DNA from: an uncultured Pelagibacteraceae bacterium
GTDB taxonomy: Bacteria; Pseudomonadota; Alphaproteobacteria; Pelagibacterales; Pelagibacteraceae
NCBI GenBank assembly: GCA_902611145.1
Contig: CACLYO010000006.1
Coordinates: forward strand, 1-64,000
DNA length: 64,000 nt
Direction: 5' to 3'
Shown here piece by piece: positions 1-64,000 of the stretch (position 1 is the stretch's first letter; every line of letters starts with the position of its first letter). The position numbers were made by a program, and so were the translations under genes. The notes under the pieces were generated by a model that saw only the letters and a program-made list of their open reading frames with translations, did not search any database and was not told where the DNA came from.

Positions 1-129
1 AGCAAAAGTTACCCCTATATCAACTATAATCCATTTTTGCTCACCTGGTTTTCCATAAGCAAATAAATTCATATTCATGCCTATTTCACCAGACCCGCCA
101 AGAGGACAAAATAATAATTCTTCTTTCAT
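1..129 (-). CDS. rnj: Ribonuclease J, N-terminal fragment (cut by the window edge)
   Basis: Only the first 43 codons are in the window. The product begins MKEELLFCPLGGSGEIGMN and continues through a stretch ending VDIGVTF, which matches the start of bacterial RNase J (metallo-beta-lactamase/beta-CASP RNA exonuclease, involved in mRNA turnover and rRNA maturation). The first beta strand and the GGSGEIG turn are typical; the metal-binding HxHxDH motif would lie beyond the edge. The ATG is one base after the coaX stop codon, so it is the last visible gene of the nuo-birA-coaX-rnj transcription unit. This neighbourhood is common in alphaproteobacteria and supports the call. Confidence 0.8.
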   Translation of the reverse strand, partial: MKEELLFCPLGGSGEIGMNMNLFAYGKPGEQKWIIVDIGVTFA

Positions 130-130
130 A

Positions 131-877
131 CTATTTTAAATTTTTAACAACCTTTAAAAGACCCTTAATTGTTAAATCTTTTTTGACTTCAATTTTTCCT
201 TTTATTGTATTCTTATATAAGTGCGCTAATCCTCCAGTAAGAATTATTTTAAAGGTTTTATTAGTTTGTTTAATAATCAATTTAATTACATTGTCAATTA
301 AACCCGCATAACCCCAATAAAAACCAGATTTAACTGCACTAGAGGTGTTGGTGCCAACAATTTTAGATATTTTGGATAGGTTAACAGGTGGTATTAATGA
401 AGCTTTTGAAATTAAAGTTTTTAAGGATAAATTTACACCAGGGGCTATAACACCACCTAAGTATTTGTCCTTAACAACTACATCAAATGTTGTTGCTGTT
501 CCAAAATCTAAAATTATATAATTTAATTTTTTATCTATAATTCCAATTGCATTTGATATTCTATCAGATCCAACTTGCTTGTGATTTACCATTATTTTAA
601 CTAATTTATTTAAATTTACTTGTTTAATCTCAATACACTTTTGTTTAATTTTTTTTTTTAAAAATTTTTTAATAGCAGAGTAAACAGATGGAACAACACT
701 ACTAAATAATATTTTATTTATTTTTTTTGAATATTTTTTTAAAAAATTTAATTTTAAAGCTAAATATTTATTTGATATTAAATTTGTTTTTAGTACTAAC
801 TTTTTGACTACTTTATAATTCTTATCAAATAAACATATTTTAATATCAGTATTTCCAATATCTCCAATTAAGTACAT
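131..877 (-). CDS. coaX: Type III pantothenate kinase
   Basis: Catalyses the first step of coenzyme A synthesis, pantothenate + ATP to 4'-phosphopantothenate, in the cytosol. The 248-residue length is normal for CoaX. The N-terminal phosphate loop DIGNT is at residues 6-10. GSDR at 103-106 and DFGTATTFD at 124-132 are the conserved ASKHA-fold motifs around the pantothenate and cation site, and GGVIAPG follows at about 141. It lies 6 nt after birA and 1 nt before rnj, in the tail of the nuo operon. The N-terminal half is unusually lysine-rich, consistent with A+T pressure. The family call is secure. Confidence 0.93.
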   Translation of the reverse strand: MYLIGDIGNTDIKICLFDKNYKVVKKLVLKTNLISNKYLALKLNFLKKYSKKINKILFSSVVPSVYSAIKKFLKKKIKQKCIEIKQVNLNKLVKIMVNHKQVGSDRISNAIGIIDKKLNYIILDFGTATTFDVVVKDKYLGGVIAPGVNLSLKTLISKASLIPPVNLSKISKIVGTNTSSAVKSGFYWGYAGLIDNVIKLIIKQTNKTFKIILTGGLAHLYKNTIKGKIEVKKDLTIKGLLKVVKNLK

Positions 878-883
878 TTTATC

Positions 884-1405
884 CTATAAAAAGTAATTTA
901 TTTTCTTTTCGTATAAGTATTTTATACTTCTAAATAACACTAATTTACTTATATTATTTGATGTATATTTATTAAGATAATTAGTGGGATATTTATATAA
1001 TTTGGGGCTTTTTACTAAATTTAATCCAATTCCCACAACTATGAATTTTTTTTTATTTTGAAAAAAAGTCTCTTGTAAAATACCACATATTTTTTCTTTA
1101 TTTATTAGTAAATCATTCGGGGGTTTAATTTTTATTTTATTCTTAGTAAATTTTTGTATGGATTTTTTAATTATTTGGCAATTTTTTAAAGTTATTTTTT
1201 TTATCGAGATACTTTTATTTATTTCAAAAAAAACACTCATAAGTAAATTTCCTTTAAATGAAATCCATTTCTTTCCATATTGCCCTCGTCCTTTTTTTTG
1301 AGTTTCAGTAAGAATTATTCCACTCTTAGTTCCAGATTTAATTTTTTTAATTGCAATGTCGTTCGTGCTATTAACTTTTTTAAATTCATACATTTTAAGT
1401 TTCAT
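884..1405 (-). CDS. birA: Minimal biotin--[acetyl-CoA-carboxylase] ligase
   Basis: Attaches biotin to the carboxyl-carrier protein via biotinyl-AMP. The catalytic-domain motifs are present: STND at 13-16, GRGQYGKKW at 39-47 (the biotinyl-AMP-binding loop, usually GRGRRGR.W) and KPPNDLL...KICGIL at about 93-108. At 173 residues it is much shorter than E. coli BirA (321 aa): there is no N-terminal DNA-binding domain, so it should not be a repressor, and the usual C-terminal SH3-like domain also seems to be absent or very reduced. The start codon overlaps the last base of nuoN's stop. Function as a ligase is likely, but the truncation leaves some doubt about efficiency. Confidence 0.85.
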   Translation of the reverse strand: MKLKMYEFKKVNSTNDIAIKKIKSGTKSGIILTETQKKGRGQYGKKWISFKGNLLMSVFFEINKSISIKKITLKNCQIIKKSIQKFTKNKIKIKPPNDLLINKEKICGILQETFFQNKKKFIVVGIGLNLVKSPKLYKYPTNYLNKYTSNNISKLVLFRSIKYLYEKKINYFL

Positions 1406-2820
1406 TAAATTATATTAATTTTTGAAACTAGATCATTAATTGCATTAGGATAGATAAAATAAATCAAGATAAATGTAGTTGATAATAATAAAGATAGTTT
1501 TAATCCTATAGGATGATCTTTGTCATACTTTTCTTTTTCGGAGTCAAAATAAATAATTTTGATAATTCTAAGGTAATAAAAAGCAGCTATAACAGTAGAT
1601 AATAGCCCAACTATTGCTAAAAAATACATTGATTGTTCAATTACAGCTTTGAAAATATAAAATTTTGCAAAAAAACCAGCTAACGGAGGTATTCCAGCTA
1701 ATGAAAATAAAATTATTAACATTGAGAAAGATAAAACAGGATGATTTTTAGATAAACCAGATAGGTCATCTATGTTTTCAAAATAATTTTCATTTCTTCT
1801 CATCATAAATATACAGCTAAATAATGCCAGATTCATAACTAAGTAAATTGATAAATATATAATTGAGCTTTGAATTCCTTCATTAGTTCCTGTTGTTAAA
1901 CCAGCTAAAGCATACCCCATGTGACTAATAGAACTATAAGCAACAAGTCTTTTTAAATTTTTCTGTCCTATTGCGGCAATTGCACCAAAAATCATCGATG
2001 CTATAGATAAAAATATTATTATCATTTGCCATTGATCTATCATGCTAATAAATGGAACATATAAAAATCTTATAAAAACAGTTAAAGCAGCAATTTTTGG
2101 TAAAATTGCAAAAAATAGTGTTACAGATGTTGGTGATCCTTGGTACACATCTGGAGCCCACATATGAAATGGAACAGCTGAAATTTTAAAAGCTAAACCA
2201 ACTAAAATAAAAACTATACCAAAAGTAAGCCCGTATTGAACGTTAGATATACTTATTGCTATTTCATTAAAATTTGTAGAACCTGAAAAGCCATAAATTA
2301 AAGAACATCCATAAAGCAATAATCCAGATGATAAAGCGCTTAAGACAAAATATTTTAAACCAGATTCTGTAGATAATAGATTATCTCTATTAAAAGATGC
2401 CAATACGTAAAGTGCTAAAGACTGAAGTTCTAAACCCATATAAAAAACTATTAAATCATTAGAACTAATCATAACCATCATTCCAAGTATTGAGCTTAGA
2501 ATTAAAACTGGATATTCAATTTTGAAAATTTTTGTTAATTTTAAATATTTTGAAGATGTAAGCATTACAAAAATAGCAGATATTAAGGTCAAAATTTTCA
2601 TAAAATTAGATAAATGATCTATTTTATAACTTTGATTAAAAATAAATGCTTCTTCAATGTGAGATAAATTTAAAACTAAAGCTAATAAAACAAATAAAGA
2701 TAAAGTAGTTAAATTGTAAATTAAACTAGAACTGTTTTTTTTAAAAACTCCAACAATCAACAAAAACATTAAAGCTAAAGAAATAAAAATCTCAGGTAAT
2801 ACTAAGTTTAAATCTATCAT
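1405..2820 (-). CDS. nuoN: NADH-quinone oxidoreductase subunit N
   Basis: Antiporter-like proton-pumping subunit of respiratory complex I in the inner membrane. The 471-residue protein is almost entirely hydrophobic, with about 14 membrane segments and the proton-antiporter domain signatures (LVGLAFKISAVPFHMWAPDVYQGSP; IGQKNLKRLVAYSSISHMGY), including the conserved lysines of the half-channels. Its start overlaps the end of nuoM by 4 nt and it shares one base with birA. It is the last nuo gene, as in the canonical A-to-N order. Confidence 0.97.
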   Translation of the reverse strand: MIDLNLVLPEIFISLALMFLLIVGVFKKNSSSLIYNLTTLSLFVLLALVLNLSHIEEAFIFNQSYKIDHLSNFMKILTLISAIFVMLTSSKYLKLTKIFKIEYPVLILSSILGMMVMISSNDLIVFYMGLELQSLALYVLASFNRDNLLSTESGLKYFVLSALSSGLLLYGCSLIYGFSGSTNFNEIAISISNVQYGLTFGIVFILVGLAFKISAVPFHMWAPDVYQGSPTSVTLFFAILPKIAALTVFIRFLYVPFISMIDQWQMIIIFLSIASMIFGAIAAIGQKNLKRLVAYSSISHMGYALAGLTTGTNEGIQSSIIYLSIYLVMNLALFSCIFMMRRNENYFENIDDLSGLSKNHPVLSFSMLIILFSLAGIPPLAGFFAKFYIFKAVIEQSMYFLAIVGLLSTVIAAFYYLRIIKIIYFDSEKEKYDKDHPIGLKLSLLLSTTFILIYFIYPNAINDLVSKINII

Positions 2821-4316
2821 TGGCTATTTTTAACTAAATAGTTTTCTACATTTAAATTGTACATTTCGATCAAATTACTTACAGATACTTCAATAGTGTT
2901 AATAAGTGGCTCAGGATAAAACCCAAATAAAATAGTTGGCACAGCTAAACTCCAAAGTATTAATATTTCGGATTTTTTTAAATCAACCATTTTTTTTAGA
3001 TTATCGTTAGTTAATTTTCCAAAAATTACTCTCTTATACAGCCATAACATATAAGCAGCTGCCAAAATAACGCCTAAACTTGCTATAGTTGCTACTAAAA
3101 AGTTTTTTTTAAAAGTTCCCATTAAAATTAAAAATTCCCCAATAAATCCAGTTGTACCAGGCAAACCAATAGCTCCTAGGGTAAATATCATAAACACTAT
3201 TGCATACTTTGGCATTATAGAAACAATACCACCATATTGACTAATTAATCTTGTGTGCATTCTATCGTAAATTACACCTACAGATAAAAATAATGCTGCT
3301 GAAAGTAAACCATGACTAACCATTTGAAATATACTTCCTTCTATACCTTGCTGTGTCATTGTAAAAATTCCTAGCGTTACGAAGCCCATATGTGCAACAG
3401 AAGAATAGGCTATTAATTTTTTCATATCATCTTGCATTAGAGCCACTAAAGATGTGTAAATAATGGCTACTAAACTTAATAAATATATTAATGGTATAAA
3501 ATATTCTGAAGCGACAGGGAATAAACCAAGTGAAAATCTAATAAATCCATATCCTGCCATTTTTAAAAGAATAGCTGCTAACAAAACTGAACCAGCAGTT
3601 GGAGCTTCAACGTGTGCATCAGGTAGCCAAGTATGAACTGGCCACATTGGAGTTTTCACTGCAAAAGAAGTAAAAAAAGCAAGCCATAATAAATTTTGAT
3701 ATTTAACATCAATTCCTATTTCATAAAGTTTTTCTACATCAGTCGTTCCTGTAATCCAGTAAATTGAGATTATTGCTATTAGCATTAAAACTGATCCTAA
3801 AAGTGTATATAGGAAAAATTTGAAAGCAGAATAAACTCTTCTTTCACCACCCCAAATACCAATTATTAAAAACATAGGTATTAAACCACCTTCAAAAAAA
3901 AGATAAAAAACTAACAAATCAAGAGAACAAAAAACACCTATCATTAAGGTTTCCATCAAAAGTATTGCTACTAAAAAATCTTTAAGGCGGTTTTCAATCG
4001 TACTATTTACAGAAATAATACATAAAGGTGTAATAAAAGTAGTTAAAATTATAAAGAGTATTGAAATTCCATCAACTCCCACTTTGTAATTAACAAATCC
4101 TGCTATCCATTTTCTATTTTCAACAAATTGAAACTCTGAAACTGTGTTATCAAATATGAACCAAAGATATAATGATAATAAAAAATTTGCTAAAGAAATA
4201 AATAGAGCTACATATTTGCTGCTCTGATACTTTTTCTTGTTGGATTTTGCAAAAAATATAAAAAAAGCTCCTACAGTGGGTAGTAAAATTAGTGATGAAA
4301 GTATTGGTATATTCAT
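2817..4316 (-). CDS. nuoM: NADH-quinone oxidoreductase subunit M
   Basis: Second antiporter-like, proton-translocating membrane subunit of complex I; 499 residues with about 14 membrane segments. The proton-channel motifs FAVKTPMWPVHTWLPDAHVE and MQDDMKKLIAYSSVAHMGF are clear, as is the conserved glutamate segment LFFEGGLIPMFL in an early helix. It overlaps nuoL by 1 nt and nuoN by 4 nt, which suggests translational coupling. Length and order match other alphaproteobacterial nuoM genes. Confidence 0.97.
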   Translation of the reverse strand: MNIPILSSLILLPTVGAFFIFFAKSNKKKYQSSKYVALFISLANFLLSLYLWFIFDNTVSEFQFVENRKWIAGFVNYKVGVDGISILFIILTTFITPLCIISVNSTIENRLKDFLVAILLMETLMIGVFCSLDLLVFYLFFEGGLIPMFLIIGIWGGERRVYSAFKFFLYTLLGSVLMLIAIISIYWITGTTDVEKLYEIGIDVKYQNLLWLAFFTSFAVKTPMWPVHTWLPDAHVEAPTAGSVLLAAILLKMAGYGFIRFSLGLFPVASEYFIPLIYLLSLVAIIYTSLVALMQDDMKKLIAYSSVAHMGFVTLGIFTMTQQGIEGSIFQMVSHGLLSAALFLSVGVIYDRMHTRLISQYGGIVSIMPKYAIVFMIFTLGAIGLPGTTGFIGEFLILMGTFKKNFLVATIASLGVILAAAYMLWLYKRVIFGKLTNDNLKKMVDLKKSEILILWSLAVPTILFGFYPEPLINTIEVSVSNLIEMYNLNVENYLVKNSQ

Positions 4317-6235
4317 TATTTAATTATTAAAAAAGTTAGTAAAATTGAAAAACCAATTAACATTACAAATGCATATTGATAAATATATCCACTTTGAAAT
4401 TTGACAGCTTTTAAAGAAAGAATTTTAATTAATTTTGAAATACCATCTGGTCCAAATTTATCTATAAAGTCACCATCAATTTTTTTCCATAAATAAAGAC
4501 CTGCTTTTTTTAAAGATTTTACAAAAATAAATTCATAAAGTTCATCAAAATACCATTTATTTTTTAAAAAAAGATATAGTGATTTGTTGCCTTCAACTAT
4601 TTTTTCTACAAAATTTTTATTTTTAACAAATAAATAAAATGAAAAAGGTATTGGTATAACAACTAAAACTGGTGTTAAAAACATAAACCATATTGGGGGG
4701 TGATCTTCACTAAGAGGTTTTAAAAACTTAATTGAAGAACCCCAAAATTCATAAGATATATTGTTTCCTATAAATAAGTCTTTAAATAAATAGCCAGCAC
4801 CAATCGCTCCTATAGCTAAAATTAATAAAGGTAAAATCATAACCATTGGTGAATCGTGTATACTTTTAATATCCATCTTTTTATTATTATAAGAACCATG
4901 AAAGGTTTTAAAAATTAATCGCCATGAATAAATGGATGTTAACAATGCTGTAAAAATTCCTATTATGGCAGCATAATAACCAGTTGTACTTCCTCTTAAA
5001 TAAGCAAACTCAATAATTGCATCTTTAGAATAAAAACCAGATAAAAAAGGAAACCCGGTTAAAGCTAAAGTCCCTACAACCATTAAAACATAGGTATATG
5101 GAAGACTTTTCCAAACTCCACCCATTTGGTTAATATCTTGTTCATCTTTAAAAGAATGTATTACTGAGCCAGAACCTAAAAATAATAATGCTTTAAAAAA
5201 AGCATGAGTAAATAAGTGAAACATAGCAACATTATATGCACCAACACCTGTAGCAAAAAACATGTATCCAAGTTGACTACAAGTTGAATATGCAATTATT
5301 TTTTTAATGTCATTTTGAGCTAAAGCCACGCTTGCAGCAAATAAAGCAGTTGTCATTCCTACAATCGTTATTAAAGAAAGTGCTAATTGAGAGTATTCAT
5401 ATATAGGAGAACACCTAACAACTAAAAATACTCCCGCTGTTACCATGGTTGCAGCATGAATTAAAGCTGATACTGGAGTTGGCCCTTCCATAGCATCTGG
5501 TAACCATGTATGAAGAAAAATTTGAGCAGACTTTCCCATTGCTCCGATAAAAAGCAATATACAAATTAAATTTATTGCATTTAAATCTATTCCAAAAAAT
5601 TCAATTTCTTTATTAATTATTTGTGGTATTTGTTGAAAAACTTCATCATAATTAATAGTTCCAAAAAGATAAAAAATTAAAAAAATACCTAATGCAAAAC
5701 CAAAATCACCTACTCTATTAACTATGAATGCTTTAATTGCAGCTGCATTAGCGCTTTCTTTTTTAAACCAAAAACCTATTAAAAAATAAGAACATAAGCC
5801 AACTCCTTCCCATCCAAAGAATAATTGTAAAAAATTATCAGATGTAACTAAAGTTAACATTGAAAATGTAAATAGCGAAAGATAAGCCATGAACCTTGAT
5901 CTGTGAGGATCATGTGACATGTATCCAATTGAATAAATATGAACTAAAGCAGAAATCAAAGTTACAACTACCAGCATAACTGAGGATAAAGCATCAATTT
6001 TAATTGACCAGTTAACGTTAAGAGATCCAGAATTTAGCCATGTTGCTATAATTATGTTATTTTCATAACTTTGATCTACAACTTTATAAAAGATTAGAAT
6101 TGATAAAATTGCTGATACCGAAGTAAATAAACTTGTAATTATCTCTGAGCTTCTGTGGCCAATAAATTTTCCTAAAAACCCCGAAATAAAAGCTGCTAAA
6201 AGTGGTAAAAATAAAATAAAATATTCTAATTCCAT
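4316..6235 (-). CDS. nuoL: NADH-quinone oxidoreductase subunit L
   Basis: Largest antiporter-like subunit of complex I (639 residues). It carries the distal proton channel and, at its C-terminus, the long lateral helix that runs along the membrane arm. Visible motifs include FFGWEGVGLCSYFLIGFW, AQIFLHTWLPDAMEGPTPVSAL and LAQNDIKKIIAYSTCSQLGYMF. The last about 100 residues contain an amphipathic lysine-rich stretch and a final membrane anchor, as expected. One base separates it from nuoK. Confidence 0.97.
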   Translation of the reverse strand: MELEYFILFLPLLAAFISGFLGKFIGHRSSEIITSLFTSVSAILSILIFYKVVDQSYENNIIIATWLNSGSLNVNWSIKIDALSSVMLVVVTLISALVHIYSIGYMSHDPHRSRFMAYLSLFTFSMLTLVTSDNFLQLFFGWEGVGLCSYFLIGFWFKKESANAAAIKAFIVNRVGDFGFALGIFLIFYLFGTINYDEVFQQIPQIINKEIEFFGIDLNAINLICILLFIGAMGKSAQIFLHTWLPDAMEGPTPVSALIHAATMVTAGVFLVVRCSPIYEYSQLALSLITIVGMTTALFAASVALAQNDIKKIIAYSTCSQLGYMFFATGVGAYNVAMFHLFTHAFFKALLFLGSGSVIHSFKDEQDINQMGGVWKSLPYTYVLMVVGTLALTGFPFLSGFYSKDAIIEFAYLRGSTTGYYAAIIGIFTALLTSIYSWRLIFKTFHGSYNNKKMDIKSIHDSPMVMILPLLILAIGAIGAGYLFKDLFIGNNISYEFWGSSIKFLKPLSEDHPPIWFMFLTPVLVVIPIPFSFYLFVKNKNFVEKIVEGNKSLYLFLKNKWYFDELYEFIFVKSLKKAGLYLWKKIDGDFIDKFGPDGISKLIKILSLKAVKFQSGYIYQYAFVMLIGFSILLTFLIIK

Positions 6236-6236
6236 A

Positions 6237-6551
6237 TTAACCTTTAAGTTTATCTATTTCCTGTACTCTAATAGTTCCTGAATTTCTGTAATAAACAACA
6301 ATTATTGCTAAACCTATAGCAGCTTCAGCAGCAGCTACAGTCAGTATAAAAAGTGTAAATATTTGTCCTGATAAATCATTAATAAAAATAGAAAAAGAAA
6401 CCAAATTAATATTAACAGCAAGTAAAATCAGCTCTATACTCATTAATATAACAATAATATTTTTTCGATTTAAAAAAACACCAGCTAAGCCTATAGCAAA
6501 AATAATTGCAGCTAATGACAAGTAATGGCCAAGTCCAATTTCAAACATCAA
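6237..6551 (-). CDS. nuoK: NADH-quinone oxidoreductase subunit K
   Basis: Small membrane subunit (104 residues, three helices) that forms part of the proton path next to NuoJ and NuoA. The conserved intramembrane glutamates are in the segments [17 protein letters not shown] and [14 protein letters not shown], both diagnostic for NuoK. The gene starts inside the nuoJ 3' end (11-nt overlap). Two ATG codons occur in tandem at the start, and either may be used. Confidence 0.96.
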
Positions 6552-7173
6552 TTTTAACTCCTTTTTTACTATCAGCCGAAACTAAATCTACACCTTCAAC
6601 TTTTTCTCTTGAAATTTGTTTAAAATAGCTTTGTCTTTTTAACCCACTTCTTCTTCTAAAAGTTAAAACAATTGCACCAATCATAGCAACTAGAAGAATT
6701 ATTCCTGATAATTGAAATAAATGTATATAGTCAGTATATAAAATATATCCTAGAGAGTGTGTATTAGTTAATTCTGATGAAATGTTTAATGAAATAGAAT
6801 TTAATAAATCAGGTTTATATTTCCAGCCACCAATAACTATAATAACTTCAAAAAAAATTATTAGACTAATTAAAAGACCAATTGGTATATGTTTTCCATT
6901 TGAGTCTGATTCAAATAAAGTATTTTTTTGCTCAACAACATTTAACATCATGACCACAAATAAAAATAGAACAGCTACAGCACCTACATAGACAATCAAC
7001 ATTATCATTCCAAGGAACTCGGCACCTATCATTATAAAAAGGCAAGAAACGCTTATAAAATCTAGTATTAAAAAGAAAACAGAATGAACTGTATTTCTTG
7101 AAACAGTAACCATTATTGCAGAAAGAATCGCAATTAAAGAAAATGTATAAAAAAAAATTGCGTGAACTATCAT
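6541..7173 (-). CDS. nuoJ: NADH-quinone oxidoreductase subunit J
   Basis: Membrane subunit of complex I (210 residues, five helices) whose third helix changes conformation during turnover. The motif [26 protein letters not shown] is the family's most conserved helix. The C-terminal tail after the last helix is hydrophilic and basic. It lies 3 nt downstream of nuoI and overlaps nuoK by 11 nt. A 69-residue reading frame on the other strand here is only a shadow. Confidence 0.96.
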
Positions 7174-7176
7174 TGT

Positions 7177-7662
7177 TTATCTATATGGACCGTCAGCTTT
7201 TATATTTGCTGCCAATACATTTTCCCATCTATCACCGTTTGCTAGTAATTTTTCTTTGTTATAATAAAGTTCTTCTCTAGTCTCTGTTGCAAATTCAAAG
7301 TTTGGTCCTTGAACTATTGCATCAACAGGGCAAGACTCTTCGCATAATCCACAATATATACATTTTAACATATCAATATCATATCTAGTTGTTTTTCTGC
7401 TACCGTCAGATCTTTCCGCTGACTCTATAGTTATTGCTTGAGCTGGACAAACAGCTTCACATAATTTACATGCTATACATCGTTCTTCACCGTTAGGATA
7501 TCTTCTAAGAGCGTGTTCTCCACGAGCTCGTGGACTAATTTTTCCTTTTTCAAAAGGGTAATTTATTGTTTTTTTTGCTTTGAATAATTCTTTAAGTGCA
7601 ATCAATAATCCAGTTAAAAAATCAATCAAAAAAATTGTTTTTAAAATTCTACTAATTTTCAT
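7177..7662 (-). CDS. nuoI: NADH-quinone oxidoreductase subunit I (two [4Fe-4S] clusters)
   Basis: Peripheral-arm subunit carrying clusters N6a and N6b on the electron path to quinone. The 161-residue protein has two ferredoxin motifs, [12 protein letters not shown] and [12 protein letters not shown], each followed by the fourth ligand pattern typical of NuoI. The N-terminal helix region ([15 protein letters not shown]) docks onto the membrane arm. It sits 2 nt downstream of nuoH and 3 nt upstream of nuoJ. Confidence 0.97.
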
Positions 7663-7664
7663 AA

Positions 7665-8666
7665 TTAAATTACCGGTAATAAGTTAAAATAAAGTAAATA
7701 ACTTGCTGTTAAAACTACCCAAAATAGTGAAAAAGGAAGAAAAATTTTCCAACCCAATCTCATTAATTGATCATATCTATATCTAGGTACTATTGCTTTA
7801 ACCAAAGAAAAAAGAATAAATAATAATAAAATTTTTAAAATTAACCATATTGGACTAGGAATTAAATCAAATGGATAAATATTTATTGGGGATAACCACC
7901 CACCTAAAAATAAAATAGAGCCTAATGAGCACATTAATAAAATGTTAGCATATTCGCCGAGCCAAAACATCGCGTACATCATTCCTGAATATTCTGTTTG
8001 GTAGCCAGCAACTAATTCTGCTTCAGCTTCGGGTAAATCAAAAGGTGGTCTATTTGTTTCTGCTAATGCAGATATAAAAAATATAACAAACATTGGAAAT
8101 AAAGGTACAATAAACCAAATTTTTTCTTGCGCTAAAACTATATCACTTAAATTTAACGATCCTACACAAAGTAAAACATTAATTATAATGATACCAATTG
8201 ATACTTCGTATGATACCATTTGAGCAGCTGATCTAATAGCACCTAAAAATGGATATTTTGAATTAGATGCCCAACCTCCCATTATAATTCCATAAACTCC
8301 AAGTGATGAAACTGCAAAAATATATAAAATTCCAACATTGATATCAGCTAATACAAAATCTTCACTGAATGGAATTACAGCCCAAGCTATTAAAGCTAAA
8401 GTCATTGTTACAATTGGAGCTAAAATGAAAATAATTTTGTTTGAACTTGCAGGTATAATAATTTCTTTGAATAGATATTTTAGAGCATCTGCTAAAGATT
8501 GAAAAAGTCCAAAGGGCCCTACAACATTTGGCCCTCTTCTTTTTTGAACGAAAGCCCACATTCTTCTATCAAGCCATACTATCATAGCCACAGAAACAAG
8601 CACAGGAACTAACAAAAATAAAATTTTGTAAATTTCAGATAAAAGTAGATAAAAATATTCTTGCAT
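7665..8666 (-). CDS. nuoH: NADH-quinone oxidoreductase subunit H
   Basis: Membrane subunit that forms the quinone chamber with NuoB and NuoD (333 residues, eight or more helices). The signatures [18 protein letters not shown] and [21 protein letters not shown] are present; the latter holds the glutamates of the E-channel. The ATG follows nuoG's stop directly with no intergenic base, so ribosome re-initiation is likely. Confidence 0.97.
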
Positions 8667-10700
8667 TTAACTTTCTGTACCTGTTTTTTTTGATTGAATT
8701 TTAATACTTCTACATTCTGACATTGTTTTAGATGCTCTGGCTATCACATTTGAATAATAATAATCATTTAAATCTAAATTAATTTTTTCCTCTATAAAAT
8801 CTAATTCATATATATTTTTTGAATCTTCAATATTTTTTTTTAAATTTAAATAATTCATCATACTGTCAATTAATTCATCTTTATTTTTAAATATTTTTTT
8901 TCTTTTTAATAATTCAGCCAAATCATTCAGTATTGACCAATCTTCTTTTGCATCACCAGGTGGGTATGTGGCTTGAAATGCTTTTTGCATTTTTCCTTCT
9001 AAATTCATATAGTGACCCTCTTGTTCAGTATATGTTGCGCCAGGTAAAATTAAATCAGCTAATTCAGCACCTTTATCTCCGTGACTTCCAATATAAACAA
9101 TGAATTCATTTTGTTTTTTAAAATTTATATTATCTTGACCAAGTAAAAATATAACTTCAAAATTATTTTTTTGTAACTCTTCAAGAACTACATTTCTCCC
9201 ATTATTAGAACTTAATAAATCTAAATCATAAGCACCAACTGTAGAGGCATTTTCTGAAATAATATTTAAAGAATTCCATACAACGTTAATTTTTTTTTTT
9301 GAAACTAAAAAATTTTTAAGACTTTCAAAGATATACTTTCCAGATTTCAATTTAAGAGCTGACTGACCAATTACAACCATTGGTTTTTTTGCATTAATTA
9401 TTTTATTACTAATTTCATGGTTGTTCTCGCAAATATCTTTAATGATTTTGGAACTATTTGATAGAACTTTGTAAGGATAAGTAAGGTCTCCTAAATCTCC
9501 TACTGAGTAAATTTCTGTTTTATTTTTTAAAAAAGATTTTCTAATTCTTGCATTTAAAATTGTTGCTTCATATCTTGGGTTAGTTCCGACTAAAATTATC
9601 AAATCACTTTCTTCGATACCATTTATTTTTGAATTAAATATGTAATTAGACCTAATATCATTATTTACATAAACATGATCTGATCTAGATTCTAAATTTT
9701 TAGATTTTATTGTTTTATCAAAAAATTCTTTAACTACATACATGGTTTCCATATTTGACAAGTCACCTGTAAAACATGCAATTTTTTCTGGTGATGTTTT
9801 GTTAATTTTTTTTACAAGAATTTCATAAGCAGTTTTCCACGAAATTTTTTTAAGTTTTGTACCTTCTTTAAAATATGGTGTATCTAATCTTTGGTTTTTT
9901 AACCCATCACATGCATATCTAGTTTTATCTGATATCCATTCTTCATTAATATCCTCATTAATTTTTGGTAATATTCTTTTAACTTCCCATCCATAGGTAT
10001 CTATTCTTATATTGGAACCGACAGCATCCATTGCATCAATTGATTCTGTTTTTTTTAATTCCCATGGTCTTGCTTCAAAAACATAAGGCTTTGATGTTAA
10101 AGCTCCAACTGGACATAGGTCTATAACATTTGCTGACAGTTCAGATTCCATCGCTTTTTCTAAATAAGTAGTGATTTGCATATTTTCTCCACGTCCTATT
10201 GCTCCTAACTCTGTCACTCCAGCAACTTCTGTTGCAAATCTAATACATCTTGTGCAATGAATGCATCTTGTCATTTGTGTTTTTATCAATGGTCCCATAT
10301 ATTTTTCTGGAACTAATCTTTTATTCTCTTTAAATCTTGACTTATCAATTCCATAAAACATTGATTGATCTTGTAAATCACACTCTCCTCCTTGATCACA
10401 TACTGGACAATCTAAAGGGTGATTTGCTAATAAAAATTCCATTACTCCTTTTCTTGATTTTTCTACTAATGGAGTATTTGTTTTTATATTCATTCCTTCT
10501 GCTGCTGGCATTGCACAAGATGCAATTGGCTTTGTTGATTTCTCCAATTCAACTAAACACATCCTGCAATTTCCTGCTATTGAAAGTTTTTCATGATAGC
10601 AAAATCTTGGTATTTCAGCACCAGCTTGTTCACAGGCTTGTAGGACTGTTAAACCTTCTTCGACTTCAATATCTTTGTCATTAACTTTTAACTTAAGCAT
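8667..10700 (-). CDS. nuoG: NADH-quinone oxidoreductase subunit G
   Basis: Large iron-sulfur subunit of the NADH-oxidising arm (677 residues). The N-terminal 2Fe-2S ferredoxin domain has [15 protein letters not shown], followed by the His-Cys3 site [18 protein letters not shown] and the ferredoxin motif [10 protein letters not shown]. The rest is a molybdopterin-oxidoreductase-like fold without molybdopterin, with [19 protein letters not shown] near the C-terminus. The N7-type cluster seen in some bacteria is not apparent. The start overlaps nuoF by 8 nt. Confidence 0.96.
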
Positions 10701-12024
10701 TTTCTTTTTCTAATAAATGTTGATCTATTAAATATGGAATATTTTTATTTCTATTAACCATAGGATTAAAATTGTTTCTTTTAATTACTTCCTTTTTAAA
10801 ATGTCTTAATAATCCTTGAACAGGCCATGCTGAACCTTCCCCAAACGCGCAAATTGTATGACCTTCTATTTGTTTTGTTACATCCATGAGCATATCAACT
10901 TCTTCTCTCGATGCTTCACCTTTGGTCATTCTTTCAAGCATACGCCACATCCATCCAGATCCCTCTCTACATGGTGTACATTGTCCGCAACTTTCATGTT
11001 TATAGAATCTTGCTATTCTAGCCATACATTTAATTATATCTTGATCTTTATTTATAACTATTATTCCAGCGGTTCCTAAACCACTCTTCTGCTCTACCAA
11101 TGAATCAAAATCCATTTTTATTGTGTTGCAAATTTCTTTTGGTAGTAAAGGCATTGAAGATCCACCAGGTATTACTGCTTTTAAATTTTCCCAACCTCCA
11201 ATAACTCCACCTGCGTGTTGTTCAATTAAATCTTTTAAAGGCACACCCATTTCTTCTTCAACATTACAAGGGTTATTTACATTGCCAGAAATACAAAAAA
11301 TTTTAGTACCAGTATTTTTAGGTTTTCCAATGCTTGCAAACCATTTAGCTCCTCTCCTTAAAATAGTCGGCACAACCGCAATTGTTTCAACATTGTTAAT
11401 TATAGTTGGACATCCATATAAACCTATTAGTGCAGGAAATGGTGGTTTCAATCTTGGTAGTCCTTTTTTTCCTTCAAGACTTTCTAATAAAGCTGTTTCT
11501 TCCCCACATATATAAGCTCCAGCTCCATAATGAATATAAATATCTAAATCCCATCCTGTGTCAGAAGCGTTTTTACCAATTAATTTCTTTTCATATGCTT
11601 CATCAATTGCTTTTTGAAGTTTTTCTCCTTCATTAAAATATTCGCCTCTTATATAAATATAACATTTGTGCGCGTTAACAGCGTAAGAAGTGATCAAACA
11701 TCCCTCTATAAGTTTATGTGGTTCAAATCTTAATATATCTCTATCTTTACATGTGCCAGGTTCAGATTCATCAGCATTTATTACTAGATAATGAGGTCTT
11801 GAACCAATTTCTTTAGGAGCAAATGACCATTTTAAACCAGTAGGAAAACCGGCACCTCCTCTTCCTCTTAATTCAGAAGATTTGATTTCATTAATAATCC
11901 ATTCTCTACCCTTTGAGCAAATTTCTTTAACGTTTAACCAGTCACCTCTTTTTTGAGATGACAAAATATCAACTCCAAAATCGTTATAGAGATTTTTAAA
12001 AATTCTATCTTTATCTTCAAGCAT
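10693..12024 (-). CDS. nuoF: NADH-quinone oxidoreductase subunit F (NADH/FMN site)
   Basis: Binds NADH and FMN and holds cluster N3; this is the entry point for electrons. The 443-residue protein has the nucleotide-binding motif [16 protein letters not shown], the FMN segment [15 protein letters not shown] and the cluster ligands [13 protein letters not shown], plus a later cysteine in the HTICAFGEG segment. It overlaps nuoE by 8 nt and nuoG by 8 nt. Length and motif order are standard. Confidence 0.97.
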
Positions 12025-12625
12025 TTTTTGGTTCCATTAAAGTTTTTCTATCGTGTTCCGGTTCTGAATTAGTTCTACCTCTATATGATCCAGCTTTAGG
12101 TGTTTCACCTTTTAATGTTTGATCAATTATTTTTTCTAATTTTTCACGATCTAAATCTTCATAATAATCATTATTAATTTGTATCATTGGTGCATTTGCA
12201 CATGCACCTAAACATTCAACTTCTACCCAAGAACAATTTCCATTTTTTGATAATTCATTTTCTTTTTCAGAAATTTTAGATTTACATAGATCAACCAATT
12301 TATAGGCACCTCGAAGCATACATGGTGTAGTGGTACAAACTTGATAATAATATTTTCCTACAGGAGCTAAATTATACATTGAGTAAAATGTAGCAACTTC
12401 ATAAACTTTTATATAAGGCATATTTAAATATTTAGCGATATATTTCATTGCTGCTAGTGGTATCCAATTATTATTTTGACGTTGAGCAATATAAAGAAGA
12501 GCCATAACAGCACTTTGTTGTTTATCCTCGGGATAATTTGAAATTATTTTTTTTGCAGCATCAACATTTGCTGAACTAAATTCAAAACTATCAGGTTGAT
12601 CTTCTGCTATTTTTTTAATACTCAT
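12017..12625 (-). CDS. nuoE: NADH-quinone oxidoreductase subunit E (N1a 2Fe-2S)
   Basis: Thioredoxin-fold 2Fe-2S subunit partnering NuoF. The cluster ligands are in [11 protein letters not shown] and [10 protein letters not shown] (two plus two cysteines). The 202 residues include a helical N-terminus ([24 protein letters not shown]) and a polar C-terminal tail of about 35 residues rich in charged residues, as in other alphaproteobacteria. It overlaps nuoD by 4 nt and nuoF by 8 nt. Confidence 0.96.
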
Positions 12626-13797
12626 CTATCAATTTCTCCAAAAACAATATCTAAAGATCCTAAAACAGCAGGAACATCAGCTAACATATGGCCTTTAATT
12701 AAATAATCCATTGCCTGTAAGTGAGAAAATCCAGGAGCTCTAATTTTACATTTATAAGGCTTACTTGATCCGTCAGAAATTAAATAGACTCCAAATTCTC
12801 CTTTTGGAGCCTCAACAGCTGTGTATATTTCATCCTCATCAACTCTATATCCTTCAGTAAATAATTTAAAATGATGAATTAATGCTTCCATCGACTCTTT
12901 AATAGCTTTTTTGCTTGGAGGAGTAATTTTTCCGTCAAAAGATTTGATTGGTCCTTTAGGCATTTGATCTAAGCATTGATTTATAATTTTCACACTTTCT
13001 CTCATTTCCTCAATTCTACAGAGATATCGATCATAACAATCACCATTTTTACCAACAGGAATTTTAAATTCCATTTGCTCATAACAATCATAAGGTTGAG
13101 ATTTTCTAAGATCCCAAGGAACATTTGATCCTCTTAGCATTACTCCTGAAAAAGAATAATCAAGTGCATCTTGTTTTGTTACTATTCCAATATCAACATT
13201 TCGTTGTTTGAATATTCTATTATCAGTTAACAAAGTTTCTAAATCATCAATAATTTTTGGAAATTTAGTTGCAAATTTAGAAATATCTTCATCTAAACCT
13301 CTTGGTAAATCTTGATGAACACCGCCAGCTCTAAAATAATTAGCATGTAATCTTGACCCTGAAACTCTTTCATAAAATGTCATTAAAGTTTCTCTTTCTT
13401 CAAAACCCCAAAGTGAAGGTGTTAAAGCGCCTACATCTAAAGCGTGTGTTGTAATATTTAAAATGTGACTTAAAATTCTTCCAATTTCACAAAACATAAC
13501 TCTAATAAATTGTGCTCTAATAGGTACTTCTATTTTTAAAATTTTTTCTATTGCTAAAGCAAAAGCATGTTCTTGATTCATTGGAGCCACATAATCTAAT
13601 CTATCAAAATAAGGAATGGCCTGGATATATGTCTTATTTTCTATTAATTTTTCTGTACCTCGATGAAGTAAACCAATATGTGGATCAGCTTTTTCTACAA
13701 CTTCACCATCCAGTTCAAGTATTAACCTTAAAACCCCATGTGCTGCTGGATGCTGTGGTCCAAAATTTAAATTTAATGTTTTTGATTTTTTTGTCAT
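12622..13797 (-). CDS. nuoD: NADH-quinone oxidoreductase subunit D
   Basis: 49-kDa-type subunit that forms the quinone headgroup pocket with NuoB; 391 residues. The opening [22 protein letters not shown] contains the HPAAHG loop with the quinone-binding histidine, and [14 protein letters not shown] follows. The C-terminal [37 protein letters not shown] is diagnostic. It overlaps nuoC by 1 nt and nuoE by 4 nt. NuoC and NuoD are separate genes, unlike the fused E. coli form. Confidence 0.97.
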
Positions 13798-14387
13798 TAT
13801 TTTTTGGTTTGTTCTTTAATATATTTCGTTCCTTCCCACGGGCTTTCATAATCAAAATTTCTATAATTTTGTTCTAATTTAACTGGTTCATATATAACCT
13901 TTTTTTCCTCTTCACTATACCTAACCTCGGTATGTCCAGTTAGTGGAAAATCTTTTCTTAAAGGATAACCATTAAAATTATAATCAGTTAATATTCTTCT
14001 TAAATCTGGATGGTCTTTGAATTGTATACCATACATATCAAAAACTTCTCTTTCCATCCAATTAGCTGCGGGATAAATTTTTGTTAATGATGGTGTTATT
14101 TCATTTTCGTTGATAAAACTATCTACTATTATACGAGCATTAAATTCGTGGCTTAATAGTAAATAAACTAACTTAAATCTTTTTTCATTTTCTGGATAAT
14201 CTACTGCTGTAATGTCTATTAATTGCTTAAAATTAGTATTTTCATTATTTTTTAAAAAAAGAATAACATCTGTAATATCATTGCTATCAATGTTTAAATA
14301 AATTTGATTATTTTTAATTTTTGATGAATTTATTTTAGTGTTTAATTCAGAATTAATTTTTTTTTCTAATTTTTGCAATAACTCCAT
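13797..14387 (-). CDS. nuoC: NADH-quinone oxidoreductase subunit C
   Basis: 30-kDa-type structural subunit of the peripheral arm, 196 residues. The signature [24 protein letters not shown] and the following [15 protein letters not shown] are the family hallmarks. The N-terminal 60 residues are variable and rich in Asn/Lys. It follows nuoB by 6 nt and overlaps nuoD by one base. Confidence 0.97.
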
Positions 14388-14393
14388 AATTTT

Positions 14394-14915
14394 TTATCTC
14401 TCTAAAGATCCGCTATTACGAATCTTTTTTTGTAATTGCAAAATTCCATAAAGAAGTGCTTCTGCAGATGGTGGACATCCTGGAACATAAATGTCAACTG
14501 GTACTATTCTATCGCAGCCTCTAACAACAGAATAAGAGTAATGATAATAGCCACCACCATTAGCACAACTACCCATAGAAATAACGTATCTGGGTTCTGG
14601 CATTTGATCATAAACTTTTCTCAAAGCTGGTGCCATTTTATTAGTTAAAGTCCCTGCTACGATCATAACATCAGACTGCCTAGGTGATCCTCTTGGTGCA
14701 GCACCAAATCTTTCTAAATCATATCTAGGCATAGAAGTTTGCATCATTTCAACTGCACAACAAGCCAAACCAAAAGTCATCCAATGTAACGAACCTGTTC
14801 TTGCCCAATTAACAAGATTATCAAAAGATGTTGTTATAAAACCTTTGTCGGCAAAATCTTTTGCCAATTGTTTAAATTCTTCAGGTATTTTTTTTTCTTT
14901 TTCTTCGATTTGCAT
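14394..14915 (-). CDS. nuoB: NADH-quinone oxidoreductase subunit B (cluster N2)
   Basis: Carries cluster N2, the last iron-sulfur centre before quinone. The tandem cysteines are in [12 protein letters not shown], with further ligands in [29 protein letters not shown] and the [14 protein letters not shown] motif. 173 residues is normal length. It lies 4 nt after nuoA and 6 nt before nuoC. Confidence 0.97.
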
Positions 14916-14919
14916 GATT

Positions 14920-15288
14920 TTATTCCCAATCTAAAGCACCCTTTTTCCATTCATAAACAAAACCAATGGTTAAAATAAATAGAAATATCATCATTGAAAC
15001 AAATCCAAATAAACCAATTTTTCCTAATGAAATTGCCCAAGGAAATAAAAAAGCTATCTCTAAATCAAAGATAATAAATAATATAGCTACCAGATAGAAC
15101 CGTACATCAAACTCCATACGTGAGTCATTAAAAGGTTCAAAGCCACATTCATAAGCTGAAAGTTTTTCTGGATCTGGTTTTTTAGGTGAAAAAATAAAAT
15201 TTAAAAACACAAAGGCTACGCTTAACCCTAATGCAATGATTAAAAATATTATAATTGGCAGATAATCTTTTAAAAAATCTATAGCCAT
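14920..15288 (-). CDS. nuoA: NADH-quinone oxidoreductase subunit A
   Basis: First gene of the complex I operon; small three-helix membrane subunit (122 residues). [43 protein letters not shown] is partly recognisable as the conserved loop and helix 2, including the cysteine loop that senses the active/deactive state in related enzymes. The 98 bp upstream to tRNA-Asp hold the likely operon promoter and the palindrome listed at 15366-15380. No clear -35/-10 pair could be fixed because the leader is nearly all A/T. Confidence 0.96.
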
Positions 15289-15365
15289 TTAATTATATAT
15301 ATATATTTATTTAGTGTAATTGTAAGCGACGTTATAGTCACATTTTACAGTATTTTCTTTTTTAT

Positions 15366-15380
15366 TGATAATTATTATCA
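15366..15380. promoter_or_regulatory. Perfect 7-1-7 inverted repeat of Fur-box form upstream of nuoA
   Basis: The sequence TGATAATTATTATCA is a perfect heptamer inverted repeat around one base. It equals the minimal 7-1-7 recognition motif described for Fur-family regulators (TGATAATnATTATCA). It lies 78 bp upstream of the nuoA start codon and just beyond the 3' end of tRNA-Asp. It is not followed by a T-tract on the minus strand, so a terminator is less likely. Function is inferred from the motif and position only. Confidence 0.5.
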
Positions 15381-15386
15381 TAAAAA

Positions 15387-15463
15387 TGGCGGGAGTGACG
15401 GGACTCGAACCCGCGACCTATCGCGTGACAGGCGATCGCTCTAACCAACTGAGCTACACCCCC
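15387..15463 (-). tRNA. tRNA-Asp (anticodon GTC)
   Basis: Reading the minus strand gives a complete cloverleaf of 77 nt including an encoded CCA. The acceptor stem GGGGGTG pairs with CACTCCC (one G-U), the anticodon loop CTGTCAC places GTC at 34-36, and the T arm carries GGTTCGAGTCC. It is 6 nt downstream of tRNA-Val on the same strand, so the two are probably one transcript. Confidence 0.97.
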
Positions 15464-15469
15464 GTTTTT

Positions 15470-15545
15470 TGGTGGGCAGTAAAGGACTCGAACCTTTGAC
15501 CCCCTCGGTGTAAACGAGATGCTCTACCAACTGAGCTAACCGCCC
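15470..15545 (-). tRNA. tRNA-Val (anticodon TAC)
   Basis: A 76-nt cloverleaf with encoded CCA on the minus strand. The acceptor stem GGGCGGT pairs with ACTGCCC (one G-U), the D arm is AGCTCAGTTGGTAGAGC, the anticodon loop TTTACAC gives TAC, and the T arm is GGTTCGAGTCC. It lies 55 bp downstream of the TPR gene and 6 nt upstream of tRNA-Asp. Confidence 0.97.
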
Positions 15546-15600
15546 AAAAAAGAAATCTGTATAACAACTATTCAATTATAAGTGAAGCAATTAATTTTGA

Positions 15601-17046
15601 TTACTTTTTAAGGTCATTTTCAATATCATTAAAAACTTCTTCCCAGTTTCCTTCCTTTTTTTGACGATAAATTATAAAACTTGGATACCAAGGAGAATTT
15701 TTTTTTTCTGATAACCATCTCCACTCAGAATTTTTCTGCAGAATTAAATATGTTTTTTTTCCTAAAGCACCTGACAAATGAGCAATTGATGTATCAGAAG
15801 TAATAATTAAATCTAGATTTTTCATTATTGCAGCTGTATCAACAAAGGGTGCCTCTTCATCAAAATTTTTAAAAGTATTCAATTTAAATTGATTTTCATT
15901 TTCTTTAATTTGTTCTAATCCATTAATTTTTTGTAAACTAAATAATTCAACTTCTTTTAATAATGAAATATTTTTAAAATTATTAAGTTTAAATGATCTA
16001 CCTTTAAACATAGAAACTGATCCTGATTCCCAGTTAATTCCAATATTAATTTTTTTCTTTTCAAATAAATTTTCCCATCTCTTTACTCTTTCTGCATTAA
16101 AATTAAGATAAGATGAATATTTTGGTATATTTTTTATATGATTAATATTTAATTTTAAAGGTAAAGACATTAAAGGGCAGCAATAATTAAATTCAGGAAT
16201 TTTATCTCCTTTTGCATAAATATTTTTAAAATAAGAAGTTTCTTGAAACAGTTTAACTAAATTTTTATCTACTTCGATAAATACTTTTGCTCCTAACTCC
16301 TCAATTATTTTTGCAAATCTTATAAATTGAATTTGATCCCCAAGTCCTTGTTCACCATAAAGTAAAATAGTTTTATTTTTTAGATCTTGTTTTCCATCCC
16401 AAACTTCACGATCAAAATATTTTTTTTGATTTAAAAAAAATTTAGTTTTCCATCTCCATTCATAATTTTTCCATCCATCTTCAAAATTTTCTAATTTAAG
16501 TTGGATTAATGATTTAAAAAAATACGATTCAGAATATTGATTTATTTTAATAGACCTATCAAAATAACTTATACTTTCTTTTGTTTTGCCTTGTAAATTT
16601 TTTACCACAGCAAGGTTGTGGAAAGCTTTATAGTGTTTGGGATTAATTGATATAACTTTATTAAAATATTTTTCTGATTCTTCTAATTGATTCATCTCTT
16701 TATAAAGATTAGCTAGATTAAATAATGCATTTAAGTTGTTATTAATATCTATAGATTTTAAATAATCTTTTTTAGCTTTTTCAATATCTTTTTTTTTAAA
16801 AAAAACTATACCTCTGTTTGAGTAAGCTTCTGCATCATTATCATCAATGCTTATACACCTATCTAATAAATCTAATGCTACATCATAATTTTCAAAACTT
16901 ATCTCTATTGAAGATAATAATCTTAAAATTTGTGAATTATTAGGATGTATTTTAATAAGATTTAAATAAATAATTTTAGCTTCATTTAATTTATTTTTTT
17001 TATGTAGTTCAACAGCTTTTAAAGCTTCTTTGTTGAAATAATCCAT
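15601..17046 (-). CDS. TPR-repeat protein with C-terminal glycosyltransferase-like domain
   Basis: A 481-residue protein of two parts. Residues 1 to about 200 are tetratricopeptide repeats (for example YSNRGIVFFKKKDIEKAKKD and LANLYKEMNQLEESEKYF), which form a helical protein-binding scaffold. The remainder resembles GT-B-fold glycosyltransferases of the heptosyltransferase (GT9) or OGT-like type: LLYGEQGLGDQIQFIRFAK near 230, then INIGINWESGS, and DLIITSDTSIAHLSGALGKKTYLIL near 415-445, the nucleotide-sugar-binding region. No signal peptide or membrane segment. Such TPR-GT proteins are common in marine alphaproteobacteria; the substrate is unknown. It stands alone between lon and tRNA-Val. 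Confidence 0.75.
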   Translation of the reverse strand: MDYFNKEALKAVELHKKNKLNEAKIIYLNLIKIHPNNSQILRLLSSIEISFENYDVALDLLDRCISIDDNDAEAYSNRGIVFFKKKDIEKAKKDYLKSIDINNNLNALFNLANLYKEMNQLEESEKYFNKVISINPKHYKAFHNLAVVKNLQGKTKESISYFDRSIKINQYSESYFFKSLIQLKLENFEDGWKNYEWRWKTKFFLNQKKYFDREVWDGKQDLKNKTILLYGEQGLGDQIQFIRFAKIIEELGAKVFIEVDKNLVKLFQETSYFKNIYAKGDKIPEFNYCCPLMSLPLKLNINHIKNIPKYSSYLNFNAERVKRWENLFEKKKINIGINWESGSVSMFKGRSFKLNNFKNISLLKEVELFSLQKINGLEQIKENENQFKLNTFKNFDEEAPFVDTAAIMKNLDLIITSDTSIAHLSGALGKKTYLILQKNSEWRWLSEKKNSPWYPSFIIYRQKKEGNWEEVFNDIENDLKK

Positions 17047-17097
17047 AATTTTTTGAAACTATTATTAAATGCTTTTATATGTAATTTAAATTATATA

Positions 17098-19485
17098 TTA
17101 TTGAATACTGGCTTGAGATTTATCATCTTTTTTGCCATCGGATAATTTTTCAACGTCTACCCATTCAACTCTTCTTAATTCTTTTGTTAAAGATATTTTT
17201 AAAACATCATCTACTACATCAATTGAAGTAATTTTTATATCTTCTTTAACTTTTTTTGGAATATCAGTTAGATCTTTTTCATTATCTTTTGGAATTAACA
17301 CTTCTTTAATTCCAGCTCTATGAGCTGCTAACAATTTTTCTTTCAATCCACCGATTGGCAATACTTGTCCTGTAATTGTAACTTCTCCGGTCATTGCAAT
17401 ATCTCTTCTAACTGGGATTTTAGTTATTGAAGAAACAATTGAAGTTACCATAGCAATTCCTGCTGAAGGTCCATCTTTCGGTGTTGCTCCTTCTGGAACG
17501 TGAATATGAAAATCCTTTTTTTCAAAAACTGGTGGTATAATCCCAAAATCTACACTTTTAGATCTTACATAAGATTTTGCAGCCTTAACTGACTCTTGCA
17601 TAACATCGCCTAATTTACCTGTGATTTGCATTCGTCCTTTACCGGGCATGTTAACTGTTTCAATTTTCAATATTTCTCCACCAAACTCTGTCCAAGCTAA
17701 TCCTGTAACAATTCCTATTTTATCTTCACTTTCTAATTCTCCAAATTTAAATTTTTTAATTCCAAGAAAGTCTGGTAAATTTTTTGGATTTACTTTAACT
17801 TTGGTTTCTTCAGCATTAACAACTTTTTTAACTACCTTTCTAGTTATTTTTGAAAGTTCCCTTTCGAGATTTCTTACACCAGACTCTTTTGTGTAATTAC
17901 GAATAATTTCCTTTATTGTTCCATCTGACAAAGTCATTTCTCCAGATTTAACTCCATTTTCCTTAATAGTTTTTGGTAAAAGAAAATTATTAGCAATGTT
18001 AATTTTTTCATCTTCTGTATAGCCAGGTATTCTAATAACCTCCATTCTATCTAGTAAAGGTGGTAAAATGTTTAAAGTGTTTGCTGTTGTAACAAACATT
18101 ACATCAGATAAATCATAATCAACTTCTAAATAATGATCGTTAAAAGTTGTATTTTGTTCTGGGTCTAAAGCTTCTAAGAGAGCAGATGATGGATCTCCGC
18201 GATAATCGTTTCCTACTTTGTCAATTTCATCTAATAAAAAAAGTGGATTTTTGGTTCCAGCTTTTTTCATCATTTGAATAATTTTTCCTGGTAGAGATCC
18301 TATATAAGTTCTTCTATGACCTCGTACTTCTGCCTCATCTCTTATGCCGCCTAGTGACATTCTTACGAACTGTCTATTTGTAGCTTTTGCAATTGACTTT
18401 CCTAAAGATGTTTTTCCAACACCTGGTGGACCAACCAAACAAAGTATTGGACCTTTTAATTTTTCCATTCTCTTTTGAACAGCTAAAAATTCTATTATTC
18501 TCTCTTTTATTTTATCTAATCCAAAATGATCTTCGTCTAAAATTTTTAAAGCTTTATTTAAATCAATATCAACTTTATCTTTTTTATTCCAAGGGATATC
18601 TATCATCCAATCTAAATAATTTCTCACAACTGTAGCTTCTGCTGACATTGGGCTCATATTTCTCAATTTTTTTAATTCCGCCATACATTTTTTTTGAACT
18701 TCTTTTGGCATTTTAGCTTTAATTATAGCTTTGTTTAAATTTGTAGTTTCATCTTTACCATCTTCTATTTCACCTAGTTCCTTTTGAATCGCTTTTAATT
18801 GTTCATTTAAATAATACTCTCTTTGTGTTTTTTCCATTTGAGTTTTAACTCTTCCTCTAATTCTTTTTTCAACTCCAATAATACTAGTTTCGTTTTCCAT
18901 AATTTTTATAACAATATTCAGCCTTTTTTTAACATCAACTGTTTCAAACATTTGTTGTTTTTCAGAAATAGTTGTATTTATATGAGATGCAATATTATCT
19001 GCAATTTTTGATGGATCTTTTAATTGTTTAATAGTGTTAATAGTTTCGCTAGAAATTTTTTTATTTATTGATGTTAGCTTTTCTAATCTTCTAATGGCTG
19101 TTGTTGCTAATGGCATCAAATCTTCATTTTTATCAATTTGATCAACTAAATATTCAAAGCTACAAGTAATAAATTTATCATCATCTTTAAAATCAACTAT
19201 TTTAATCCTTTTACCACCTTCAACTAAAACTTTTACAGTCCCATCTGGTAATTTTAAAAGTTGTAAAATGTTACTTTCACATGCATACATAAAAACATCA
19301 TTCTTTTTTGGATCATCTACTTCGGAATTTTTTTGAGTAACAAGAACAATTTTTTTATCTTGTTTCATTGCTTCATTTAGTGCTGTTATTGATTTATCTC
19401 TACCTACAAACAAAGGTATAACCATGCTCGGAAAAACCACTATATCTCTAAGTGGTAAAAGAGGTAAACTAACTTTAAGTTCCAT
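17098..19485 (-). CDS. lon: ATP-dependent protease Lon
   Basis: Cytosolic AAA+ serine protease that removes misfolded and regulatory proteins. The 795-residue protein has the N-terminal substrate-binding domain (LPLLPLRDIVVFPSMVIPLFVGR), Walker A GPPGVGKT at 352-359, Walker B FLLDEIDK, and the protease domain with the catalytic serine in PKDGPSAGIAM and the catalytic lysine in GLKEKLLAAHRAG. The length is usual. It is downstream of clpX on the same strand with a 62-bp gap, so it may have its own promoter. The C-terminal tail after the protease domain is slightly longer and polar. Confidence 0.97.
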   Translation of the reverse strand: MELKVSLPLLPLRDIVVFPSMVIPLFVGRDKSITALNEAMKQDKKIVLVTQKNSEVDDPKKNDVFMYACESNILQLLKLPDGTVKVLVEGGKRIKIVDFKDDDKFITCSFEYLVDQIDKNEDLMPLATTAIRRLEKLTSINKKISSETINTIKQLKDPSKIADNIASHINTTISEKQQMFETVDVKKRLNIVIKIMENETSIIGVEKRIRGRVKTQMEKTQREYYLNEQLKAIQKELGEIEDGKDETTNLNKAIIKAKMPKEVQKKCMAELKKLRNMSPMSAEATVVRNYLDWMIDIPWNKKDKVDIDLNKALKILDEDHFGLDKIKERIIEFLAVQKRMEKLKGPILCLVGPPGVGKTSLGKSIAKATNRQFVRMSLGGIRDEAEVRGHRRTYIGSLPGKIIQMMKKAGTKNPLFLLDEIDKVGNDYRGDPSSALLEALDPEQNTTFNDHYLEVDYDLSDVMFVTTANTLNILPPLLDRMEVIRIPGYTEDEKINIANNFLLPKTIKENGVKSGEMTLSDGTIKEIIRNYTKESGVRNLERELSKITRKVVKKVVNAEETKVKVNPKNLPDFLGIKKFKFGELESEDKIGIVTGLAWTEFGGEILKIETVNMPGKGRMQITGKLGDVMQESVKAAKSYVRSKSVDFGIIPPVFEKKDFHIHVPEGATPKDGPSAGIAMVTSIVSSITKIPVRRDIAMTGEVTITGQVLPIGGLKEKLLAAHRAGIKEVLIPKDNEKDLTDIPKKVKEDIKITSIDVVDDVLKISLTKELRRVEWVDVEKLSDGKKDDKSQASIQ

Positions 19486-19547
19486 ATCCTAAATATGGAT
19501 ATAAATGGAGAGAATGCAATAGATATTTATTAATTATTAACTATTAT

Positions 19548-20822
19548 TTAAGCGGCTGATGACTTGCTAGTTTTGTTCTTAGATGATGGTGTATTTTTAG
19601 AATGTAACATAATTGGCTGAGATTCACCTTTTGCCGCACCAGAATCAACAACAACCTCTTCTACATTTTCTAAACTAGGCAGCTCAAACATAGATTTAAG
19701 CAATATATTTTCAAGTATAGATCTTAAACCTCTTGCTCCAGTTTTTTTAGAAATAGCTTTATATGCAATTTCTTTAATTGCACTTTCTTTAAATGTAAGT
19801 TTGGCTCCCTCTAATTTAAACAATTCTTGATATTGTTTAATTAAAGAGTTTTTTGGTTCCAATAATATTTTTACTAAAGATTTTTCATCTAAATCTTCTA
19901 ATGTTGCTGTTATAGGCAATCTTCCTATAAATTCTGGTATTAAGCCATATTTTAAAAGATCTTCTGGCTCTAAAGTCTTCATCCATTCACCTGTCTTTTT
20001 ATCTTCAGAACTTCTTACTTCAGCACCAAAACCTATAGCGGTACCTTTATCTCTTTGTGAAATAATTTTATCCAATCCAGCAAATGCTCCTCCACATATA
20101 AATAATATATTGGTTGTATCTACCTGTAAAAATTCTTGTTGTGGGTGCTTTCTACCTCCTTGGGGTGGTACACTTGCTACTGTTCCTTCCATAATTTTTA
20201 ACAAAGCTTGCTGCACTCCTTCACCTGAAACATCTCTTGTAATTGACGGGTTTTCTGATTTTCTACTAATTTTATCAACCTCATCAATATAAACAATTCC
20301 TCTTTGAGCTTTTTCTACATTATAATCTGCTGCCTGAAGTAATTTTAATATTATATTTTCAACATCTTCACCAACATAACCAGCTTCAGTCAAAGTTGTT
20401 GCGTCCGCCATAGTAAAAGGTACATCCAAAATTCTTGCTAAAGTTTGTGCTAATAAAGTCTTACCACAACCAGTAGGTCCAACTAATAAAATATTTGATT
20501 TTGCTAATTCGACAGTTTTTGTAGTTTTTGATTCATAATTAAGTCTTTTATAGTGATTATGTACAGCGACTGATAAAACTTCTTTTGCTAACTTTTGTCC
20601 AATTACATAATCATCAAGCACCGAACAGATTTCTTTTGGAGATGGTAATCCATCTTGATGTTTAACTAGAGTATCTTTGCTTTCCTCTTTTATAATATCC
20701 ATACACAGTTCAACACATTCATCACAGATGAAAACTGTTGGACCTGCAATTAATTTTCTAACTTCATGTTGGCTTTTGCCACAAAAAGAACAGTAAAGAA
20801 TATTTTTATTATTGTTGCTCAT
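19548..20822 (-). CDS. clpX: ATP-dependent Clp protease ATP-binding subunit ClpX
   Basis: AAA+ unfoldase that feeds tagged proteins to ClpP. The zinc-binding domain has cysteines 11, 14, 33 and 36, and Walker A GPTGCGKT is at 115-122. Walker [11 protein letters not shown], the pore loop (GYVGED) and the ClpP-binding loop region ([10 protein letters not shown] is the conserved segment after it) are all present. 424 residues, with a short Ser/Lys-rich tail. About 90 bp separate it from clpP; this gap contains a TATAAT on the minus strand at about 20854-20859 that could serve as a -10 element, but no convincing -35 was found. Confidence 0.97.
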
Positions 20823-20911
20823 ATTTTTTATATCGAATCATTTACAACACTTTATTATATATAACTCATACTAATCAAGTATAGGTTGAACGATTAACTA
20901 TATGTTGTGAA

Positions 20912-21520
20912 TTAATCTCTTTTTTCCACTACTTCATCTATTAAGCCAAAATCTTTTGCATTTTGAGGTGTCATAAAATTATCTCTCTCCAAAGCAGTTT
21001 TTATTTCATTAACAGATTTACCTGTATGCTTAGAATAAATTTCATTCAATCTTTTTTTTAAAGACAAAACTTCATTTGCATGAATTTCAATATCAGTAGC
21101 TTGGCCTTGAAAACCCGCTGATGGTTGATGCACCATAATTCTTGAATTAGGTAAAGAAAACCTTTTTCCTTTTGTTCCTGCGGATAGTAAAAAAGATCCC
21201 ATCGAAGCTGCTTGGCCAATACATAAAGTTGATACATCAGGTTTAATATATTGCATTGTATCGTAAACGCCTAAGCCAGCAGTAACTAAACCTCCTGGAC
21301 TATTTATATAAAGATATATTTCTTTTTTTGGATTTTCAGATTCTAAAAAAAGAAGTTGTGCAGTTGCTAAAGAAGCTACTTGATCATTTATAGGACCAGT
21401 TAAAAAAACAATTCTTTCTTTTAAAAGTCTTGAATATATATCATAAGCTCTTTCACCTCTGCTTGATTGTTCAACAACCATAGGGATAAGAGTGTTTAGA
21501 TGTTCCGGTATTTTATTCAT
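20912..21520 (-). CDS. clpP: ATP-dependent Clp protease proteolytic subunit
   Basis: Serine peptidase forming the double-heptamer chamber used by ClpX. The 202 residues contain the nucleophile Ser106 in [14 protein letters not shown] and His131 in [10 protein letters not shown]; the third member of the triad is in the C-terminal helix region [13 protein letters not shown]. Ordered tig-clpP-clpX-lon, as in many proteobacteria; 32 bp separate it from tig, consistent with cotranscription. Confidence 0.97.
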
Positions 21521-21552
21521 AAGTTGATTCGTTATACTTATACAACTTGTGA

Positions 21553-22995
21553 TTACTTTTTGCTAACTTTTTTTGTTTTTGACGTTTTCTTTACTGTAGT
21601 TTTTGAAGTTTGAGGACTTGTTGCTTTTTTTAATGTTTTACTTTTTTTATCATTAGAATGATCATGATCATGACTATGATCATGTTGATGCTGTTTCATT
21701 TGTCTTTCGTTTTCTTCTTTTAAAAGTTTTTCAGCTTCTGATTTAGTAAGTTGCTTTTTTGTAACATTAGCTTTTAATTTAATATGGCTAATTATTTTAT
21801 CTTCATAGATAGTTCCTCTTAGACTTGTCACAGCAGTAGGATTTTTTTGATAATATTCCATTAAAAATTTTTCTTGGCCAGGCATGGTTCTTAATTGTTT
21901 TTGGATTTCGCCTTGTATTTCATTTTCTTCAACTTTTATTTTATTTTGTTCCCCAAATTCATTTAAAATCAATCCTACTTTTATTCGTTGTTTTGCTTTT
22001 TTTTCAAATTCTTTTTGTTTCTTATTTGCTTCTTCTTCTTTAAAACCATGAGAGAGTATTTTTATTTCTTCCTTAACTAAATTTTCAGGTATTTCATCAA
22101 CTTTATATTTTTCAATTTGGTCTAAAATTTGTTTTTTTGATAATAAGTTTAAAGAATTTTTGTACTCTTCATTAATTTGTTTTTCTAATAATACTTTTAA
22201 ATCTTTTAAATCTTTAGCACCTAAATTTTTTGCAAATTCATCATCTACTTTAACTTCTTTAGGTTTTTTAACTGCTGTAATCTTACATACAAAAACTGCT
22301 TTTTTTCCAACTAGTTCTTTTTCTGGAAAATTTTCTGGTAAATTTACTTCAACATTTATTATCTCATCTTTTTTTGATTTTAATAACTGTTTATCAAAAC
22401 CTTTAATAAATAAATCTTTTCCAAGTTCTAGTTGTGTGTTTTTCCCTTCACTACCTTTAAAATTTTTTCCATCAACTGTTGCTTTATAATCAAATATTAC
22501 AAGATCACCATCATTAGCTACTTTGGCTGGATCAACTTGAATAAAATTTTTTTGATTTTTTGCAATTTCACTTATTCTCTTATCAACCTCTTTACTGTCA
22601 ATTTTAACTTCATATTCATCCACTTTAATACTTTCAATTGATTTTAAATCTATTTTAGGAAGTTCTGTGACTGAAATAATATATTCTAAATCTTTGTCTT
22701 CCCCATATGTTTTAAGATCTATTTTAGGTTGACCTGCAGGCTTAATTTTATTTTCTGTTAAAGCTTTGGTGCTTGTATCTTTTAGAACTTTATCTAATAC
22801 TTCTCCAAAAATTGCTTTTCCAAATTGTCTTTTAATTACTTCTTTTGGTACCTTTCCCGGCCTGAAACCTTTTAAGTGTACTGTTTTTGAAATTTCATCA
22901 TATTTGTTGTTTAGATGACCTTCTAAAGTTTTTTTATCAACAAATACTTTAAGATCTTTGTTTAAACCTTTTTTATTTTCAATTGTTACTTTCAT
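21553..22995 (-). CDS. tig: Trigger factor with His-rich, Lys-rich C-terminal tail
   Basis: Ribosome-bound chaperone and peptidyl-prolyl isomerase. The N-terminal ribosome-binding domain carries [17 protein letters not shown] (the ribosome-docking loop), the FKBP-type PPIase region lies at about 150-245 ([16 protein letters not shown]), and the C-terminal helical chaperone domain follows. At 480 residues it is about 50 longer than the E. coli protein: residues 431-480 add six alternating histidines (436-446) and then a Lys/Thr/Ser tail. The start codon lies only 7 nt from the CCA end of tRNA-Leu; the N-terminus [13 protein letters not shown] aligns with the normal trigger factor start, so this is probably the true start. 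Confidence 0.95.
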
Positions 22996-23002
22996 AATTT
23001 TT

Positions 23003-23087
23003 TGGTGGGCGAGAAGAGACTCGAACTCTTAAGCCTTGCGGCACTAGTTCCTAAGACTAGCGCGTATACCAATTCCGCCACTCGCCC
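23003..23087 (-). tRNA. tRNA-Leu (anticodon TAG)
   Basis: An 85-nt class II tRNA with encoded CCA on the minus strand. The acceptor stem GGGCGAG pairs with CTCGCCC, the anticodon stem-loop CTAGT-CTTAGGA-ACTAG gives TAG, a long variable arm follows (TGCCGCAAGGCTT region), and the T arm is GAGTTCGAGTCTC. It lies immediately upstream of tig on the same strand. Confidence 0.97.
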
Positions 23088-23158
23088 ACAATTACTGTGG
23101 GTTTATATAGCATTGTTTACAATTGTCCAATCTGAATAATCGTGTAAAAGAATAAAAA

Positions 23159-23407
23159 ATGATTATTTCACCTTGTATTAGTATTTGTAAAACAGATCCA
23201 GTAACTGGCTATTGCTATGGTTGTGGAAGAAATAATAGTGAAAAAAAATTATGGAAAAATGAAAATACTAATGATGAATGGAAAATGAAAAATCTAGATG
23301 AAATAAAAAAAAGATTAAATGGGTGGCAGCTTGAGAGTTTTTTAGAATCTTACGAAAATAAAATTAATAAAGGAATTTCATTATATAAAGAAAAATCAGA
23401 GAAATGA
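23159..23407 (+). CDS. DUF1289 family small cysteine-rich protein
   Basis: An 82-residue protein with the family pattern CISICKTDPVTGYCYGCGRN: cysteines 6, 10, 19 and 22 could hold a metal or Fe-S cluster. A Trp-rich helical stretch follows (EWKMKNLDEIKKRLNGWQ), typical of DUF1289 (YbjP/YdhL-type short proteins). The molecular role of the family is not known. It is the first gene of a plus-strand run and its stop overlaps the start of the next small gene (ATGA). Confidence 0.85.
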   Translation: MIISPCISICKTDPVTGYCYGCGRNNSEKKLWKNENTNDEWKMKNLDEIKKRLNGWQLESFLESYENKINKGISLYKEKSEK

Positions 23408-23568
23408 ACCAAGTAACCATTTTAGTAATAGTATATATTTTAGGCTTATTATCCGCGGCAGTATTTTTAGATCTTTGGGGCTCTGAAACTGGTCCAAAAG
23501 CTTTATTAGGTTTATTTTGGACAGCTATTTTTCTAATTGCCTTATTTTATGCAGAAAGAAAAAAATAA
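23404..23568 (+). CDS. Two-helix small membrane protein (54 aa)
   Basis: An ATG overlapping the DUF1289 stop by 4 nt opens a 54-codon frame. The product has two hydrophobic segments, at about 4-22 (TILVIVYILGLLSAAVFL) and about 33-50 (ALLGLFWTAIFLIALFYA), joined by a short loop DLWGSETGPK, and ends in a basic ERKK tail. No family recognised. The overlap with the upstream gene and the clean membrane topology support it as real. Confidence 0.65.
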   Translation: MNQVTILVIVYILGLLSAAVFLDLWGSETGPKALLGLFWTAIFLIALFYAERKK

Positions 23569-23599
23569 AATTTACTTAAAAAATATTTAGATTTTATAT

Positions 23600-24265
23600 A
23601 TGGAAAACAATTTAAATTTATCTATTATAAAATGTACGAAATGTCCACGTTTGGTAAAATTTAGAAAAAAAATATCTACTGAAAAAAGAAAACAATATAT
23701 TAACGAAACTTACTGGGGAAAACCTATTACAGGATTTGGAGATTTAAAAGGTAAAATTTTATTTGTAGGATTGGCTCCAGCCGCTCATGGAGGAACAAGA
23801 ACTGGAAGAGTTTTTACTGGTGATAAGTCATCAGATTTTTTATACAAATGTTTATATAAGGCTAAAATATCAAATCAACCTACATCCAAACACTTAAATG
23901 ATGGATTAAGGCTAAGCAAAGCTTATATCACTACAGCTCTTAAATGTGTTCCACCGGGTGACAAACCTCTTAAAAATGAACTAGATAACTGTTTTAATTT
24001 TTTTAATAAGGAAATAGATAATTTAAAAAATTTAAAAGCAGTTATTGCGCTTGGTAAAATAGCATTTGATGCATGTGTTTATTATTATAAATCTAACTAT
24101 GCTTTTCATGAAAAAATAAAATTTGGTCATGGTAAAATATTTAAAGTACCAGATAATGTATTGCTAATAGGGTGTTATCACCCAAGTCCTAGAAATGTAA
24201 ACACTGGAAGAATTAATGAAAAAAAAATGACTAATTTATTTTTAAAGGTTTTAAAATTAGTTTAA
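23600..24265 (+). CDS. Fe-S uracil-DNA glycosylase, family 5 (UdgB) type
   Basis: Base-excision repair enzyme removing uracil and possibly other deaminated bases. The 221-residue protein has the N-terminal cluster cysteines 12 and 15 (KCTKCPRLV), more cysteines in ALKCVPPGDKP and ELDNCFNF, motif GLAPAAHGGTRTGRVFTGD (family 5 type motif 1, without the Asp/Asn of family 1 at the catalytic position) and CYHPSPRNVNTGR (motif 2). A family 4 enzyme is the alternative. Its 3' end overlaps the convergent ybgC-like gene by 9 nt. Confidence 0.85.
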   Translation: MENNLNLSIIKCTKCPRLVKFRKKISTEKRKQYINETYWGKPITGFGDLKGKILFVGLAPAAHGGTRTGRVFTGDKSSDFLYKCLYKAKISNQPTSKHLNDGLRLSKAYITTALKCVPPGDKPLKNELDNCFNFFNKEIDNLKNLKAVIALGKIAFDACVYYYKSNYAFHEKIKFGHGKIFKVPDNVLLIGCYHPSPRNVNTGRINEKKMTNLFLKVLKLV

Positions 24266-24652
24266 AAATTTATTTAAAACATCTGGTATTCTAATTGGCT
24301 TACCTTCAGCATTTACTGTAACCAAAACTATTTCTGATTCTGAAATTACTTCTTCTTTTCTTTTTATCATTTGATCCATTGTAAAAGATGATTTACCTAT
24401 TGTTTTAATCTTTGAAATAATTTCAAGTGAGTCTTCAAATTTAGCTGGCTTTTTATATTCAATTTTACAAGATTTCACTATAATTATAGTTCCGTTATCA
24501 TTTAGTAATTTTTTATTAGTTAAGCCCATTGAATAAATTGCTTCTGATCGAGCACGTTCTAAAAATTTTAAATAATTAGCATAATAAACAATTCCTGCTG
24601 CATCTGTGTCTTCGTAATATACTTTTGTATTATATTTAAATTCTTTACTCAT
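24257..24652 (-). CDS. ybgC: YbgC-type acyl-CoA thioesterase (hotdog fold)
   Basis: A 131-residue hotdog-fold protein with the active-site signature YYEDTDAAGIVYYANYLKFLERAR, where Asp is the catalytic residue of 4-hydroxybenzoyl-CoA thioesterase-like enzymes. YbgC proteins hydrolyse acyl-CoA or acyl-ACP and are often found with the tol-pal genes; no tol-pal genes are seen here, so the physiological link is uncertain. It is convergent with, and overlaps, the uracil-DNA glycosylase gene. Confidence 0.85.
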   Translation of the reverse strand: MSKEFKYNTKVYYEDTDAAGIVYYANYLKFLERARSEAIYSMGLTNKKLLNDNGTIIIVKSCKIEYKKPAKFEDSLEIISKIKTIGKSSFTMDQMIKRKEEVISESEIVLVTVNAEGKPIRIPDVLNKFLN

Positions 24653-24706
24653 AAACTAATACTATCAAAGTTGTAAAATATTTAATACTAATGAATTGAA
24701 ATAATT

Positions 24707-24847
24707 ATGAAAATTTATATCATTTGGCTCATTGGAGTAGTGCTTTGGAATTTTGGAGTACCCGACGCTTCACCACTTGAAGACGTATTGGTAGCAATTG
24801 TTCTCTCTTTTTTAAGTATAGTATTAAAAAAATATACTCGCTTATAA
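24707..24847 (+). CDS. Small membrane protein (46 aa)
   Basis: An ATG at 24707 opens a 46-codon frame. The product begins MKIYIIWLIGVVLWNFGVP (membrane segment 1), continues DASPLEDVLVAIVLSFLSIV (segment 2) and ends KKYTRL. The first segment could also be a signal anchor. The stop codon ends one base before the stop codon of the convergent DUF3047 gene, so the two genes abut exactly. Not recognised as a named family; the compact placement and topology favour a real gene. Confidence 0.6.
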   Translation: MKIYIIWLIGVVLWNFGVPDASPLEDVLVAIVLSFLSIVLKKYTRL

Positions 24848-25489
24848 TTATTCTGAAGAAAAATAAATATTTTGGTAATAAGAAATCGCTTTTAATTTAG
24901 AATTATCTGTATCTGTCATAATTGCAACTCCATTTAATTCATTTACTTCAAGATTATGAAGTTTTTTAAAATGATCTTTAACATTGGCTTTAACTGTTAT
25001 CCATTTATTTAGATTATTTTTTGTTGTTGATAAAACATAATCTATAGACTTTTTGGTATATGGGCTTCTCCAGCTTTCATTTATAGAATTGTTGCTAGAA
25101 AAAACGTAATTTACAGCTCTATTAGAAAGAGCTGTTTTACCAGTTTTTTTTACCACAAATACTCTGGCTGCAAAGTCATGACCTTTTTTGCTATTTTCTA
25201 TAATTCCAGATAAATCTTTTTCAACTTTCCAGGTAATGTTGATAAATGGCGTTTTATTTAAATTAATTGACACTTCTTTACCAAGGCCAGATCCAACGCC
25301 TTCTGCCTCTGCACGAATAAAGTTTCCGTTATCATTAGAGCCTAATGACCATTTTGTTTCTCCTTTTACTTTCCTGGTTTTAAGGGTTTTAAACTCATCC
25401 TCTGTAAATTCAAAAACTCTTAGAACTTCTGAATATGAAGTATTAATATTAAGGAAAAATATTAAAATTATTTTAAAATAAAATCTCAT
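24848..25489 (-). CDS. DUF3047 family secreted protein
   Basis: A 213-residue protein with an N-terminal signal peptide (MRFYFKIILIFFLNINTSYS). The conserved DUF3047 features follow: RAEAEGVGSGLGKEVSINL, INITWKVEKD, a DFAARVFVV strand and NVKDHFKKLHNLEV. It ends with VNELNGVAIMTDTDNSK...YYQNIYFS, resembling a jelly-roll or carbohydrate-binding-like beta fold. The role is unknown. Its start is 110 bp from the divergent lipoprotein gene. Confidence 0.75.
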   Translation of the reverse strand: MRFYFKIILIFFLNINTSYSEVLRVFEFTEDEFKTLKTRKVKGETKWSLGSNDNGNFIRAEAEGVGSGLGKEVSINLNKTPFINITWKVEKDLSGIIENSKKGHDFAARVFVVKKTGKTALSNRAVNYVFSSNNSINESWRSPYTKKSIDYVLSTTKNNLNKWITVKANVKDHFKKLHNLEVNELNGVAIMTDTDNSKLKAISYYQNIYFSSE

Positions 25490-25599
25490 AAATATGTCTT
25501 ATATATACAGATCAAATTGATACAATAAATTTCTTTAACTTCACACTTTAGACATCTTTAAGCCAATCAAAAATCAAATTTATTTATTATTTTTTAATT

Positions 25600-25806
25600 A
25601 TGAAAATATTTACTCTAACTTTGGCTCTTATTCTTTTAACAAATTGTACCACTCACACCGTAAAACTGGGTAAAAGATGTACAACGCTCGCTGAGGATAA
25701 TACCTATGAAAAATCTCTAATATGGCTAATAGATAAAAAGAATATCAAAACTTTTGATCAAAAAATTAATAAAAAAAATTGTGAAATTAATGGAGAAAAC
25801 AGTTGA
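25600..25806 (+). CDS. Small lipoprotein (68 aa)
   Basis: A signal sequence MKIFTLTLALILLTNC ends in a lipobox (LLTNC) with lipidation cysteine 16. The mature part of about 52 residues is charged and contains two further cysteines (KRCTTL and KKNCEI), which could form a disulfide in the periplasm. Function unknown. A second small secreted-protein frame begins at its stop codon. Confidence 0.65.
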   Translation: MKIFTLTLALILLTNCTTHTVKLGKRCTTLAEDNTYEKSLIWLIDKKNIKTFDQKINKKNCEINGENS

Positions 25807-25931
25807 AAACTCTATCGGTCTTTATTTTACTAGTTTATTGGTCAGTGATAATTTTGGCCCCTGTTTTAGCCAAAAATTCAGATAAAAAATTAGAAAGTAT
25901 TACATATCCAGCAAAAAAGCCTAATAAGTAG
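25803..25931 (+). CDS. Small exported peptide (42 aa), TTG start
   Basis: A TTG overlapping the lipoprotein stop codon (TTGA) opens a 42-codon frame. The product starts MKTLSVFILLVYWSVIILAPVLA, a good signal peptide or membrane anchor, followed by a short polar tail ending in PNK. No ATG is available in this frame after the preceding in-frame stop. The 3' end overlaps the convergent SDR gene by 11 nt. The non-ATG start makes this tentative. Confidence 0.45.
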   Translation: MKTLSVFILLVYWSVIILAPVLAKNSDKKLESITYPAKKPNK

Positions 25932-26667
25932 ATCTACCACCACTTATATCAAAAACTGCAGCTGTGGAAAAAGAATTTTCTTCTGAAGAAAGCCAACTTA
26001 CGAGGGAGGATAGTTCATCAAGTTCTAAAAATCTTCCACGTGGAACTTTAGAAAGCATTCTTTGCACATGTTCTTTTGACATTTGGTCAAGTATTCTAGT
26101 TTTTGCACCTGCTGGTGTTACTGCATTAACTGCAATGTTGTATTGAGCTAATTCTTTACCTAACGATTTTGTAAGACCTATAACTCCAGCTTTGGCTGAA
26201 CTATAAGCACTTGCATTAGCATTGCCATCTTTACCAGCAACGGAGGCTATATTTACTATTCTACCATAATTATTTTTAATCATTTCGGGAGCTATTGATT
26301 TACAACAATTAAATGTACCATGAAGATTGATATCTATTACTTTATTCCAATCTTTAATTTCATAATTCCATAATTCCATAGTTGGGCCAGTAATTCCAGC
26401 ATTATTTATTAAAATATCTATCTTTGAATTTTTTGTTATATCTTTTACTACCTTGCTTACATTATCAAAACTTGAAACATCGACTATATCATAATTTAAA
26501 TTTGGATTATTTTCATTTTTAAGTGCTTTTTTAAGTTCGGTTTCATCTATATCCCATATTCTTACTTTTGCACCAAAGCTTAAAAATTTTTTTGCTATAT
26601 CCAAACCAAAACCTTGGGCACCGCCAGTTATAATTGCCAATTTATTTTTAAAATCGAATTTATTCAT
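25921..26667 (-). CDS. Short-chain dehydrogenase/reductase (FabG-like)
   Basis: NAD(P)-dependent oxidoreductase of the classical SDR family; 248 residues from the chosen start. The Rossmann motif TGGAQGFG, NNAG, the catalytic serine in NIASVAG and YSSAK (Y-x3-K) are all present, and DISGGRSTY closes the chain. The frame is open 19 codons further upstream, but the ATG at 26667 overlaps the stop of the permease gene (TAATG) and gives the normal SDR N-terminus MNKFDFKNKLAI. Its place at the end of the TRAP/NCS1 operon suggests it acts on an imported substrate, which is not known. Confidence 0.85.
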   Translation of the reverse strand: MNKFDFKNKLAIITGGAQGFGLDIAKKFLSFGAKVRIWDIDETELKKALKNENNPNLNYDIVDVSSFDNVSKVVKDITKNSKIDILINNAGITGPTMELWNYEIKDWNKVIDINLHGTFNCCKSIAPEMIKNNYGRIVNIASVAGKDGNANASAYSSAKAGVIGLTKSLGKELAQYNIAVNAVTPAGAKTRILDQMSKEHVQRMLSKVPRGRFLELDELSSLVSWLSSEENSFSTAAVFDISGGRSTY

Positions 26668-28124
26668 TAACGGGATGCTAAAAGATAGTAAGTAATATAT
26701 GTTATAAATGATCCAATTATCCACGAATATGATTGCAAAAATCTTAAATCAATATTCCAAATTGTAGAAGCAGAAAAAAGAAAACCAATTAATACTGAAT
26801 AGACAGCTTTTATATGCCAACCATTGCTATACATATAGGAACTCTCAGGTTTTGATGAAAAAATATCTTTATTAACTATAATTCTTTTTTTTACTAAATA
26901 ATAATCACAAATCATTAAACCAAAAATTGGTCCAAAAAAAGCTCCTATTGTATCTACAAAGGATAAAATTCCAATTTGACTTAATAGAGGAAGCCAAAAA
27001 ACAGCAATAAACAAACTAATAAAAAAAATAATAAATCCGGAACTTTTTAAAGTTAATTTGTTAGGTAAAAAGTTTAATAAAGTATTTTGAGAAGGTATAT
27101 AATTAGCTATTAGATTAGTAGACATAGATGCAACTAGTATAAAGAACAAAACCACAATAGTTAAATAAGTATTGTTAAATTTTCCAATTATATCAGTTGG
27201 ATTAGTCAATAATTTGCCTGCTTCAGTTAAGTTTTTATTTAAAATAGTATCAGCACCTAAAGTTATCAGCACAGATAATAGAGAAAAAAGTATTAAATTA
27301 AAAATTAAAGTTAAGTTTCCTCTATTAAGTTCTTTTTGATTTTTTGCGTATCTGGAAAAATCACCAAAATTTAATATTACAATTGAAAAAAAAGCAAACA
27401 TTGTGCCTGTTACTGAAATAAATTGTAAAATAGTATTTTTTTGAAATGAAATATTTGTATCAATCAGTTGATTAAACCGATTAAAAACTACTGCGCCATG
27501 TTCTGAAACAATCATAATTAAAAATAAAAAAAGACCAAAATATACAAAGATGCCAGAAAATTTAATTAATTTTTTTGTCAAATGCTGATCTTTGCTAAAA
27601 AGTAAGTATTGAAACAAAAAAGTAAATATTAAAGCAAACCAATCAATTAGATTTAAAGCCATAAAAAATGATAAGAAAATTTCTTTATTTAATAAATTAG
27701 GATCAATATTGAATAGTGTTATGCGAATTAAATAGACGATGGATTTAGATATGAAAAATGTTTGAACTCCAAAAAAAAATATTCCAATCAGGCCTCTAAG
27801 CATTCCAAAATATTTTGCAGCACTTAATCCCATTGAAGTTCTTAAAAATACTACAAAAGGTATTCCATGTTTTTGGGATAAGTTTCCTATCAGATTAGAA
27901 AAAAAATATACCAATAAAGATGCGAACAAACTTCCAGAAAAAACAATAAAAAAGTTCAAATCATAAATAATATAAAGAGATGCTATTAGTGAAAAACCAA
28001 TAATACTTTGTACGTTAATAGCCCAAAAACAAAAAAAATCTTTCCAATCCCAGTTTTTGTCTGCAGGATTAACAGAAACTATTTCCCAGTTTGTTAGTTG
28101 AAATTTTTCATTTTGCTGAATCAC
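26667..28124 (-). CDS. NCS1-family nucleobase/hydantoin/allantoin-type permease
   Basis: A 485-residue integral membrane protein with about 12 helices. FFCFWAINVQSIIGFSL in helix 1 and QKHGIPFVVFLRTSMG are typical of the NCS1 (Mhp1/PucI/CodB) cation symporters for nucleobases, allantoin, hydantoins or thiamine. NFGDFSRYAKNQKEL is the conserved segment in the second half. Substrate is not predictable from motifs. It lies 24 bp downstream of dctM and shares a base pair overlap with the following SDR gene, so the five genes likely form one operon. Confidence 0.85.
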   Translation of the reverse strand: MIQQNEKFQLTNWEIVSVNPADKNWDWKDFFCFWAINVQSIIGFSLIASLYIIYDLNFFIVFSGSLFASLLVYFFSNLIGNLSQKHGIPFVVFLRTSMGLSAAKYFGMLRGLIGIFFFGVQTFFISKSIVYLIRITLFNIDPNLLNKEIFLSFFMALNLIDWFALIFTFLFQYLLFSKDQHLTKKLIKFSGIFVYFGLFLFLIMIVSEHGAVVFNRFNQLIDTNISFQKNTILQFISVTGTMFAFFSIVILNFGDFSRYAKNQKELNRGNLTLIFNLILFSLLSVLITLGADTILNKNLTEAGKLLTNPTDIIGKFNNTYLTIVVLFFILVASMSTNLIANYIPSQNTLLNFLPNKLTLKSSGFIIFFISLFIAVFWLPLLSQIGILSFVDTIGAFFGPIFGLMICDYYLVKKRIIVNKDIFSSKPESSYMYSNGWHIKAVYSVLIGFLFSASTIWNIDLRFLQSYSWIIGSFITYITYYLLASR

Positions 28125-28148
28125 ACTATTATATTAAACGAATATAAA

Positions 28149-29483
28149 TTACTGTCCATATAAGACAGTTGGTAACCATAGTACTATTTTAGGAAATACA
28201 ATAATAATAATAAGCCCAATTATCTGTAGAACCATAAATTGCATCATTCCTAAGTAAATATCTTTTAAATCCCATTCTGGAACGACTCCTTTTAGAAAAT
28301 ATGCTGATAAAGCAACCGGTGGCGAGAGCCAGGCGGTTTGAAGATTAACAGCAACTAGAATAGCAAACCATGTAAGATTAAATCCTAAAGCTTCAATTAG
28401 AGGTAAAATAATTGGAACTATAATCATTACTATTGGGACCCATTCTAAAGGCCATCCCAAAAGAAAAATTACACCCATTACAATAGCTAAAATTAAATAT
28501 TTATTCATTTCTAAAGAAAGTAAAAACTCTGTCAAAAGCATAGGTGTTCCAAGTCTAGCAAAAACTGCACCAAAAAAATTGGAAGCAGCAACCAAAACCA
28601 TTATTAAAGCAGATATTTCTAAAGTTTTTACAAGTGCATCTTGAAGTTTTGAGAGAGTTAATTTTTTATATGCAAGAGATAGTAGTAATGCACCCATTGC
28701 ACCACATCCAGCTGCTTCGGTTGGTGTAGCAAAACCAAGTAATATACTTCCTAAAGCTGCAAAAACTAATGCCGCAGGTGGAACTAATCCAAGAAAAAAT
28801 TCTACCCAAACATCTTTCATGCTGGCTGCTCTCATGTCTTCTGGTAATGGAGGTCCTAATTTTGGATCCAGCATACATCTAATTGTAGTATATGCTGCAT
28901 ATAAACTAGCAAGAAGAATACCGGGAATTATAGCTGCTGCAAATAAATCTATTACTGGTATTTCCATTATTGGTCCCATTACAACAAGCATAATGCTTGG
29001 AGGAATTAAAATACCCAAAGTACCACCAGCTGTAATAGTGCCTGCTGCTAACCTAACATTGTATCCTGATCTGTTCATAGACTTAGCTGCCATGATTCCT
29101 AAAATTGTTACAGACGCACCTACTATTCCTGTAGCGGCAGCAAAAATTACCGAAACAAAAAGTACCGCGTAATATAAAGATCCTCTAACTTTTGATAACA
29201 TTAATTGGAAAGCTGAGAACAATCTTTCCATTAATCCAGCTTGTTCCATCATAATACCCATAAAAACAAAGAGTGGTACGGCAGCCAACGTTTGTTCGGT
29301 CATGACCATTGAGAACTGTAAAGTCATTAAATAAAAGACAAGTTTTCCAAAACCTAGATAACCAAAAACAAAACCTAAAAATATTAAAGTAAAAGAAATT
29401 GGAAAACCAACGAATATAGAAAAAAGCATTACTCCAATTAAAATAAAACCTAATATGGCTGGATCAATAAATTCAGCAATCAT
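28149..29483 (-). CDS. dctM: TRAP transporter large permease (DctM type)
   Basis: Twelve-helix permease of a tripartite ATP-independent periplasmic transporter (444 residues). Motifs include FVGFPISFTLIFLG, AVPLFVFMGIMMEQAG, the GTLGILIPPSIMLVVMG loop and PTEAAGCGAMGAL. The start overlaps dctQ by 4 nt. DctM uses a sodium or proton gradient to move the substrate delivered by DctP. Sequence alone places it with the FcbT/TakM-like (mannitol/chloroaromatic or keto-acid) subgroup. Confidence 0.93.
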   Translation of the reverse strand: MIAEFIDPAILGFILIGVMLFSIFVGFPISFTLIFLGFVFGYLGFGKLVFYLMTLQFSMVMTEQTLAAVPLFVFMGIMMEQAGLMERLFSAFQLMLSKVRGSLYYAVLFVSVIFAAATGIVGASVTILGIMAAKSMNRSGYNVRLAAGTITAGGTLGILIPPSIMLVVMGPIMEIPVIDLFAAAIIPGILLASLYAAYTTIRCMLDPKLGPPLPEDMRAASMKDVWVEFFLGLVPPAALVFAALGSILLGFATPTEAAGCGAMGALLLSLAYKKLTLSKLQDALVKTLEISALIMVLVAASNFFGAVFARLGTPMLLTEFLLSLEMNKYLILAIVMGVIFLLGWPLEWVPIVMIIVPIILPLIEALGFNLTWFAILVAVNLQTAWLSPPVALSAYFLKGVVPEWDLKDIYLGMMQFMVLQIIGLIIIIVFPKIVLWLPTVLYGQ

Positions 29484-30091
29484 TCATTACCTGGCCATTT
29501 CCCTCTAGTCATTGCATAATAACTTTTAAATAGTTCTGAAACTCCTTGTACTAACAAAAAAACAATACCAAACCATAAACATGACTTTATCGGCCACATA
29601 TATGGCATCCATGTTGTGTCCATTCCTCTTTCACCACGCATTATTGACTCCTGAAGAAATCCAGTTGTCATATAAAGAAACACAATTAGTCCTGGAAAAT
29701 AAAATATAATGTATAAAGTAAAATCTATTAAACCTTGATTTTTAACTTTAAAATTTCTGTATAAAAAATCTGCTCTTATATGAACTCCTTTTGAGAGTGC
29801 ATAACCAGCTCCTAGCATAAATAAAGCACCATAAAGAAATCTGCTAATATCGTAGGCCCATATTGTAGGAGCTAAAAATAACTTTCTTGCAAAGACTTCG
29901 TAAGTCATTGCTAAAATTAATGGCATTAAAATCCAACAAACTATATTGCCTGTTATCTTGCTAAATTTATCTATTGAAGTAATAGATTTTGCCATCCATT
30001 TAGGCATATCATCTGGCATTTTGCCTGAGCCGTCTCTTCTTTCGGCAATCATTTCATCTGAAATATCTAATTTACCTGGTTTGTCTGCCAT
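29480..30091 (-). CDS. dctQ: TRAP transporter small permease (DctQ type)
   Basis: A 203-residue four-helix membrane protein that acts as the partner of DctM. An N-terminal cytosolic extension of about 35 residues precedes helix 1. Features include MTYEVFARKLFLAPTIWAYD, GAGYALSKGVHIRADFLY and the YPGL-like IIFYFPGLIVFLY. The ATG has a Shine-Dalgarno AGGGAC and lies just after the T-tract of the hairpin listed at 30101-30139. Confidence 0.9.
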   Translation of the reverse strand: MADKPGKLDISDEMIAERRDGSGKMPDDMPKWMAKSITSIDKFSKITGNIVCWILMPLILAMTYEVFARKLFLAPTIWAYDISRFLYGALFMLGAGYALSKGVHIRADFLYRNFKVKNQGLIDFTLYIIFYFPGLIVFLYMTTGFLQESIMRGERGMDTTWMPYMWPIKSCLWFGIVFLLVQGVSELFKSYYAMTRGKWPGNE

Positions 30092-30100
30092 AAAGTCCCT

Positions 30101-30139
30101 AAAAAAAATAAAGCGGACTTAATATAAGTCCGCTTTATT
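30101..30139 (-). terminator. Strong hairpin with U-tract between dctP and dctQ
   Basis: A perfect 14-bp stem (107-120 with 126-139, arms AATAAAGCGGACTT) with a 5-base loop. On the minus strand it is followed by six or more Ts. It has the shape of an intrinsic terminator, but sits inside the TRAP operon, so it probably gives partial read-through or 3' protection of the dctP message. Confidence 0.8.
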
Positions 30140-30150
30140 ATAAATTGATT

Positions 30151-30171
30151 ATAGTTTTAAATTAAAACTAT
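30151..30171. repeat. Perfect 9-bp inverted repeat next to the dctP stop codon
   Basis: ATAGTTTTA-AAT-TAAAACTAT forms a 9-bp stem with a 3-base loop. It begins two bases after the dctP stop codon and precedes the larger U-tract hairpin. It may protect the 3' end of the dctP message. Confidence 0.65.
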
Positions 30172-30172
30172 A

Positions 30173-31267
30173 TTACTTCAATGTTGCTGCGTGAGCCATT
30201 CCTAGCTTCGCATTTGACATCTGAGCACCACTCCAGAAAGGAACAGCGATATCTGCAAAATTCTTCATAGAAGTATAAACTTCATTAAAGAATGCATTGT
30301 CTTTTGCATTTTTATTTAAAGTTGCTTTTGCAGCTGCCATATATTCTGTGAAATAATCAGAAGGAGTATCTTCTAATATAACTCCATGCTTAGTTGTTAA
30401 CTCAGCAAGTGCTTTTCCATTTTCATAGATTCTGTAGCTTAAAGATTTAGCTAATGAAGCATTTGCTGCTACTTCTAATGATTTTTTCTCATGAGCGCTT
30501 AGACTATTATAAGTTTTACCAGTCATGTAAAAGTCAGCATTTACTACTACTTGGTGTAAACCTTGTAAGTAATAGTGCTTAAGAACTTTTTGAAAACCAA
30601 ATACTAGATCTGGTTTTGGACAACACCACTCTGCTGCATCAATTGTTCCAGCTTGTAAAGCAGGTAGAATATCTCCACCTCCCATAGCTACAGATGCTAT
30701 ACCGATGTCTTTATATGTTTGTCCTGGAATTCCCGGAGGAGTTCTAAACTTATACTTTCTAAAGTCAGCCATATTTTTAATTGGCTTTGGAAACCAACCT
30801 AAAGCCTCAGGCCCAACTGGTTGAAGCATAAATCCTTTTATGTCTCTTCCCATTTCTTTCCATAATCGGTCGTATAACTCTTTACCACCACCGTATTGGA
30901 ACCATGATAAGAAAGCTATATTATCGATACCAACTCCACCACCAGCTACTGGCGAACCAAATAACATGGCTGCTGGGTGATCTCCAGACCAATAGTGTGT
31001 CCAAGCAAATCCACAATCAATCAAACCTTTGTCTACAGCATCTAGAGTTTCTTTAACTCCAACTACCGTTCCAGCAGGCATGATTTCAAATTTAAGTGAT
31101 CCACCTGTTAAAGCAGTAACTGTGTCCGTGAAGTCTTTTAACATTACAACTTCGTCAGCTTTAGCACTGATAACAGTTTGGCACTTTAATGTTTTTGCTG
31201 CATTAGCATTAGTTACGAAACCAATAGCTAAAGTAACAGCAAATATCATTGAAATGATTTTTTTCAT
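30173..31267 (-). CDS. dctP: TRAP transporter substrate-binding protein (DctP/TakP type)
   Basis: Periplasmic binding protein, 364 residues, with signal peptide MKKIISMIFAVTLAIGFVTNANA. The DctP-family core is clear: GTVVGVKETLDAVDKGLID, KNMADFRKYKFRTPPG (Arg that usually binds the substrate carboxylate), and LPALQAGTIDAAEWCCPKPD, where the TakP/lactate-type proteins have an AEW.GP segment. This places it in the mannitol/chloroaromatic/2-oxoacid-like branch; the substrate is likely an organic acid but unknown. The leader contains the palindrome GTTAAATTTAAC and a good Shine-Dalgarno (AAAGGG). Confidence 0.9.
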   Translation of the reverse strand: MKKIISMIFAVTLAIGFVTNANAAKTLKCQTVISAKADEVVMLKDFTDTVTALTGGSLKFEIMPAGTVVGVKETLDAVDKGLIDCGFAWTHYWSGDHPAAMLFGSPVAGGGVGIDNIAFLSWFQYGGGKELYDRLWKEMGRDIKGFMLQPVGPEALGWFPKPIKNMADFRKYKFRTPPGIPGQTYKDIGIASVAMGGGDILPALQAGTIDAAEWCCPKPDLVFGFQKVLKHYYLQGLHQVVVNADFYMTGKTYNSLSAHEKKSLEVAANASLAKSLSYRIYENGKALAELTTKHGVILEDTPSDYFTEYMAAAKATLNKNAKDNAFFNEVYTSMKNFADIAVPFWSGAQMSNAKLGMAHAATLK

Positions 31268-31401
31268 TTTTTCCCTTTTTGTTAGTTAAATTTAACGGCG
31301 GCATACTTGCAGAAAATTAAACTTCATACAAGTGACAATTGATAAATATGAGTGTAAAAAAACATTAAATAATAATTAATAAAATAACTATTCAACTAGA
31401 A

Positions 31402-33012
31402 ATGGAAAATTTTGATTATATTATAATTGGAGCAGGATCTGCTGGGTGCGTTTTAGCAAATAGACTTTCGTCAAATCCAAATAATAAAGTTTTACTTTTA
31501 GAAGCAGGAGGAAGAGATAATTATCCATGGATACATATCCCTGTAGGTTACTTTAAAACGATGCATAATCCAAAAGTTGATTGGTGTTTTCATACTGAAA
31601 AAGATGAAAGTATGAATAATAGATCAATAAGATATCCTAGAGGTAAAACTTTAGGTGGAAGTTCTTCAATTAATGGACTTTTATGGATTAGAGGTCAAAA
31701 AGAAGATTACGATATATGGAGACAGTTAGGTAATACTGGTTGGGGTTGGGATGATGTATTGCCTTATTTTTTAAAGTCAGAAAATAATGAATTGGGTAAA
31801 AGTGAATTTCATAATGATAGTGGACCAATTACTGTTGCAAATAAAAAAATAAATTTAAAATTACTTGATGAGTTTCAAAATGCTGCTGAAGAATATGGAA
31901 TTCCTAAAACAATTGATTTTAATACAGGTAATAATTTTGGAATTGGATTTTTTCAATTCACTACAAGTTTTAATAAAGCTGGATTAAAATTAAGATGTAG
32001 CGCTGCTAAAGGTTATTTAAATCCAGTAAAAAAAAGATCTAATTTGAAAATTATAGTAAATGCACATGTACAAAAAATAAATTTTGAAGGAAAAAAAACT
32101 ACAGGAGTCAGCTATTATATTGGTGATAAACTAAATACAATAAGCGCTAAAAAAGAAGTAATTTTATCTGCTGGTTCGATTGGTTCTCCACATATTTTAC
32201 AAGTCTCTGGAATTGGGGATAGTCATAAACTTAAAAATCTTGGAATAGAAGTTATTCATGAATTAAATGGGGTTGGTAAAAATTTACAGGATCATTTAAT
32301 GTTTCGACCAGTTTATAAAGTAAAAAATTTGAAATCTTTAAATAGGAAAGTTGAAAGTTTATTTGGAAGATTTTTAATGGGGCTTGAATATATTCTTAAT
32401 CAAAGTGGTCCTGTAACTATGGGCGCTAGCCAAGTGTGCGGTTTTGTAAAAAGTGATGCATCTAGAGCTACACCAAATTTACAATTTCACGTTTCACCAG
32501 TTAGTACAGACATATTGGGCGTAACTCCAATGCATGATTTTGAGGGAATTACTCCAACAGTAGCAAATATAAGACCTACAAGCAGAGGTGAAATAAATAT
32601 AGTGAGTAATGACAGTAGAGTTTATCCTAAAATTAAAATGAATTATTTATCTACTGATGAAGACAGGAAAGTTGCTGCTCAAGGTTTAAAAATAGTTAGA
32701 AAAATAATGTTAGAAACTGAAACATTTAAAAAATATGAGCCTGAGGAATATAGACCAGGAGTTCATATTACAGATGATGAAGAGCTAGTTAAAGCAGGTG
32801 CAGATTTTACTCAAACAATTTTTCATCCTGTTGGAACTTGTAAAATGGGTAATGATGATATGTCTGTCGTGGATGATTCTTTAAGAGTAAGGGGAATTCA
32901 AAATTTAAGAGTAATCGATGCATCAATCATGCCTAACATTACTTCTGGTAATACTAATGCTCCCACAATTATGATTGCTGAAAAGGGTGCTGATATGATA
33001 TTGAACGGATAA
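31402..33012 (+). CDS. GMC-family FAD oxidoreductase (choline dehydrogenase-like)
   Basis: A 536-residue flavoenzyme oxidising an alcohol. The FAD-binding motif IIGAGSAGCVLANRLS is at 8-24, GGSSSINGLLWIRG at about 85, and LSAGSIGSPHILQVSGIG is the second GMC signature. The C-terminal substrate domain has FHPVGTCKMG with the active-site His, and NITSGNTNAPTIMIAEKGAD with the second catalytic Asn. It resembles choline or general alcohol dehydrogenase; the exact substrate is uncertain, and no betaine-aldehyde dehydrogenase is nearby. It is the first gene of a plus-strand operon; the next ATG overlaps its stop codon. Confidence 0.88.
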   Translation: MENFDYIIIGAGSAGCVLANRLSSNPNNKVLLLEAGGRDNYPWIHIPVGYFKTMHNPKVDWCFHTEKDESMNNRSIRYPRGKTLGGSSSINGLLWIRGQKEDYDIWRQLGNTGWGWDDVLPYFLKSENNELGKSEFHNDSGPITVANKKINLKLLDEFQNAAEEYGIPKTIDFNTGNNFGIGFFQFTTSFNKAGLKLRCSAAKGYLNPVKKRSNLKIIVNAHVQKINFEGKKTTGVSYYIGDKLNTISAKKEVILSAGSIGSPHILQVSGIGDSHKLKNLGIEVIHELNGVGKNLQDHLMFRPVYKVKNLKSLNRKVESLFGRFLMGLEYILNQSGPVTMGASQVCGFVKSDASRATPNLQFHVSPVSTDILGVTPMHDFEGITPTVANIRPTSRGEINIVSNDSRVYPKIKMNYLSTDEDRKVAAQGLKIVRKIMLETETFKKYEPEEYRPGVHITDDEELVKAGADFTQTIFHPVGTCKMGNDDMSVVDDSLRVRGIQNLRVIDASIMPNITSGNTNAPTIMIAEKGADMILNG

Positions 33013-33590
33013 TGTTATCTGAACAAATCGTAATATTTATTCAAATAGTTTTAATAGATTTAGTGTTAGCAGGTGATAATGCAATTATTATAGGAATGGT
33101 TGCCTCGCAATTTCCTGCTGAACAGAGAAAAAAAATTATTTTCTGGGGTATTAGTGGAGCAGTTGTTTTAAGGATAATACTTACTTTATTAACTGCTTAT
33201 CTATTACAAATCAAAGGATTACGATTGATTGGAGGACTGGCATTACTTTACATCGTTTATAAACTTTATGTAGATGTAATTAAAAAACAGGTAGATGAAC
33301 ATCAAAATATTAAAGTCGATAATTCTAGTTTTTTTAAAGCAATAACTACTGTTTTAATTGCAGATTTTACAATGAGTTTAGATAATGTTTTGGGTGTAGC
33401 TGGCGCAGCTAAAGATCATTATTTTCTTTTAGTTTTTGGTTTGCTTTTATCAATTGCGATTATGGCCGTTGGAGCTACATTAATATCTGGTTGGATTAAA
33501 AAATATAGGTGGATTGCATGGCTTGGTTTAATTGCAATACTGGTTGTTGCTATTGAATTGATTTATACTGATATAAAATTATTCATATAA
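33012..33590 (+). CDS. TerC-family membrane protein (YjbE-like)
   Basis: A 192-residue polytopic membrane protein with about six or seven helices. The TerC signature is visible: IVLIDLVLAGDNAIIIGMVAS near the start and the repeat IADFTMSLDNVLGVAGAA in the second half; the paired acidic DN motifs in the membrane are thought to bind metal ions. Members are linked to manganese export and to metalation of exported enzymes. The start codon overlaps the stop of the oxidoreductase gene. Confidence 0.88.
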   Translation: MLSEQIVIFIQIVLIDLVLAGDNAIIIGMVASQFPAEQRKKIIFWGISGAVVLRIILTLLTAYLLQIKGLRLIGGLALLYIVYKLYVDVIKKQVDEHQNIKVDNSSFFKAITTVLIADFTMSLDNVLGVAGAAKDHYFLLVFGLLLSIAIMAVGATLISGWIKKYRWIAWLGLIAILVVAIELIYTDIKLFI

Positions 33591-33595
33591 ATAAT

Positions 33596-34363
33596 ATGTA
33601 TTTAAAAAAATATAATTTAAAAAACAAAATTGCTTTGGTCACCGGAGCTGGCAAAGGCTTGGGTAAAGCTTGCGCTATCGCATTAGCTGAATCTGGGGCA
33701 AACCTTTTAATAGTTAGTAGAACGAAAAAAGATTTGGATCAAGTTTCGAAAATAATTAAAAAATTTAAGGTAAAATGCAAGTCTTATGTATGTGATATAA
33801 CTAATTATAATCAAATAAAATCAATAGTTAATCAACAACAAAGAATTGATATTCTAGTAAATAATGCTGGAAACAATATTCCTGAACATTTTACAAAGGT
33901 TAAAACTAAAAACATGGAATATTTAGTGAAGGTAAATACTATTGCGGCTTTTAATGTGGCACAACTGTGTGCATTAAAGATGATAAGACTTAAAAATAGA
34001 AAAAAAATTGGTGCATCAATTATCAACATGTCTTCGCAAATGGGTCATGTGGGAGGACCAATAAGAAGTGTTTATAATATGAACAAATGGGGCTTAGAGG
34101 GATTAACAAAAGGTATGGCTGTAGATTTAGCAAAATACAATATAAGAGTTAATACAGTCGCTCCTACTTTTGTTGTAACACCAATGACAAAAAAATTTTT
34201 AAAAAATAAAAAGTTTAGAAAAGAAACTTTAAATAATATTCCTTTAGGTAGGTTTGCAGAAATGTCAGAAATTGCATCAACAGTTGTATTTTTAGCGTCT
34301 GATGCTGCTTCAATGATTCATGGAACTTCTTTATTAGTAGACGGCGGATGGACTGCAAAATAA
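33596..34363 (+). CDS. Short-chain dehydrogenase/reductase
   Basis: A 255-residue classical SDR: TGAGKGLG cofactor loop at about 17-24, NNAGNN, catalytic Ser in NMSSQMG, Y-N-M-N-K active site, and HGTSLLVDGGW at the end. Most similar in pattern to FabG/gluconate 5-dehydrogenase-type enzymes; substrate unknown. It follows the TerC-like gene by 5 nt and overlaps the next gene by 16 nt. Confidence 0.85.
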   Translation: MYLKKYNLKNKIALVTGAGKGLGKACAIALAESGANLLIVSRTKKDLDQVSKIIKKFKVKCKSYVCDITNYNQIKSIVNQQQRIDILVNNAGNNIPEHFTKVKTKNMEYLVKVNTIAAFNVAQLCALKMIRLKNRKKIGASIINMSSQMGHVGGPIRSVYNMNKWGLEGLTKGMAVDLAKYNIRVNTVAPTFVVTPMTKKFLKNKKFRKETLNNIPLGRFAEMSEIASTVVFLASDAASMIHGTSLLVDGGWTAK

Positions 34364-35154
34364 CTAAGTTTTTTTTATTAATTTTTTTTATTTCTTTTAA
34401 ATCTTATGCGGTTGAATTTAACGGTAAATTTATTCAAGGTCATTATATTATAGGAAAAACTGATCCAAATTCTAAAATCACGATAGATAAGAAAAAAATA
34501 AAAGTTTCTAAAGATGGATATTTTGCATTTGGATTGGATAGAGAAAGAAAATACGACGTTGTGATCAAAATTGAAAAAGATGGAAATATAAATAAAATTA
34601 TTAAGAAAGTTAAAAAAAGAAAGTATAATATTCAGAGAATTGATGGGCTTGAAGAAAAGAAAGTAACTCCACCAGAGGAAGTTTATGTAAGAATTAAAAA
34701 TGAAAATAAACTTATAGCTAAAGCAAGAGAAATAAATTCAGATTTAGATTTTTTTAAGGATAAATTCATATTACCACTAGAGAATGCAATAATTACTGGT
34801 GTCTATGGAAGCCAGAGAATATTAAATGGTAAACCACGTTGGCCACATTATGGAGTTGATTTTGCAAGTGACCTTGGAACACCGATAAAAGCTATGGCTG
34901 ATGGCATTGTTACCTTAGCAGAAAATGATTTGTATTTTACAGGTGCAACTTTAATTTTTGATCATGGTCATGGAATTTCAACTTTATATATGCATTTGGA
35001 TGAAATCTTTGTTGAAAAAGCTGATATCGTAAAACAAGGAGATATCATTGGAACAGTTGGTTCAAGTGGTAGATCTACAGGTCCTCACTTAGACATAAGA
35101 TTAAACTGGTTTGGTACTAGATTAGACCCTGCAACTGTATTAGATATAAATTAA
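34348..35154 (+). CDS. Secreted M23 (LytM-like) peptidase with HxD in place of HxH
   Basis: A 268-residue protein with signal peptide MDCKITKFFLLIFFISFKSYA, a beta-rich N-terminal part (about 22-120) and a C-terminal LytM domain. The HxxxD motif is HYGVD. The usual HLHF motif reads GPHLDIRL, so the second zinc-binding His is an Asp. GHGISTLYMHLDE and VGSSGRSTGPH are conserved. It may cut peptidoglycan cross-links in the periplasm or, if zinc is not held, serve as an activator of amidases. It overlaps the SDR gene by 16 nt and shares a base with the M24 gene. Confidence 0.8.
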   Translation: MDCKITKFFLLIFFISFKSYAVEFNGKFIQGHYIIGKTDPNSKITIDKKKIKVSKDGYFAFGLDRERKYDVVIKIEKDGNINKIIKKVKKRKYNIQRIDGLEEKKVTPPEEVYVRIKNENKLIAKAREINSDLDFFKDKFILPLENAIITGVYGSQRILNGKPRWPHYGVDFASDLGTPIKAMADGIVTLAENDLYFTGATLIFDHGHGISTLYMHLDEIFVEKADIVKQGDIIGTVGSSGRSTGPHLDIRLNWFGTRLDPATVLDIN

Positions 35155-36305
35155 TGGGTCTTCATTTTTCACAAGAAGAATTTAAATCAAGAAAATCTAA
35201 AGTTTTAAATTTAATGAAACAACAAAACATTGACGCTCTACTAATGTTTAGGCAAGAGTCTATGTACTGGTTGACTGGTTATGATACTTTTGGTTATGTT
35301 TTCTTTCAAACTTTAATTTTGGATCAAAAAGGAAATATTGTTTTATTAACTAGGGCTCCTGATTTAAGACAAGCACAAAATACATCTAACATTGAAGACA
35401 TAAGAATTTGGGTAGATAAAGATGGGTCTAATCCAACAGATGAACTTAAAAACATTTTAGATGAACTTGATCTTAAAGGCAAAAAATTAGGAGTTGAATA
35501 TGAAGCTTACGGATTAACAGGACGAAATACTTTAAAATTAAATAAATCTTTAGAAAATTATTGTTCAATTGAAGATAAATCAGATTTAATCACAACTTTA
35601 AGAGTTATAAAATCGAAAGAAGAAGTAGCTTATGTAAGAAAAGCTGCTGAACTTGCTGACAAAGCTTTAGATGAAGTTTGGAAACATGCAAAAGCCGGTG
35701 TTAATGAGTCTAAAATATTAGCTGAAATGAATAGAGTTATTTTTGAAGGAGGTGGAGATTATCCTGCTAATGAATTCATTATTGGATCTGGTAAAAATGC
35801 TCTACTTTGCCGTTATCAAGCAGAAAAACAAATTTTAAAAAACCCAGATCAATTAACTATAGAATGGGCAGGTACATATAGACACTATCACTCTGCTATG
35901 TTCAGGACTATAACTATTGGTAAAGCTAATGCTAAACATTACAAAATGCATGAGGCTTGTGTTGCAGCATTAAAAAATTGTGAAAAAAAATTAAAACCGG
36001 GAAATAAAATAGGTGAAGTATTTGATGCACACGCTCAAACCTTTGATGATTTAGGTTTTAAAAAATCTAGAATGAATGCTTGTGGTTATTCTTTGGGAGC
36101 AACTTTCTCACCAAATTGGATGGATTGGCCAATGCTTTATACTGGAAATCCATACAAAATAACTCCTGGAAACGTATTTTTTATGCACATGATTTTAATG
36201 GACTCAGAAAATCAACTGGCAATGAACCTTGGTGAAACATATCTTGTTAATGAAAATGGAAATGAAAGACTTGGAAATAATAAATTAGAATTGGTAACTC
36301 TATAA
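35154..36305 (+). CDS. M24-family (creatinase/ectoine hydrolase-like) protein
   Basis: A 383-residue two-domain pita-bread protein. The N-terminal creatinase domain contains MLMFRQESMYWLTGYDTFGYVFFQ. The C-terminal domain has GGGDYPANEFIIGSGKNALL, LTIEWAGTYRHYHSAMFRT and CGYSLGATFSPNWMDWPMLY. The five metal ligands of aminopeptidase P (D, D, H, E, E) are mostly replaced (D to E, D to A, H to Y, E to H), so it is not a standard Xaa-Pro peptidase. The pattern recalls metal-free hydrolases such as creatinase and DoeA ectoine hydrolase; the substrate is not proven. The 3' end overlaps the convergent epimerase gene by 6 nt. Confidence 0.75.
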   Translation: MGLHFSQEEFKSRKSKVLNLMKQQNIDALLMFRQESMYWLTGYDTFGYVFFQTLILDQKGNIVLLTRAPDLRQAQNTSNIEDIRIWVDKDGSNPTDELKNILDELDLKGKKLGVEYEAYGLTGRNTLKLNKSLENYCSIEDKSDLITTLRVIKSKEEVAYVRKAAELADKALDEVWKHAKAGVNESKILAEMNRVIFEGGGDYPANEFIIGSGKNALLCRYQAEKQILKNPDQLTIEWAGTYRHYHSAMFRTITIGKANAKHYKMHEACVAALKNCEKKLKPGNKIGEVFDAHAQTFDDLGFKKSRMNACGYSLGATFSPNWMDWPMLYTGNPYKITPGNVFFMHMILMDSENQLAMNLGETYLVNENGNERLGNNKLELVTL

Positions 36306-37196
36306 GTTTTTATAAATTTCATTAGCAGCAATAAATGAACTTTTTTTAGGTTTCCATTTTAATATTTTTTTTGCAAGTCTATTATTACCTTTTAAACATT
36401 TTTTTTTATTTTTTGTTTTAAAATTTAATTTTAAATTAATTTTATTTTTTTGAATTACATGCTTAATTATATCATTTATAGATATACACTTATTAGAACT
36501 CAAAATAAGTGTTTTTATTCTTTTTTTTGTTAAGATTACTTTATATATGGCATTGCATATGTCATCAGCATGTGAAAAATCCCCATGAATATTATATTTT
36601 AAAATTTCATTAAGGAATTTTATATTACGCTTTTTGATAGCATTAATTAATCTTGGAAATAAAAATTTTTTGTTTCTATATATAGAATCGTGATTAAAAA
36701 AAATCAAACATTTATAGTTAATATTTTGATTTAGCATAAACTTATCAAATTCAATCCTAAATTTTACATAAAACTTTGTATAATCATTAGCTATTTTTTT
36801 TTCTGAATCTTCAGTTACACTACCTTTTTTTTTCTTAAAAATTTGTGAAGAATTAGCAAAAATAAATTTTAATTTTGGATTATATTTGTAAGAAGAATAA
36901 AACAAATTTTTTGATCCCGTTATATTCTCACTATAAAACTTTTTACGATTAATTTCTTTATAAGCTGGATTATTTGCTCCTAAATGAACTATTGTATTTG
37001 GTATATTTTTCCTAAAAATATTATTTAAATTTTTTTTATTCAATAAATTTAATTTAATAAACTTTATCTTTTTATTTATTAAAATATTTTTTTTCTTACC
37101 AAATACAAAAATTCGATATTTTTTTTTAGATAAAAGAATTTTTGTAAGTATTTGACCGTCTTGACCTAACCCACCGGTTATAAATATATTTTTCAT
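36300..37196 (-). CDS. NAD(P)-dependent epimerase/dehydratase (GDP-mannose dehydratase-like)
   Basis: A 298-residue extended SDR. The cofactor motif is TGGLGQDGQ, followed by NTIVHLGANNPA, the Ser motif FANSSQIF and CLIFFNHDSIYRNKKFLFPRLI, which matches the FNHESP...FVTRKI stretch of GDP-mannose 4,6-dehydratase-type enzymes. The usual Y-x3-K is not intact: the matching place reads DYTKFY. Thus catalysis may be altered. Very rich in Lys, Asn and Ile. It is the last gene of a five-gene minus-strand glycan operon, with 4-nt overlap to the DPM1-like gene. Confidence 0.7.
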   Translation of the reverse strand: MKNIFITGGLGQDGQILTKILLSKKKYRIFVFGKKKNILINKKIKFIKLNLLNKKNLNNIFRKNIPNTIVHLGANNPAYKEINRKKFYSENITGSKNLFYSSYKYNPKLKFIFANSSQIFKKKKGSVTEDSEKKIANDYTKFYVKFRIEFDKFMLNQNINYKCLIFFNHDSIYRNKKFLFPRLINAIKKRNIKFLNEILKYNIHGDFSHADDICNAIYKVILTKKRIKTLILSSNKCISINDIIKHVIQKNKINLKLNFKTKNKKKCLKGNNRLAKKILKWKPKKSSFIAANEIYKNL

Positions 37197-37903
37197 AATA
37201 ATTTATACCTAATAAAAAAATTTATTAGATTTAAAAAGCCACTAATTATATCTTTAAATTTCATTTTAGATGATCCAATTACTCTATTAGGTAAATCTAT
37301 AGGAATTTCTGATATTATATATTTTTTATACTCAAGTAAAAAAGCACTCTGCCAAAAAAAATTATAATTGTTATCTTGAGACTCTAAAATATCATTTAAT
37401 TTAATTTTTTTTAAATCATAAAGTCTAAAACCTCCTGAACCATCAAGCTTTGTTCCCAATAAGATCCAAACCAAATAATATCTTAATTTAGTTATTATTC
37501 TTCTTTTTAAATCCCATCCTTTTAAAGAATTTTTTTTTAAGAATCTGTTTGATATTACTAAATCACTATTTTTAATTTTATCTAACATTTTCTTTATATG
37601 TCTTGGATCATGTGTGCCATCACAATCCATAGTACATACATATCTATAATTTTTTTTTTTAGCTAATTTTATTCCAACTTTATGAGCTGATCCTATACCT
37701 AATTTTTTTTCTCTAAAAATATAATTTACTTTTTTATTTTTATTTTTAAGATTAATTATTACTTCTTTTGTTCCATCAAATGAATTGTCATCGATAAAAA
37801 GAATATCAATTTTTTTATTTGAATTTTGTATTTTTTTATAGATTTTTTGAATATTTCCAAACTCATTTAATGTAGGAATTACTAGTAATGTTTTACTTTT
37901 CAT
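37193..37903 (-). CDS. GT2 glycosyltransferase, polyprenol-phosphate mannose synthase-like
   Basis: A 236-residue GT-A enzyme like dolichol/polyprenol-phosphate mannosyltransferase (DPM1/Ppm1 family). The motifs are VIPTLNEFGNIQ, FIDDNSFDGTKE, TMDCDGTHDPRHI (DxD-like metal site) and a final VIGSSKMKFKDIISG. It would load a sugar onto a lipid carrier. It ends with a short hydrophobic segment that may bind the membrane. It overlaps the neighbouring genes by 4 and 11 nt. Confidence 0.85.
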   Translation of the reverse strand: MKSKTLLVIPTLNEFGNIQKIYKKIQNSNKKIDILFIDDNSFDGTKEVIINLKNKNKKVNYIFREKKLGIGSAHKVGIKLAKKKNYRYVCTMDCDGTHDPRHIKKMLDKIKNSDLVISNRFLKKNSLKGWDLKRRIITKLRYYLVWILLGTKLDGSGGFRLYDLKKIKLNDILESQDNNYNFFWQSAFLLEYKKYIISEIPIDLPNRVIGSSKMKFKDIISGFLNLINFFIRYKLL

Positions 37904-38963
37904 TTTTATTATTTAAATATATTTTTAATTTTTTTAAACTAAACAATCTAAATATTCCTAACAATGCACCAAACATTATAGAAAAATTAATTGCATAGAT
38001 TCCTAATAAATAAATCGCTAAATTTTCTTTTTTATAATATTTAATAGCAAATTTAATAAAATTTAATTCAATTACTAAATTTAAGAAAATTAAAATAAAA
38101 ATAATTATTTTAGAATTATCAACAAAGTTTGATAACAAGAATAATACTAAAGTTAATGCCGTTATAAGAGCTGACAAAGCTTGTGAAAATGTAGCAAAAG
38201 CTCCCTTTGTTTCAAATTTCTTCCTATGAATAAATATTGGTAAATATGTGCTAGTTCTAAATACAATAGTTTTACATCTTGCATATAAATTATCGTAAAA
38301 AGTCGTATAGTTAGTTTTTTTAGTTATATAATTTTTCTTTCCATTTGCTATTATTCTGTGTCCTAGTTCAAATTCTTCTCCACCTGCACTAGGAAAAAAT
38401 TTCCAGCCACCGATCGAATTTAAAAAATTTTTCTCCATAATACAACATTCAGATCTCATACCTGAAAACTCAACTATTTCTTGAGCGTCTTCAAACCCGT
38501 AGCATGTTTTTGCTGATACAAAATCTGATGTAAACTCATCATTTAAATTTTTATAATTTTGAACAGGGCCAATCGAACCTACATTCTTATAATTTTTAAA
38601 TTCTTCAAATAAAATTTTTATTGAATTTTCATTTTCTAGTACGACATCAGAGTCTAAATAAAAAATATAATTATATTTTGATATTCTTGTGCCTAATTGC
38701 CTAACATAACCAACTCCTCTGTTTTTTCTAATTCTAACACTTCGAATATTCCTAATACCGTGGTCAAAGTTTAAATTAATTTCATCACCTGCATCATTAA
38801 TAATTAAAACCTCATGTATAAGTTTACAACTTTTAGAAAAATATTCTAAATTCTTTCCTAAAGCGTTTAAACAATGTATTATTTTTTTTCCAGGATTATA
38901 AGCTGGAATAATTACTGAAATCTTAATTTCATTATCCACTTTAATTAAACCAGTGATGGCCAA
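37893..38963 (-). CDS. GT2 glycosyltransferase with C-terminal membrane segments
   Basis: A 356-residue protein: GT-A domain at the N-terminus (SVIIPAYNPGKKIIHCLNAL; FYLDSDVVLENENS for the DxD motif; GGWKFFPSAGGEEFELGHR for the acceptor/ED region) and three or four hydrophobic helices from about 245 onward. The acceptor and sugar are unknown. It overlaps the DPM1-like gene by 11 nt and the radical SAM gene by 19 nt, so it belongs to the same operon. Confidence 0.82.
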   Translation of the reverse strand: MAITGLIKVDNEIKISVIIPAYNPGKKIIHCLNALGKNLEYFSKSCKLIHEVLIINDAGDEINLNFDHGIRNIRSVRIRKNRGVGYVRQLGTRISKYNYIFYLDSDVVLENENSIKILFEEFKNYKNVGSIGPVQNYKNLNDEFTSDFVSAKTCYGFEDAQEIVEFSGMRSECCIMEKNFLNSIGGWKFFPSAGGEEFELGHRIIANGKKNYITKKTNYTTFYDNLYARCKTIVFRTSTYLPIFIHRKKFETKGAFATFSQALSALITALTLVLFLLSNFVDNSKIIIFILIFLNLVIELNFIKFAIKYYKKENLAIYLLGIYAINFSIMFGALLGIFRLFSLKKLKIYLNNKNEK

Positions 38964-39985
38964 TTTTTTGTATCGTAAACAGTACTAATTGCATTAGCAC
39001 ATTCAAAAGTGCAACTGCAATCTTTTGCAATTTTTGAAAAATCTTTTGCCTTTTTAGAATTTAAAATATCTACAATATCTTTTGATTTTTCAACTTTACC
39101 AATAGTAGAAATATCCCATAATTTTTCAACTTCACAACCTCTTACAACTCCATCTGGAAAAATTTCCACAAATCTAGAACCTGCAACACATGGTGAATGT
39201 TTTTTATTTTTGTCTAATCTTTTAATAGTTTCTTTATATAATTTATCAAAAATTTTACCGTTAAAACTTTTTCTCCAACCTCTTGATGATTTTTTTTGCT
39301 GGTTTTCTGATAATTGTCTATAAATTTCTTTTAGTTTAAATTGCTCATCATCAGGTATATCTCTAACTAAAATTACTTCATGAAAATCTATCGGCCATTT
39401 ATCAGTCTGGTTTAAAAGTCCTGGTAAAAAATCTTTCGTCTCTGTTGTTAGAACTGATGCTAATCTAAGGAAAAAATTTTTTTCTTTTCTATATTTTTCC
39501 ATAGCGTTAACAGTTTCTACAACTTTATCATATGCTCCTTTAAACTGTCTAACTTTGTCATGAATATCTTTTGGTCCATCTAATGATATTGATAATGTAA
39601 ATTCTGTATTTTTATGTTTTTTAATAAGCTCGGGAATATATTCTTTTATTCTTTTTAAATAAAACCCATTTGATTTAATGCTTACTCTCGGCACTCCTGA
39701 ATTGTCAATTATTTCAGAAATAATTTCAGTTAAATCTTTTCTTAAAAAAGGTTCGCCTCCAGTTATAGTTAAGTGAAGTAAACTTTTAGCTCTTTTAAAA
39801 GTGTTACCCCAATCTGTAGGCATTATGTTGGAGCTGTTTCTAGCATCCATTGCAGCATAACAACAAAAGCTGCAGTGCATGTTGCATCTTCCATCAACAT
39901 ATACGATTGCATAATTTGGCACCTGTCCAAATACTAAAGATTTAAATACTCTTTGTGCTATATTAATCTTATGTGCAAAATTCAT
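38945..39985 (-). CDS. Radical SAM/SPASM-like protein
   Basis: A 346-residue radical SAM enzyme. The cluster-binding CxxxCxxC is at Cys34, Cys38 and Cys41 (CNMHCSFC). The following GGEPFLRKDL is the usual SAM-binding GGE motif. The C-terminal region carries more cysteines (SPCVAGSR; VVRGCEVEKL; CSCTFECAN), compatible with an auxiliary SPASM/twitch cluster. The substrate is unknown; its position inside a glycosyltransferase/methyltransferase operon suggests work on a surface glycan or its lipid or peptide carrier. Confidence 0.85.
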   Translation of the reverse strand: MNFAHKINIAQRVFKSLVFGQVPNYAIVYVDGRCNMHCSFCCYAAMDARNSSNIMPTDWGNTFKRAKSLLHLTITGGEPFLRKDLTEIISEIIDNSGVPRVSIKSNGFYLKRIKEYIPELIKKHKNTEFTLSISLDGPKDIHDKVRQFKGAYDKVVETVNAMEKYRKEKNFFLRLASVLTTETKDFLPGLLNQTDKWPIDFHEVILVRDIPDDEQFKLKEIYRQLSENQQKKSSRGWRKSFNGKIFDKLYKETIKRLDKNKKHSPCVAGSRFVEIFPDGVVRGCEVEKLWDISTIGKVEKSKDIVDILNSKKAKDFSKIAKDCSCTFECANAISTVYDTKNWPSLV

Positions 39986-39997
39986 AATTATGTTATT

Positions 39998-41224
39998 TTA
40001 TATTATTTCTATATTTGGTAAAGGAAATATAAATTTTGTACCCATTTTTCTAATCATTTTCTCTCTAAATAAAATTTCTTTTTTAAAATGCCATGCTAAA
40101 ACTAAATAATAATCTGGGTTAAGTTTTCTAGATTCAGCTTCAGAGATTATTCTAATATTTGAGCCTGGTGTATAAAGATTTGTTTTTCTTGGATTTCTAT
40201 CTGAAATAAATTTTATTTTTTTTTTATCTAAATTATAATACTGAAGTAAAACATTTCCTTTGGTTGAGGCCGCGTAACCATGAATAGTTTTTTTACCTTT
40301 CATAATTTTTTTTATCTTTAAGTTTAATTTTTTTTTCATTAAATCAATTCTTTTTTTAAACTTTTTATACGTTGAAACTTTTTCAATACCAAATTTTTTT
40401 TCATTTAATAATATTTTATTAATTTTATTTTTATTTGTTTTATATTTTGCGTCATTATGGCAAATCAAGTAAGCTGAGCTACCACCATTAATATCATTAT
40501 AAGAATGATCAAAGATTCTTAAATTATGTTTTTTTAACAATTTATTAATAAAAGTAACAGAATAGTATTCTAAATGTTCATGACAAATGGTATCAAACAT
40601 GTTGTGTTTGATAATCATCATTAAGTCTTGAAATTCTAAATAAAAAATACCATTTTTATGTAATAATTTTTTTATTCCATTCAAAAAAGTATTTGGGTTT
40701 TCTAAATCATAAAAAACTGAAAGGGCACTAATTATTTTGAATTTAATTTTTTTATTTTTCTTTAAAATCAATTTATAATTAAAAAAGTTTGAAATTTTAT
40801 AATTTATTTTTCTGTATTCTTTTTTAAATTTTAACAAAATAGGATCTATTCCCCACGTTTTAATTCTACTATTATAGTTTCTTAATAGTGTTCCATCATT
40901 GCTAGCTATATCCAAAACACTATCTCCACTTTTTAATTTAGCCACTTTAGATATTTTTCTTACAACATTTTTAACATGGTTAGACATAGTTAAATTTATA
41001 CCAGTTCTATATCCATAATCTTTATTATATAAATAACTCATATTAAAAATATGCTTGAGCTGAACCAATTTACATGATTTACACATCACCAAATTTAATT
41101 CACCATGCGGTATTTTTTCCTTATATTTTGGAAATTTTCCAGTGAATCTAATCTTGCCTAAACTAAACAAATTAATAATTGATTTACTATTACAATTCCT
41201 ACATTTTTTTATATACAAAGGCAT
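39998..41224 (-). CDS. Class I SAM-dependent methyltransferase, sugar C-methyltransferase type
   Basis: A 408-residue protein with three parts. The N-terminal zinc-binding domain has cysteines 8, 11, 48 and 51 (CRNC and CKSC). The middle SAM-binding domain has VLDIASNDGTLLRNY and the CHEHLEYYS motif. The C-terminal domain has HGYAASTKGNVLLQYY and DYYLVLAWHFKKEI. This layout is that of TylCIII/NovU-like NDP-sugar C-methyltransferases, which add a methyl to deoxysugars, but many homologues have other targets. It is the first gene of the minus-strand glycan operon, 12 nt from the radical SAM gene. Confidence 0.85.
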   Translation of the reverse strand: MPLYIKKCRNCNSKSIINLFSLGKIRFTGKFPKYKEKIPHGELNLVMCKSCKLVQLKHIFNMSYLYNKDYGYRTGINLTMSNHVKNVVRKISKVAKLKSGDSVLDIASNDGTLLRNYNSRIKTWGIDPILLKFKKEYRKINYKISNFFNYKLILKKNKKIKFKIISALSVFYDLENPNTFLNGIKKLLHKNGIFYLEFQDLMMIIKHNMFDTICHEHLEYYSVTFINKLLKKHNLRIFDHSYNDINGGSSAYLICHNDAKYKTNKNKINKILLNEKKFGIEKVSTYKKFKKRIDLMKKKLNLKIKKIMKGKKTIHGYAASTKGNVLLQYYNLDKKKIKFISDRNPRKTNLYTPGSNIRIISEAESRKLNPDYYLVLAWHFKKEILFREKMIRKMGTKFIFPLPNIEII

Positions 41225-41285
41225 AATAATTTTACTCTAGATAAGTTTATGACATACAAACAATGAGCTACAATATCAATAAAAA

Positions 41286-42029
41286 ATGATTAAAAAAAAT
41301 ACTGCTAACAGTGGTCTACTTGGCTTTATTGAAAAATTGCTAAGAATTATTCCTCATGTTTATTTAATATTCAGGCCACTAATAAAATTTACTAATTTTT
41401 TTGAAGAAGATTTTTTTTATCTTAAAAATATATTTAAAAATAAAAAAATTAACATTATTGATATAGGTGCATCAGATGGAATATCTGCTTTATTCTTTAT
41501 TAGAAATTTGAGACCAAAAAAAATTTTTTGCTATGAGCCACAAAGGATTTTTTATAAAAAATTAATAAATTTAAAAAAAAAATATAAATTTTTAAAACTT
41601 TTTAACTATGGCTTAGGTAACAAAATAAATAATGAAAAAATTTATTATCCTTACATTAAAATATTTCACATGAAATTAGTGCTTTTTGCATATTCTTTTC
41701 CTGATAAAAAAGAACTTGAAAAACAAATTGATCTAGATTTTTTAATTAAGCCAAAAATATATCAAGATAAAATTATAATTAAAAAATTTAAAACCCCAAA
41801 AGACAAGATTGATTTAATCAAGATTGATACCAATGGTAGTGAAATTGATATAATAAGCTCAATAATGCCAGTTTTAAAAAGAGATAAACCTGTGTTAATT
41901 ATTGAAAATAATAATATTAATAAAGTTTATAATAAAGTTAAATTCTTAAAATACAAAAAATTTTGCGTGGAAAATAATATCCTTAAAAAGCATAATGATC
42001 AAAAAAATGTTAACATTATTTTCAAATAA
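41286..42029 (+). CDS. FkbM-family methyltransferase
   Basis: A 247-residue SAM-dependent methyltransferase. The SAM site is INIIDIGASDGISALFF, followed by IFCYEPQRIF and a conserved DLIKIDTNGSEIDIISS, typical of the FkbM family. Such enzymes O-methylate sugars or polyketides; in glycan clusters they often methylate sugar hydroxyls. It is divergent from the C-methyltransferase gene by 61 bp and overlaps the next gene by 35 nt. Confidence 0.85.
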   Translation: MIKKNTANSGLLGFIEKLLRIIPHVYLIFRPLIKFTNFFEEDFFYLKNIFKNKKINIIDIGASDGISALFFIRNLRPKKIFCYEPQRIFYKKLINLKKKYKFLKLFNYGLGNKINNEKIYYPYIKIFHMKLVLFAYSFPDKKELEKQIDLDFLIKPKIYQDKIIIKKFKTPKDKIDLIKIDTNGSEIDIISSIMPVLKRDKPVLIIENNNINKVYNKVKFLKYKKFCVENNILKKHNDQKNVNIIFK

Positions 42030-43281
42030 ATTTCAATTTATTAAAAATTATAAAATAGCTTTATTTATAATAATAATTTTATTAGCTTTTTTTAAGAGTC
42101 CATTTATTTTCTTAAATGGACGTTTTGTTGCTGAAGAAGGATCTCATTGGTTTTACTACTCTTATTTAAATGGGCCTGTATTGGGTTTGTTTCAAATCTA
42201 TACAGAAAATGGATACTTTAATCTTTGGCCAAATATTGCATCAGTATTTGCAACATTTGTTCCATTAGAAATTTCTCCTTATGTAACAGTTTATTTTGCT
42301 TTTCTGGTAAAAGTATACTTATTTTTATTCATAATTTTTCAAAATTCAATTTTTTTAAAAACTAATTTTGAAAAATTCATTGCAGCATTAATTGTATTAG
42401 TTGCGCCACCGATGGTCGCAGAGGTTTGGTTAAATACTTTAACATCACAAGTATATTTTACTTTAATTGTTTTAATGATTTTTTTTCAAACAAATACTAA
42501 TAACTTTTTTTCTAAATCATCAAGTGTTGTTCTTTTTATATCAACATTGAGTTCTATTACTTCTTGTATTTTTGCTCCTTTTTTCTTAATTAAATATATT
42601 AAAGAAAAAAATAAATTAAATTTTTTAAATTTATTTTCTGTTTTTGTTGGCAGTTTTATTCAAACATGCATTTTTATAATTATTAGAATTAATAATCTTG
42701 AAAGCATTGGTGAAACTTATAGATACAATATATCGTTAGAAAAAATTTTAAGTTTTTTATATAATGGTGTGTATAAATCTTTTCTCGGAAGAGATTTAAC
42801 TCAAAGTATATACTTTAGTATTGAAAATTTTTTACATTTTAATTTAATTATAATTTCAAGCTCTGTTATATTTTTTTTATTTATAATAGTTTTTTTTAAA
42901 AAAATAATTGATAATAAAGTTCTAATTTATTTAATAATTTTTTTTATAATTCAAAGTTTTTTAGCTATATATGCTTCGAAAGGTGTGCAAGTGCAAGGAA
43001 GGTATGCTTTGATACCTGGAATATTACTAATTTTTATTGTTTTAAAACTAAGAGAAGTTGATAATTTTATAATAAAATGGATTTCATCAATTTTGATAAC
43101 TTTATCAATTATCACTGGATTATATGAATACAAACATAAAAATAAGTATCCACATTTTTTAACATGTATTAATTGTCCTGTTTGGAAAGAAGAAGTGAAA
43201 AAGTGGCGAAAAGATAATTCTTATGAGTTAAAAATTTGGGACTATCCTAGAAAAACCATGAAACTAATTAAAGATAATTAA
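41995..43281 (+). CDS. Polytopic membrane protein, GT-C-like glycosyltransferase candidate
   Basis: A 428-residue protein with about 10-12 membrane helices. The short loop after helix 1 has the acidic segment GRFVAEEGSHWFYY, which resembles the catalytic first-loop acidic motif of GT-C glycosyltransferases, and later VLVAPPMVAEVWLNTLTSQ. The final stretch is a hydrophilic 45-residue tail with a CINC pair. No family name could be fixed. The overlap of 35 nt with the FkbM gene suggests coupling. Its stop is 3 bp from the convergent xsc stop. Confidence 0.6.
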   Translation: MIKKMLTLFSNKFQFIKNYKIALFIIIILLAFFKSPFIFLNGRFVAEEGSHWFYYSYLNGPVLGLFQIYTENGYFNLWPNIASVFATFVPLEISPYVTVYFAFLVKVYLFLFIIFQNSIFLKTNFEKFIAALIVLVAPPMVAEVWLNTLTSQVYFTLIVLMIFFQTNTNNFFSKSSSVVLFISTLSSITSCIFAPFFLIKYIKEKNKLNFLNLFSVFVGSFIQTCIFIIIRINNLESIGETYRYNISLEKILSFLYNGVYKSFLGRDLTQSIYFSIENFLHFNLIIISSSVIFFLFIIVFFKKIIDNKVLIYLIIFFIIQSFLAIYASKGVQVQGRYALIPGILLIFIVLKLREVDNFIIKWISSILITLSIITGLYEYKHKNKYPHFLTCINCPVWKEEVKKWRKDNSYELKIWDYPRKTMKLIKDN

Positions 43282-43284
43282 ATA

Positions 43285-45066
43285 TTACAAATTAGTTTTT
43301 TGAACTTTCATGTCTTCTTTTTTTATACCAGCAACTTTAACTGGTTTTTTCATAGCATCTCTTCTGAAAGGTTCTCCTAACTCTTGATTTAAAATAATCT
43401 CTACAAAAGTTGTAATGCCTTTTTTTTGATCTTCGCAAGATTGTTTTATTGCTTTTGTAGTTTCTTCCATCGTTTTAACGCTAACACCTTTTAAACCACA
43501 TGCATTAGCAACTTTTGCATAACTTAATTCTGGATCAAGCTCTGTACCAACAAAATTATCATCAAACCATAAAATTGAATTTCTTTTTTCAGCCCCCCAT
43601 TGATAGTTTCTAAAAACAACCATAGTAATTGATGGCCATTCTTTTCTTGCGCAAGAGCTCATTTCGTTCATACTTATTCCAAAAGCTCCATCTCCTGCAA
43701 AGCCTATCACTGGAGTATCGGGGCATCCAATCTTTGCTCCTAAAATTGATGGAAAACCATATCCACACGGACCAAATAAACCAGGCGCTAAATATTTTCT
43801 TCCAGTTTCAAATGTTGGGTAAGCATTTCCAATTGCGCAATTGTTTCCTATATCACTAGATATAATAGCATCCTTCGGAATAGCTTCTTGAATTGCTCTC
43901 CAAGCTTGTCTTGGCGACATTCTATCTTTGTCTCTTTCCCTTGCTTCTTTATTCCACACAGTTCCAGGGTCATCTTCCTCGTGATCTAAACCTGTTAAAG
44001 TTTGGAGCCAAGCTGATTTCGTTTGATGAATTAAGTTTTTTCTTTCCTCTCTTTCATTATTTCCAGCACTAGAGTTTAATTTAGCTAATATTTGTTGTGA
44101 AACCATTTTTGCATCACCAGCAATACCAACTGTTACTTTTTTTGTTAAACCAATTCTATCTGGGTTCATATCTACTTGAATTATCTTTGCATTTTTGGGC
44201 CAATAATCAATTCCATATCCTGGTAATGTTGAAAATGGATTTAATCTTGTTCCTAATGCTAATACTACATCTGCTCTAGATATTAATTGCATTGCTGCTT
44301 TTGAACCATTGTAACCTAAAGGTCCAACAGCAAGAGGATGACTTCCTGGAAAACTATCATTATGTTGATATCCACTGCAAACTGGTGCATCTAATTTTTC
44401 TGCAAGCTTTTTACAATCTTCTATTGCATTTCCAATAACAACACCTGCCCCAGATAAAATTACAGGAAATTTGGCATCGGATAATAATTTTGCAGCTTTG
44501 TTGATTGCTTCTTTTCCACCACCTTGTCTTTCAAATCTTACAATAGGTGGAAGTTCGATATCAATTACTTGAGTCCAATAATCTCTTGGTACATTAATTT
44601 GTGCTGGGGCAGAACCTCTTATTGCTTTTTCAATAACTCTATTTAAAACTTCAGCCATTCTTGATGGGTCTCTAACTTCTTCTTGATAACAAACCATGTC
44701 TTTAAATAAATTCATTTGTTCAACTTCCTGAAAGCCACCTTGTCCCATTGTTTTATTTGCTGCTTGAGGAGTCACTAATAATAATGGTGTATGATTCCAG
44801 TAAGCAGTTTTAATTGGTGTTACTAAACCAGTTATACCTGGTCCGTTTTGAGCGATAACCATAGACATTTTCCCAGTAGCTCTTGTATAGCCATCGGCTA
44901 TTAGTCCACCATTGGTTTCATGAGCAACATCCCAAAAAGTAATACCTGCTTTTGGAAATAAATCTGATATTGGCATAAATGCTGAGCCAATAATTCCAAA
45001 AGCATGTTCTATACCGTGCATTTGAAGAACTTTAATAAAAGCTTCTTCTGTTGTCATTTTAGTCAT
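43285..45066 (-). CDS. xsc: Sulfoacetaldehyde acetyltransferase
   Basis: Thiamine-diphosphate enzyme that converts sulfoacetaldehyde and phosphate to acetyl phosphate and sulfite. The 593-residue protein follows the Xsc pattern: AFGIIGSAFMPISDLFPKAGI, WDVAHETNGGLIADGYTRATG with the conserved catalytic Glu, MSMVIAQNGPGITGLVTPI, QAANKTMGQGGFQEVEQM, and a C-terminal ThDP site IGFAGDGAFGISMNEM (GDG...N). ThDP enzymes such as acetolactate synthase look similar, but the AHETNGG and QGGFQEVEQM segments and the sulfite context favour Xsc. No phosphotransacetylase gene accompanies it here. It is divergent from suyAB by 97 bp. Confidence 0.88.
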   Translation of the reverse strand: MTKMTTEEAFIKVLQMHGIEHAFGIIGSAFMPISDLFPKAGITFWDVAHETNGGLIADGYTRATGKMSMVIAQNGPGITGLVTPIKTAYWNHTPLLLVTPQAANKTMGQGGFQEVEQMNLFKDMVCYQEEVRDPSRMAEVLNRVIEKAIRGSAPAQINVPRDYWTQVIDIELPPIVRFERQGGGKEAINKAAKLLSDAKFPVILSGAGVVIGNAIEDCKKLAEKLDAPVCSGYQHNDSFPGSHPLAVGPLGYNGSKAAMQLISRADVVLALGTRLNPFSTLPGYGIDYWPKNAKIIQVDMNPDRIGLTKKVTVGIAGDAKMVSQQILAKLNSSAGNNEREERKNLIHQTKSAWLQTLTGLDHEEDDPGTVWNKEARERDKDRMSPRQAWRAIQEAIPKDAIISSDIGNNCAIGNAYPTFETGRKYLAPGLFGPCGYGFPSILGAKIGCPDTPVIGFAGDGAFGISMNEMSSCARKEWPSITMVVFRNYQWGAEKRNSILWFDDNFVGTELDPELSYAKVANACGLKGVSVKTMEETTKAIKQSCEDQKKGITTFVEIILNQELGEPFRRDAMKKPVKVAGIKKEDMKVQKTNL

Positions 45067-45102
45067 TTTTAAATTCTTTCTTTTTTTATATAATTTTTTA
45101 TT

Positions 45103-45130
45103 TTGTTAATGAGCACGATTAATATATAAA
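45103..45130 (+). promoter_or_regulatory. Candidate sigma-70-type promoter of suyAB
   Basis: TTGTTA at 45103-45108 and TATAAA at 45125-45130 are spaced by 16 bp, about 33 bp upstream of the suyA ATG. In such an A+T-rich genome this match is suggestive only. No clear Shine-Dalgarno precedes suyA. Confidence 0.3.
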
Positions 45131-45163
45131 GTTTATCAAATTTCAAACAAAGAAATCGTCACA

Positions 45164-45451
45164 ATGTCAAATACTGATATTATTATACATGATGAAAAAG
45201 ACAACGTGGGTGTTGTGGTTATTGAAAAAATCACTCCTAATCAAGATTGTAATTGCTGGATCATGGAAAATGATAAATCTACAAAAATTCAGTCAAAAAA
45301 CGAAATCCCTTTGGGTCATAAAATTGCAATGGTTGATCTTAATGAAGGTGATACAATTTTAAAATATGGTCATGATATCGGGAAAGTAGTAAAGACAATT
45401 AAAAAAGGTGAACATGTTCATGTTCATAATGTAAAAACAAAGAAATGGTAA
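45164..45451 (+). CDS. suyA: (2R)-sulfolactate sulfo-lyase subunit alpha (UxaA N-terminal/SAF domain)
   Basis: A 95-residue SAF-type domain like the N-terminus of altronate dehydratase and SuyA. Characteristic positions are the [10 protein letters not shown] strand, [18 protein letters not shown] and [24 protein letters not shown], with the conserved histidines for metal binding. With SuyB it forms the iron-dependent lyase that breaks sulfolactate into pyruvate and sulfite. The family alone also fits other sugar-acid dehydratases; the neighbouring xsc and apr genes favour sulfolactate. Confidence 0.8.
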
Positions 45452-45452
45452 T

Positions 45453-46619
45453 ATGGAAATTCCAAAAAGTTTTTTAGGCTATAAAAGAGAAAATGGTAGA
45501 GCTGGTACCAGAAATCATGTGATTATTTTGCCTGTTGATGATATTTCAAATGCTTGTGCTGAAGCTGTTGCAAATAATATCAAAGGTACTATTGCACTAC
45601 CCCATTCCTATGGAAGACTTCAGTTTGGTGCAGATTTAGAATTGCATTTTAGAACTATGATCGGTACAGGAAAAAATCCTAACGTTGCCGCAGTTATAGT
45701 TGTTGGAATTGAACCTAAATGGACAAAAAGAATTGTTGATGCAATTGCTAAAACAGGAAAACCAGTTGAAGGATTTAGCATCGAAGGAGTTGGAGATATT
45801 GATACCATTGCTAAAGTTTCCAAAAAAGCACAAGAACTTTCTATGTGGGCATCTGAAAAACAAAGAGAAGAGTGTCCTATGAGTGATTTATGGATTTCAG
45901 TAAAATGCGGAGAGTCTGATACAACATCTGGACTTGCTTCTAATCCCACAGTAGGAAATCTAATGGATAAATTAGAACCTCTTGGAGTTCATTTGTGTTT
46001 TGGCGAAACTTCAGAGTTAACTGGTGCCGAACAAGTTTGTGCTAAAAGAGGAAAAACTCCAGAAGCACAAAAAAAGTTTTTGAAAACATGGAATGATTAT
46101 AATGATTTCATTTTAAAAGAAGCAACTGACGACCTCTCAGAAAGCCAACCAACAGCTGGAAATATTGCTGGAGGCCTTACAACAATTGAAGAAAAAGCTT
46201 TTGGAAATTTTCAAAAAATTGGATCAAGGCAGTTTATTGATGTATTAGAACCTGCAGAAGAACCAACAAAAGGTAAAGGTTTATACTTTATGGATACTTC
46301 ATCTGCAGCAGCAGAATGCGTAACTTTACAAGCGGCAGGTGGATTTAATATACATCTCTTCCCTACAGGACAAGGTAATATTATTGGAAATCCAATTGAA
46401 CCTGTAATTAAGCTTACTGCAAACCCATTAACAGTTAAGACTATGAGTGAACATATAGATGTTGATGTTTCTAAAATATTGTCTCGTCAAATGAATTTAG
46501 ATCAAGCAGGAGATGAATTAGTAAAAGCAACTATAAGAGTTGCCAATGGAAGACTAACTTGCGCTGAAGCTTTAGGTCATAAAGAATTTGTTATGACCAA
46601 GTTGTATAGAAGTGCTTAA
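45453..46619 (+). CDS. suyB: (2R)-sulfolactate sulfo-lyase subunit beta (UxaA family)
   Basis: A 388-residue catalytic subunit of the altronate-dehydratase/SuyB family. Motifs: [49 protein letters not shown] (conserved cysteine), [12 protein letters not shown], and [18 protein letters not shown] at the C-terminal side. A single base separates it from suyA, as usual for the two-subunit enzyme. Altronate or galactarate dehydratase would usually be one fused chain or lie with sugar genes, which are absent here. Confidence 0.82.
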
Positions 46620-46622
46620 TAT

Positions 46623-47054
46623 TTAAGAACCAATTGATACTTTAGAATTTATTGAAATTGAAAGATTGCTAGAAAGTGATTTCTCTATAGCTTTATATAT
46701 TTTCGACTTACTTGTTTCTCCTACACTTCGGTAAATTTCTTTATTTTTTTTAAATATTAAAAGTGTTGTTTGATACTGAACATTTAATAGTTTTGAAATC
46801 TCTTTATTCCCCACGTCAAAATTTAAGTAAATAATATTTTGAAAATCATCCTTAGCTTTATTTAATACTTTCATTTGGCTTGCGCAAGAACTGCAATACT
46901 TTATCCACGAACTCACTACGACAACTTTTCCATCGGATTGAGCTTTGTTAAACATTTCTTCACTAAATGTGGTTTTCTTCTCTGATGCGGTAGATTGAAA
47001 ACTTAGCAGTAAAAATATTAATATGAATAACTTTTTCATAACACTTTTTAACAA
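46623..47054 (-). CDS. Exported thioredoxin-like protein (CSSC motif)
   Basis: A 143-residue protein with a signal sequence (MKKLFILIFLLLSFQSTASE, starting at the second ATG, residue 6, or at the first). Cys54 and Cys57 form the redox motif in SSWIKYCSSCASQ, and the DsbD-gamma/thioredoxin fold signature follows (IIYLNFDVGNKEISKLLNVQYQTTLLIFKKN). The usual cis-proline is not obvious: the place reads YQTTLLIF. It is the last gene of the apr operon, 19 nt after the TauE/SafE gene. A redox role in the periplasm is likely; the partner is unknown. Confidence 0.78.
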   Translation of the reverse strand: MLKSVMKKLFILIFLLLSFQSTASEKKTTFSEEMFNKAQSDGKVVVVSSWIKYCSSCASQMKVLNKAKDDFQNIIYLNFDVGNKEISKLLNVQYQTTLLIFKKNKEIYRSVGETSKSKIYKAIEKSLSSNLSISINSKVSIGS

Positions 47055-47073
47055 AATTAAATAAAATAATAAA

Positions 47074-48171
47074 TTACTTTTGTGAAGCAGGTGACGGCTT
47101 ACTCATATATTTTTTTCTCAAATTTGAGAAAAATCTCCTTATTATTGCTGCTGCAACTCCTAAAACTAACGCTAAAACAATTGAAAACATACCATACAAA
47201 ATAGGCACGTTTATTGATAAATCTCTTACAAATTGTGCTAATGGATCTAATGATTGAGTGCCGTTGTTTACATTTTCTTTAATAATTTCTTCAGCAAAAA
47301 AAGTATCATAAGCTATTGCTATCCCTACTAATAAAAGCAGCACCGCTAAAATTGTTTTGAATTGTGAGCTATCAAATTTTTCTCCTATTTTTTGTCCAAA
47401 CTGAACACCTAAGATTGAACCTAAAATTAATACAGTAACTAAAATTAAATCAATTGAGCCGTAATTGAATGCATGAAGGATTGTTACTATGGCGCTAATA
47501 AAAATAGTAACAAACAAAGATGTACCAGGAATTAATTTTGTTGGCATTCCAATTATATAGATCATAGCTGGAACTAAAATAAACGCTCCCCCTACGCCCA
47601 TTATAGCAGCAATAAATCCTACAATTAATCCAATTATAATGGGAGTAAAAATACTTTCATATAATTTTGATTTTTTAAATCTCATTCTGAATGGAAGTCC
47701 ATGTATCCAATAATGATCATGTTTTTTTTTTTTAATAATTATTTTTTTTCTCGCTCTATCTATTTCTGTAACGCCCTGAACAAGCATCATTGTCCCAATT
47801 ATTGCTAAAATATACATATACGCTAAAGATATAACGATATTAATTTTTCCAATGTCTTGAAAATATGTAAAAGTTAAAATGCCAAGCAATGTTCCAGCTC
47901 CACCTCCAACTACAATCATAAGCCCCATTTTGTAATCTAAAGTTCCTTTTAAGTAGTGAGTGGTAGATCCAGATATTGATGTTCCTAAAATATTATTAGC
48001 TTCATTTGGAACAGCATATACGGGTGGAACACCCAAAAATATTAAAAATGGAGTCATTAAAAAACCTCCACCCACTCCAAATAATCCTGATAAAATTCCA
48101 ACTATTAAACTTAATAAAAATATTAATGGAAGACTTACATAAACTTCTGCTATTGGAAGAAAATATTCCAT
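47074..48171 (-). CDS. TauE/SafE-family sulfite/sulfonate exporter (TSUP)
   Basis: A 365-residue membrane protein of the TSUP family. The two repeats carry the signature LVGILSGLFGVGGGFLMTPFLIFLG and IVGFIAAIMGVGGAFILVPAMIY, and about 8-10 helices are present. Members such as TauE and CuyZ export sulfite or sulfonates. The position 3' of aprMBA and close to two sulfite-releasing enzymes supports sulfite export as the job; transport of another anion cannot be excluded. Confidence 0.87.
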   Translation of the reverse strand: MEYFLPIAEVYVSLPLIFLLSLIVGILSGLFGVGGGFLMTPFLIFLGVPPVYAVPNEANNILGTSISGSTTHYLKGTLDYKMGLMIVVGGGAGTLLGILTFTYFQDIGKINIVISLAYMYILAIIGTMMLVQGVTEIDRARKKIIIKKKKHDHYWIHGLPFRMRFKKSKLYESIFTPIIIGLIVGFIAAIMGVGGAFILVPAMIYIIGMPTKLIPGTSLFVTIFISAIVTILHAFNYGSIDLILVTVLILGSILGVQFGQKIGEKFDSSQFKTILAVLLLLVGIAIAYDTFFAEEIIKENVNNGTQSLDPLAQFVRDLSINVPILYGMFSIVLALVLGVAAAIIRRFFSNLRKKYMSKPSPASQK

Positions 48172-48214
48172 ATCATCTAACTATTCCTCTAAAATATTAA
48201 TGTCAACTATTTGA

Positions 48215-48361
48215 TTAAATGTTAAAAAATGTTCCAAAAAGAATAAGACCCCAGTAGGCTGCTAAACCAAAATAAAGTGCTGATTTTGCATTAATCAATG
48301 ATTGAAAATTTGGAAGTTGCTTAAGATAAGTTTTTATATTCTTTTGAAATTTATTAAGCAT
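48215..48361 (-). CDS. Small membrane protein (48 aa) of the apr operon
   Basis: ATG at 48361 opens a 48-codon frame. The first half is basic and polar (MLNKFQKNIKTYLKQL), and the second is one membrane helix (SALYFGLAAYWGLILFGTFFNI). It lies between the 116-residue protein (63 bp upstream) and the TSUP gene (43 bp downstream) on the same strand. Not a known family. The cationic front and single helix would suit a membrane tether for AprBA/AprM or for the transporter; that is inference. Confidence 0.6.
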   Translation of the reverse strand: MLNKFQKNIKTYLKQLPNFQSLINAKSALYFGLAAYWGLILFGTFFNI

Positions 48362-48424
48362 AAGCAGGAATTACACCTGGTTTTAAAATTTTGCAAGTAG
48401 ATTTTTTAAAATATTTAAAAAATT

Positions 48425-48775
48425 TTAAAAAATTGTAGCTCCAAAAACTTTAATTTGATCGCCTTCTTCACCTAGGACCAGTCGGCCTAAAAACTCTCCA
48501 GGTATTTTAGTGCTAGTCTGTTTATATAGTACCGTGACATACAAACCTCTTCTAATACAGCCAAACGCCTTACATCCTTCAGCCAATGTAGATATAAGTT
48601 CATTGTTAGCCCACTGCTTACCAAGCTCAACCTCATTAGCTCCATAAAGCATCTGGGATGATAGATCTCTGGTAAAACCACCATAATCTTTAATATTTGA
48701 TGATTTTATTAAATTATCCCAAATTGGTTCAGCAATTTTTATTAATTCTTCGTCGGACTTATCTATAATGCTCAT
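48425..48775 (-). CDS. Uncharacterised 116-aa protein immediately downstream of aprA
   Basis: A soluble 116-residue protein without signal peptide or membrane segment. The N-terminal half is helical and acidic (DKSDEELIKIAEPIWDNLI), followed by a GGFTRDLS stretch, and the C-terminal half is strand-rich (GLYVTVLYKQ; FLGRLVLGEEG). Two cysteines sit in EGCKAFGCIRRG (C-x4-C). No family recognised. The gene starts 17 nt after the aprA stop codon, so it is cotranscribed. It may be an electron or sulfur carrier, an assembly factor, or a regulator of AprBA. Confidence 0.75.
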   Translation of the reverse strand: MSIIDKSDEELIKIAEPIWDNLIKSSNIKDYGGFTRDLSSQMLYGANEVELGKQWANNELISTLAEGCKAFGCIRRGLYVTVLYKQTSTKIPGEFLGRLVLGEEGDQIKVFGATIF

Positions 48776-48792
48776 TAGATTTATATTATATT

Positions 48793-50649
48793 TTAAGAAG
48801 CTTGTTTTTTCTCTTTTTCATCTACAATGTGATAAACAGGAACTTTTTCTAAAGTAAATTTACCAGTTTTAGGGTCTCTTCTTGATACTGTTAAACAATG
48901 CCAATTTTCGTCATCTAGTTTTAAATGATCTCCTCTATAATAGTAACCTGGCCAACGTGTTTCTTCACGGAACATCGTATGTTCCGTAACACACTGCGAA
49001 GTAAGAGCTCTATGTTTTAACTCCCAGGCACGCATTAGTTGATGATAGTCTTCAGCACCAACATTTTCTAAATCTTCCTGTAGCCATTGAAGTAGCTCCA
49101 GCCCTTTTTTAAGCATATTAGCGTTGGTCATATAGTTGGTAGCTATGCCACCTACATATTCATCCATAATTCTTTGAAGTCTCTGAAGTCCTTGAATTGG
49201 AGAAATATAGCTTGGAGATACCGTACCTCCTGTAATTTCATTTCTACCAACAGTATAATTCTCTAATGGTTTATAAATAATCTCTTTAAAATTTTCACAC
49301 TGCGTGTCAGATACTTTGATCTCTTCAGCTTTTTTATCTTGTATGTATTTTACTGCAGCTTTTGCAGCTAAACGACCTTCAGTAAAAGATCCAGACGAAA
49401 ACTTGTGAGCACTTCCACCTACTGTATCTCCTGCTCCAAAAAGACCTTCGACAGTTAACATTCTATTATATCCCCAAAAATATTCTGGAGGTGAAAGATC
49501 TTCTGGACCACTCACCCACGCACCTGAACAGGTTGCGTGTGAACCCATAACATATGGTTCTGACGTAGTTAATTCAGGATTAGTATATTTTGGATCAATG
49601 TTTTGTGATGCCCATACAACTGCCTGTCCAACTGTCATCCCTAAGAAATTTTCCCATCCAACTGTTTCTAAATGTGGGTCTTGAAATGCTTCCGTAGTGA
49701 CCATATGAATTGGTCCACCTCCTGCCATTGTTTCTTGGATAAAAGCATGATTACGTAAACAAGTTGGTGTTGGATGATGATCTATATACTCACCGACCAT
49801 TTCTTTAGTATGTTCATACCATTTTTTTTCATAATTTTCTCCATTAGCATTTTGAGTATAAGTTTTTAGATGTAAAAAATATGCTCCAACTGGTCCATAC
49901 CCATCTTTAAATCTGCATAAAACAATTCTATTTTCCATTTGAGTCATTTTAGCGCCAACAGCAATTGGTAATGCATAAGCAGAACCATTGCTCCAAGGTG
50001 CATACCAAGTTCTACCCATCCCTTCGCCAACAGCTCTTGGTTTAAATATATGTGATGCTCCACCTGCTGCAACTATTACTGTTTTTGCTCTAAAGACATA
50101 GTAGTCTCCTGTTCTCATGTTAAATCCTACAGCTCCACCTACTCTGTTTTCTTTTGTTTCATCCATAAGAAGATGTGTAATCATAATTCTATTATATATT
50201 TTATCAGCAGATTTTTTTGCAGCTTCAGCGACAATTGGTTTATAACTCTCTCCATGTATCATTATCTGCCATTTACCTTCTCTTAGATAACGTCCAGTTT
50301 TTTCATTCTTCATCATGGGTAAACCCCATTCATCAAACATATGTACCGTTGAGTCTACATGTCGAGCCATGTCATAACCTAGATCTTCTCTAACCATGCC
50401 CATTAAATCATTACGAGCATACCTAACATGGTCTTCGGGTTGATTTTCATCCCATTGCATTCCCATATAACAGTTGATTGCATATAAGCCTTGAGCAACA
50501 GCACCACTTCTATCTATATTGGCTTTTTCAACGCAAATAATTTTTAGATCTCTCCCCCAATGTCTTGCTTCAAAAGCGGCACCTGTTCCGGCCATTCCTC
50601 CACCAACAACTAAAACATCACAATCTTCAAAGATAGTTTTTTTAGACAT
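48793..50649 (-). CDS. aprA: Adenylylsulfate reductase subunit alpha
   Basis: FAD subunit of dissimilatory-type APS reductase, which interconverts APS and sulfite + AMP. The 618-residue protein has the FAD motif VLVVGGGMAGTGAAFEARHWG at about 13-33, ENRIVLCRFKDGYGPVGAYFLHLKTYTQN (active-site Arg region), TCLRNHAFIQETMAGGGPIHM and SSGSFTEGRLAAKAAVKYI. Its start overlaps the aprB stop by one base. SAR11 is known to carry aprBA of the sulfur-oxidiser lineage without sulfate-reducing genes; the likely direction is sulfite oxidation. Confidence 0.95.
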   Translation of the reverse strand: MSKKTIFEDCDVLVVGGGMAGTGAAFEARHWGRDLKIICVEKANIDRSGAVAQGLYAINCYMGMQWDENQPEDHVRYARNDLMGMVREDLGYDMARHVDSTVHMFDEWGLPMMKNEKTGRYLREGKWQIMIHGESYKPIVAEAAKKSADKIYNRIMITHLLMDETKENRVGGAVGFNMRTGDYYVFRAKTVIVAAGGASHIFKPRAVGEGMGRTWYAPWSNGSAYALPIAVGAKMTQMENRIVLCRFKDGYGPVGAYFLHLKTYTQNANGENYEKKWYEHTKEMVGEYIDHHPTPTCLRNHAFIQETMAGGGPIHMVTTEAFQDPHLETVGWENFLGMTVGQAVVWASQNIDPKYTNPELTTSEPYVMGSHATCSGAWVSGPEDLSPPEYFWGYNRMLTVEGLFGAGDTVGGSAHKFSSGSFTEGRLAAKAAVKYIQDKKAEEIKVSDTQCENFKEIIYKPLENYTVGRNEITGGTVSPSYISPIQGLQRLQRIMDEYVGGIATNYMTNANMLKKGLELLQWLQEDLENVGAEDYHQLMRAWELKHRALTSQCVTEHTMFREETRWPGYYYRGDHLKLDDENWHCLTVSRRDPKTGKFTLEKVPVYHIVDEKEKKQAS

Positions 50650-51119
50650 TAATAATAAACACCTTTTTTAAAAGCACTTTTTTCTACTTTGGGTAATTCT
50701 TTTTTTGTATTTAAACCCTCCGGTTCTGAATAAAGAATTTGTGAATTTATTTCTCCTTGGTTTGGTTTGTCAGCATCTGCAAGCTTTGGAATAAATTTTC
50801 CCCAAGGTTTTGTTGTTATTGGAGATACAAAGTCTTTTACTGTTCCATTTCTAAATTTAATTTTCCAAGAGATTGTTCCTTTTTCTTCTTCTCTTCTTAC
50901 TCTTACACTGTGGCCCATAGGAGCAAAGTCAGCATAACCTCTAACGTCTATTGCATGGTTAGGGCAAGCCTTAACACATGAATAACATTCCCAACAAAAA
51001 TTTGGTTCAATATTTTTTGCACGTCTAATAGTTTCATCAATATGCATTATATCAGATGGGCAAATATCAACACAGTGACCACAGCCATCGCAACGCGTCA
51101 TGTATACAAAAGTTGACAT
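50649..51119 (-). CDS. aprB: Adenylylsulfate reductase subunit beta (two [4Fe-4S])
   Basis: A 156-residue ferredoxin-type electron-transfer subunit. Cluster 1 ligands are Cys10, 13, 16 and 20; cluster 2 ligands are Cys42, 45, 48 and 52 (CWECYSCVKACP). After the clusters comes the AprB-specific tail with VRGYADFAPMGHSVRVRREEEKG, which wraps around AprA. It is between aprM (28 nt away) and aprA (1-nt overlap). Confidence 0.95.
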   Translation of the reverse strand: MSTFVYMTRCDGCGHCVDICPSDIMHIDETIRRAKNIEPNFCWECYSCVKACPNHAIDVRGYADFAPMGHSVRVRREEEKGTISWKIKFRNGTVKDFVSPITTKPWGKFIPKLADADKPNQGEINSQILYSEPEGLNTKKELPKVEKSAFKKGVYY

Positions 51120-51147
51120 AATTTATTTTATTCCTTTCAAAATCATA

Positions 51148-51948
51148 TTAATAATGTTTTGGATTCTCTCTACTTATACCTAATCCAAATTGTTTTGGCG
51201 CATCAGATTCCGGCGGCAAATTGTCTCTAGATCCATCAGCTTCTGCTAAATTTTTTTGTATTGCCGCGCCTGGTTTATAAAACATGTGTGCAAATTTAGA
51301 CCAATATACTCCACCAAATAAAACTAGATTTGATAAAATAAATAAAACTAAAAAAGCTTTATCATCCCATCTATCATTTAAATTTAAAGATTGTAAATAA
51401 GACCAAATTAAACCAAACAAAGATGAAGCAACAAGAGCAAGAACAAATAAATCTGCTTTTATAATTCTGTACCAAGGTTGAGCTTCTGAATAAACATCTA
51501 CTCTTAAAAAAAACCAAAACCATCCTCCCCCTATAACTGTCATCATAGCTCCTACATGCCAAATTATAGGCCAAAAAGATGGGGTATCAGAAGATGGGTT
51601 TGAATAGCAAAAAATCATTATTGCTGATCCTACCCAAAATAAAATTGTTCCATACATTCCAAGTAAATGGGCAGCTCTTCTTTTTCCAGTTCCAAGTTCA
51701 GAAGTGGTAGCTATATCGCTTACAATTGTTTTAGAAATTACAGATATTCTTTCTCCTGTACTTAACGTTTTTGTAGCAGACAATTTTGCTTTTTTTGCGT
51801 TTTCAAAAAAATATTTAACATTTTTTTTATGAATAATATCTACAAGAGTCCCAACAGCAATCAGAACTATCATTAATATAACAAAAGTCTGCATATATAT
51901 TGGTGATACAGTTTCTGCTAAAATTGCAAATGGATTTGCTAATATCAT
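51148..51948 (-). CDS. aprM: AprM-type membrane anchor of adenylylsulfate reductase
   Basis: A 266-residue membrane protein with about five helices and a long cytosolic loop after helix 1. Histidines in RRAAHLLGMYG, WPIIWHVGAMM and WSKFAHMFYKPG are placed to bind heme b, as in the AprM/HdrE-like cytochrome b subunits. AprM links AprBA to the quinone pool and replaces the Qmo complex in one group of sulfur oxidisers. No qmoABC is seen here. It is the first gene of the apr operon. Confidence 0.85.
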   Translation of the reverse strand: MILANPFAILAETVSPIYMQTFVILMIVLIAVGTLVDIIHKKNVKYFFENAKKAKLSATKTLSTGERISVISKTIVSDIATTSELGTGKRRAAHLLGMYGTILFWVGSAIMIFCYSNPSSDTPSFWPIIWHVGAMMTVIGGGWFWFFLRVDVYSEAQPWYRIIKADLFVLALVASSLFGLIWSYLQSLNLNDRWDDKAFLVLFILSNLVLFGGVYWSKFAHMFYKPGAAIQKNLAEADGSRDNLPPESDAPKQFGLGISRENPKHY

Positions 51949-51999
51949 AATGATTTTATCCCCCTAGATGAAAGTATTTAGTATAGATGTCAAAATAGA

Positions 52000-52773
52000 T
52001 CAACTGTTATATAAAGGACAGTTCGTAACAGCTTTTTGATAAATTCTCGATAAAACTCTATAGTTTTTTAAACTTTTTCTTTTCCAAAATGGTTTTTCAA
52101 TATAATTTACAGAAACTACGCCTTTACCTGATCCAATAACAATGATTTCATCATAACCAGAAAGTGAATCAATAAAAATATTCTTTTTTCTTATTTTTTT
52201 CAACTTTTTAAAAAAAAATTTAAAAGTAGTACCTTTATAAAAATCATTTATAGGTGAATATATTTTATTTTTTTTTATAAATAAAAGATTGGAAGTTCCG
52301 GTTTCTAATATTTTATTATCTTTATACAAAGCTATATCAGATTTGCTTGTATTCATTTTTTTTAAATAACTTAGAATTTTTTTATATTTTAAGTTTTTAT
52401 ATTCTGGGTCTATTCTTTTATAATTGATCAATTTAAGAGTAAAATTCAATTTTGGTTTTATTCTCTTTCTTAACGAAACAGATATCATTTTATTATTTAC
52501 TGCTACTCTAAACAAATGATCATAACTTCTATATTTACTAATGTTCAATTTAATCAAATTAAGAATATTTTTTTTAATATTTTTCTTACTAATTTTATAA
52601 ACTTTTAAAGACCTAAACAAATTATCAATATGATTTTTAAAAAATAAAATTTTTGGAGGTTTTCCTAAAACTCTCATAGTTGTAAAAACTCCTTGGGAAT
52701 TCCAAAGATCTTTAAACTTAATTTCTTTTAGATCTTTATGCCGATAAGATTTTTTTAATAATAATTTTACCAT
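52000..52773 (-). CDS. pabC: Aminodeoxychorismate lyase-type class IV aminotransferase-fold protein
   Basis: A 257-residue protein of the PLP fold-type IV family. GVFTTMRVLGKPP matches the usual GVFETIR start; KSDIALYKDNKILETGTSNLLFI is the E-T-(G/S)-xN motif, and GSGKGVVSV the C-terminal part. The lysine of the internal aldimine would be in the SYDHLFRVAV to INYKRIDPEYKNLKY region (TNYKR-like). It follows pabA with a 38-nt overlap and completes the pabB-pabA-pabC set, so it likely releases pyruvate from aminodeoxychorismate to give p-aminobenzoate. Confidence 0.78.
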   Translation of the reverse strand: MVKLLLKKSYRHKDLKEIKFKDLWNSQGVFTTMRVLGKPPKILFFKNHIDNLFRSLKVYKISKKNIKKNILNLIKLNISKYRSYDHLFRVAVNNKMISVSLRKRIKPKLNFTLKLINYKRIDPEYKNLKYKKILSYLKKMNTSKSDIALYKDNKILETGTSNLLFIKKNKIYSPINDFYKGTTFKFFFKKLKKIRKKNIFIDSLSGYDEIIVIGSGKGVVSVNYIEKPFWKRKSLKNYRVLSRIYQKAVTNCPLYNS

Positions 52774-53293
52774 TTTCAGTTAAAAAGGATTCTGGATGAA
52801 ATTGAAAACCATAAATATTGTTTTTTATATCTTCAATAGCCATTGGTATATTTGATTTAGCACATCGCATAGTTATTTTTAAATTATTTGACTTAAAAGG
52901 TTCATGCAATTTTAAAGAATGATATCTACCTACATTAAAAAATTTATTTTTTTTAAATAACTTACTTTCTTTTGTTACTTTTACCTTAGATTGATACCCA
53001 TGAAATATATTCTTCTGCTGAATTATTTTTCCTTTTTCATTGAACAATATTAATTGATAACCTAAACAAATTCCAATTATTTTCTTTTTTCCTTTATACC
53101 TTTTATAAATTTTTGAAGTTAAAGGATAATCCTTTGGAGATCCTGGGCCAGGCGATAAAACAATAACATCTGATTGGTCTAATTTTTTTTTATCAATATC
53201 AAAGTAATTAGTGCAATAAACTGTATCAAAGTTTGAAAATTGATGTACAACATTCCAAGTGAAAGAGTCCTGATGATCAATAATATAAATCAT
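52736..53293 (-). CDS. pabA: Aminodeoxychorismate/anthranilate synthase glutamine amidotransferase
   Basis: Class I glutamine amidotransferase that provides ammonia for PabB or TrpE. The nucleophile Cys76 is in IIGICLGYQLI, the His/Glu pair is in FQFHPESFL, and the oxyanion loop is VLSPGPGSPKDYP. 185 residues is the normal length. It overlaps pabB by 4 nt. Because PabA and TrpG are alike, the pabC neighbour is what suggests folate precursor synthesis. Confidence 0.82.
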   Translation of the reverse strand: MIYIIDHQDSFTWNVVHQFSNFDTVYCTNYFDIDKKKLDQSDVIVLSPGPGSPKDYPLTSKIYKRYKGKKKIIGICLGYQLILFNEKGKIIQQKNIFHGYQSKVKVTKESKLFKKNKFFNVGRYHSLKLHEPFKSNNLKITMRCAKSNIPMAIEDIKNNIYGFQFHPESFLTENGKIIIKKILSA

Positions 53294-54507
53294 TTATAAA
53301 GTTCCAATAACGATTTTGCTTTAATAAAGTTTTCATTAAATTCTTTTTTAGAAGAACTATCCAATACAACGCCTGAAGCAGCAGATATTTCTGATATATT
53401 TTTATAATTTAATATTGATCTTATAATAATGTTGAATCTCATGTCGTAATTAAATTTTATGTAACCAAAACTACCGGTAAAGATATTTCTATCTTCTTTT
53501 TCTTGTTTGTTTAAAAGTTCTAGAGTTCTAATCTTTGGACATCCAATTACAGAACCTCCTGGCATCATAGCTTTTATTATATCTTTTGGGTTTATATTAT
53601 TTTTTAATTTTCCTTGAATTGTTGTTACGTAGTGAAAGAGATGTTTATATTCTTCTACAAATTTTTTTTTTAAAATTTTTACAGAATTTGAAATACAAAT
53701 TTTTGAAAGATCACTTCTTTCCATATCAACAATCATGTTATGTTCTTTTGTTTCTTTATTGTTAGATCTGAAGAATTTTAAAGCTATATTTTTATTCAAT
53801 TTATTATTTTTTTTTAAAGTTCCTGCTATAGGCTTTGTTATAATAGTTTTTCCTTTTTTATCTATTAAAGTCTCTGGTGAGCAACTAACAATTGAAAAAT
53901 CTTTGTCTCTAATCATAAAAGATTCGGGAGAGGAATTTACCTTCATTAATTTCCAGAAAAAATTAATGGGGTTAATTATTGATTTATTCTTATACTTTGT
54001 ACAAATTTTAATTTGATAAGTTTCGCCTTGTTTTATTTTTTTTGAAAATAAATCAAATATTCTTTTATATTTTAGATAATTAATATTTAATTTAAATGAA
54101 CTTAAAATTTTTGTCTGATTAAAATATTTTTTAAATTTTATATTTTTTTTTGTTGAAAAAACTTTTATATCCTTTCTTATTTTAATCAATGTTTCGGGTT
54201 TATAAAATATACCTTTGTAAAAATTTAATTTTTTTTGATTATTTAATTTTATATTTAAAATATTACATAGAATCTCGTATCCAAAAAAACCAATATAAAG
54301 ATCTGTTTCTTTTTTATATTTTTTATTTTTTTTAAGTAAATTAAAAAAAATATTAATATTTTTATTTGTTAAAATAATTTTTTTAGAAAAATCAGTATAT
54401 AAATTATACCCATCTTTAACTTTGTATATAATTAATGTCTTATTAGAATTATATAACCTATCCAAATAAGAATTAAATTTCAGATTATGCGATTTGTGGT
54501 CTTTCAA
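53290..54507 (-). CDS. pabB: Chorismate-binding enzyme (PabB-like, PIAGT type)
   Basis: A 405-residue chorismate-utilising enzyme. Motifs: QIKICTKYKN, SPETLIDKKGKTIITKPIAGTLKK, KEHNMIVDMERSDLS, MMPGGSVIGCPKIRTLELL and EISAASGVVLDS. The PIAGT loop has Ala where classical PabB has Lys (PIKGT), which is also the TrpE form; a PIAGT subclass of PabB exists. The N-terminal part is shorter than in TrpE. Genetic context with pabC favours aminodeoxychorismate synthase over anthranilate synthase. Confidence 0.8.
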   Translation of the reverse strand: MKDHKSHNLKFNSYLDRLYNSNKTLIIYKVKDGYNLYTDFSKKIILTNKNINIFFNLLKKNKKYKKETDLYIGFFGYEILCNILNIKLNNQKKLNFYKGIFYKPETLIKIRKDIKVFSTKKNIKFKKYFNQTKILSSFKLNINYLKYKRIFDLFSKKIKQGETYQIKICTKYKNKSIINPINFFWKLMKVNSSPESFMIRDKDFSIVSCSPETLIDKKGKTIITKPIAGTLKKNNKLNKNIALKFFRSNNKETKEHNMIVDMERSDLSKICISNSVKILKKKFVEEYKHLFHYVTTIQGKLKNNINPKDIIKAMMPGGSVIGCPKIRTLELLNKQEKEDRNIFTGSFGYIKFNYDMRFNIIIRSILNYKNISEISAASGVVLDSSSKKEFNENFIKAKSLLELYK

Positions 54508-55705
54508 TTGCTTTCTCTTTTATTGGTAAATGTATCAACCCAGCAAATAAAGATAAAGCTATCGAAATGTACCAGGCATAATTAAGAGAACCATATAAAT
54601 CATGAAATAAACCACCAAGATAAGCTCCAAGGAATGATCCGATTTGATGACTTAAAAAGACAAACCCATATAGCAAAGTTATATATTTTGTACCAAAAAT
54701 ATGTCCAACTATTCCATTTGTTGGTGGAACAGTTGCTAACCATAAATAACCAAATGTTATTCCAAAAATTAAAGCATTAACTACACTTGGAGGCATAAAA
54801 ACAAAATACATCAGCGAAACTCCTCTTAGTAAATAAATCGCACTTAACAATTTTTTTTTGCTAATTTTAGTAGATAGATATCCGCTACTTAATGTACCAA
54901 AAACATTAAATAATCCTATAAGAGCTAGAATTGCTGTGGCAGTCCAATCTTCAAGTCCTTTATCTCTTATATGCATGGGTATATGTGTCGCGACTAGCGC
55001 TATGTGCCATCCACAAACAAAAAAGCCTAACGTTAGATAATTAAAGCTTTTATTTGTAAAAGCTTCTTTCATTGCTTCCATAGCTGTTTGTTTATTATAA
55101 TTTTCATGCTTAAGTTCTTGAGTGGGTGTTGATAAAAATAAAGAAATCAACAAACCTGCCATAAGCATAAATAAAAATATAACTAATGTTGTATTCCAAC
55201 CATATTCCATTAGCGTATATCTTGTATACATAGGAGATACAAAATATCCAAAAGAACCAGCTGAAGTAACTATTCCTGTTGCTATAGTTCTTGTATTTAA
55301 AGGAAAATGTTTAGCTACAATTGAAACAGGAATGCTGATTGCGGTAGCACCCAAGCCAATACCGATTAAAATTCCAATGTCAAATGTAAACCAAGATCCA
55401 GTATTGGGCCCATAATTTAAAAAATAAACTCCAGCAATATAAAAAAGGAAGCCCGTAAAGACAGCTATTTTTCCACCATACTTATCAGTGACGATTCCAA
55501 AAATTGGACCAAGTAGTCCCCAAAAAAGTAATTGTATGCCCATTGCAAATCCAAAATCAGTTTGGGTACAACCAAGATCAACCTCAAAATCGAAAAAAAA
55601 AAGTCCAAAGGTTTGTCTAATTCCCAGAGAAATTATAACAACTAAGCATGCGGCTACTAAAGTTACTAAGGCAGCTTTATTTGGGAAAAAATCTTTTTTA
55701 ATCAT
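54485..55705 (-). CDS. Major facilitator superfamily transporter
   Basis: A 406-residue transporter with 12 predicted helices. GIRQTFGLFFFDFEVDLGCTQTDFG and IVTDKYGGKIAVFTGFLFYIAG (the loop 2-3 DKYGGK is a version of the MFS motif) resemble the oxalate/formate antiporter and monocarboxylate-like branch. The substrate is unknown. It overlaps metC by 4 nt and pabB by 23 nt, so it is inside the operon; export or import linked to folate or methionine metabolism is only a guess. Confidence 0.85.
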   Translation of the reverse strand: MIKKDFFPNKAALVTLVAACLVVIISLGIRQTFGLFFFDFEVDLGCTQTDFGFAMGIQLLFWGLLGPIFGIVTDKYGGKIAVFTGFLFYIAGVYFLNYGPNTGSWFTFDIGILIGIGLGATAISIPVSIVAKHFPLNTRTIATGIVTSAGSFGYFVSPMYTRYTLMEYGWNTTLVIFLFMLMAGLLISLFLSTPTQELKHENYNKQTAMEAMKEAFTNKSFNYLTLGFFVCGWHIALVATHIPMHIRDKGLEDWTATAILALIGLFNVFGTLSSGYLSTKISKKKLLSAIYLLRGVSLMYFVFMPPSVVNALIFGITFGYLWLATVPPTNGIVGHIFGTKYITLLYGFVFLSHQIGSFLGAYLGGLFHDLYGSLNYAWYISIALSLFAGLIHLPIKEKAIERPQIA

Positions 55706-56877
55706 TTAATAAACTTCAGGCATCTTTTTAAATCTTGAATTAAATCTTTAGGATCCTCTAAACCTATATGAAGTCTTACTAAATGTTCATCTTTTGCTAA
55801 ATTTAAAAATTTTCTATTACCTTGTTCTCGAATTTCTTGATGTAATGCGAGACTTTCAAAGCCTCCCCAACTATAACCATAACCAAATAATTTCAAAGAA
55901 TTTACAAATTTAAGGATAGATTTTTTATTTTTTGCCTTGATTCTTAAGCCCATTAATCCCGAAGCACCTGAGTAATACTTTTTCCACATTCTAAAATTAA
56001 ATGAATCTTTTTTGTAAGGATATAAAAGTTTTATTTTTTTATTTTTAGATAAAAATGCTGCAACTTTTCTTGCATTTTCTTGATGTTTATCCAAACGAAG
56101 ATCTAGTGTTCTTAATCCTCTTGTAATCAAGTATGCATCATCTGGACCTAGTCTTAAACCAGTAACTTTGTTTGCTTTTTCAACAAGCTTAAAAACTTTT
56201 TTATTAACGGCTAAACTTCCTCCCATAACATCAGAATGCCCAGAATAATATTTGGTTGCTGAAACAATTGACATATCAAAACCTATTTTCATTGGTTTAA
56301 AAAAATATGGTGTAGCCCATGTGTTATCTATTGCTGTAAATATTTTATTTTTTTTTGCTATTGAAATCACTTTAGATAAATCTTGAAATTCAAAAGAATT
56401 ACTCCCTGGACTTTCAACAAAAATTAGTTTTGTTTTTTTTGTTATTTTTTTTCTTAAAGTATTTAAATCATGTGGATTATAAAAAATCGTTTTAATATTA
56501 AAGTTTTTTAAATAATCTTCAGTTAAAAAACGTGTTGGAGAGTAAACTGGATCAGAAACTAAAATTTCATCACCAGGACGTACGACGCTAATTATAGATA
56601 AAAAAACTGAACCAAAGCCAGTCGGAGTTAAAAAAACATGATAACATTCTTCGATTTTTGTTAATATTTTTTGAAGTATATGTGTTGTTGAAGTTCCTTG
56701 TCTTCCATAGTCAAAATGACCACCAGTTGGGTCTTTTTTATATTTATTTTGAGTTTTCCTAATATCTTGTATTGATTTAAATATAATCGTAGATGCTCTA
56801 ACTACAGGTGGATTAACTGACTGATTATGAAAATCTTTTGCTGTATGTTTCAAAAAAGTTTTAAAAGAATAGCTCAT
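55702..56877 (-). CDS. metC: Cystathionine beta-lyase (Cys/Met PLP enzyme)
   Basis: A 391-residue PLP enzyme of the Cys/Met metabolism family. The active-site lysine is in SIVSATKYYSGHSDVMGG; other motifs are YGRQGTSTTHILQKIL, TAIDNTWATPYFFKPM and WGGFESLALHQ, the last characteristic of MetC rather than MetB. It would cleave cystathionine to homocysteine, pyruvate and ammonia. It is the first gene of the metC-MFS-pabBAC operon and is divergent from the small basic peptide gene by 76 bp. Confidence 0.88.
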   Translation of the reverse strand: MSYSFKTFLKHTAKDFHNQSVNPPVVRASTIIFKSIQDIRKTQNKYKKDPTGGHFDYGRQGTSTTHILQKILTKIEECYHVFLTPTGFGSVFLSIISVVRPGDEILVSDPVYSPTRFLTEDYLKNFNIKTIFYNPHDLNTLRKKITKKTKLIFVESPGSNSFEFQDLSKVISIAKKNKIFTAIDNTWATPYFFKPMKIGFDMSIVSATKYYSGHSDVMGGSLAVNKKVFKLVEKANKVTGLRLGPDDAYLITRGLRTLDLRLDKHQENARKVAAFLSKNKKIKLLYPYKKDSFNFRMWKKYYSGASGLMGLRIKAKNKKSILKFVNSLKLFGYGYSWGGFESLALHQEIREQGNRKFLNLAKDEHLVRLHIGLEDPKDLIQDLKRCLKFIK

Positions 56878-56953
56878 AAAAAAATTTGATAAGTTTTAAT
56901 GACAATGCTATATCCATTATATAAGTCAATAAAATTGTAATATTAAGGAGATT

Positions 56954-57037
56954 ATGGGGTACCCAAAAAAACATAGAGGCCGTAGAAAAATGGGCTCAAA
57001 AAAAAGAAGAGCTAGAAAAAAAAATAAAAAAAAGTAA
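56954..57037 (+). CDS. Very small basic protein (27 aa), possible ribosomal bS22/COX24-like peptide
   Basis: A strong Shine-Dalgarno TAAGGAG precedes ATG 4 nt away. The product is MGYPKKHRGRRKMGSKKRR then ARKKNKKK, about 60% Arg/Lys, without hydrophobic residues. The RRKM.SKK-type core recalls the short AURKAIP1/COX24-domain ribosomal proteins (bS22) and other tiny basic ribosome proteins such as bTHX; this likeness is by eye. The gene contains a poly-A run where the exact count decides the frame: with eight A after the serine's TC the frame is open to the TAA at about 57037; with nine it would end after 20 residues. It precedes the membrane protein gene by 11 nt. Confidence 0.6.
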   Translation: MGYPKKHRGRRKMGSKKRRARKKNKKK

Positions 57038-57048
57038 TTTAGCCTAAA

Positions 57049-57735
57049 ATGGATAGTATAAATAAAATAAAGTCCATAACTCTTTGGATTTTTGTCATCC
57101 CTTTTTTTGCAATAAATGCATGTTTAATTTTAATCACTCAATTTCATGGGTTGTTTGACCAAGAACATGTAATTTTAAATACAATTCCATATATCGATGG
57201 TGGAACCTCAATAAGCAGAACTGCAAGAGTTTTTCCAACATACTTAATTTTTAAACCTGCAATGTTTTTAACTTCTTATCTGTTAGTTAAATATTGGATT
57301 TATAATAAAAATATTATTTTGTCATTTGACCCCGGAAATAAAAATATTAAAAAAATATTAATATTTGGTATTGGTTCTGCGGTTCTACTTACTGTACATT
57401 CGATATTTTTAGGAATTAAATTTGATTATGATTTGTATAAATTATTTAGAAGAGTTGTAATGTTATTATTTATTGTATCAGAAGTAATTGCGCAAACTTA
57501 TTTAGTAATAACTTTATATAAAATAAAAAATAAAATAATTGACAAAATAAATTTTAAATTTTTAAAATTAAAAAGAATACTTGTAACTACTCTTATTATT
57601 GTTGCAATTATTGCTATTCCAATAATTAGTATGCCAGGTAACAAGTTTTTAAAACATGCGCTCGAATGGGATTACTTTGTAGCAGTAATTAGTTTTTATT
57701 TATTAACCTTTTTTATGTGGAAAAAACAAAGTTAA
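57049..57735 (+). CDS. Frag1/DRAM/Sfk1-like membrane protein
   Basis: A 228-residue protein with six membrane helices. [22 protein letters not shown] after helix 1 and [20 protein letters not shown] before the C-terminus match the layout of the Frag1/DRAM/Sfk1 family (PGAP2-like), in which the PYI(S/D)..G and the A(L/I)(F/L)E(W/Y) segments are conserved. Function in bacteria is unknown. Its stop overlaps the convergent mnmA gene by 4 nt. Confidence 0.6.
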
Positions 57736-58850
57736 TTTTTTGCTATCCAGCCACCACCAAGGACTTTATCTCCATTTTTATCTTTTGAATAAAATACACA
57801 TGCTTGGCCTGGCGAAATACCATACTCTTCTTCAAGAAGACTTAGTTTAGCTTTTCCATTTTCTAAATTTAATTTTGACTTTAACAATCTTCCAGTAGAT
57901 CTTACTTTTACAAAAATCTCATTATCAAATATTTTTTTATCTGATAATAAATTTATGTCTTTTAAAATAATTTCTTTTTTTATTAATTCTTTTTTGGATC
58001 CAACAATGATTTCATTTAAATCTGGGTTTATGTCTACCACATACAAAGGATTGCTTGCAGCAATTTTTATTCCTTTTCTTTGTCCTATAGTAAAATTAAC
58101 AATTCCATCATGTACACCAACAACTTTACCTTGAGTATTTTTGATATTACCTTTTTTAAAAGCATCTGGTCTAAGTTTTTGAATTACAGAAACATAATCG
58201 CCGTTTGGTACGAAACAAATATCTTGACTATCTGGTTTTTCCGCTACATTTAATTCTAATTTTTTTGCAATTTTTCTTGTTTCCGATTTCAACATGCCCC
58301 CAAGAGGAAATCTTAAATAATTTAACTGTTCTCTTGTTGTGCTAAATAGAAAATAACTTTGATCTCGATTTTCATCAATTGCTCTATACATATCTGTCAT
58401 ATTATTATTTGTAACACTTTTCACATAGTGTCCTGTAACAAGAGCATCTGCATTTAATTTTTTAGACTCTTCAAATAGATCATTAAATTTCACTGTTTTG
58501 TTACATTGCACACATGGTATTGGTGTTTCACCTTTTAAATAACTTTCAACAAAATTATTTATTACTCCTTCTTTAAATTTATTTTGATAATAAAAAATTT
58601 TATGTTCTATATCTAATTTTTGGGCAACTCGTTTTGCATCCATTATATCTTGTCCTGCACAACATTGTTTTGAATGTGCAGTTTCTTTACTATCATCGTA
58701 AAGTTTTAGCGTTATACCTATAACTTTATAGCCTTCTTTTTTCATCATGCCTGCTACTGTTGAAGAATCAACTCCGCCGGACATTGCAACTACCACTAAT
58801 GTGTCTTTTGGTTTTTTATTTAAACCTATAGAATTTTTTTTTATTGTCAT
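57732..58850 (-). CDS. mnmA: tRNA-specific 2-thiouridylase
   Basis: Thiolates uridine 34 of tRNA-Lys, -Glu and -Gln. The PP-loop motif SGGVDSS is at 24-30, the first catalytic cysteine lies in [11 protein letters not shown], the tRNA-binding GHYVKS segment follows, and [14 protein letters not shown] holds the second cysteine. [12 protein letters not shown] and SPGQACVFY are C-terminal signatures. 372 residues is typical. Single gene with the DUF3553 gene divergent by 42 bp. Confidence 0.96.
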
Positions 58851-58892
58851 ATTATTGGTATTTATACTGATTTCTAATATAAATTAAATTAA

Positions 58893-59066
58893 ATGATTTT
58901 AGATTTTGAGCCAGGGGATAGAGTAATTAATCCATTAAATAAAGATTGGGGTATGGGCCAAGTACAATCAATAATCGATGGAAAAGTTACAGTAAATTTC
59001 GAAAATGTTGGAAAAAAAGTAATAAATATAAATAATGTAAATCTAGAAAAGATAAACAATGGATAA
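58893..59066 (+). CDS. DUF3553 family small protein (57 aa)
   Basis: A 57-residue SH3-like small protein starting MILDFEPGDRVINPLNKDWG, followed by MGQVQSIIDGKVTVNFENVG and KKVININNVNLEKI. This is the DUF3553 pattern (F.PG..V.hP....WG.G.VQS....KvTVnFe.aGk). Similar short domains occur at the C-terminus of UvrD/PcrA-type helicases and on RNA polymerase-binding proteins. It overlaps the cysQ-like gene by 8 nt, so both are probably translated together. Confidence 0.8.
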   Translation: MILDFEPGDRVINPLNKDWGMGQVQSIIDGKVTVNFENVGKKVININNVNLEKINNG

Positions 59067-59832
59067 TGATCAACTAAAAAAAATCAACTATACTTTAATT
59101 GATACATTTTTAATAGCTGGGGATAGATCTATTGAACTTAGGAAAGCAGGTCTAAAAAAAGAAATTAAATCTGACAATACCCCTGTTACTAATGGAGATA
59201 TTGAAGTCAACAATATATTAACAGAAAAAATTAAAAATATTACTTCTGATATACCAATTGTCTCAGAAGAAAGTTCCAATAATAAGTCTAATAATAATTT
59301 AAATGATTTTTGGCTTATTGATCCAATAGATGGAACGCATAACTATATAAATAACAAAGATGAATTTACATTAAACGCAAGTTTAATAATTAATAAAAAA
59401 CCAAAATTAGGAATTATCTACGCGCCAGCAAAAAAAAGATTATTTTATACTTATGGGAGTGGATCTAGTTTTGAATTAATTAATAATAAAGAAATTAAAA
59501 TAACATGTGAAAAAAAAACAAAAATTAATCAAATTAAAGCAGTATCTTATTCAGAAAAATTAAAACCTTTAATTGCAGATTTTCATAATAAATTTGGAGT
59601 AACTGATTATCAAAAAATGAAGAGTTCACTAAAATTTTGTGTCATAGCAACAGGAGAGTTTGATCTATATGTTGCTGAACCAAGAGCTTCTGAGTGGGAC
59701 ATTGCGGCAGGTCATGCAATATTAGAAAATGCTGGTGGAATTATTACAGATTTTGAAAATAATGAAATTTTATATGGAAAAAAAGATTTTAAAAACCCAG
59801 GGTTAATTCTTAAAAGATCTAATAATTTATAA
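59059..59832 (+). CDS. cysQ: 3'(2'),5'-bisphosphate nucleotidase / inositol monophosphatase family (CysQ-like)
   Basis: A 257-residue Mg-dependent phosphatase. Metal-binding motifs are VSEES (about 72-76), WLIDPIDGTHNYI (about 90-102) and SEWDIAAGHAILENAGG near 214. The family removes the 3'-phosphate from PAP or dephosphorylates inositol phosphates; the EFTLNASLI strand and the overall length fit CysQ. PAP turnover would suit a cell with sulfur metabolism, but specificity cannot be told from sequence. It overlaps the next small gene (TAATG). Confidence 0.82.
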   Translation: MDNDQLKKINYTLIDTFLIAGDRSIELRKAGLKKEIKSDNTPVTNGDIEVNNILTEKIKNITSDIPIVSEESSNNKSNNNLNDFWLIDPIDGTHNYINNKDEFTLNASLIINKKPKLGIIYAPAKKRLFYTYGSGSSFELINNKEIKITCEKKTKINQIKAVSYSEKLKPLIADFHNKFGVTDYQKMKSSLKFCVIATGEFDLYVAEPRASEWDIAAGHAILENAGGIITDFENNEILYGKKDFKNPGLILKRSNNL

Positions 59833-59975
59833 TGAGTGAACAGTTAAGAATAATATTAATAATTATTGTGTCTGTTTCAATTTTTGGTTTGCTAGTCTTT
59901 GTTTTTGTTAAAAACTACATTAGAAAAAAAATTGAATATTATTTAGAAAAAAAAAATAAGAATAAAAAATTATAA
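59832..59975 (+). CDS. Small membrane protein (47 aa)
   Basis: The ATG overlaps the stop codon of the cysQ-like gene. The product has one membrane helix (IILIIIVSVSIFGLLVFVFV) and a highly basic tail (RKKIEYYLEKKNKNKKL), so it is probably an inner membrane protein with the tail in the cytosol. No family recognised. Its 3' end overlaps the convergent recX gene by 6 nt. Confidence 0.55.
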   Translation: MSEQLRIILIIIVSVSIFGLLVFVFVKNYIRKKIEYYLEKKNKNKKL

Positions 59976-60533
59976 TAAATTTATTATTTTTGAATATTCG
60001 CTAGAATCTAAATCCATTATTTTTTTTGAGGTTTCAAAATCAAATCCAGCTCTTGCCAAGACTCCTATATCTTTCTTGTAAAAAAGAGGTCTGTTACTAT
60101 CATTTCTTGCTGGGCCTATTCTTTTCTTTTTACAAATTTTAATTGCTGAAAAAAAATCTTGATCCTCATTTTTTTCTTTTATTTCTTCTATGGTATTCCT
60201 AACATATTTGTCACTAACCCCTTTTGATATTAGGTAACTTCTTATTTTATTAATAGAACTACCTCTTTTTATCAAGGTTTTAGCTTTAGATTTTGAATAA
60301 AATTGATCATTAATAAATTTAGAGTTTTCCAAATCTTTTAAAACAACATCAATTAAGTCAATAATATTTTTTTTATCAATATTTGGAATTTTCACCTTTA
60401 AATATTTTTTAAGCAGATAGGTCTTTAATTGCTGTTTTGAGGGTGCATATTTTTCAATATAATTAAAGGAAAAATTACGCATTTCATCAACTGTAACCTC
60501 AAGTGATTTTTTTTTATTTTTAATAGGAATCAT
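59970..60533 (-). CDS. recX: RecX family regulatory protein
   Basis: Three-helix-repeat protein that modulates RecA filaments. The 187 residues include the RecX hallmarks NFSFNYIEKYAPSKQQLKTYLLKK, FINDQFYSKSKAKTLIKRGSSINKIRSYLISKGV and IKICKKKRIGPAR. The recA gene is not in the window. The gene starts only 28 bp from the divergent ABA4-like gene. Confidence 0.8.
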   Translation of the reverse strand: MIPIKNKKKSLEVTVDEMRNFSFNYIEKYAPSKQQLKTYLLKKYLKVKIPNIDKKNIIDLIDVVLKDLENSKFINDQFYSKSKAKTLIKRGSSINKIRSYLISKGVSDKYVRNTIEEIKEKNEDQDFFSAIKICKKKRIGPARNDSNRPLFYKKDIGVLARAGFDFETSKKIMDLDSSEYSKIINLL

Positions 60534-60561
60534 TTAATAAACTAATATATTATATTTTTTT

Positions 60562-61035
60562 ATGATCGAGCAAATATATCAATTTTTTACTTTTGAAATG
60601 ATCTATCTATGGTTGAACATTGGAGTTTTGCCTTTTTGGTTTATTTTAATTTTTTTTTCTCAATCAAATATTAGCAGATATCTAGTTACTTCTATATTTC
60701 CTTATCTAATTTTTGGATCGGTCTATATTTATTTATTATTTTTGTTTTATAGAGCAGATTACAATTTTATAGATAATTTTAATCTTTATCTTGGCATGGA
60801 TAGTTTAAAAAAATTATTTAATGAAGATTCATTCTTAATTGCTTTTTGGTTACATTTTTTAGCAATAAATTTATTTTGTGGATCATGGATAGTAAAAGAT
60901 AGTCATAAATATTTTATGCCAAAAATATCAATTTTTTTCCCTTTAATAATTACTTATTTTATTGGTCCTTTAGGAATTGTTTTATACTGGTTTGTAAGAA
61001 TTTTCTTCGCAAAAAAAATTAACCTTTATGACTAA
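60562..61035 (+). CDS. ABA4-like membrane protein (DUF4281)
   Basis: A 157-residue four-helix membrane protein. WLNIGVLPFWFILIFFSQS, FWLHFLAINLFCGSWIVKDSHK and FIGPLGIVLYWFVR match the ABA4/DUF4281 family, named for a plant protein of neoxanthin synthesis, where W.H.(L/I)A.(D/N)LF.G.W is conserved. Its bacterial role is unknown. The stop overlaps the convergent rhodanese by 4 nt. Confidence 0.75.
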   Translation: MIEQIYQFFTFEMIYLWLNIGVLPFWFILIFFSQSNISRYLVTSIFPYLIFGSVYIYLLFLFYRADYNFIDNFNLYLGMDSLKKLFNEDSFLIAFWLHFLAINLFCGSWIVKDSHKYFMPKISIFFPLIITYFIGPLGIVLYWFVRIFFAKKINLYD

Positions 61036-61415
61036 GAAGTTTCAAAACCATTATTCTTCATAGCGGCAAAACCACCTTCAATATGAGAAACCTTTTCAAA
61101 ACCCATTTCTTTAAGCGTCTTAGCAGCTAAAGCTGATCTGCCGCCGGCAGCACAAAATAAGACTAGCTCTTTGTTTGGATCTAATTTTTCTTTTTGAGCA
61201 TAAGGACTATCTGGATGAACAGCAAACTCTAATAAACCTCTCGATATATGAAAAGAATTTTCGATTCTACCTTCTCTTTGTAATTCAACTGCATCTCTAA
61301 TATCTATTAAATTACATTTATTTTCGTTAGAAAGTTTTAATGCTTCTGCTGGGCTTATAGTTTTAATCTCTTTAAGTGCTTCTGAAATAAGAGTTTGTGA
61401 TGATTTAATTGGCAT
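61032..61415 (-). CDS. Rhodanese-like sulfurtransferase
   Basis: A single rhodanese domain of 127 residues. The catalytic Cys88 is in LFCAAGGRSALAA; the CH2A motif is LIDIRDAVELQREGRIENSFHISRG. Without signal peptide, so cytosolic. Proteins of this size serve as persulfide carriers or detoxify thiosulfate/cyanide; the partner is not known. Confidence 0.88.
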   Translation of the reverse strand: MPIKSSQTLISEALKEIKTISPAEALKLSNENKCNLIDIRDAVELQREGRIENSFHISRGLLEFAVHPDSPYAQKEKLDPNKELVLFCAAGGRSALAAKTLKEMGFEKVSHIEGGFAAMKNNGFETS

Positions 61416-61447
61416 AATATTGTAAAAACTTAATTATAAACAAAAAT

Positions 61448-62434
61448 ATGAAAAAAAACATACTAAAAAAAATATTTATTAAACTCTCAAAATTTCTTGG
61501 TTACGAGATAATAGATCAAAATACTTTTACATCACCAACCCTTGAAAAAAAATTAAATGACGATCTTTCAATAATAAATCAAAAATCTATCATTTTGCCA
61601 TTAGGAGAAGTTAAAATAACTAAAAAAGTTAATTCTATTTTAATTATTTTTAGATCAAATACAAATATTGAAATATGGGATCAGAATAAAAAAAGATTGT
61701 TTGAATTGCCAAAAATTGAATATACATTGAAATCACTAGGTTCACTTTTAAAAAGTATAAACTTTTGTAAACAAAAATATTCAAATATAAAATTTAAAAT
61801 AATAATTGTTGATGACAAGTCAAATAAGGAAAATTTAGATAAAATTAATAATATTATTAACAAACATCGATTGGATATAAATATAGTTTCTTTGGATCAT
61901 GAAAAATATAAAAATGTGATCAAAAAACAAAATAACGAAAATACATTCTCAAACTTAGCTAGTTTACTTTGTTGTTTCGAAATTGGAAAACAACAAACTG
62001 ATGATTTAGTTTTTTTTGTTGAAGATGACTATCTACATTTTGAACCGATGTTAGAAGAAATGGTTGCATCATATGAAAGAATAGCCTCTCAACTAAAAAA
62101 GGATATTTTTATGTGTCCTGCTGATTACCCCTATTTATATATGGATAATGAAAAAACTAATATTTTAATTGGAAATAAAAGACATTGGCGAACAATTAGC
62201 CGAACATTATGTACTTTTATGACTAGTAAATATTTATTAAATTATTATTGGAAAAATTTCTATGATACCTGTTTAGACAGAAATGATCCTTTTGAAAAAT
62301 ACATCAATGAGATTTACTTAAATGAATTTTGTATATCACCATTAAAAAGTCTTTCTTTACATATAACGAATGTGAATTCAAGTTATGGATTATCGCCATT
62401 TATAGACTACCAAAAACTGTGGGATGAAAACTAG
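61448..62434 (+). CDS. GT-A-like glycosyltransferase or related surface-glycan protein
   Basis: A 328-residue cytosolic protein. Residues about 60-180 look like a nucleotide-diphospho-sugar transferase core: IIIVDDKSNKENL, then LVFFVEDDYLHFEPM (a DDY acidic motif at the end of a strand, in place of the usual DxD). The C-terminal half has ILIGNKRHWRTISRTLCTFM and NEIYLNEFCISPL. No specific family assigned. It is alone on the plus strand, 33 bp from the divergent rhodanese. Confidence 0.55.
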   Translation: MKKNILKKIFIKLSKFLGYEIIDQNTFTSPTLEKKLNDDLSIINQKSIILPLGEVKITKKVNSILIIFRSNTNIEIWDQNKKRLFELPKIEYTLKSLGSLLKSINFCKQKYSNIKFKIIIVDDKSNKENLDKINNIINKHRLDINIVSLDHEKYKNVIKKQNNENTFSNLASLLCCFEIGKQQTDDLVFFVEDDYLHFEPMLEEMVASYERIASQLKKDIFMCPADYPYLYMDNEKTNILIGNKRHWRTISRTLCTFMTSKYLLNYYWKNFYDTCLDRNDPFEKYINEIYLNEFCISPLKSLSLHITNVNSSYGLSPFIDYQKLWDEN

Positions 62435-62445
62435 TTTAAATTTTT

Positions 62446-62501
62446 AAGGACCCTTTGTAACTTATGCTGTAACATTATGTAAGGAGCAACAAAGGATCCT
62501 T
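62446..62501 (-). repeat. Inverted repeat (13-bp arms) downstream of amtB
   Basis: AAGGACCCTTTGT at 62446-62458 pairs with ACAAAGGATCCTT at 62489-62501. The single imperfect position is an A-C mismatch in a plus-strand RNA but a G-U pair in a minus-strand RNA, so the structure fits a minus-strand transcript better. The loop is 30 nt. Confidence 0.45.
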
Positions 62502-62534
62502 TATTAACTCTAACTTAAAGTTAATCTTTTATTA

Positions 62535-62561
62535 AAGCCCCTTAATAAAATTAAGGGGCTT
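62535..62561 (-). terminator. Hairpin 3' of amtB
   Basis: A perfect 12-bp stem AAGCCCCTTAAT/ATTAAGGGGCTT with a 3-base loop, 33 bp after the amtB stop codon. On the minus strand the sequence after it is TAATAAAAG, without a long U-tract, so it may act as a weak terminator or 3'-end stabiliser. Confidence 0.6.
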
Positions 62562-62593
62562 ATCTAAACAACGAAGGGGAAGTTTAGAATTTT

Positions 62594-63895
62594 TTAGTCT
62601 CTTATAGCGTATGCAATCACGCCAGTTTCTGTAACGTCAGTTCCTTTTAGCTCAGCTTCTTTACTTAATCTGATACCCATAGTATTCTTCATGATCGTCC
62701 AAATGATATAAGCAGCAATAAATACAAAAACGTTTATTGAAATAATCCCAAGAAGTTGAGTTCCAAAATTTGCCGCAGGGTTAGTTATTGGTACTGCCAA
62801 TGTTCCCCAGATACCTGCAAATAAGTGTGCTGGTATAGCACCAACTACATCATCTATTTGCATTGAAAATAATAATTTTGTTCCCCACACGACAATCATT
62901 CCACCTACAGCACCAATTAATATTGCTACAATTGGCGTTGGCATTAACGGTTCAGCTGTTATTGCAACTAATCCACCGATTGCACCATTTAACATTTGAA
63001 GAACATCTGTTTTTCCTGCCATTAGCCTTGTTAAGACTGCTGCTGCCAATACACCTCCGCAAGCTGCAAGATTAGTATTGATAAAAATTTTGGAAACCGC
63101 CACTGCATCAGTAAATGTTCCCATCGCAAGTTGAGATCCACCATTAAAACCGAACCAACCTAACCATAAAACAAATACTCCTAATGTTACTAATGGTATA
63201 GATGACGCTGCAAATGGTTTTACAGGTGCTGGTTCTCCTTTTTTATTAAATCTGCCTAATCTTGGTCCAAGCAGAATTGCTCCTGCTAAAGCTGCAGAAC
63301 CACCAGTCGAGTGAACAAGTGTTGATCCAGCAAAATCAGAAAAGCCCTTAGCAGCTAACCAGCCACCACCCCACTGCCATCCCATTTGGATTGGGTAAAT
63401 AATACCCGTTAAGATAGCTGCAAATAAAAAGAACGGCCATAATTTAATTCTTTCAGCTAAAGTTCCTGAAACAATAGATACTGTAGTTGCACAAAATACC
63501 ATTTGAAAATACCAATCCGAACCATCTGCATATCCTGTTTCTAATTTACTACCATCCGACCATGGAAGAAATTTACCAATATATCCACCTTCCGGTATCC
63601 CATAAGCAAGATTATAACCTACTAGCCAAAACATTATTCCTGCAATCGAATATAAACCTATATTTTTTGCACAAATTACAGATACACTTTTTGATGTAAC
63701 CATTCCTGATTCTAGCATCGCAAATCCTGCAGCCATAAACATAACTAAAAAACCGCATACTAAGAATAGAAATGTATTGAAAATAAATCCAACTTCAGCA
63801 GAAACAGTTGTATCTGCTACCCCGGCACTGCTCATATTAAGCAAAAAGATTAGAGCAAAAGATGGAGTTATAAGTTTTTTTAATAATTTAATCAT
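62594..63895 (-). CDS. amtB: Ammonium transporter (Amt family)
   Basis: Membrane ammonium channel/transporter, 433 residues. A signal-like first helix (LITPSFALIFLLNMSSAGVA) precedes the 11 helices, as in E. coli AmtB. The first pore His is in AGSTLVHSTGGSAALAGA and the second in IPAHLFAGIWGTLAV; WYFQMVFCATTVSIVSGTLAERIK is the conserved third helix region. The cytosolic tail ends with GTDVTETGVIAYAIRD. Regulated by nitrogen status in most bacteria; the upstream gene (often glnK) is beyond the edge. A good Shine-Dalgarno (AAGGGAG) precedes the ATG. Confidence 0.95.
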   Translation of the reverse strand: MIKLLKKLITPSFALIFLLNMSSAGVADTTVSAEVGFIFNTFLFLVCGFLVMFMAAGFAMLESGMVTSKSVSVICAKNIGLYSIAGIMFWLVGYNLAYGIPEGGYIGKFLPWSDGSKLETGYADGSDWYFQMVFCATTVSIVSGTLAERIKLWPFFLFAAILTGIIYPIQMGWQWGGGWLAAKGFSDFAGSTLVHSTGGSAALAGAILLGPRLGRFNKKGEPAPVKPFAASSIPLVTLGVFVLWLGWFGFNGGSQLAMGTFTDAVAVSKIFINTNLAACGGVLAAAVLTRLMAGKTDVLQMLNGAIGGLVAITAEPLMPTPIVAILIGAVGGMIVVWGTKLLFSMQIDDVVGAIPAHLFAGIWGTLAVPITNPAANFGTQLLGIISINVFVFIAAYIIWTIMKNTMGIRLSKEAELKGTDVTETGVIAYAIRD

Positions 63896-64000
63896 TTTTA
63901 TCTCCCTTGAAATTAATTAAGTCTTTCTTTTAATTTGAAAAAAAAAAATAACTAACGTTAATGATTAAAATTAGGTATGCTGATTTTGCATATAGCAACA

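Follow-up and report, generated by a model that had tools for sequence, protein, structure and literature searches.

A selectively conserved, predicted Fur operator upstream of the complex I operon in SAR11

Results

A Fur-type palindrome between tRNA-Asp and nuoA

The window analysed here is a 64,000-nt stretch of SAR11 DNA that carries a complex I operon on its minus strand. The first gene is nuoA (14920..15288), identified from the ORF list and NCBIfam. Its top NCBIfam models are NADH-quinone oxidoreductase subunit A, with scores below the curated cut-offs. Named from their translations, nuoB (14394-14915), nuoC (13797-14387), nuoD (12622-13797), nuoE (12017-12625) and nuoF (10693-12024) follow on the same strand, tightly packed over 10693..14915 with overlaps or gaps of a few bases. 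On the other side of nuoA lie tRNA-Asp (gtc; 15387..15463) and tRNA-Val (tac; 15470..15545), both also on the minus strand. A 481-aa ORF that resembles tetratricopeptide-repeat proteins (15601-17046) separates tRNA-Val from lon. In L008 and most other relatives, the end of lon is immediately followed by the tRNAs.

Between tRNA-Asp and nuoA, motif search and conservation mark the sequence TGATAATTATTATCA (15366..15380, no strand assigned) as a predicted Fur-type 7-1-7 operator. It matches all 14 specified bases of the 7-1-7 Fur box TGATAATNATTATCA, which is reportedly the Bacillus subtilis Fur box described by Baichoo and Helmann in 2002, a work that Hogle et al. (2016) cite. The 3' end of tRNA-Asp (15387) is 6 bp away and the nuoA start codon (15288) 77 bp away. 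The first-pass annotation had pointed out an exact palindrome here, next to tRNA-Asp and upstream of nuoA, and is right on each of these; the distance of 78 bp that it gave to nuoA is not.

This site is the single exact match to TGATAATNATTATCA in the window and also in the whole 1.13-Mb genome (1,125,476 bases), where a reversed control pattern gave no further matches at zero mismatches. Over 140 permutations of the half-site, exact matches averaged 0.09 per genome and 0.014 in its intergenic DNA, which puts the palindrome far above chance. When up to three mismatches are allowed, the window holds 23 matches against 22.5 by chance, so the exact match is the only informative one. The genome has 6 intergenic sites of at least 12/14 where permuted half-sites average 3.2, and 3 of at least 13 where they average 0.22. 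The first count is unremarkable and the second is remarkable. Such sites lie before nuoA (14), before sfuC (a tandem pair scoring 13 and 12), in the region that separates iscR-suf from a divergent hydrolase-like gene (12/14), and at three more places with no evident link to iron.

The box is conserved at nuo across SAR11

We compared 69 SAR11 regions upstream of nuoA, one from the window and 68 from relatives within the 80 top matches. A site of at least 12/14 is present in 41 of the 69, and one of at least 13/14 in 32. Permuted half-sites at the same regions gave a median of 0, the best of them reaching 11 and 1 at these two thresholds. Non-conservation, raised at the outset as a possible objection, thus does not hold. 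Mean information is 1.88 bits over the box positions, excluding the centre, and 0.75 and 1.10 bits in the flanks. The Fur-type box at nuo is selectively conserved across SAR11.

The remaining 28 loci, among them one entire clade of 12, have no site of at least 12/14. Loci with the box occur in both main SAR11 branches, deep branches included, and on a maximum-likelihood tree the presence of the box requires 8 to 11 changes. The simplest reading of this distribution is an ancient nuo box in SAR11 followed by repeated losses. No comparable site was seen in the nuoA loci examined outside SAR11. In a deep SAR11 clade (L065-L072, L087), the last 60 bp before nuoA hold a hairpin-like repeat, for example CCTCAAACTACGGTATTGAGG, whose arms seem to covary.

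The same motif marks iron uptake and Fe-S assembly operons

Across 101 genomes the exact palindrome has 60 matches and the reversed control has none. Each of the 60 was placed from the ORFs that flank it. Some 29 precede sfuC, for the Fe(III) transporter binding protein, 8 precede nuoA (window included), 10 overlap the start codon of hemB in a group of related genomes, and 2 precede a 60-aa Cys-rich protein; the remainder are scattered or within genes. We named sfuC for its similarity to the Pelagibacter gene and for its position, NCBIfam giving only weak ABC substrate-binding matches, and iscR is named after its best NCBIfam model, below that model's cut-off. In 12 genomes, a degenerate pattern, TGANAAYNRTTNTCA, has intergenic matches at sfuC, nuoA, iscR, hemB and the 60-aa protein, with one exception (L101, G009); its other matches are inside genes. 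Boxes of at least 12/14 stand before sfuC in 30/30 loci, mostly as arrays, and before iscR in 18/27. A look at other iron genes, as first proposed, therefore finds the motif at the iron-uptake (sfuC) and Fe-S assembly (iscR-suf) operons. At fur itself, no 7-1-7 motif that would point to autoregulation was seen.

Close before iscR, over its likely promoter, L225-L251 share a conserved ATACTTGACTATTTTAGTCGGGTAT, which we take to resemble the IscR type 1 site of E. coli. We rejected hemB as a general target: its exact matches overlap the start codon in related genomes, and the 300 bp before hemB show no enrichment. In L252-L256, L260, L276, L278, L280, L346 and L362, HemB starts MIIT, not MIT, and TGA[TG]A before the ATG completes a Fur box over the start codon. 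Such a box could serve as an operator coupling haem synthesis to iron, or could arise as a side effect of the codons.

The nuo box thus shares its motif with sfuC and iscR-suf, two operons with a reported iron response in Pelagibacter. In the iron-limitation study of that organism, sfuC rose 16-fold and the suf genes about 2-fold, and the main text makes no mention of nuo (PMC2864753).

Position of the box relative to candidate promoters

In 43 loci the elements GTGAC, CTTC and TATATA precede nuoA at fixed or nearly fixed distances. In the window these conserved columns correspond to GTGAC (15337..15341, minus strand) and to a putative core promoter, CTTACA-N17-TATATA (15298..15326, minus strand), which would start transcription near 15291. 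If CTTCAN-N17-TATATA is the promoter, the transcript would begin close to the ATG and the box centre would lie near -80. The G[CT]GAC element also recurs in relatives before nuoA, sfuC, iscR and, on the other strand, hemB; it is rare before katG and fur, and genome-wide it is not enriched over permutations.

We consider it quite probable that the nuo palindrome is a Fur operator bound by iron-loaded Fur (Fe-Fur). Given such a site, we lean towards activation. With plentiful iron, Fe-Fur would activate nuo from a box about 80 bp upstream of the putative start and outside the putative core promoter, and with scarce iron nuo transcription would fall, sparing iron. At sfuC, where boxes stand in arrays close before the gene, Fe-Fur would instead repress uptake. 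Activation is favoured by the position of the nuo box and by precedents in Neisseria, Caulobacter and Gluconacetobacter.

The main rival is repression by Fe-Fur at the same site, which we regard as unlikely. Fur could cover a -35 hexamer lying in the box, or its dimer could block read-through from the tRNA genes. From the putative start the geometry would be of the Neisseria type, but a promoter-like TTATCA-N18-TAAAAT (15371-15342, minus strand; 9/12) overlaps the box. Many relatives have TTATCA-N18-AATAAT, and in many loci the box hugs the tRNA end (4-7 bp). Against this, GTGAC...CTTC-N17-TATATA nearer nuoA is better conserved and persists in loci that have no box, and the tRNA leaves hardly any room for the upstream promoter in L052 and L058. 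Shutting down complex I when iron is plentiful would also make little physiological sense. Activation from the upstream box therefore remains our preferred reading.

Fur is the likely reader of the nuo box

Three Fur-family proteins are encoded in the genome: a canonical Fur next to miaB, Irr next to a fabA-like gene and katG, and Zur within the znu cluster. Since boxes of this family resemble one another, the nuo site might instead belong to Zur or to Irr, acting like Irr or PerR. Beside irr, katG carries TTAGAAT-N-ATTATAA or close variants in 27/27 loci (L406-L433; C4:18637 in the genome of the window). In this sister box, positions 2 and 14 are T and A, not G and C. From its position, and from its likeness to what we take to be the known Irr box, we infer that Irr reads it. 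A similar but weaker Irr/PerR-like box is seen at a peroxiredoxin gene, and an exact TTAGAAT-N-ATTATAA stands before the gene of an 83-aa membrane protein (C5:30836). The gap before the znu genes holds another perfect palindrome, TGTTATAATATAACA (C10:37219-37233), probably a Zur box.

The nuo boxes follow neither pattern. All 19 distinct ones have G and C at positions 2 and 14, none has the Irr/PerR-type T/A (TTAGAA or TTATAA half-sites), and they differ from TGTTATAATATAACA, the znu comparison being that of one genome. Fur, Irr and Zur thus appear to have three different boxes, and that at nuo is of the Fur kind.

The proteins differ as well. SAR11 Fur is identical to Magnetospirillum Fur at 77/130 positions. 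Structures of the latter on DNA show Arg57 contacting the conserved G, and an R57A mutant showed no DNA binding (PMC4506495). SAR11 Fur, with TVYR, retains the Tyr and Arg that recognize the conserved T and G, whereas SAR11 Irr has TVYN and lacks the G-reading Arg. The first-pass annotation had held that family specificity could not be told; with the Irr/PerR- and Zur-type palindromes of this genome differing in sequence, it can now be narrowed towards Fur. On the strength of the katG and znu palindromes, Fur is the likely reader at nuo, and a site for Irr, PerR or Zur there is disfavoured to the point of being quite improbable.

The box belongs to nuo and has the pattern of a protein site

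In 14 loci, window included, the start of the box lies 39 bp from GTGAC, while its distance to tRNA-Asp varies between 7 and 39 bp. The box is also present in L062 and L079, where no tRNA was found ahead of nuoA. The fixed spacing on one side, the variable spacing on the other and the retention of the box where no tRNA is found link it to nuo, not to the tRNA. In other clades 4-10 bp separate the box from the tRNA and 101-221 bp separate it from nuoA, this second distance being 126-221 bp in several clades. Its spacing to the putative nuo promoter is not constant in all clades.

Downstream of the tRNA, the palindrome can form a weak hairpin rich in A and T; it sits tight against the tRNA in many loci, and might on these grounds act as RNA, ending or trimming the tRNA-Asp transcript. 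Positions 1-3 and 5, together with their partners, are the same in all 19 distinct nuoA boxes; positions 4 and 12 vary without compensation and are paired in 8/19. This is the pattern of a protein site whose two half-sites are read separately, not of an RNA stem. Terminator prediction at the nuo palindrome found none, and no T-run follows it. The same motif moreover precedes sfuC and iscR, and the box is kept in the two loci with no tRNA found. We therefore rejected an intrinsic terminator or tRNA trailer, there being no GC-rich stem, T-run or compensatory arm changes, and regard an RNA role as highly improbable.

A chance match in AT-rich DNA would be in line with the ordinary number of weaker matches in the window and of intergenic 12/14 sites in the genome, but conservation at nuo across SAR11 and the 60 exact matches against none for the control rule it out for practical purposes.

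Discussion

In support of the first-pass interpretation, the conserved, predicted Fur site before the operon of iron-rich complex I suggests that the SAR11 cell probably ties complex I, its largest iron-consuming machine, to iron supply. We tentatively put forward a minimal SAR11 Fur regulon of sfu uptake, suf assembly, complex I as a sink and, in some clades, hemB. The same Fe-Fur would repress uptake and directly activate complex I from the upstream box. Iron sparing would thereby be built into the nuo promoter without a RyhB-like small RNA, in an arrangement that would be old and repeatedly lost, possibly with iron niche.

SAR11 bacteria, the most abundant group in the ocean, rank among Earth's most numerous heterotrophs and possess very few regulators. 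If Fur sets complex I, the balance between respiration and light-driven energy from proteorhodopsin in the surface ocean would be tied directly to dissolved iron. The Fur regulon reported for SAR11 would widen from uptake to the main iron sink. The nuo box, which varies among SAR11 clades, also offers a simple sequence marker.

Bacillus subtilis is a distant organism, yet its Fur box TGATAATNATTATCA has all 14 specified bases in common with the nuo box; recognition by SAR11 Fur is predicted. Closer to SAR11, a fur box is predicted before nuoA-N of Gluconacetobacter diazotrophicus (PMC9368920). Both are predicted boxes before an alphaproteobacterial nuo operon, the former from a single genome and the SAR11 box with conservation across the lineage. 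In Caulobacter crescentus, another alphaproteobacterium, much of the nuo operon is down in low iron and without fur (PMC3751524). Control by iron and Fur is established there and predicted in SAR11. Most activated Caulobacter genes, however, had no detected box (three sites in the group), whereas the SAR11 nuo box is explicit and conserved. In Neisseria meningitidis, the boxes of Fur-activated genes, nuoA included, are located about 100 bp ahead of the start, and those of repressed genes cover the promoter (PMC3788343). The SAR11 box would likewise lie well upstream, at about 80 bp from the putative start; binding and activation were shown in Neisseria, an unrelated lineage, and are predicted from sequence in SAR11.

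Within SAR11, Steindler et al. (2011) did not find a classical Fur box in strain HTCC1062. Hogle et al. (2016) reported the same 7-1-7 motif in the same organisms before Fe(III) transporter and FTR1 genes; their main text deals with iron uptake genes only and leaves nuo unmentioned (PMC4771312). Leaving aside Rodionov et al. (2006), who treat the iron regulons of alphaproteobacteria, a Fur box before nuo is new for SAR11 as far as the literature shows. Switches of this kind are known in other bacteria, and nuo is a new target for one in SAR11.
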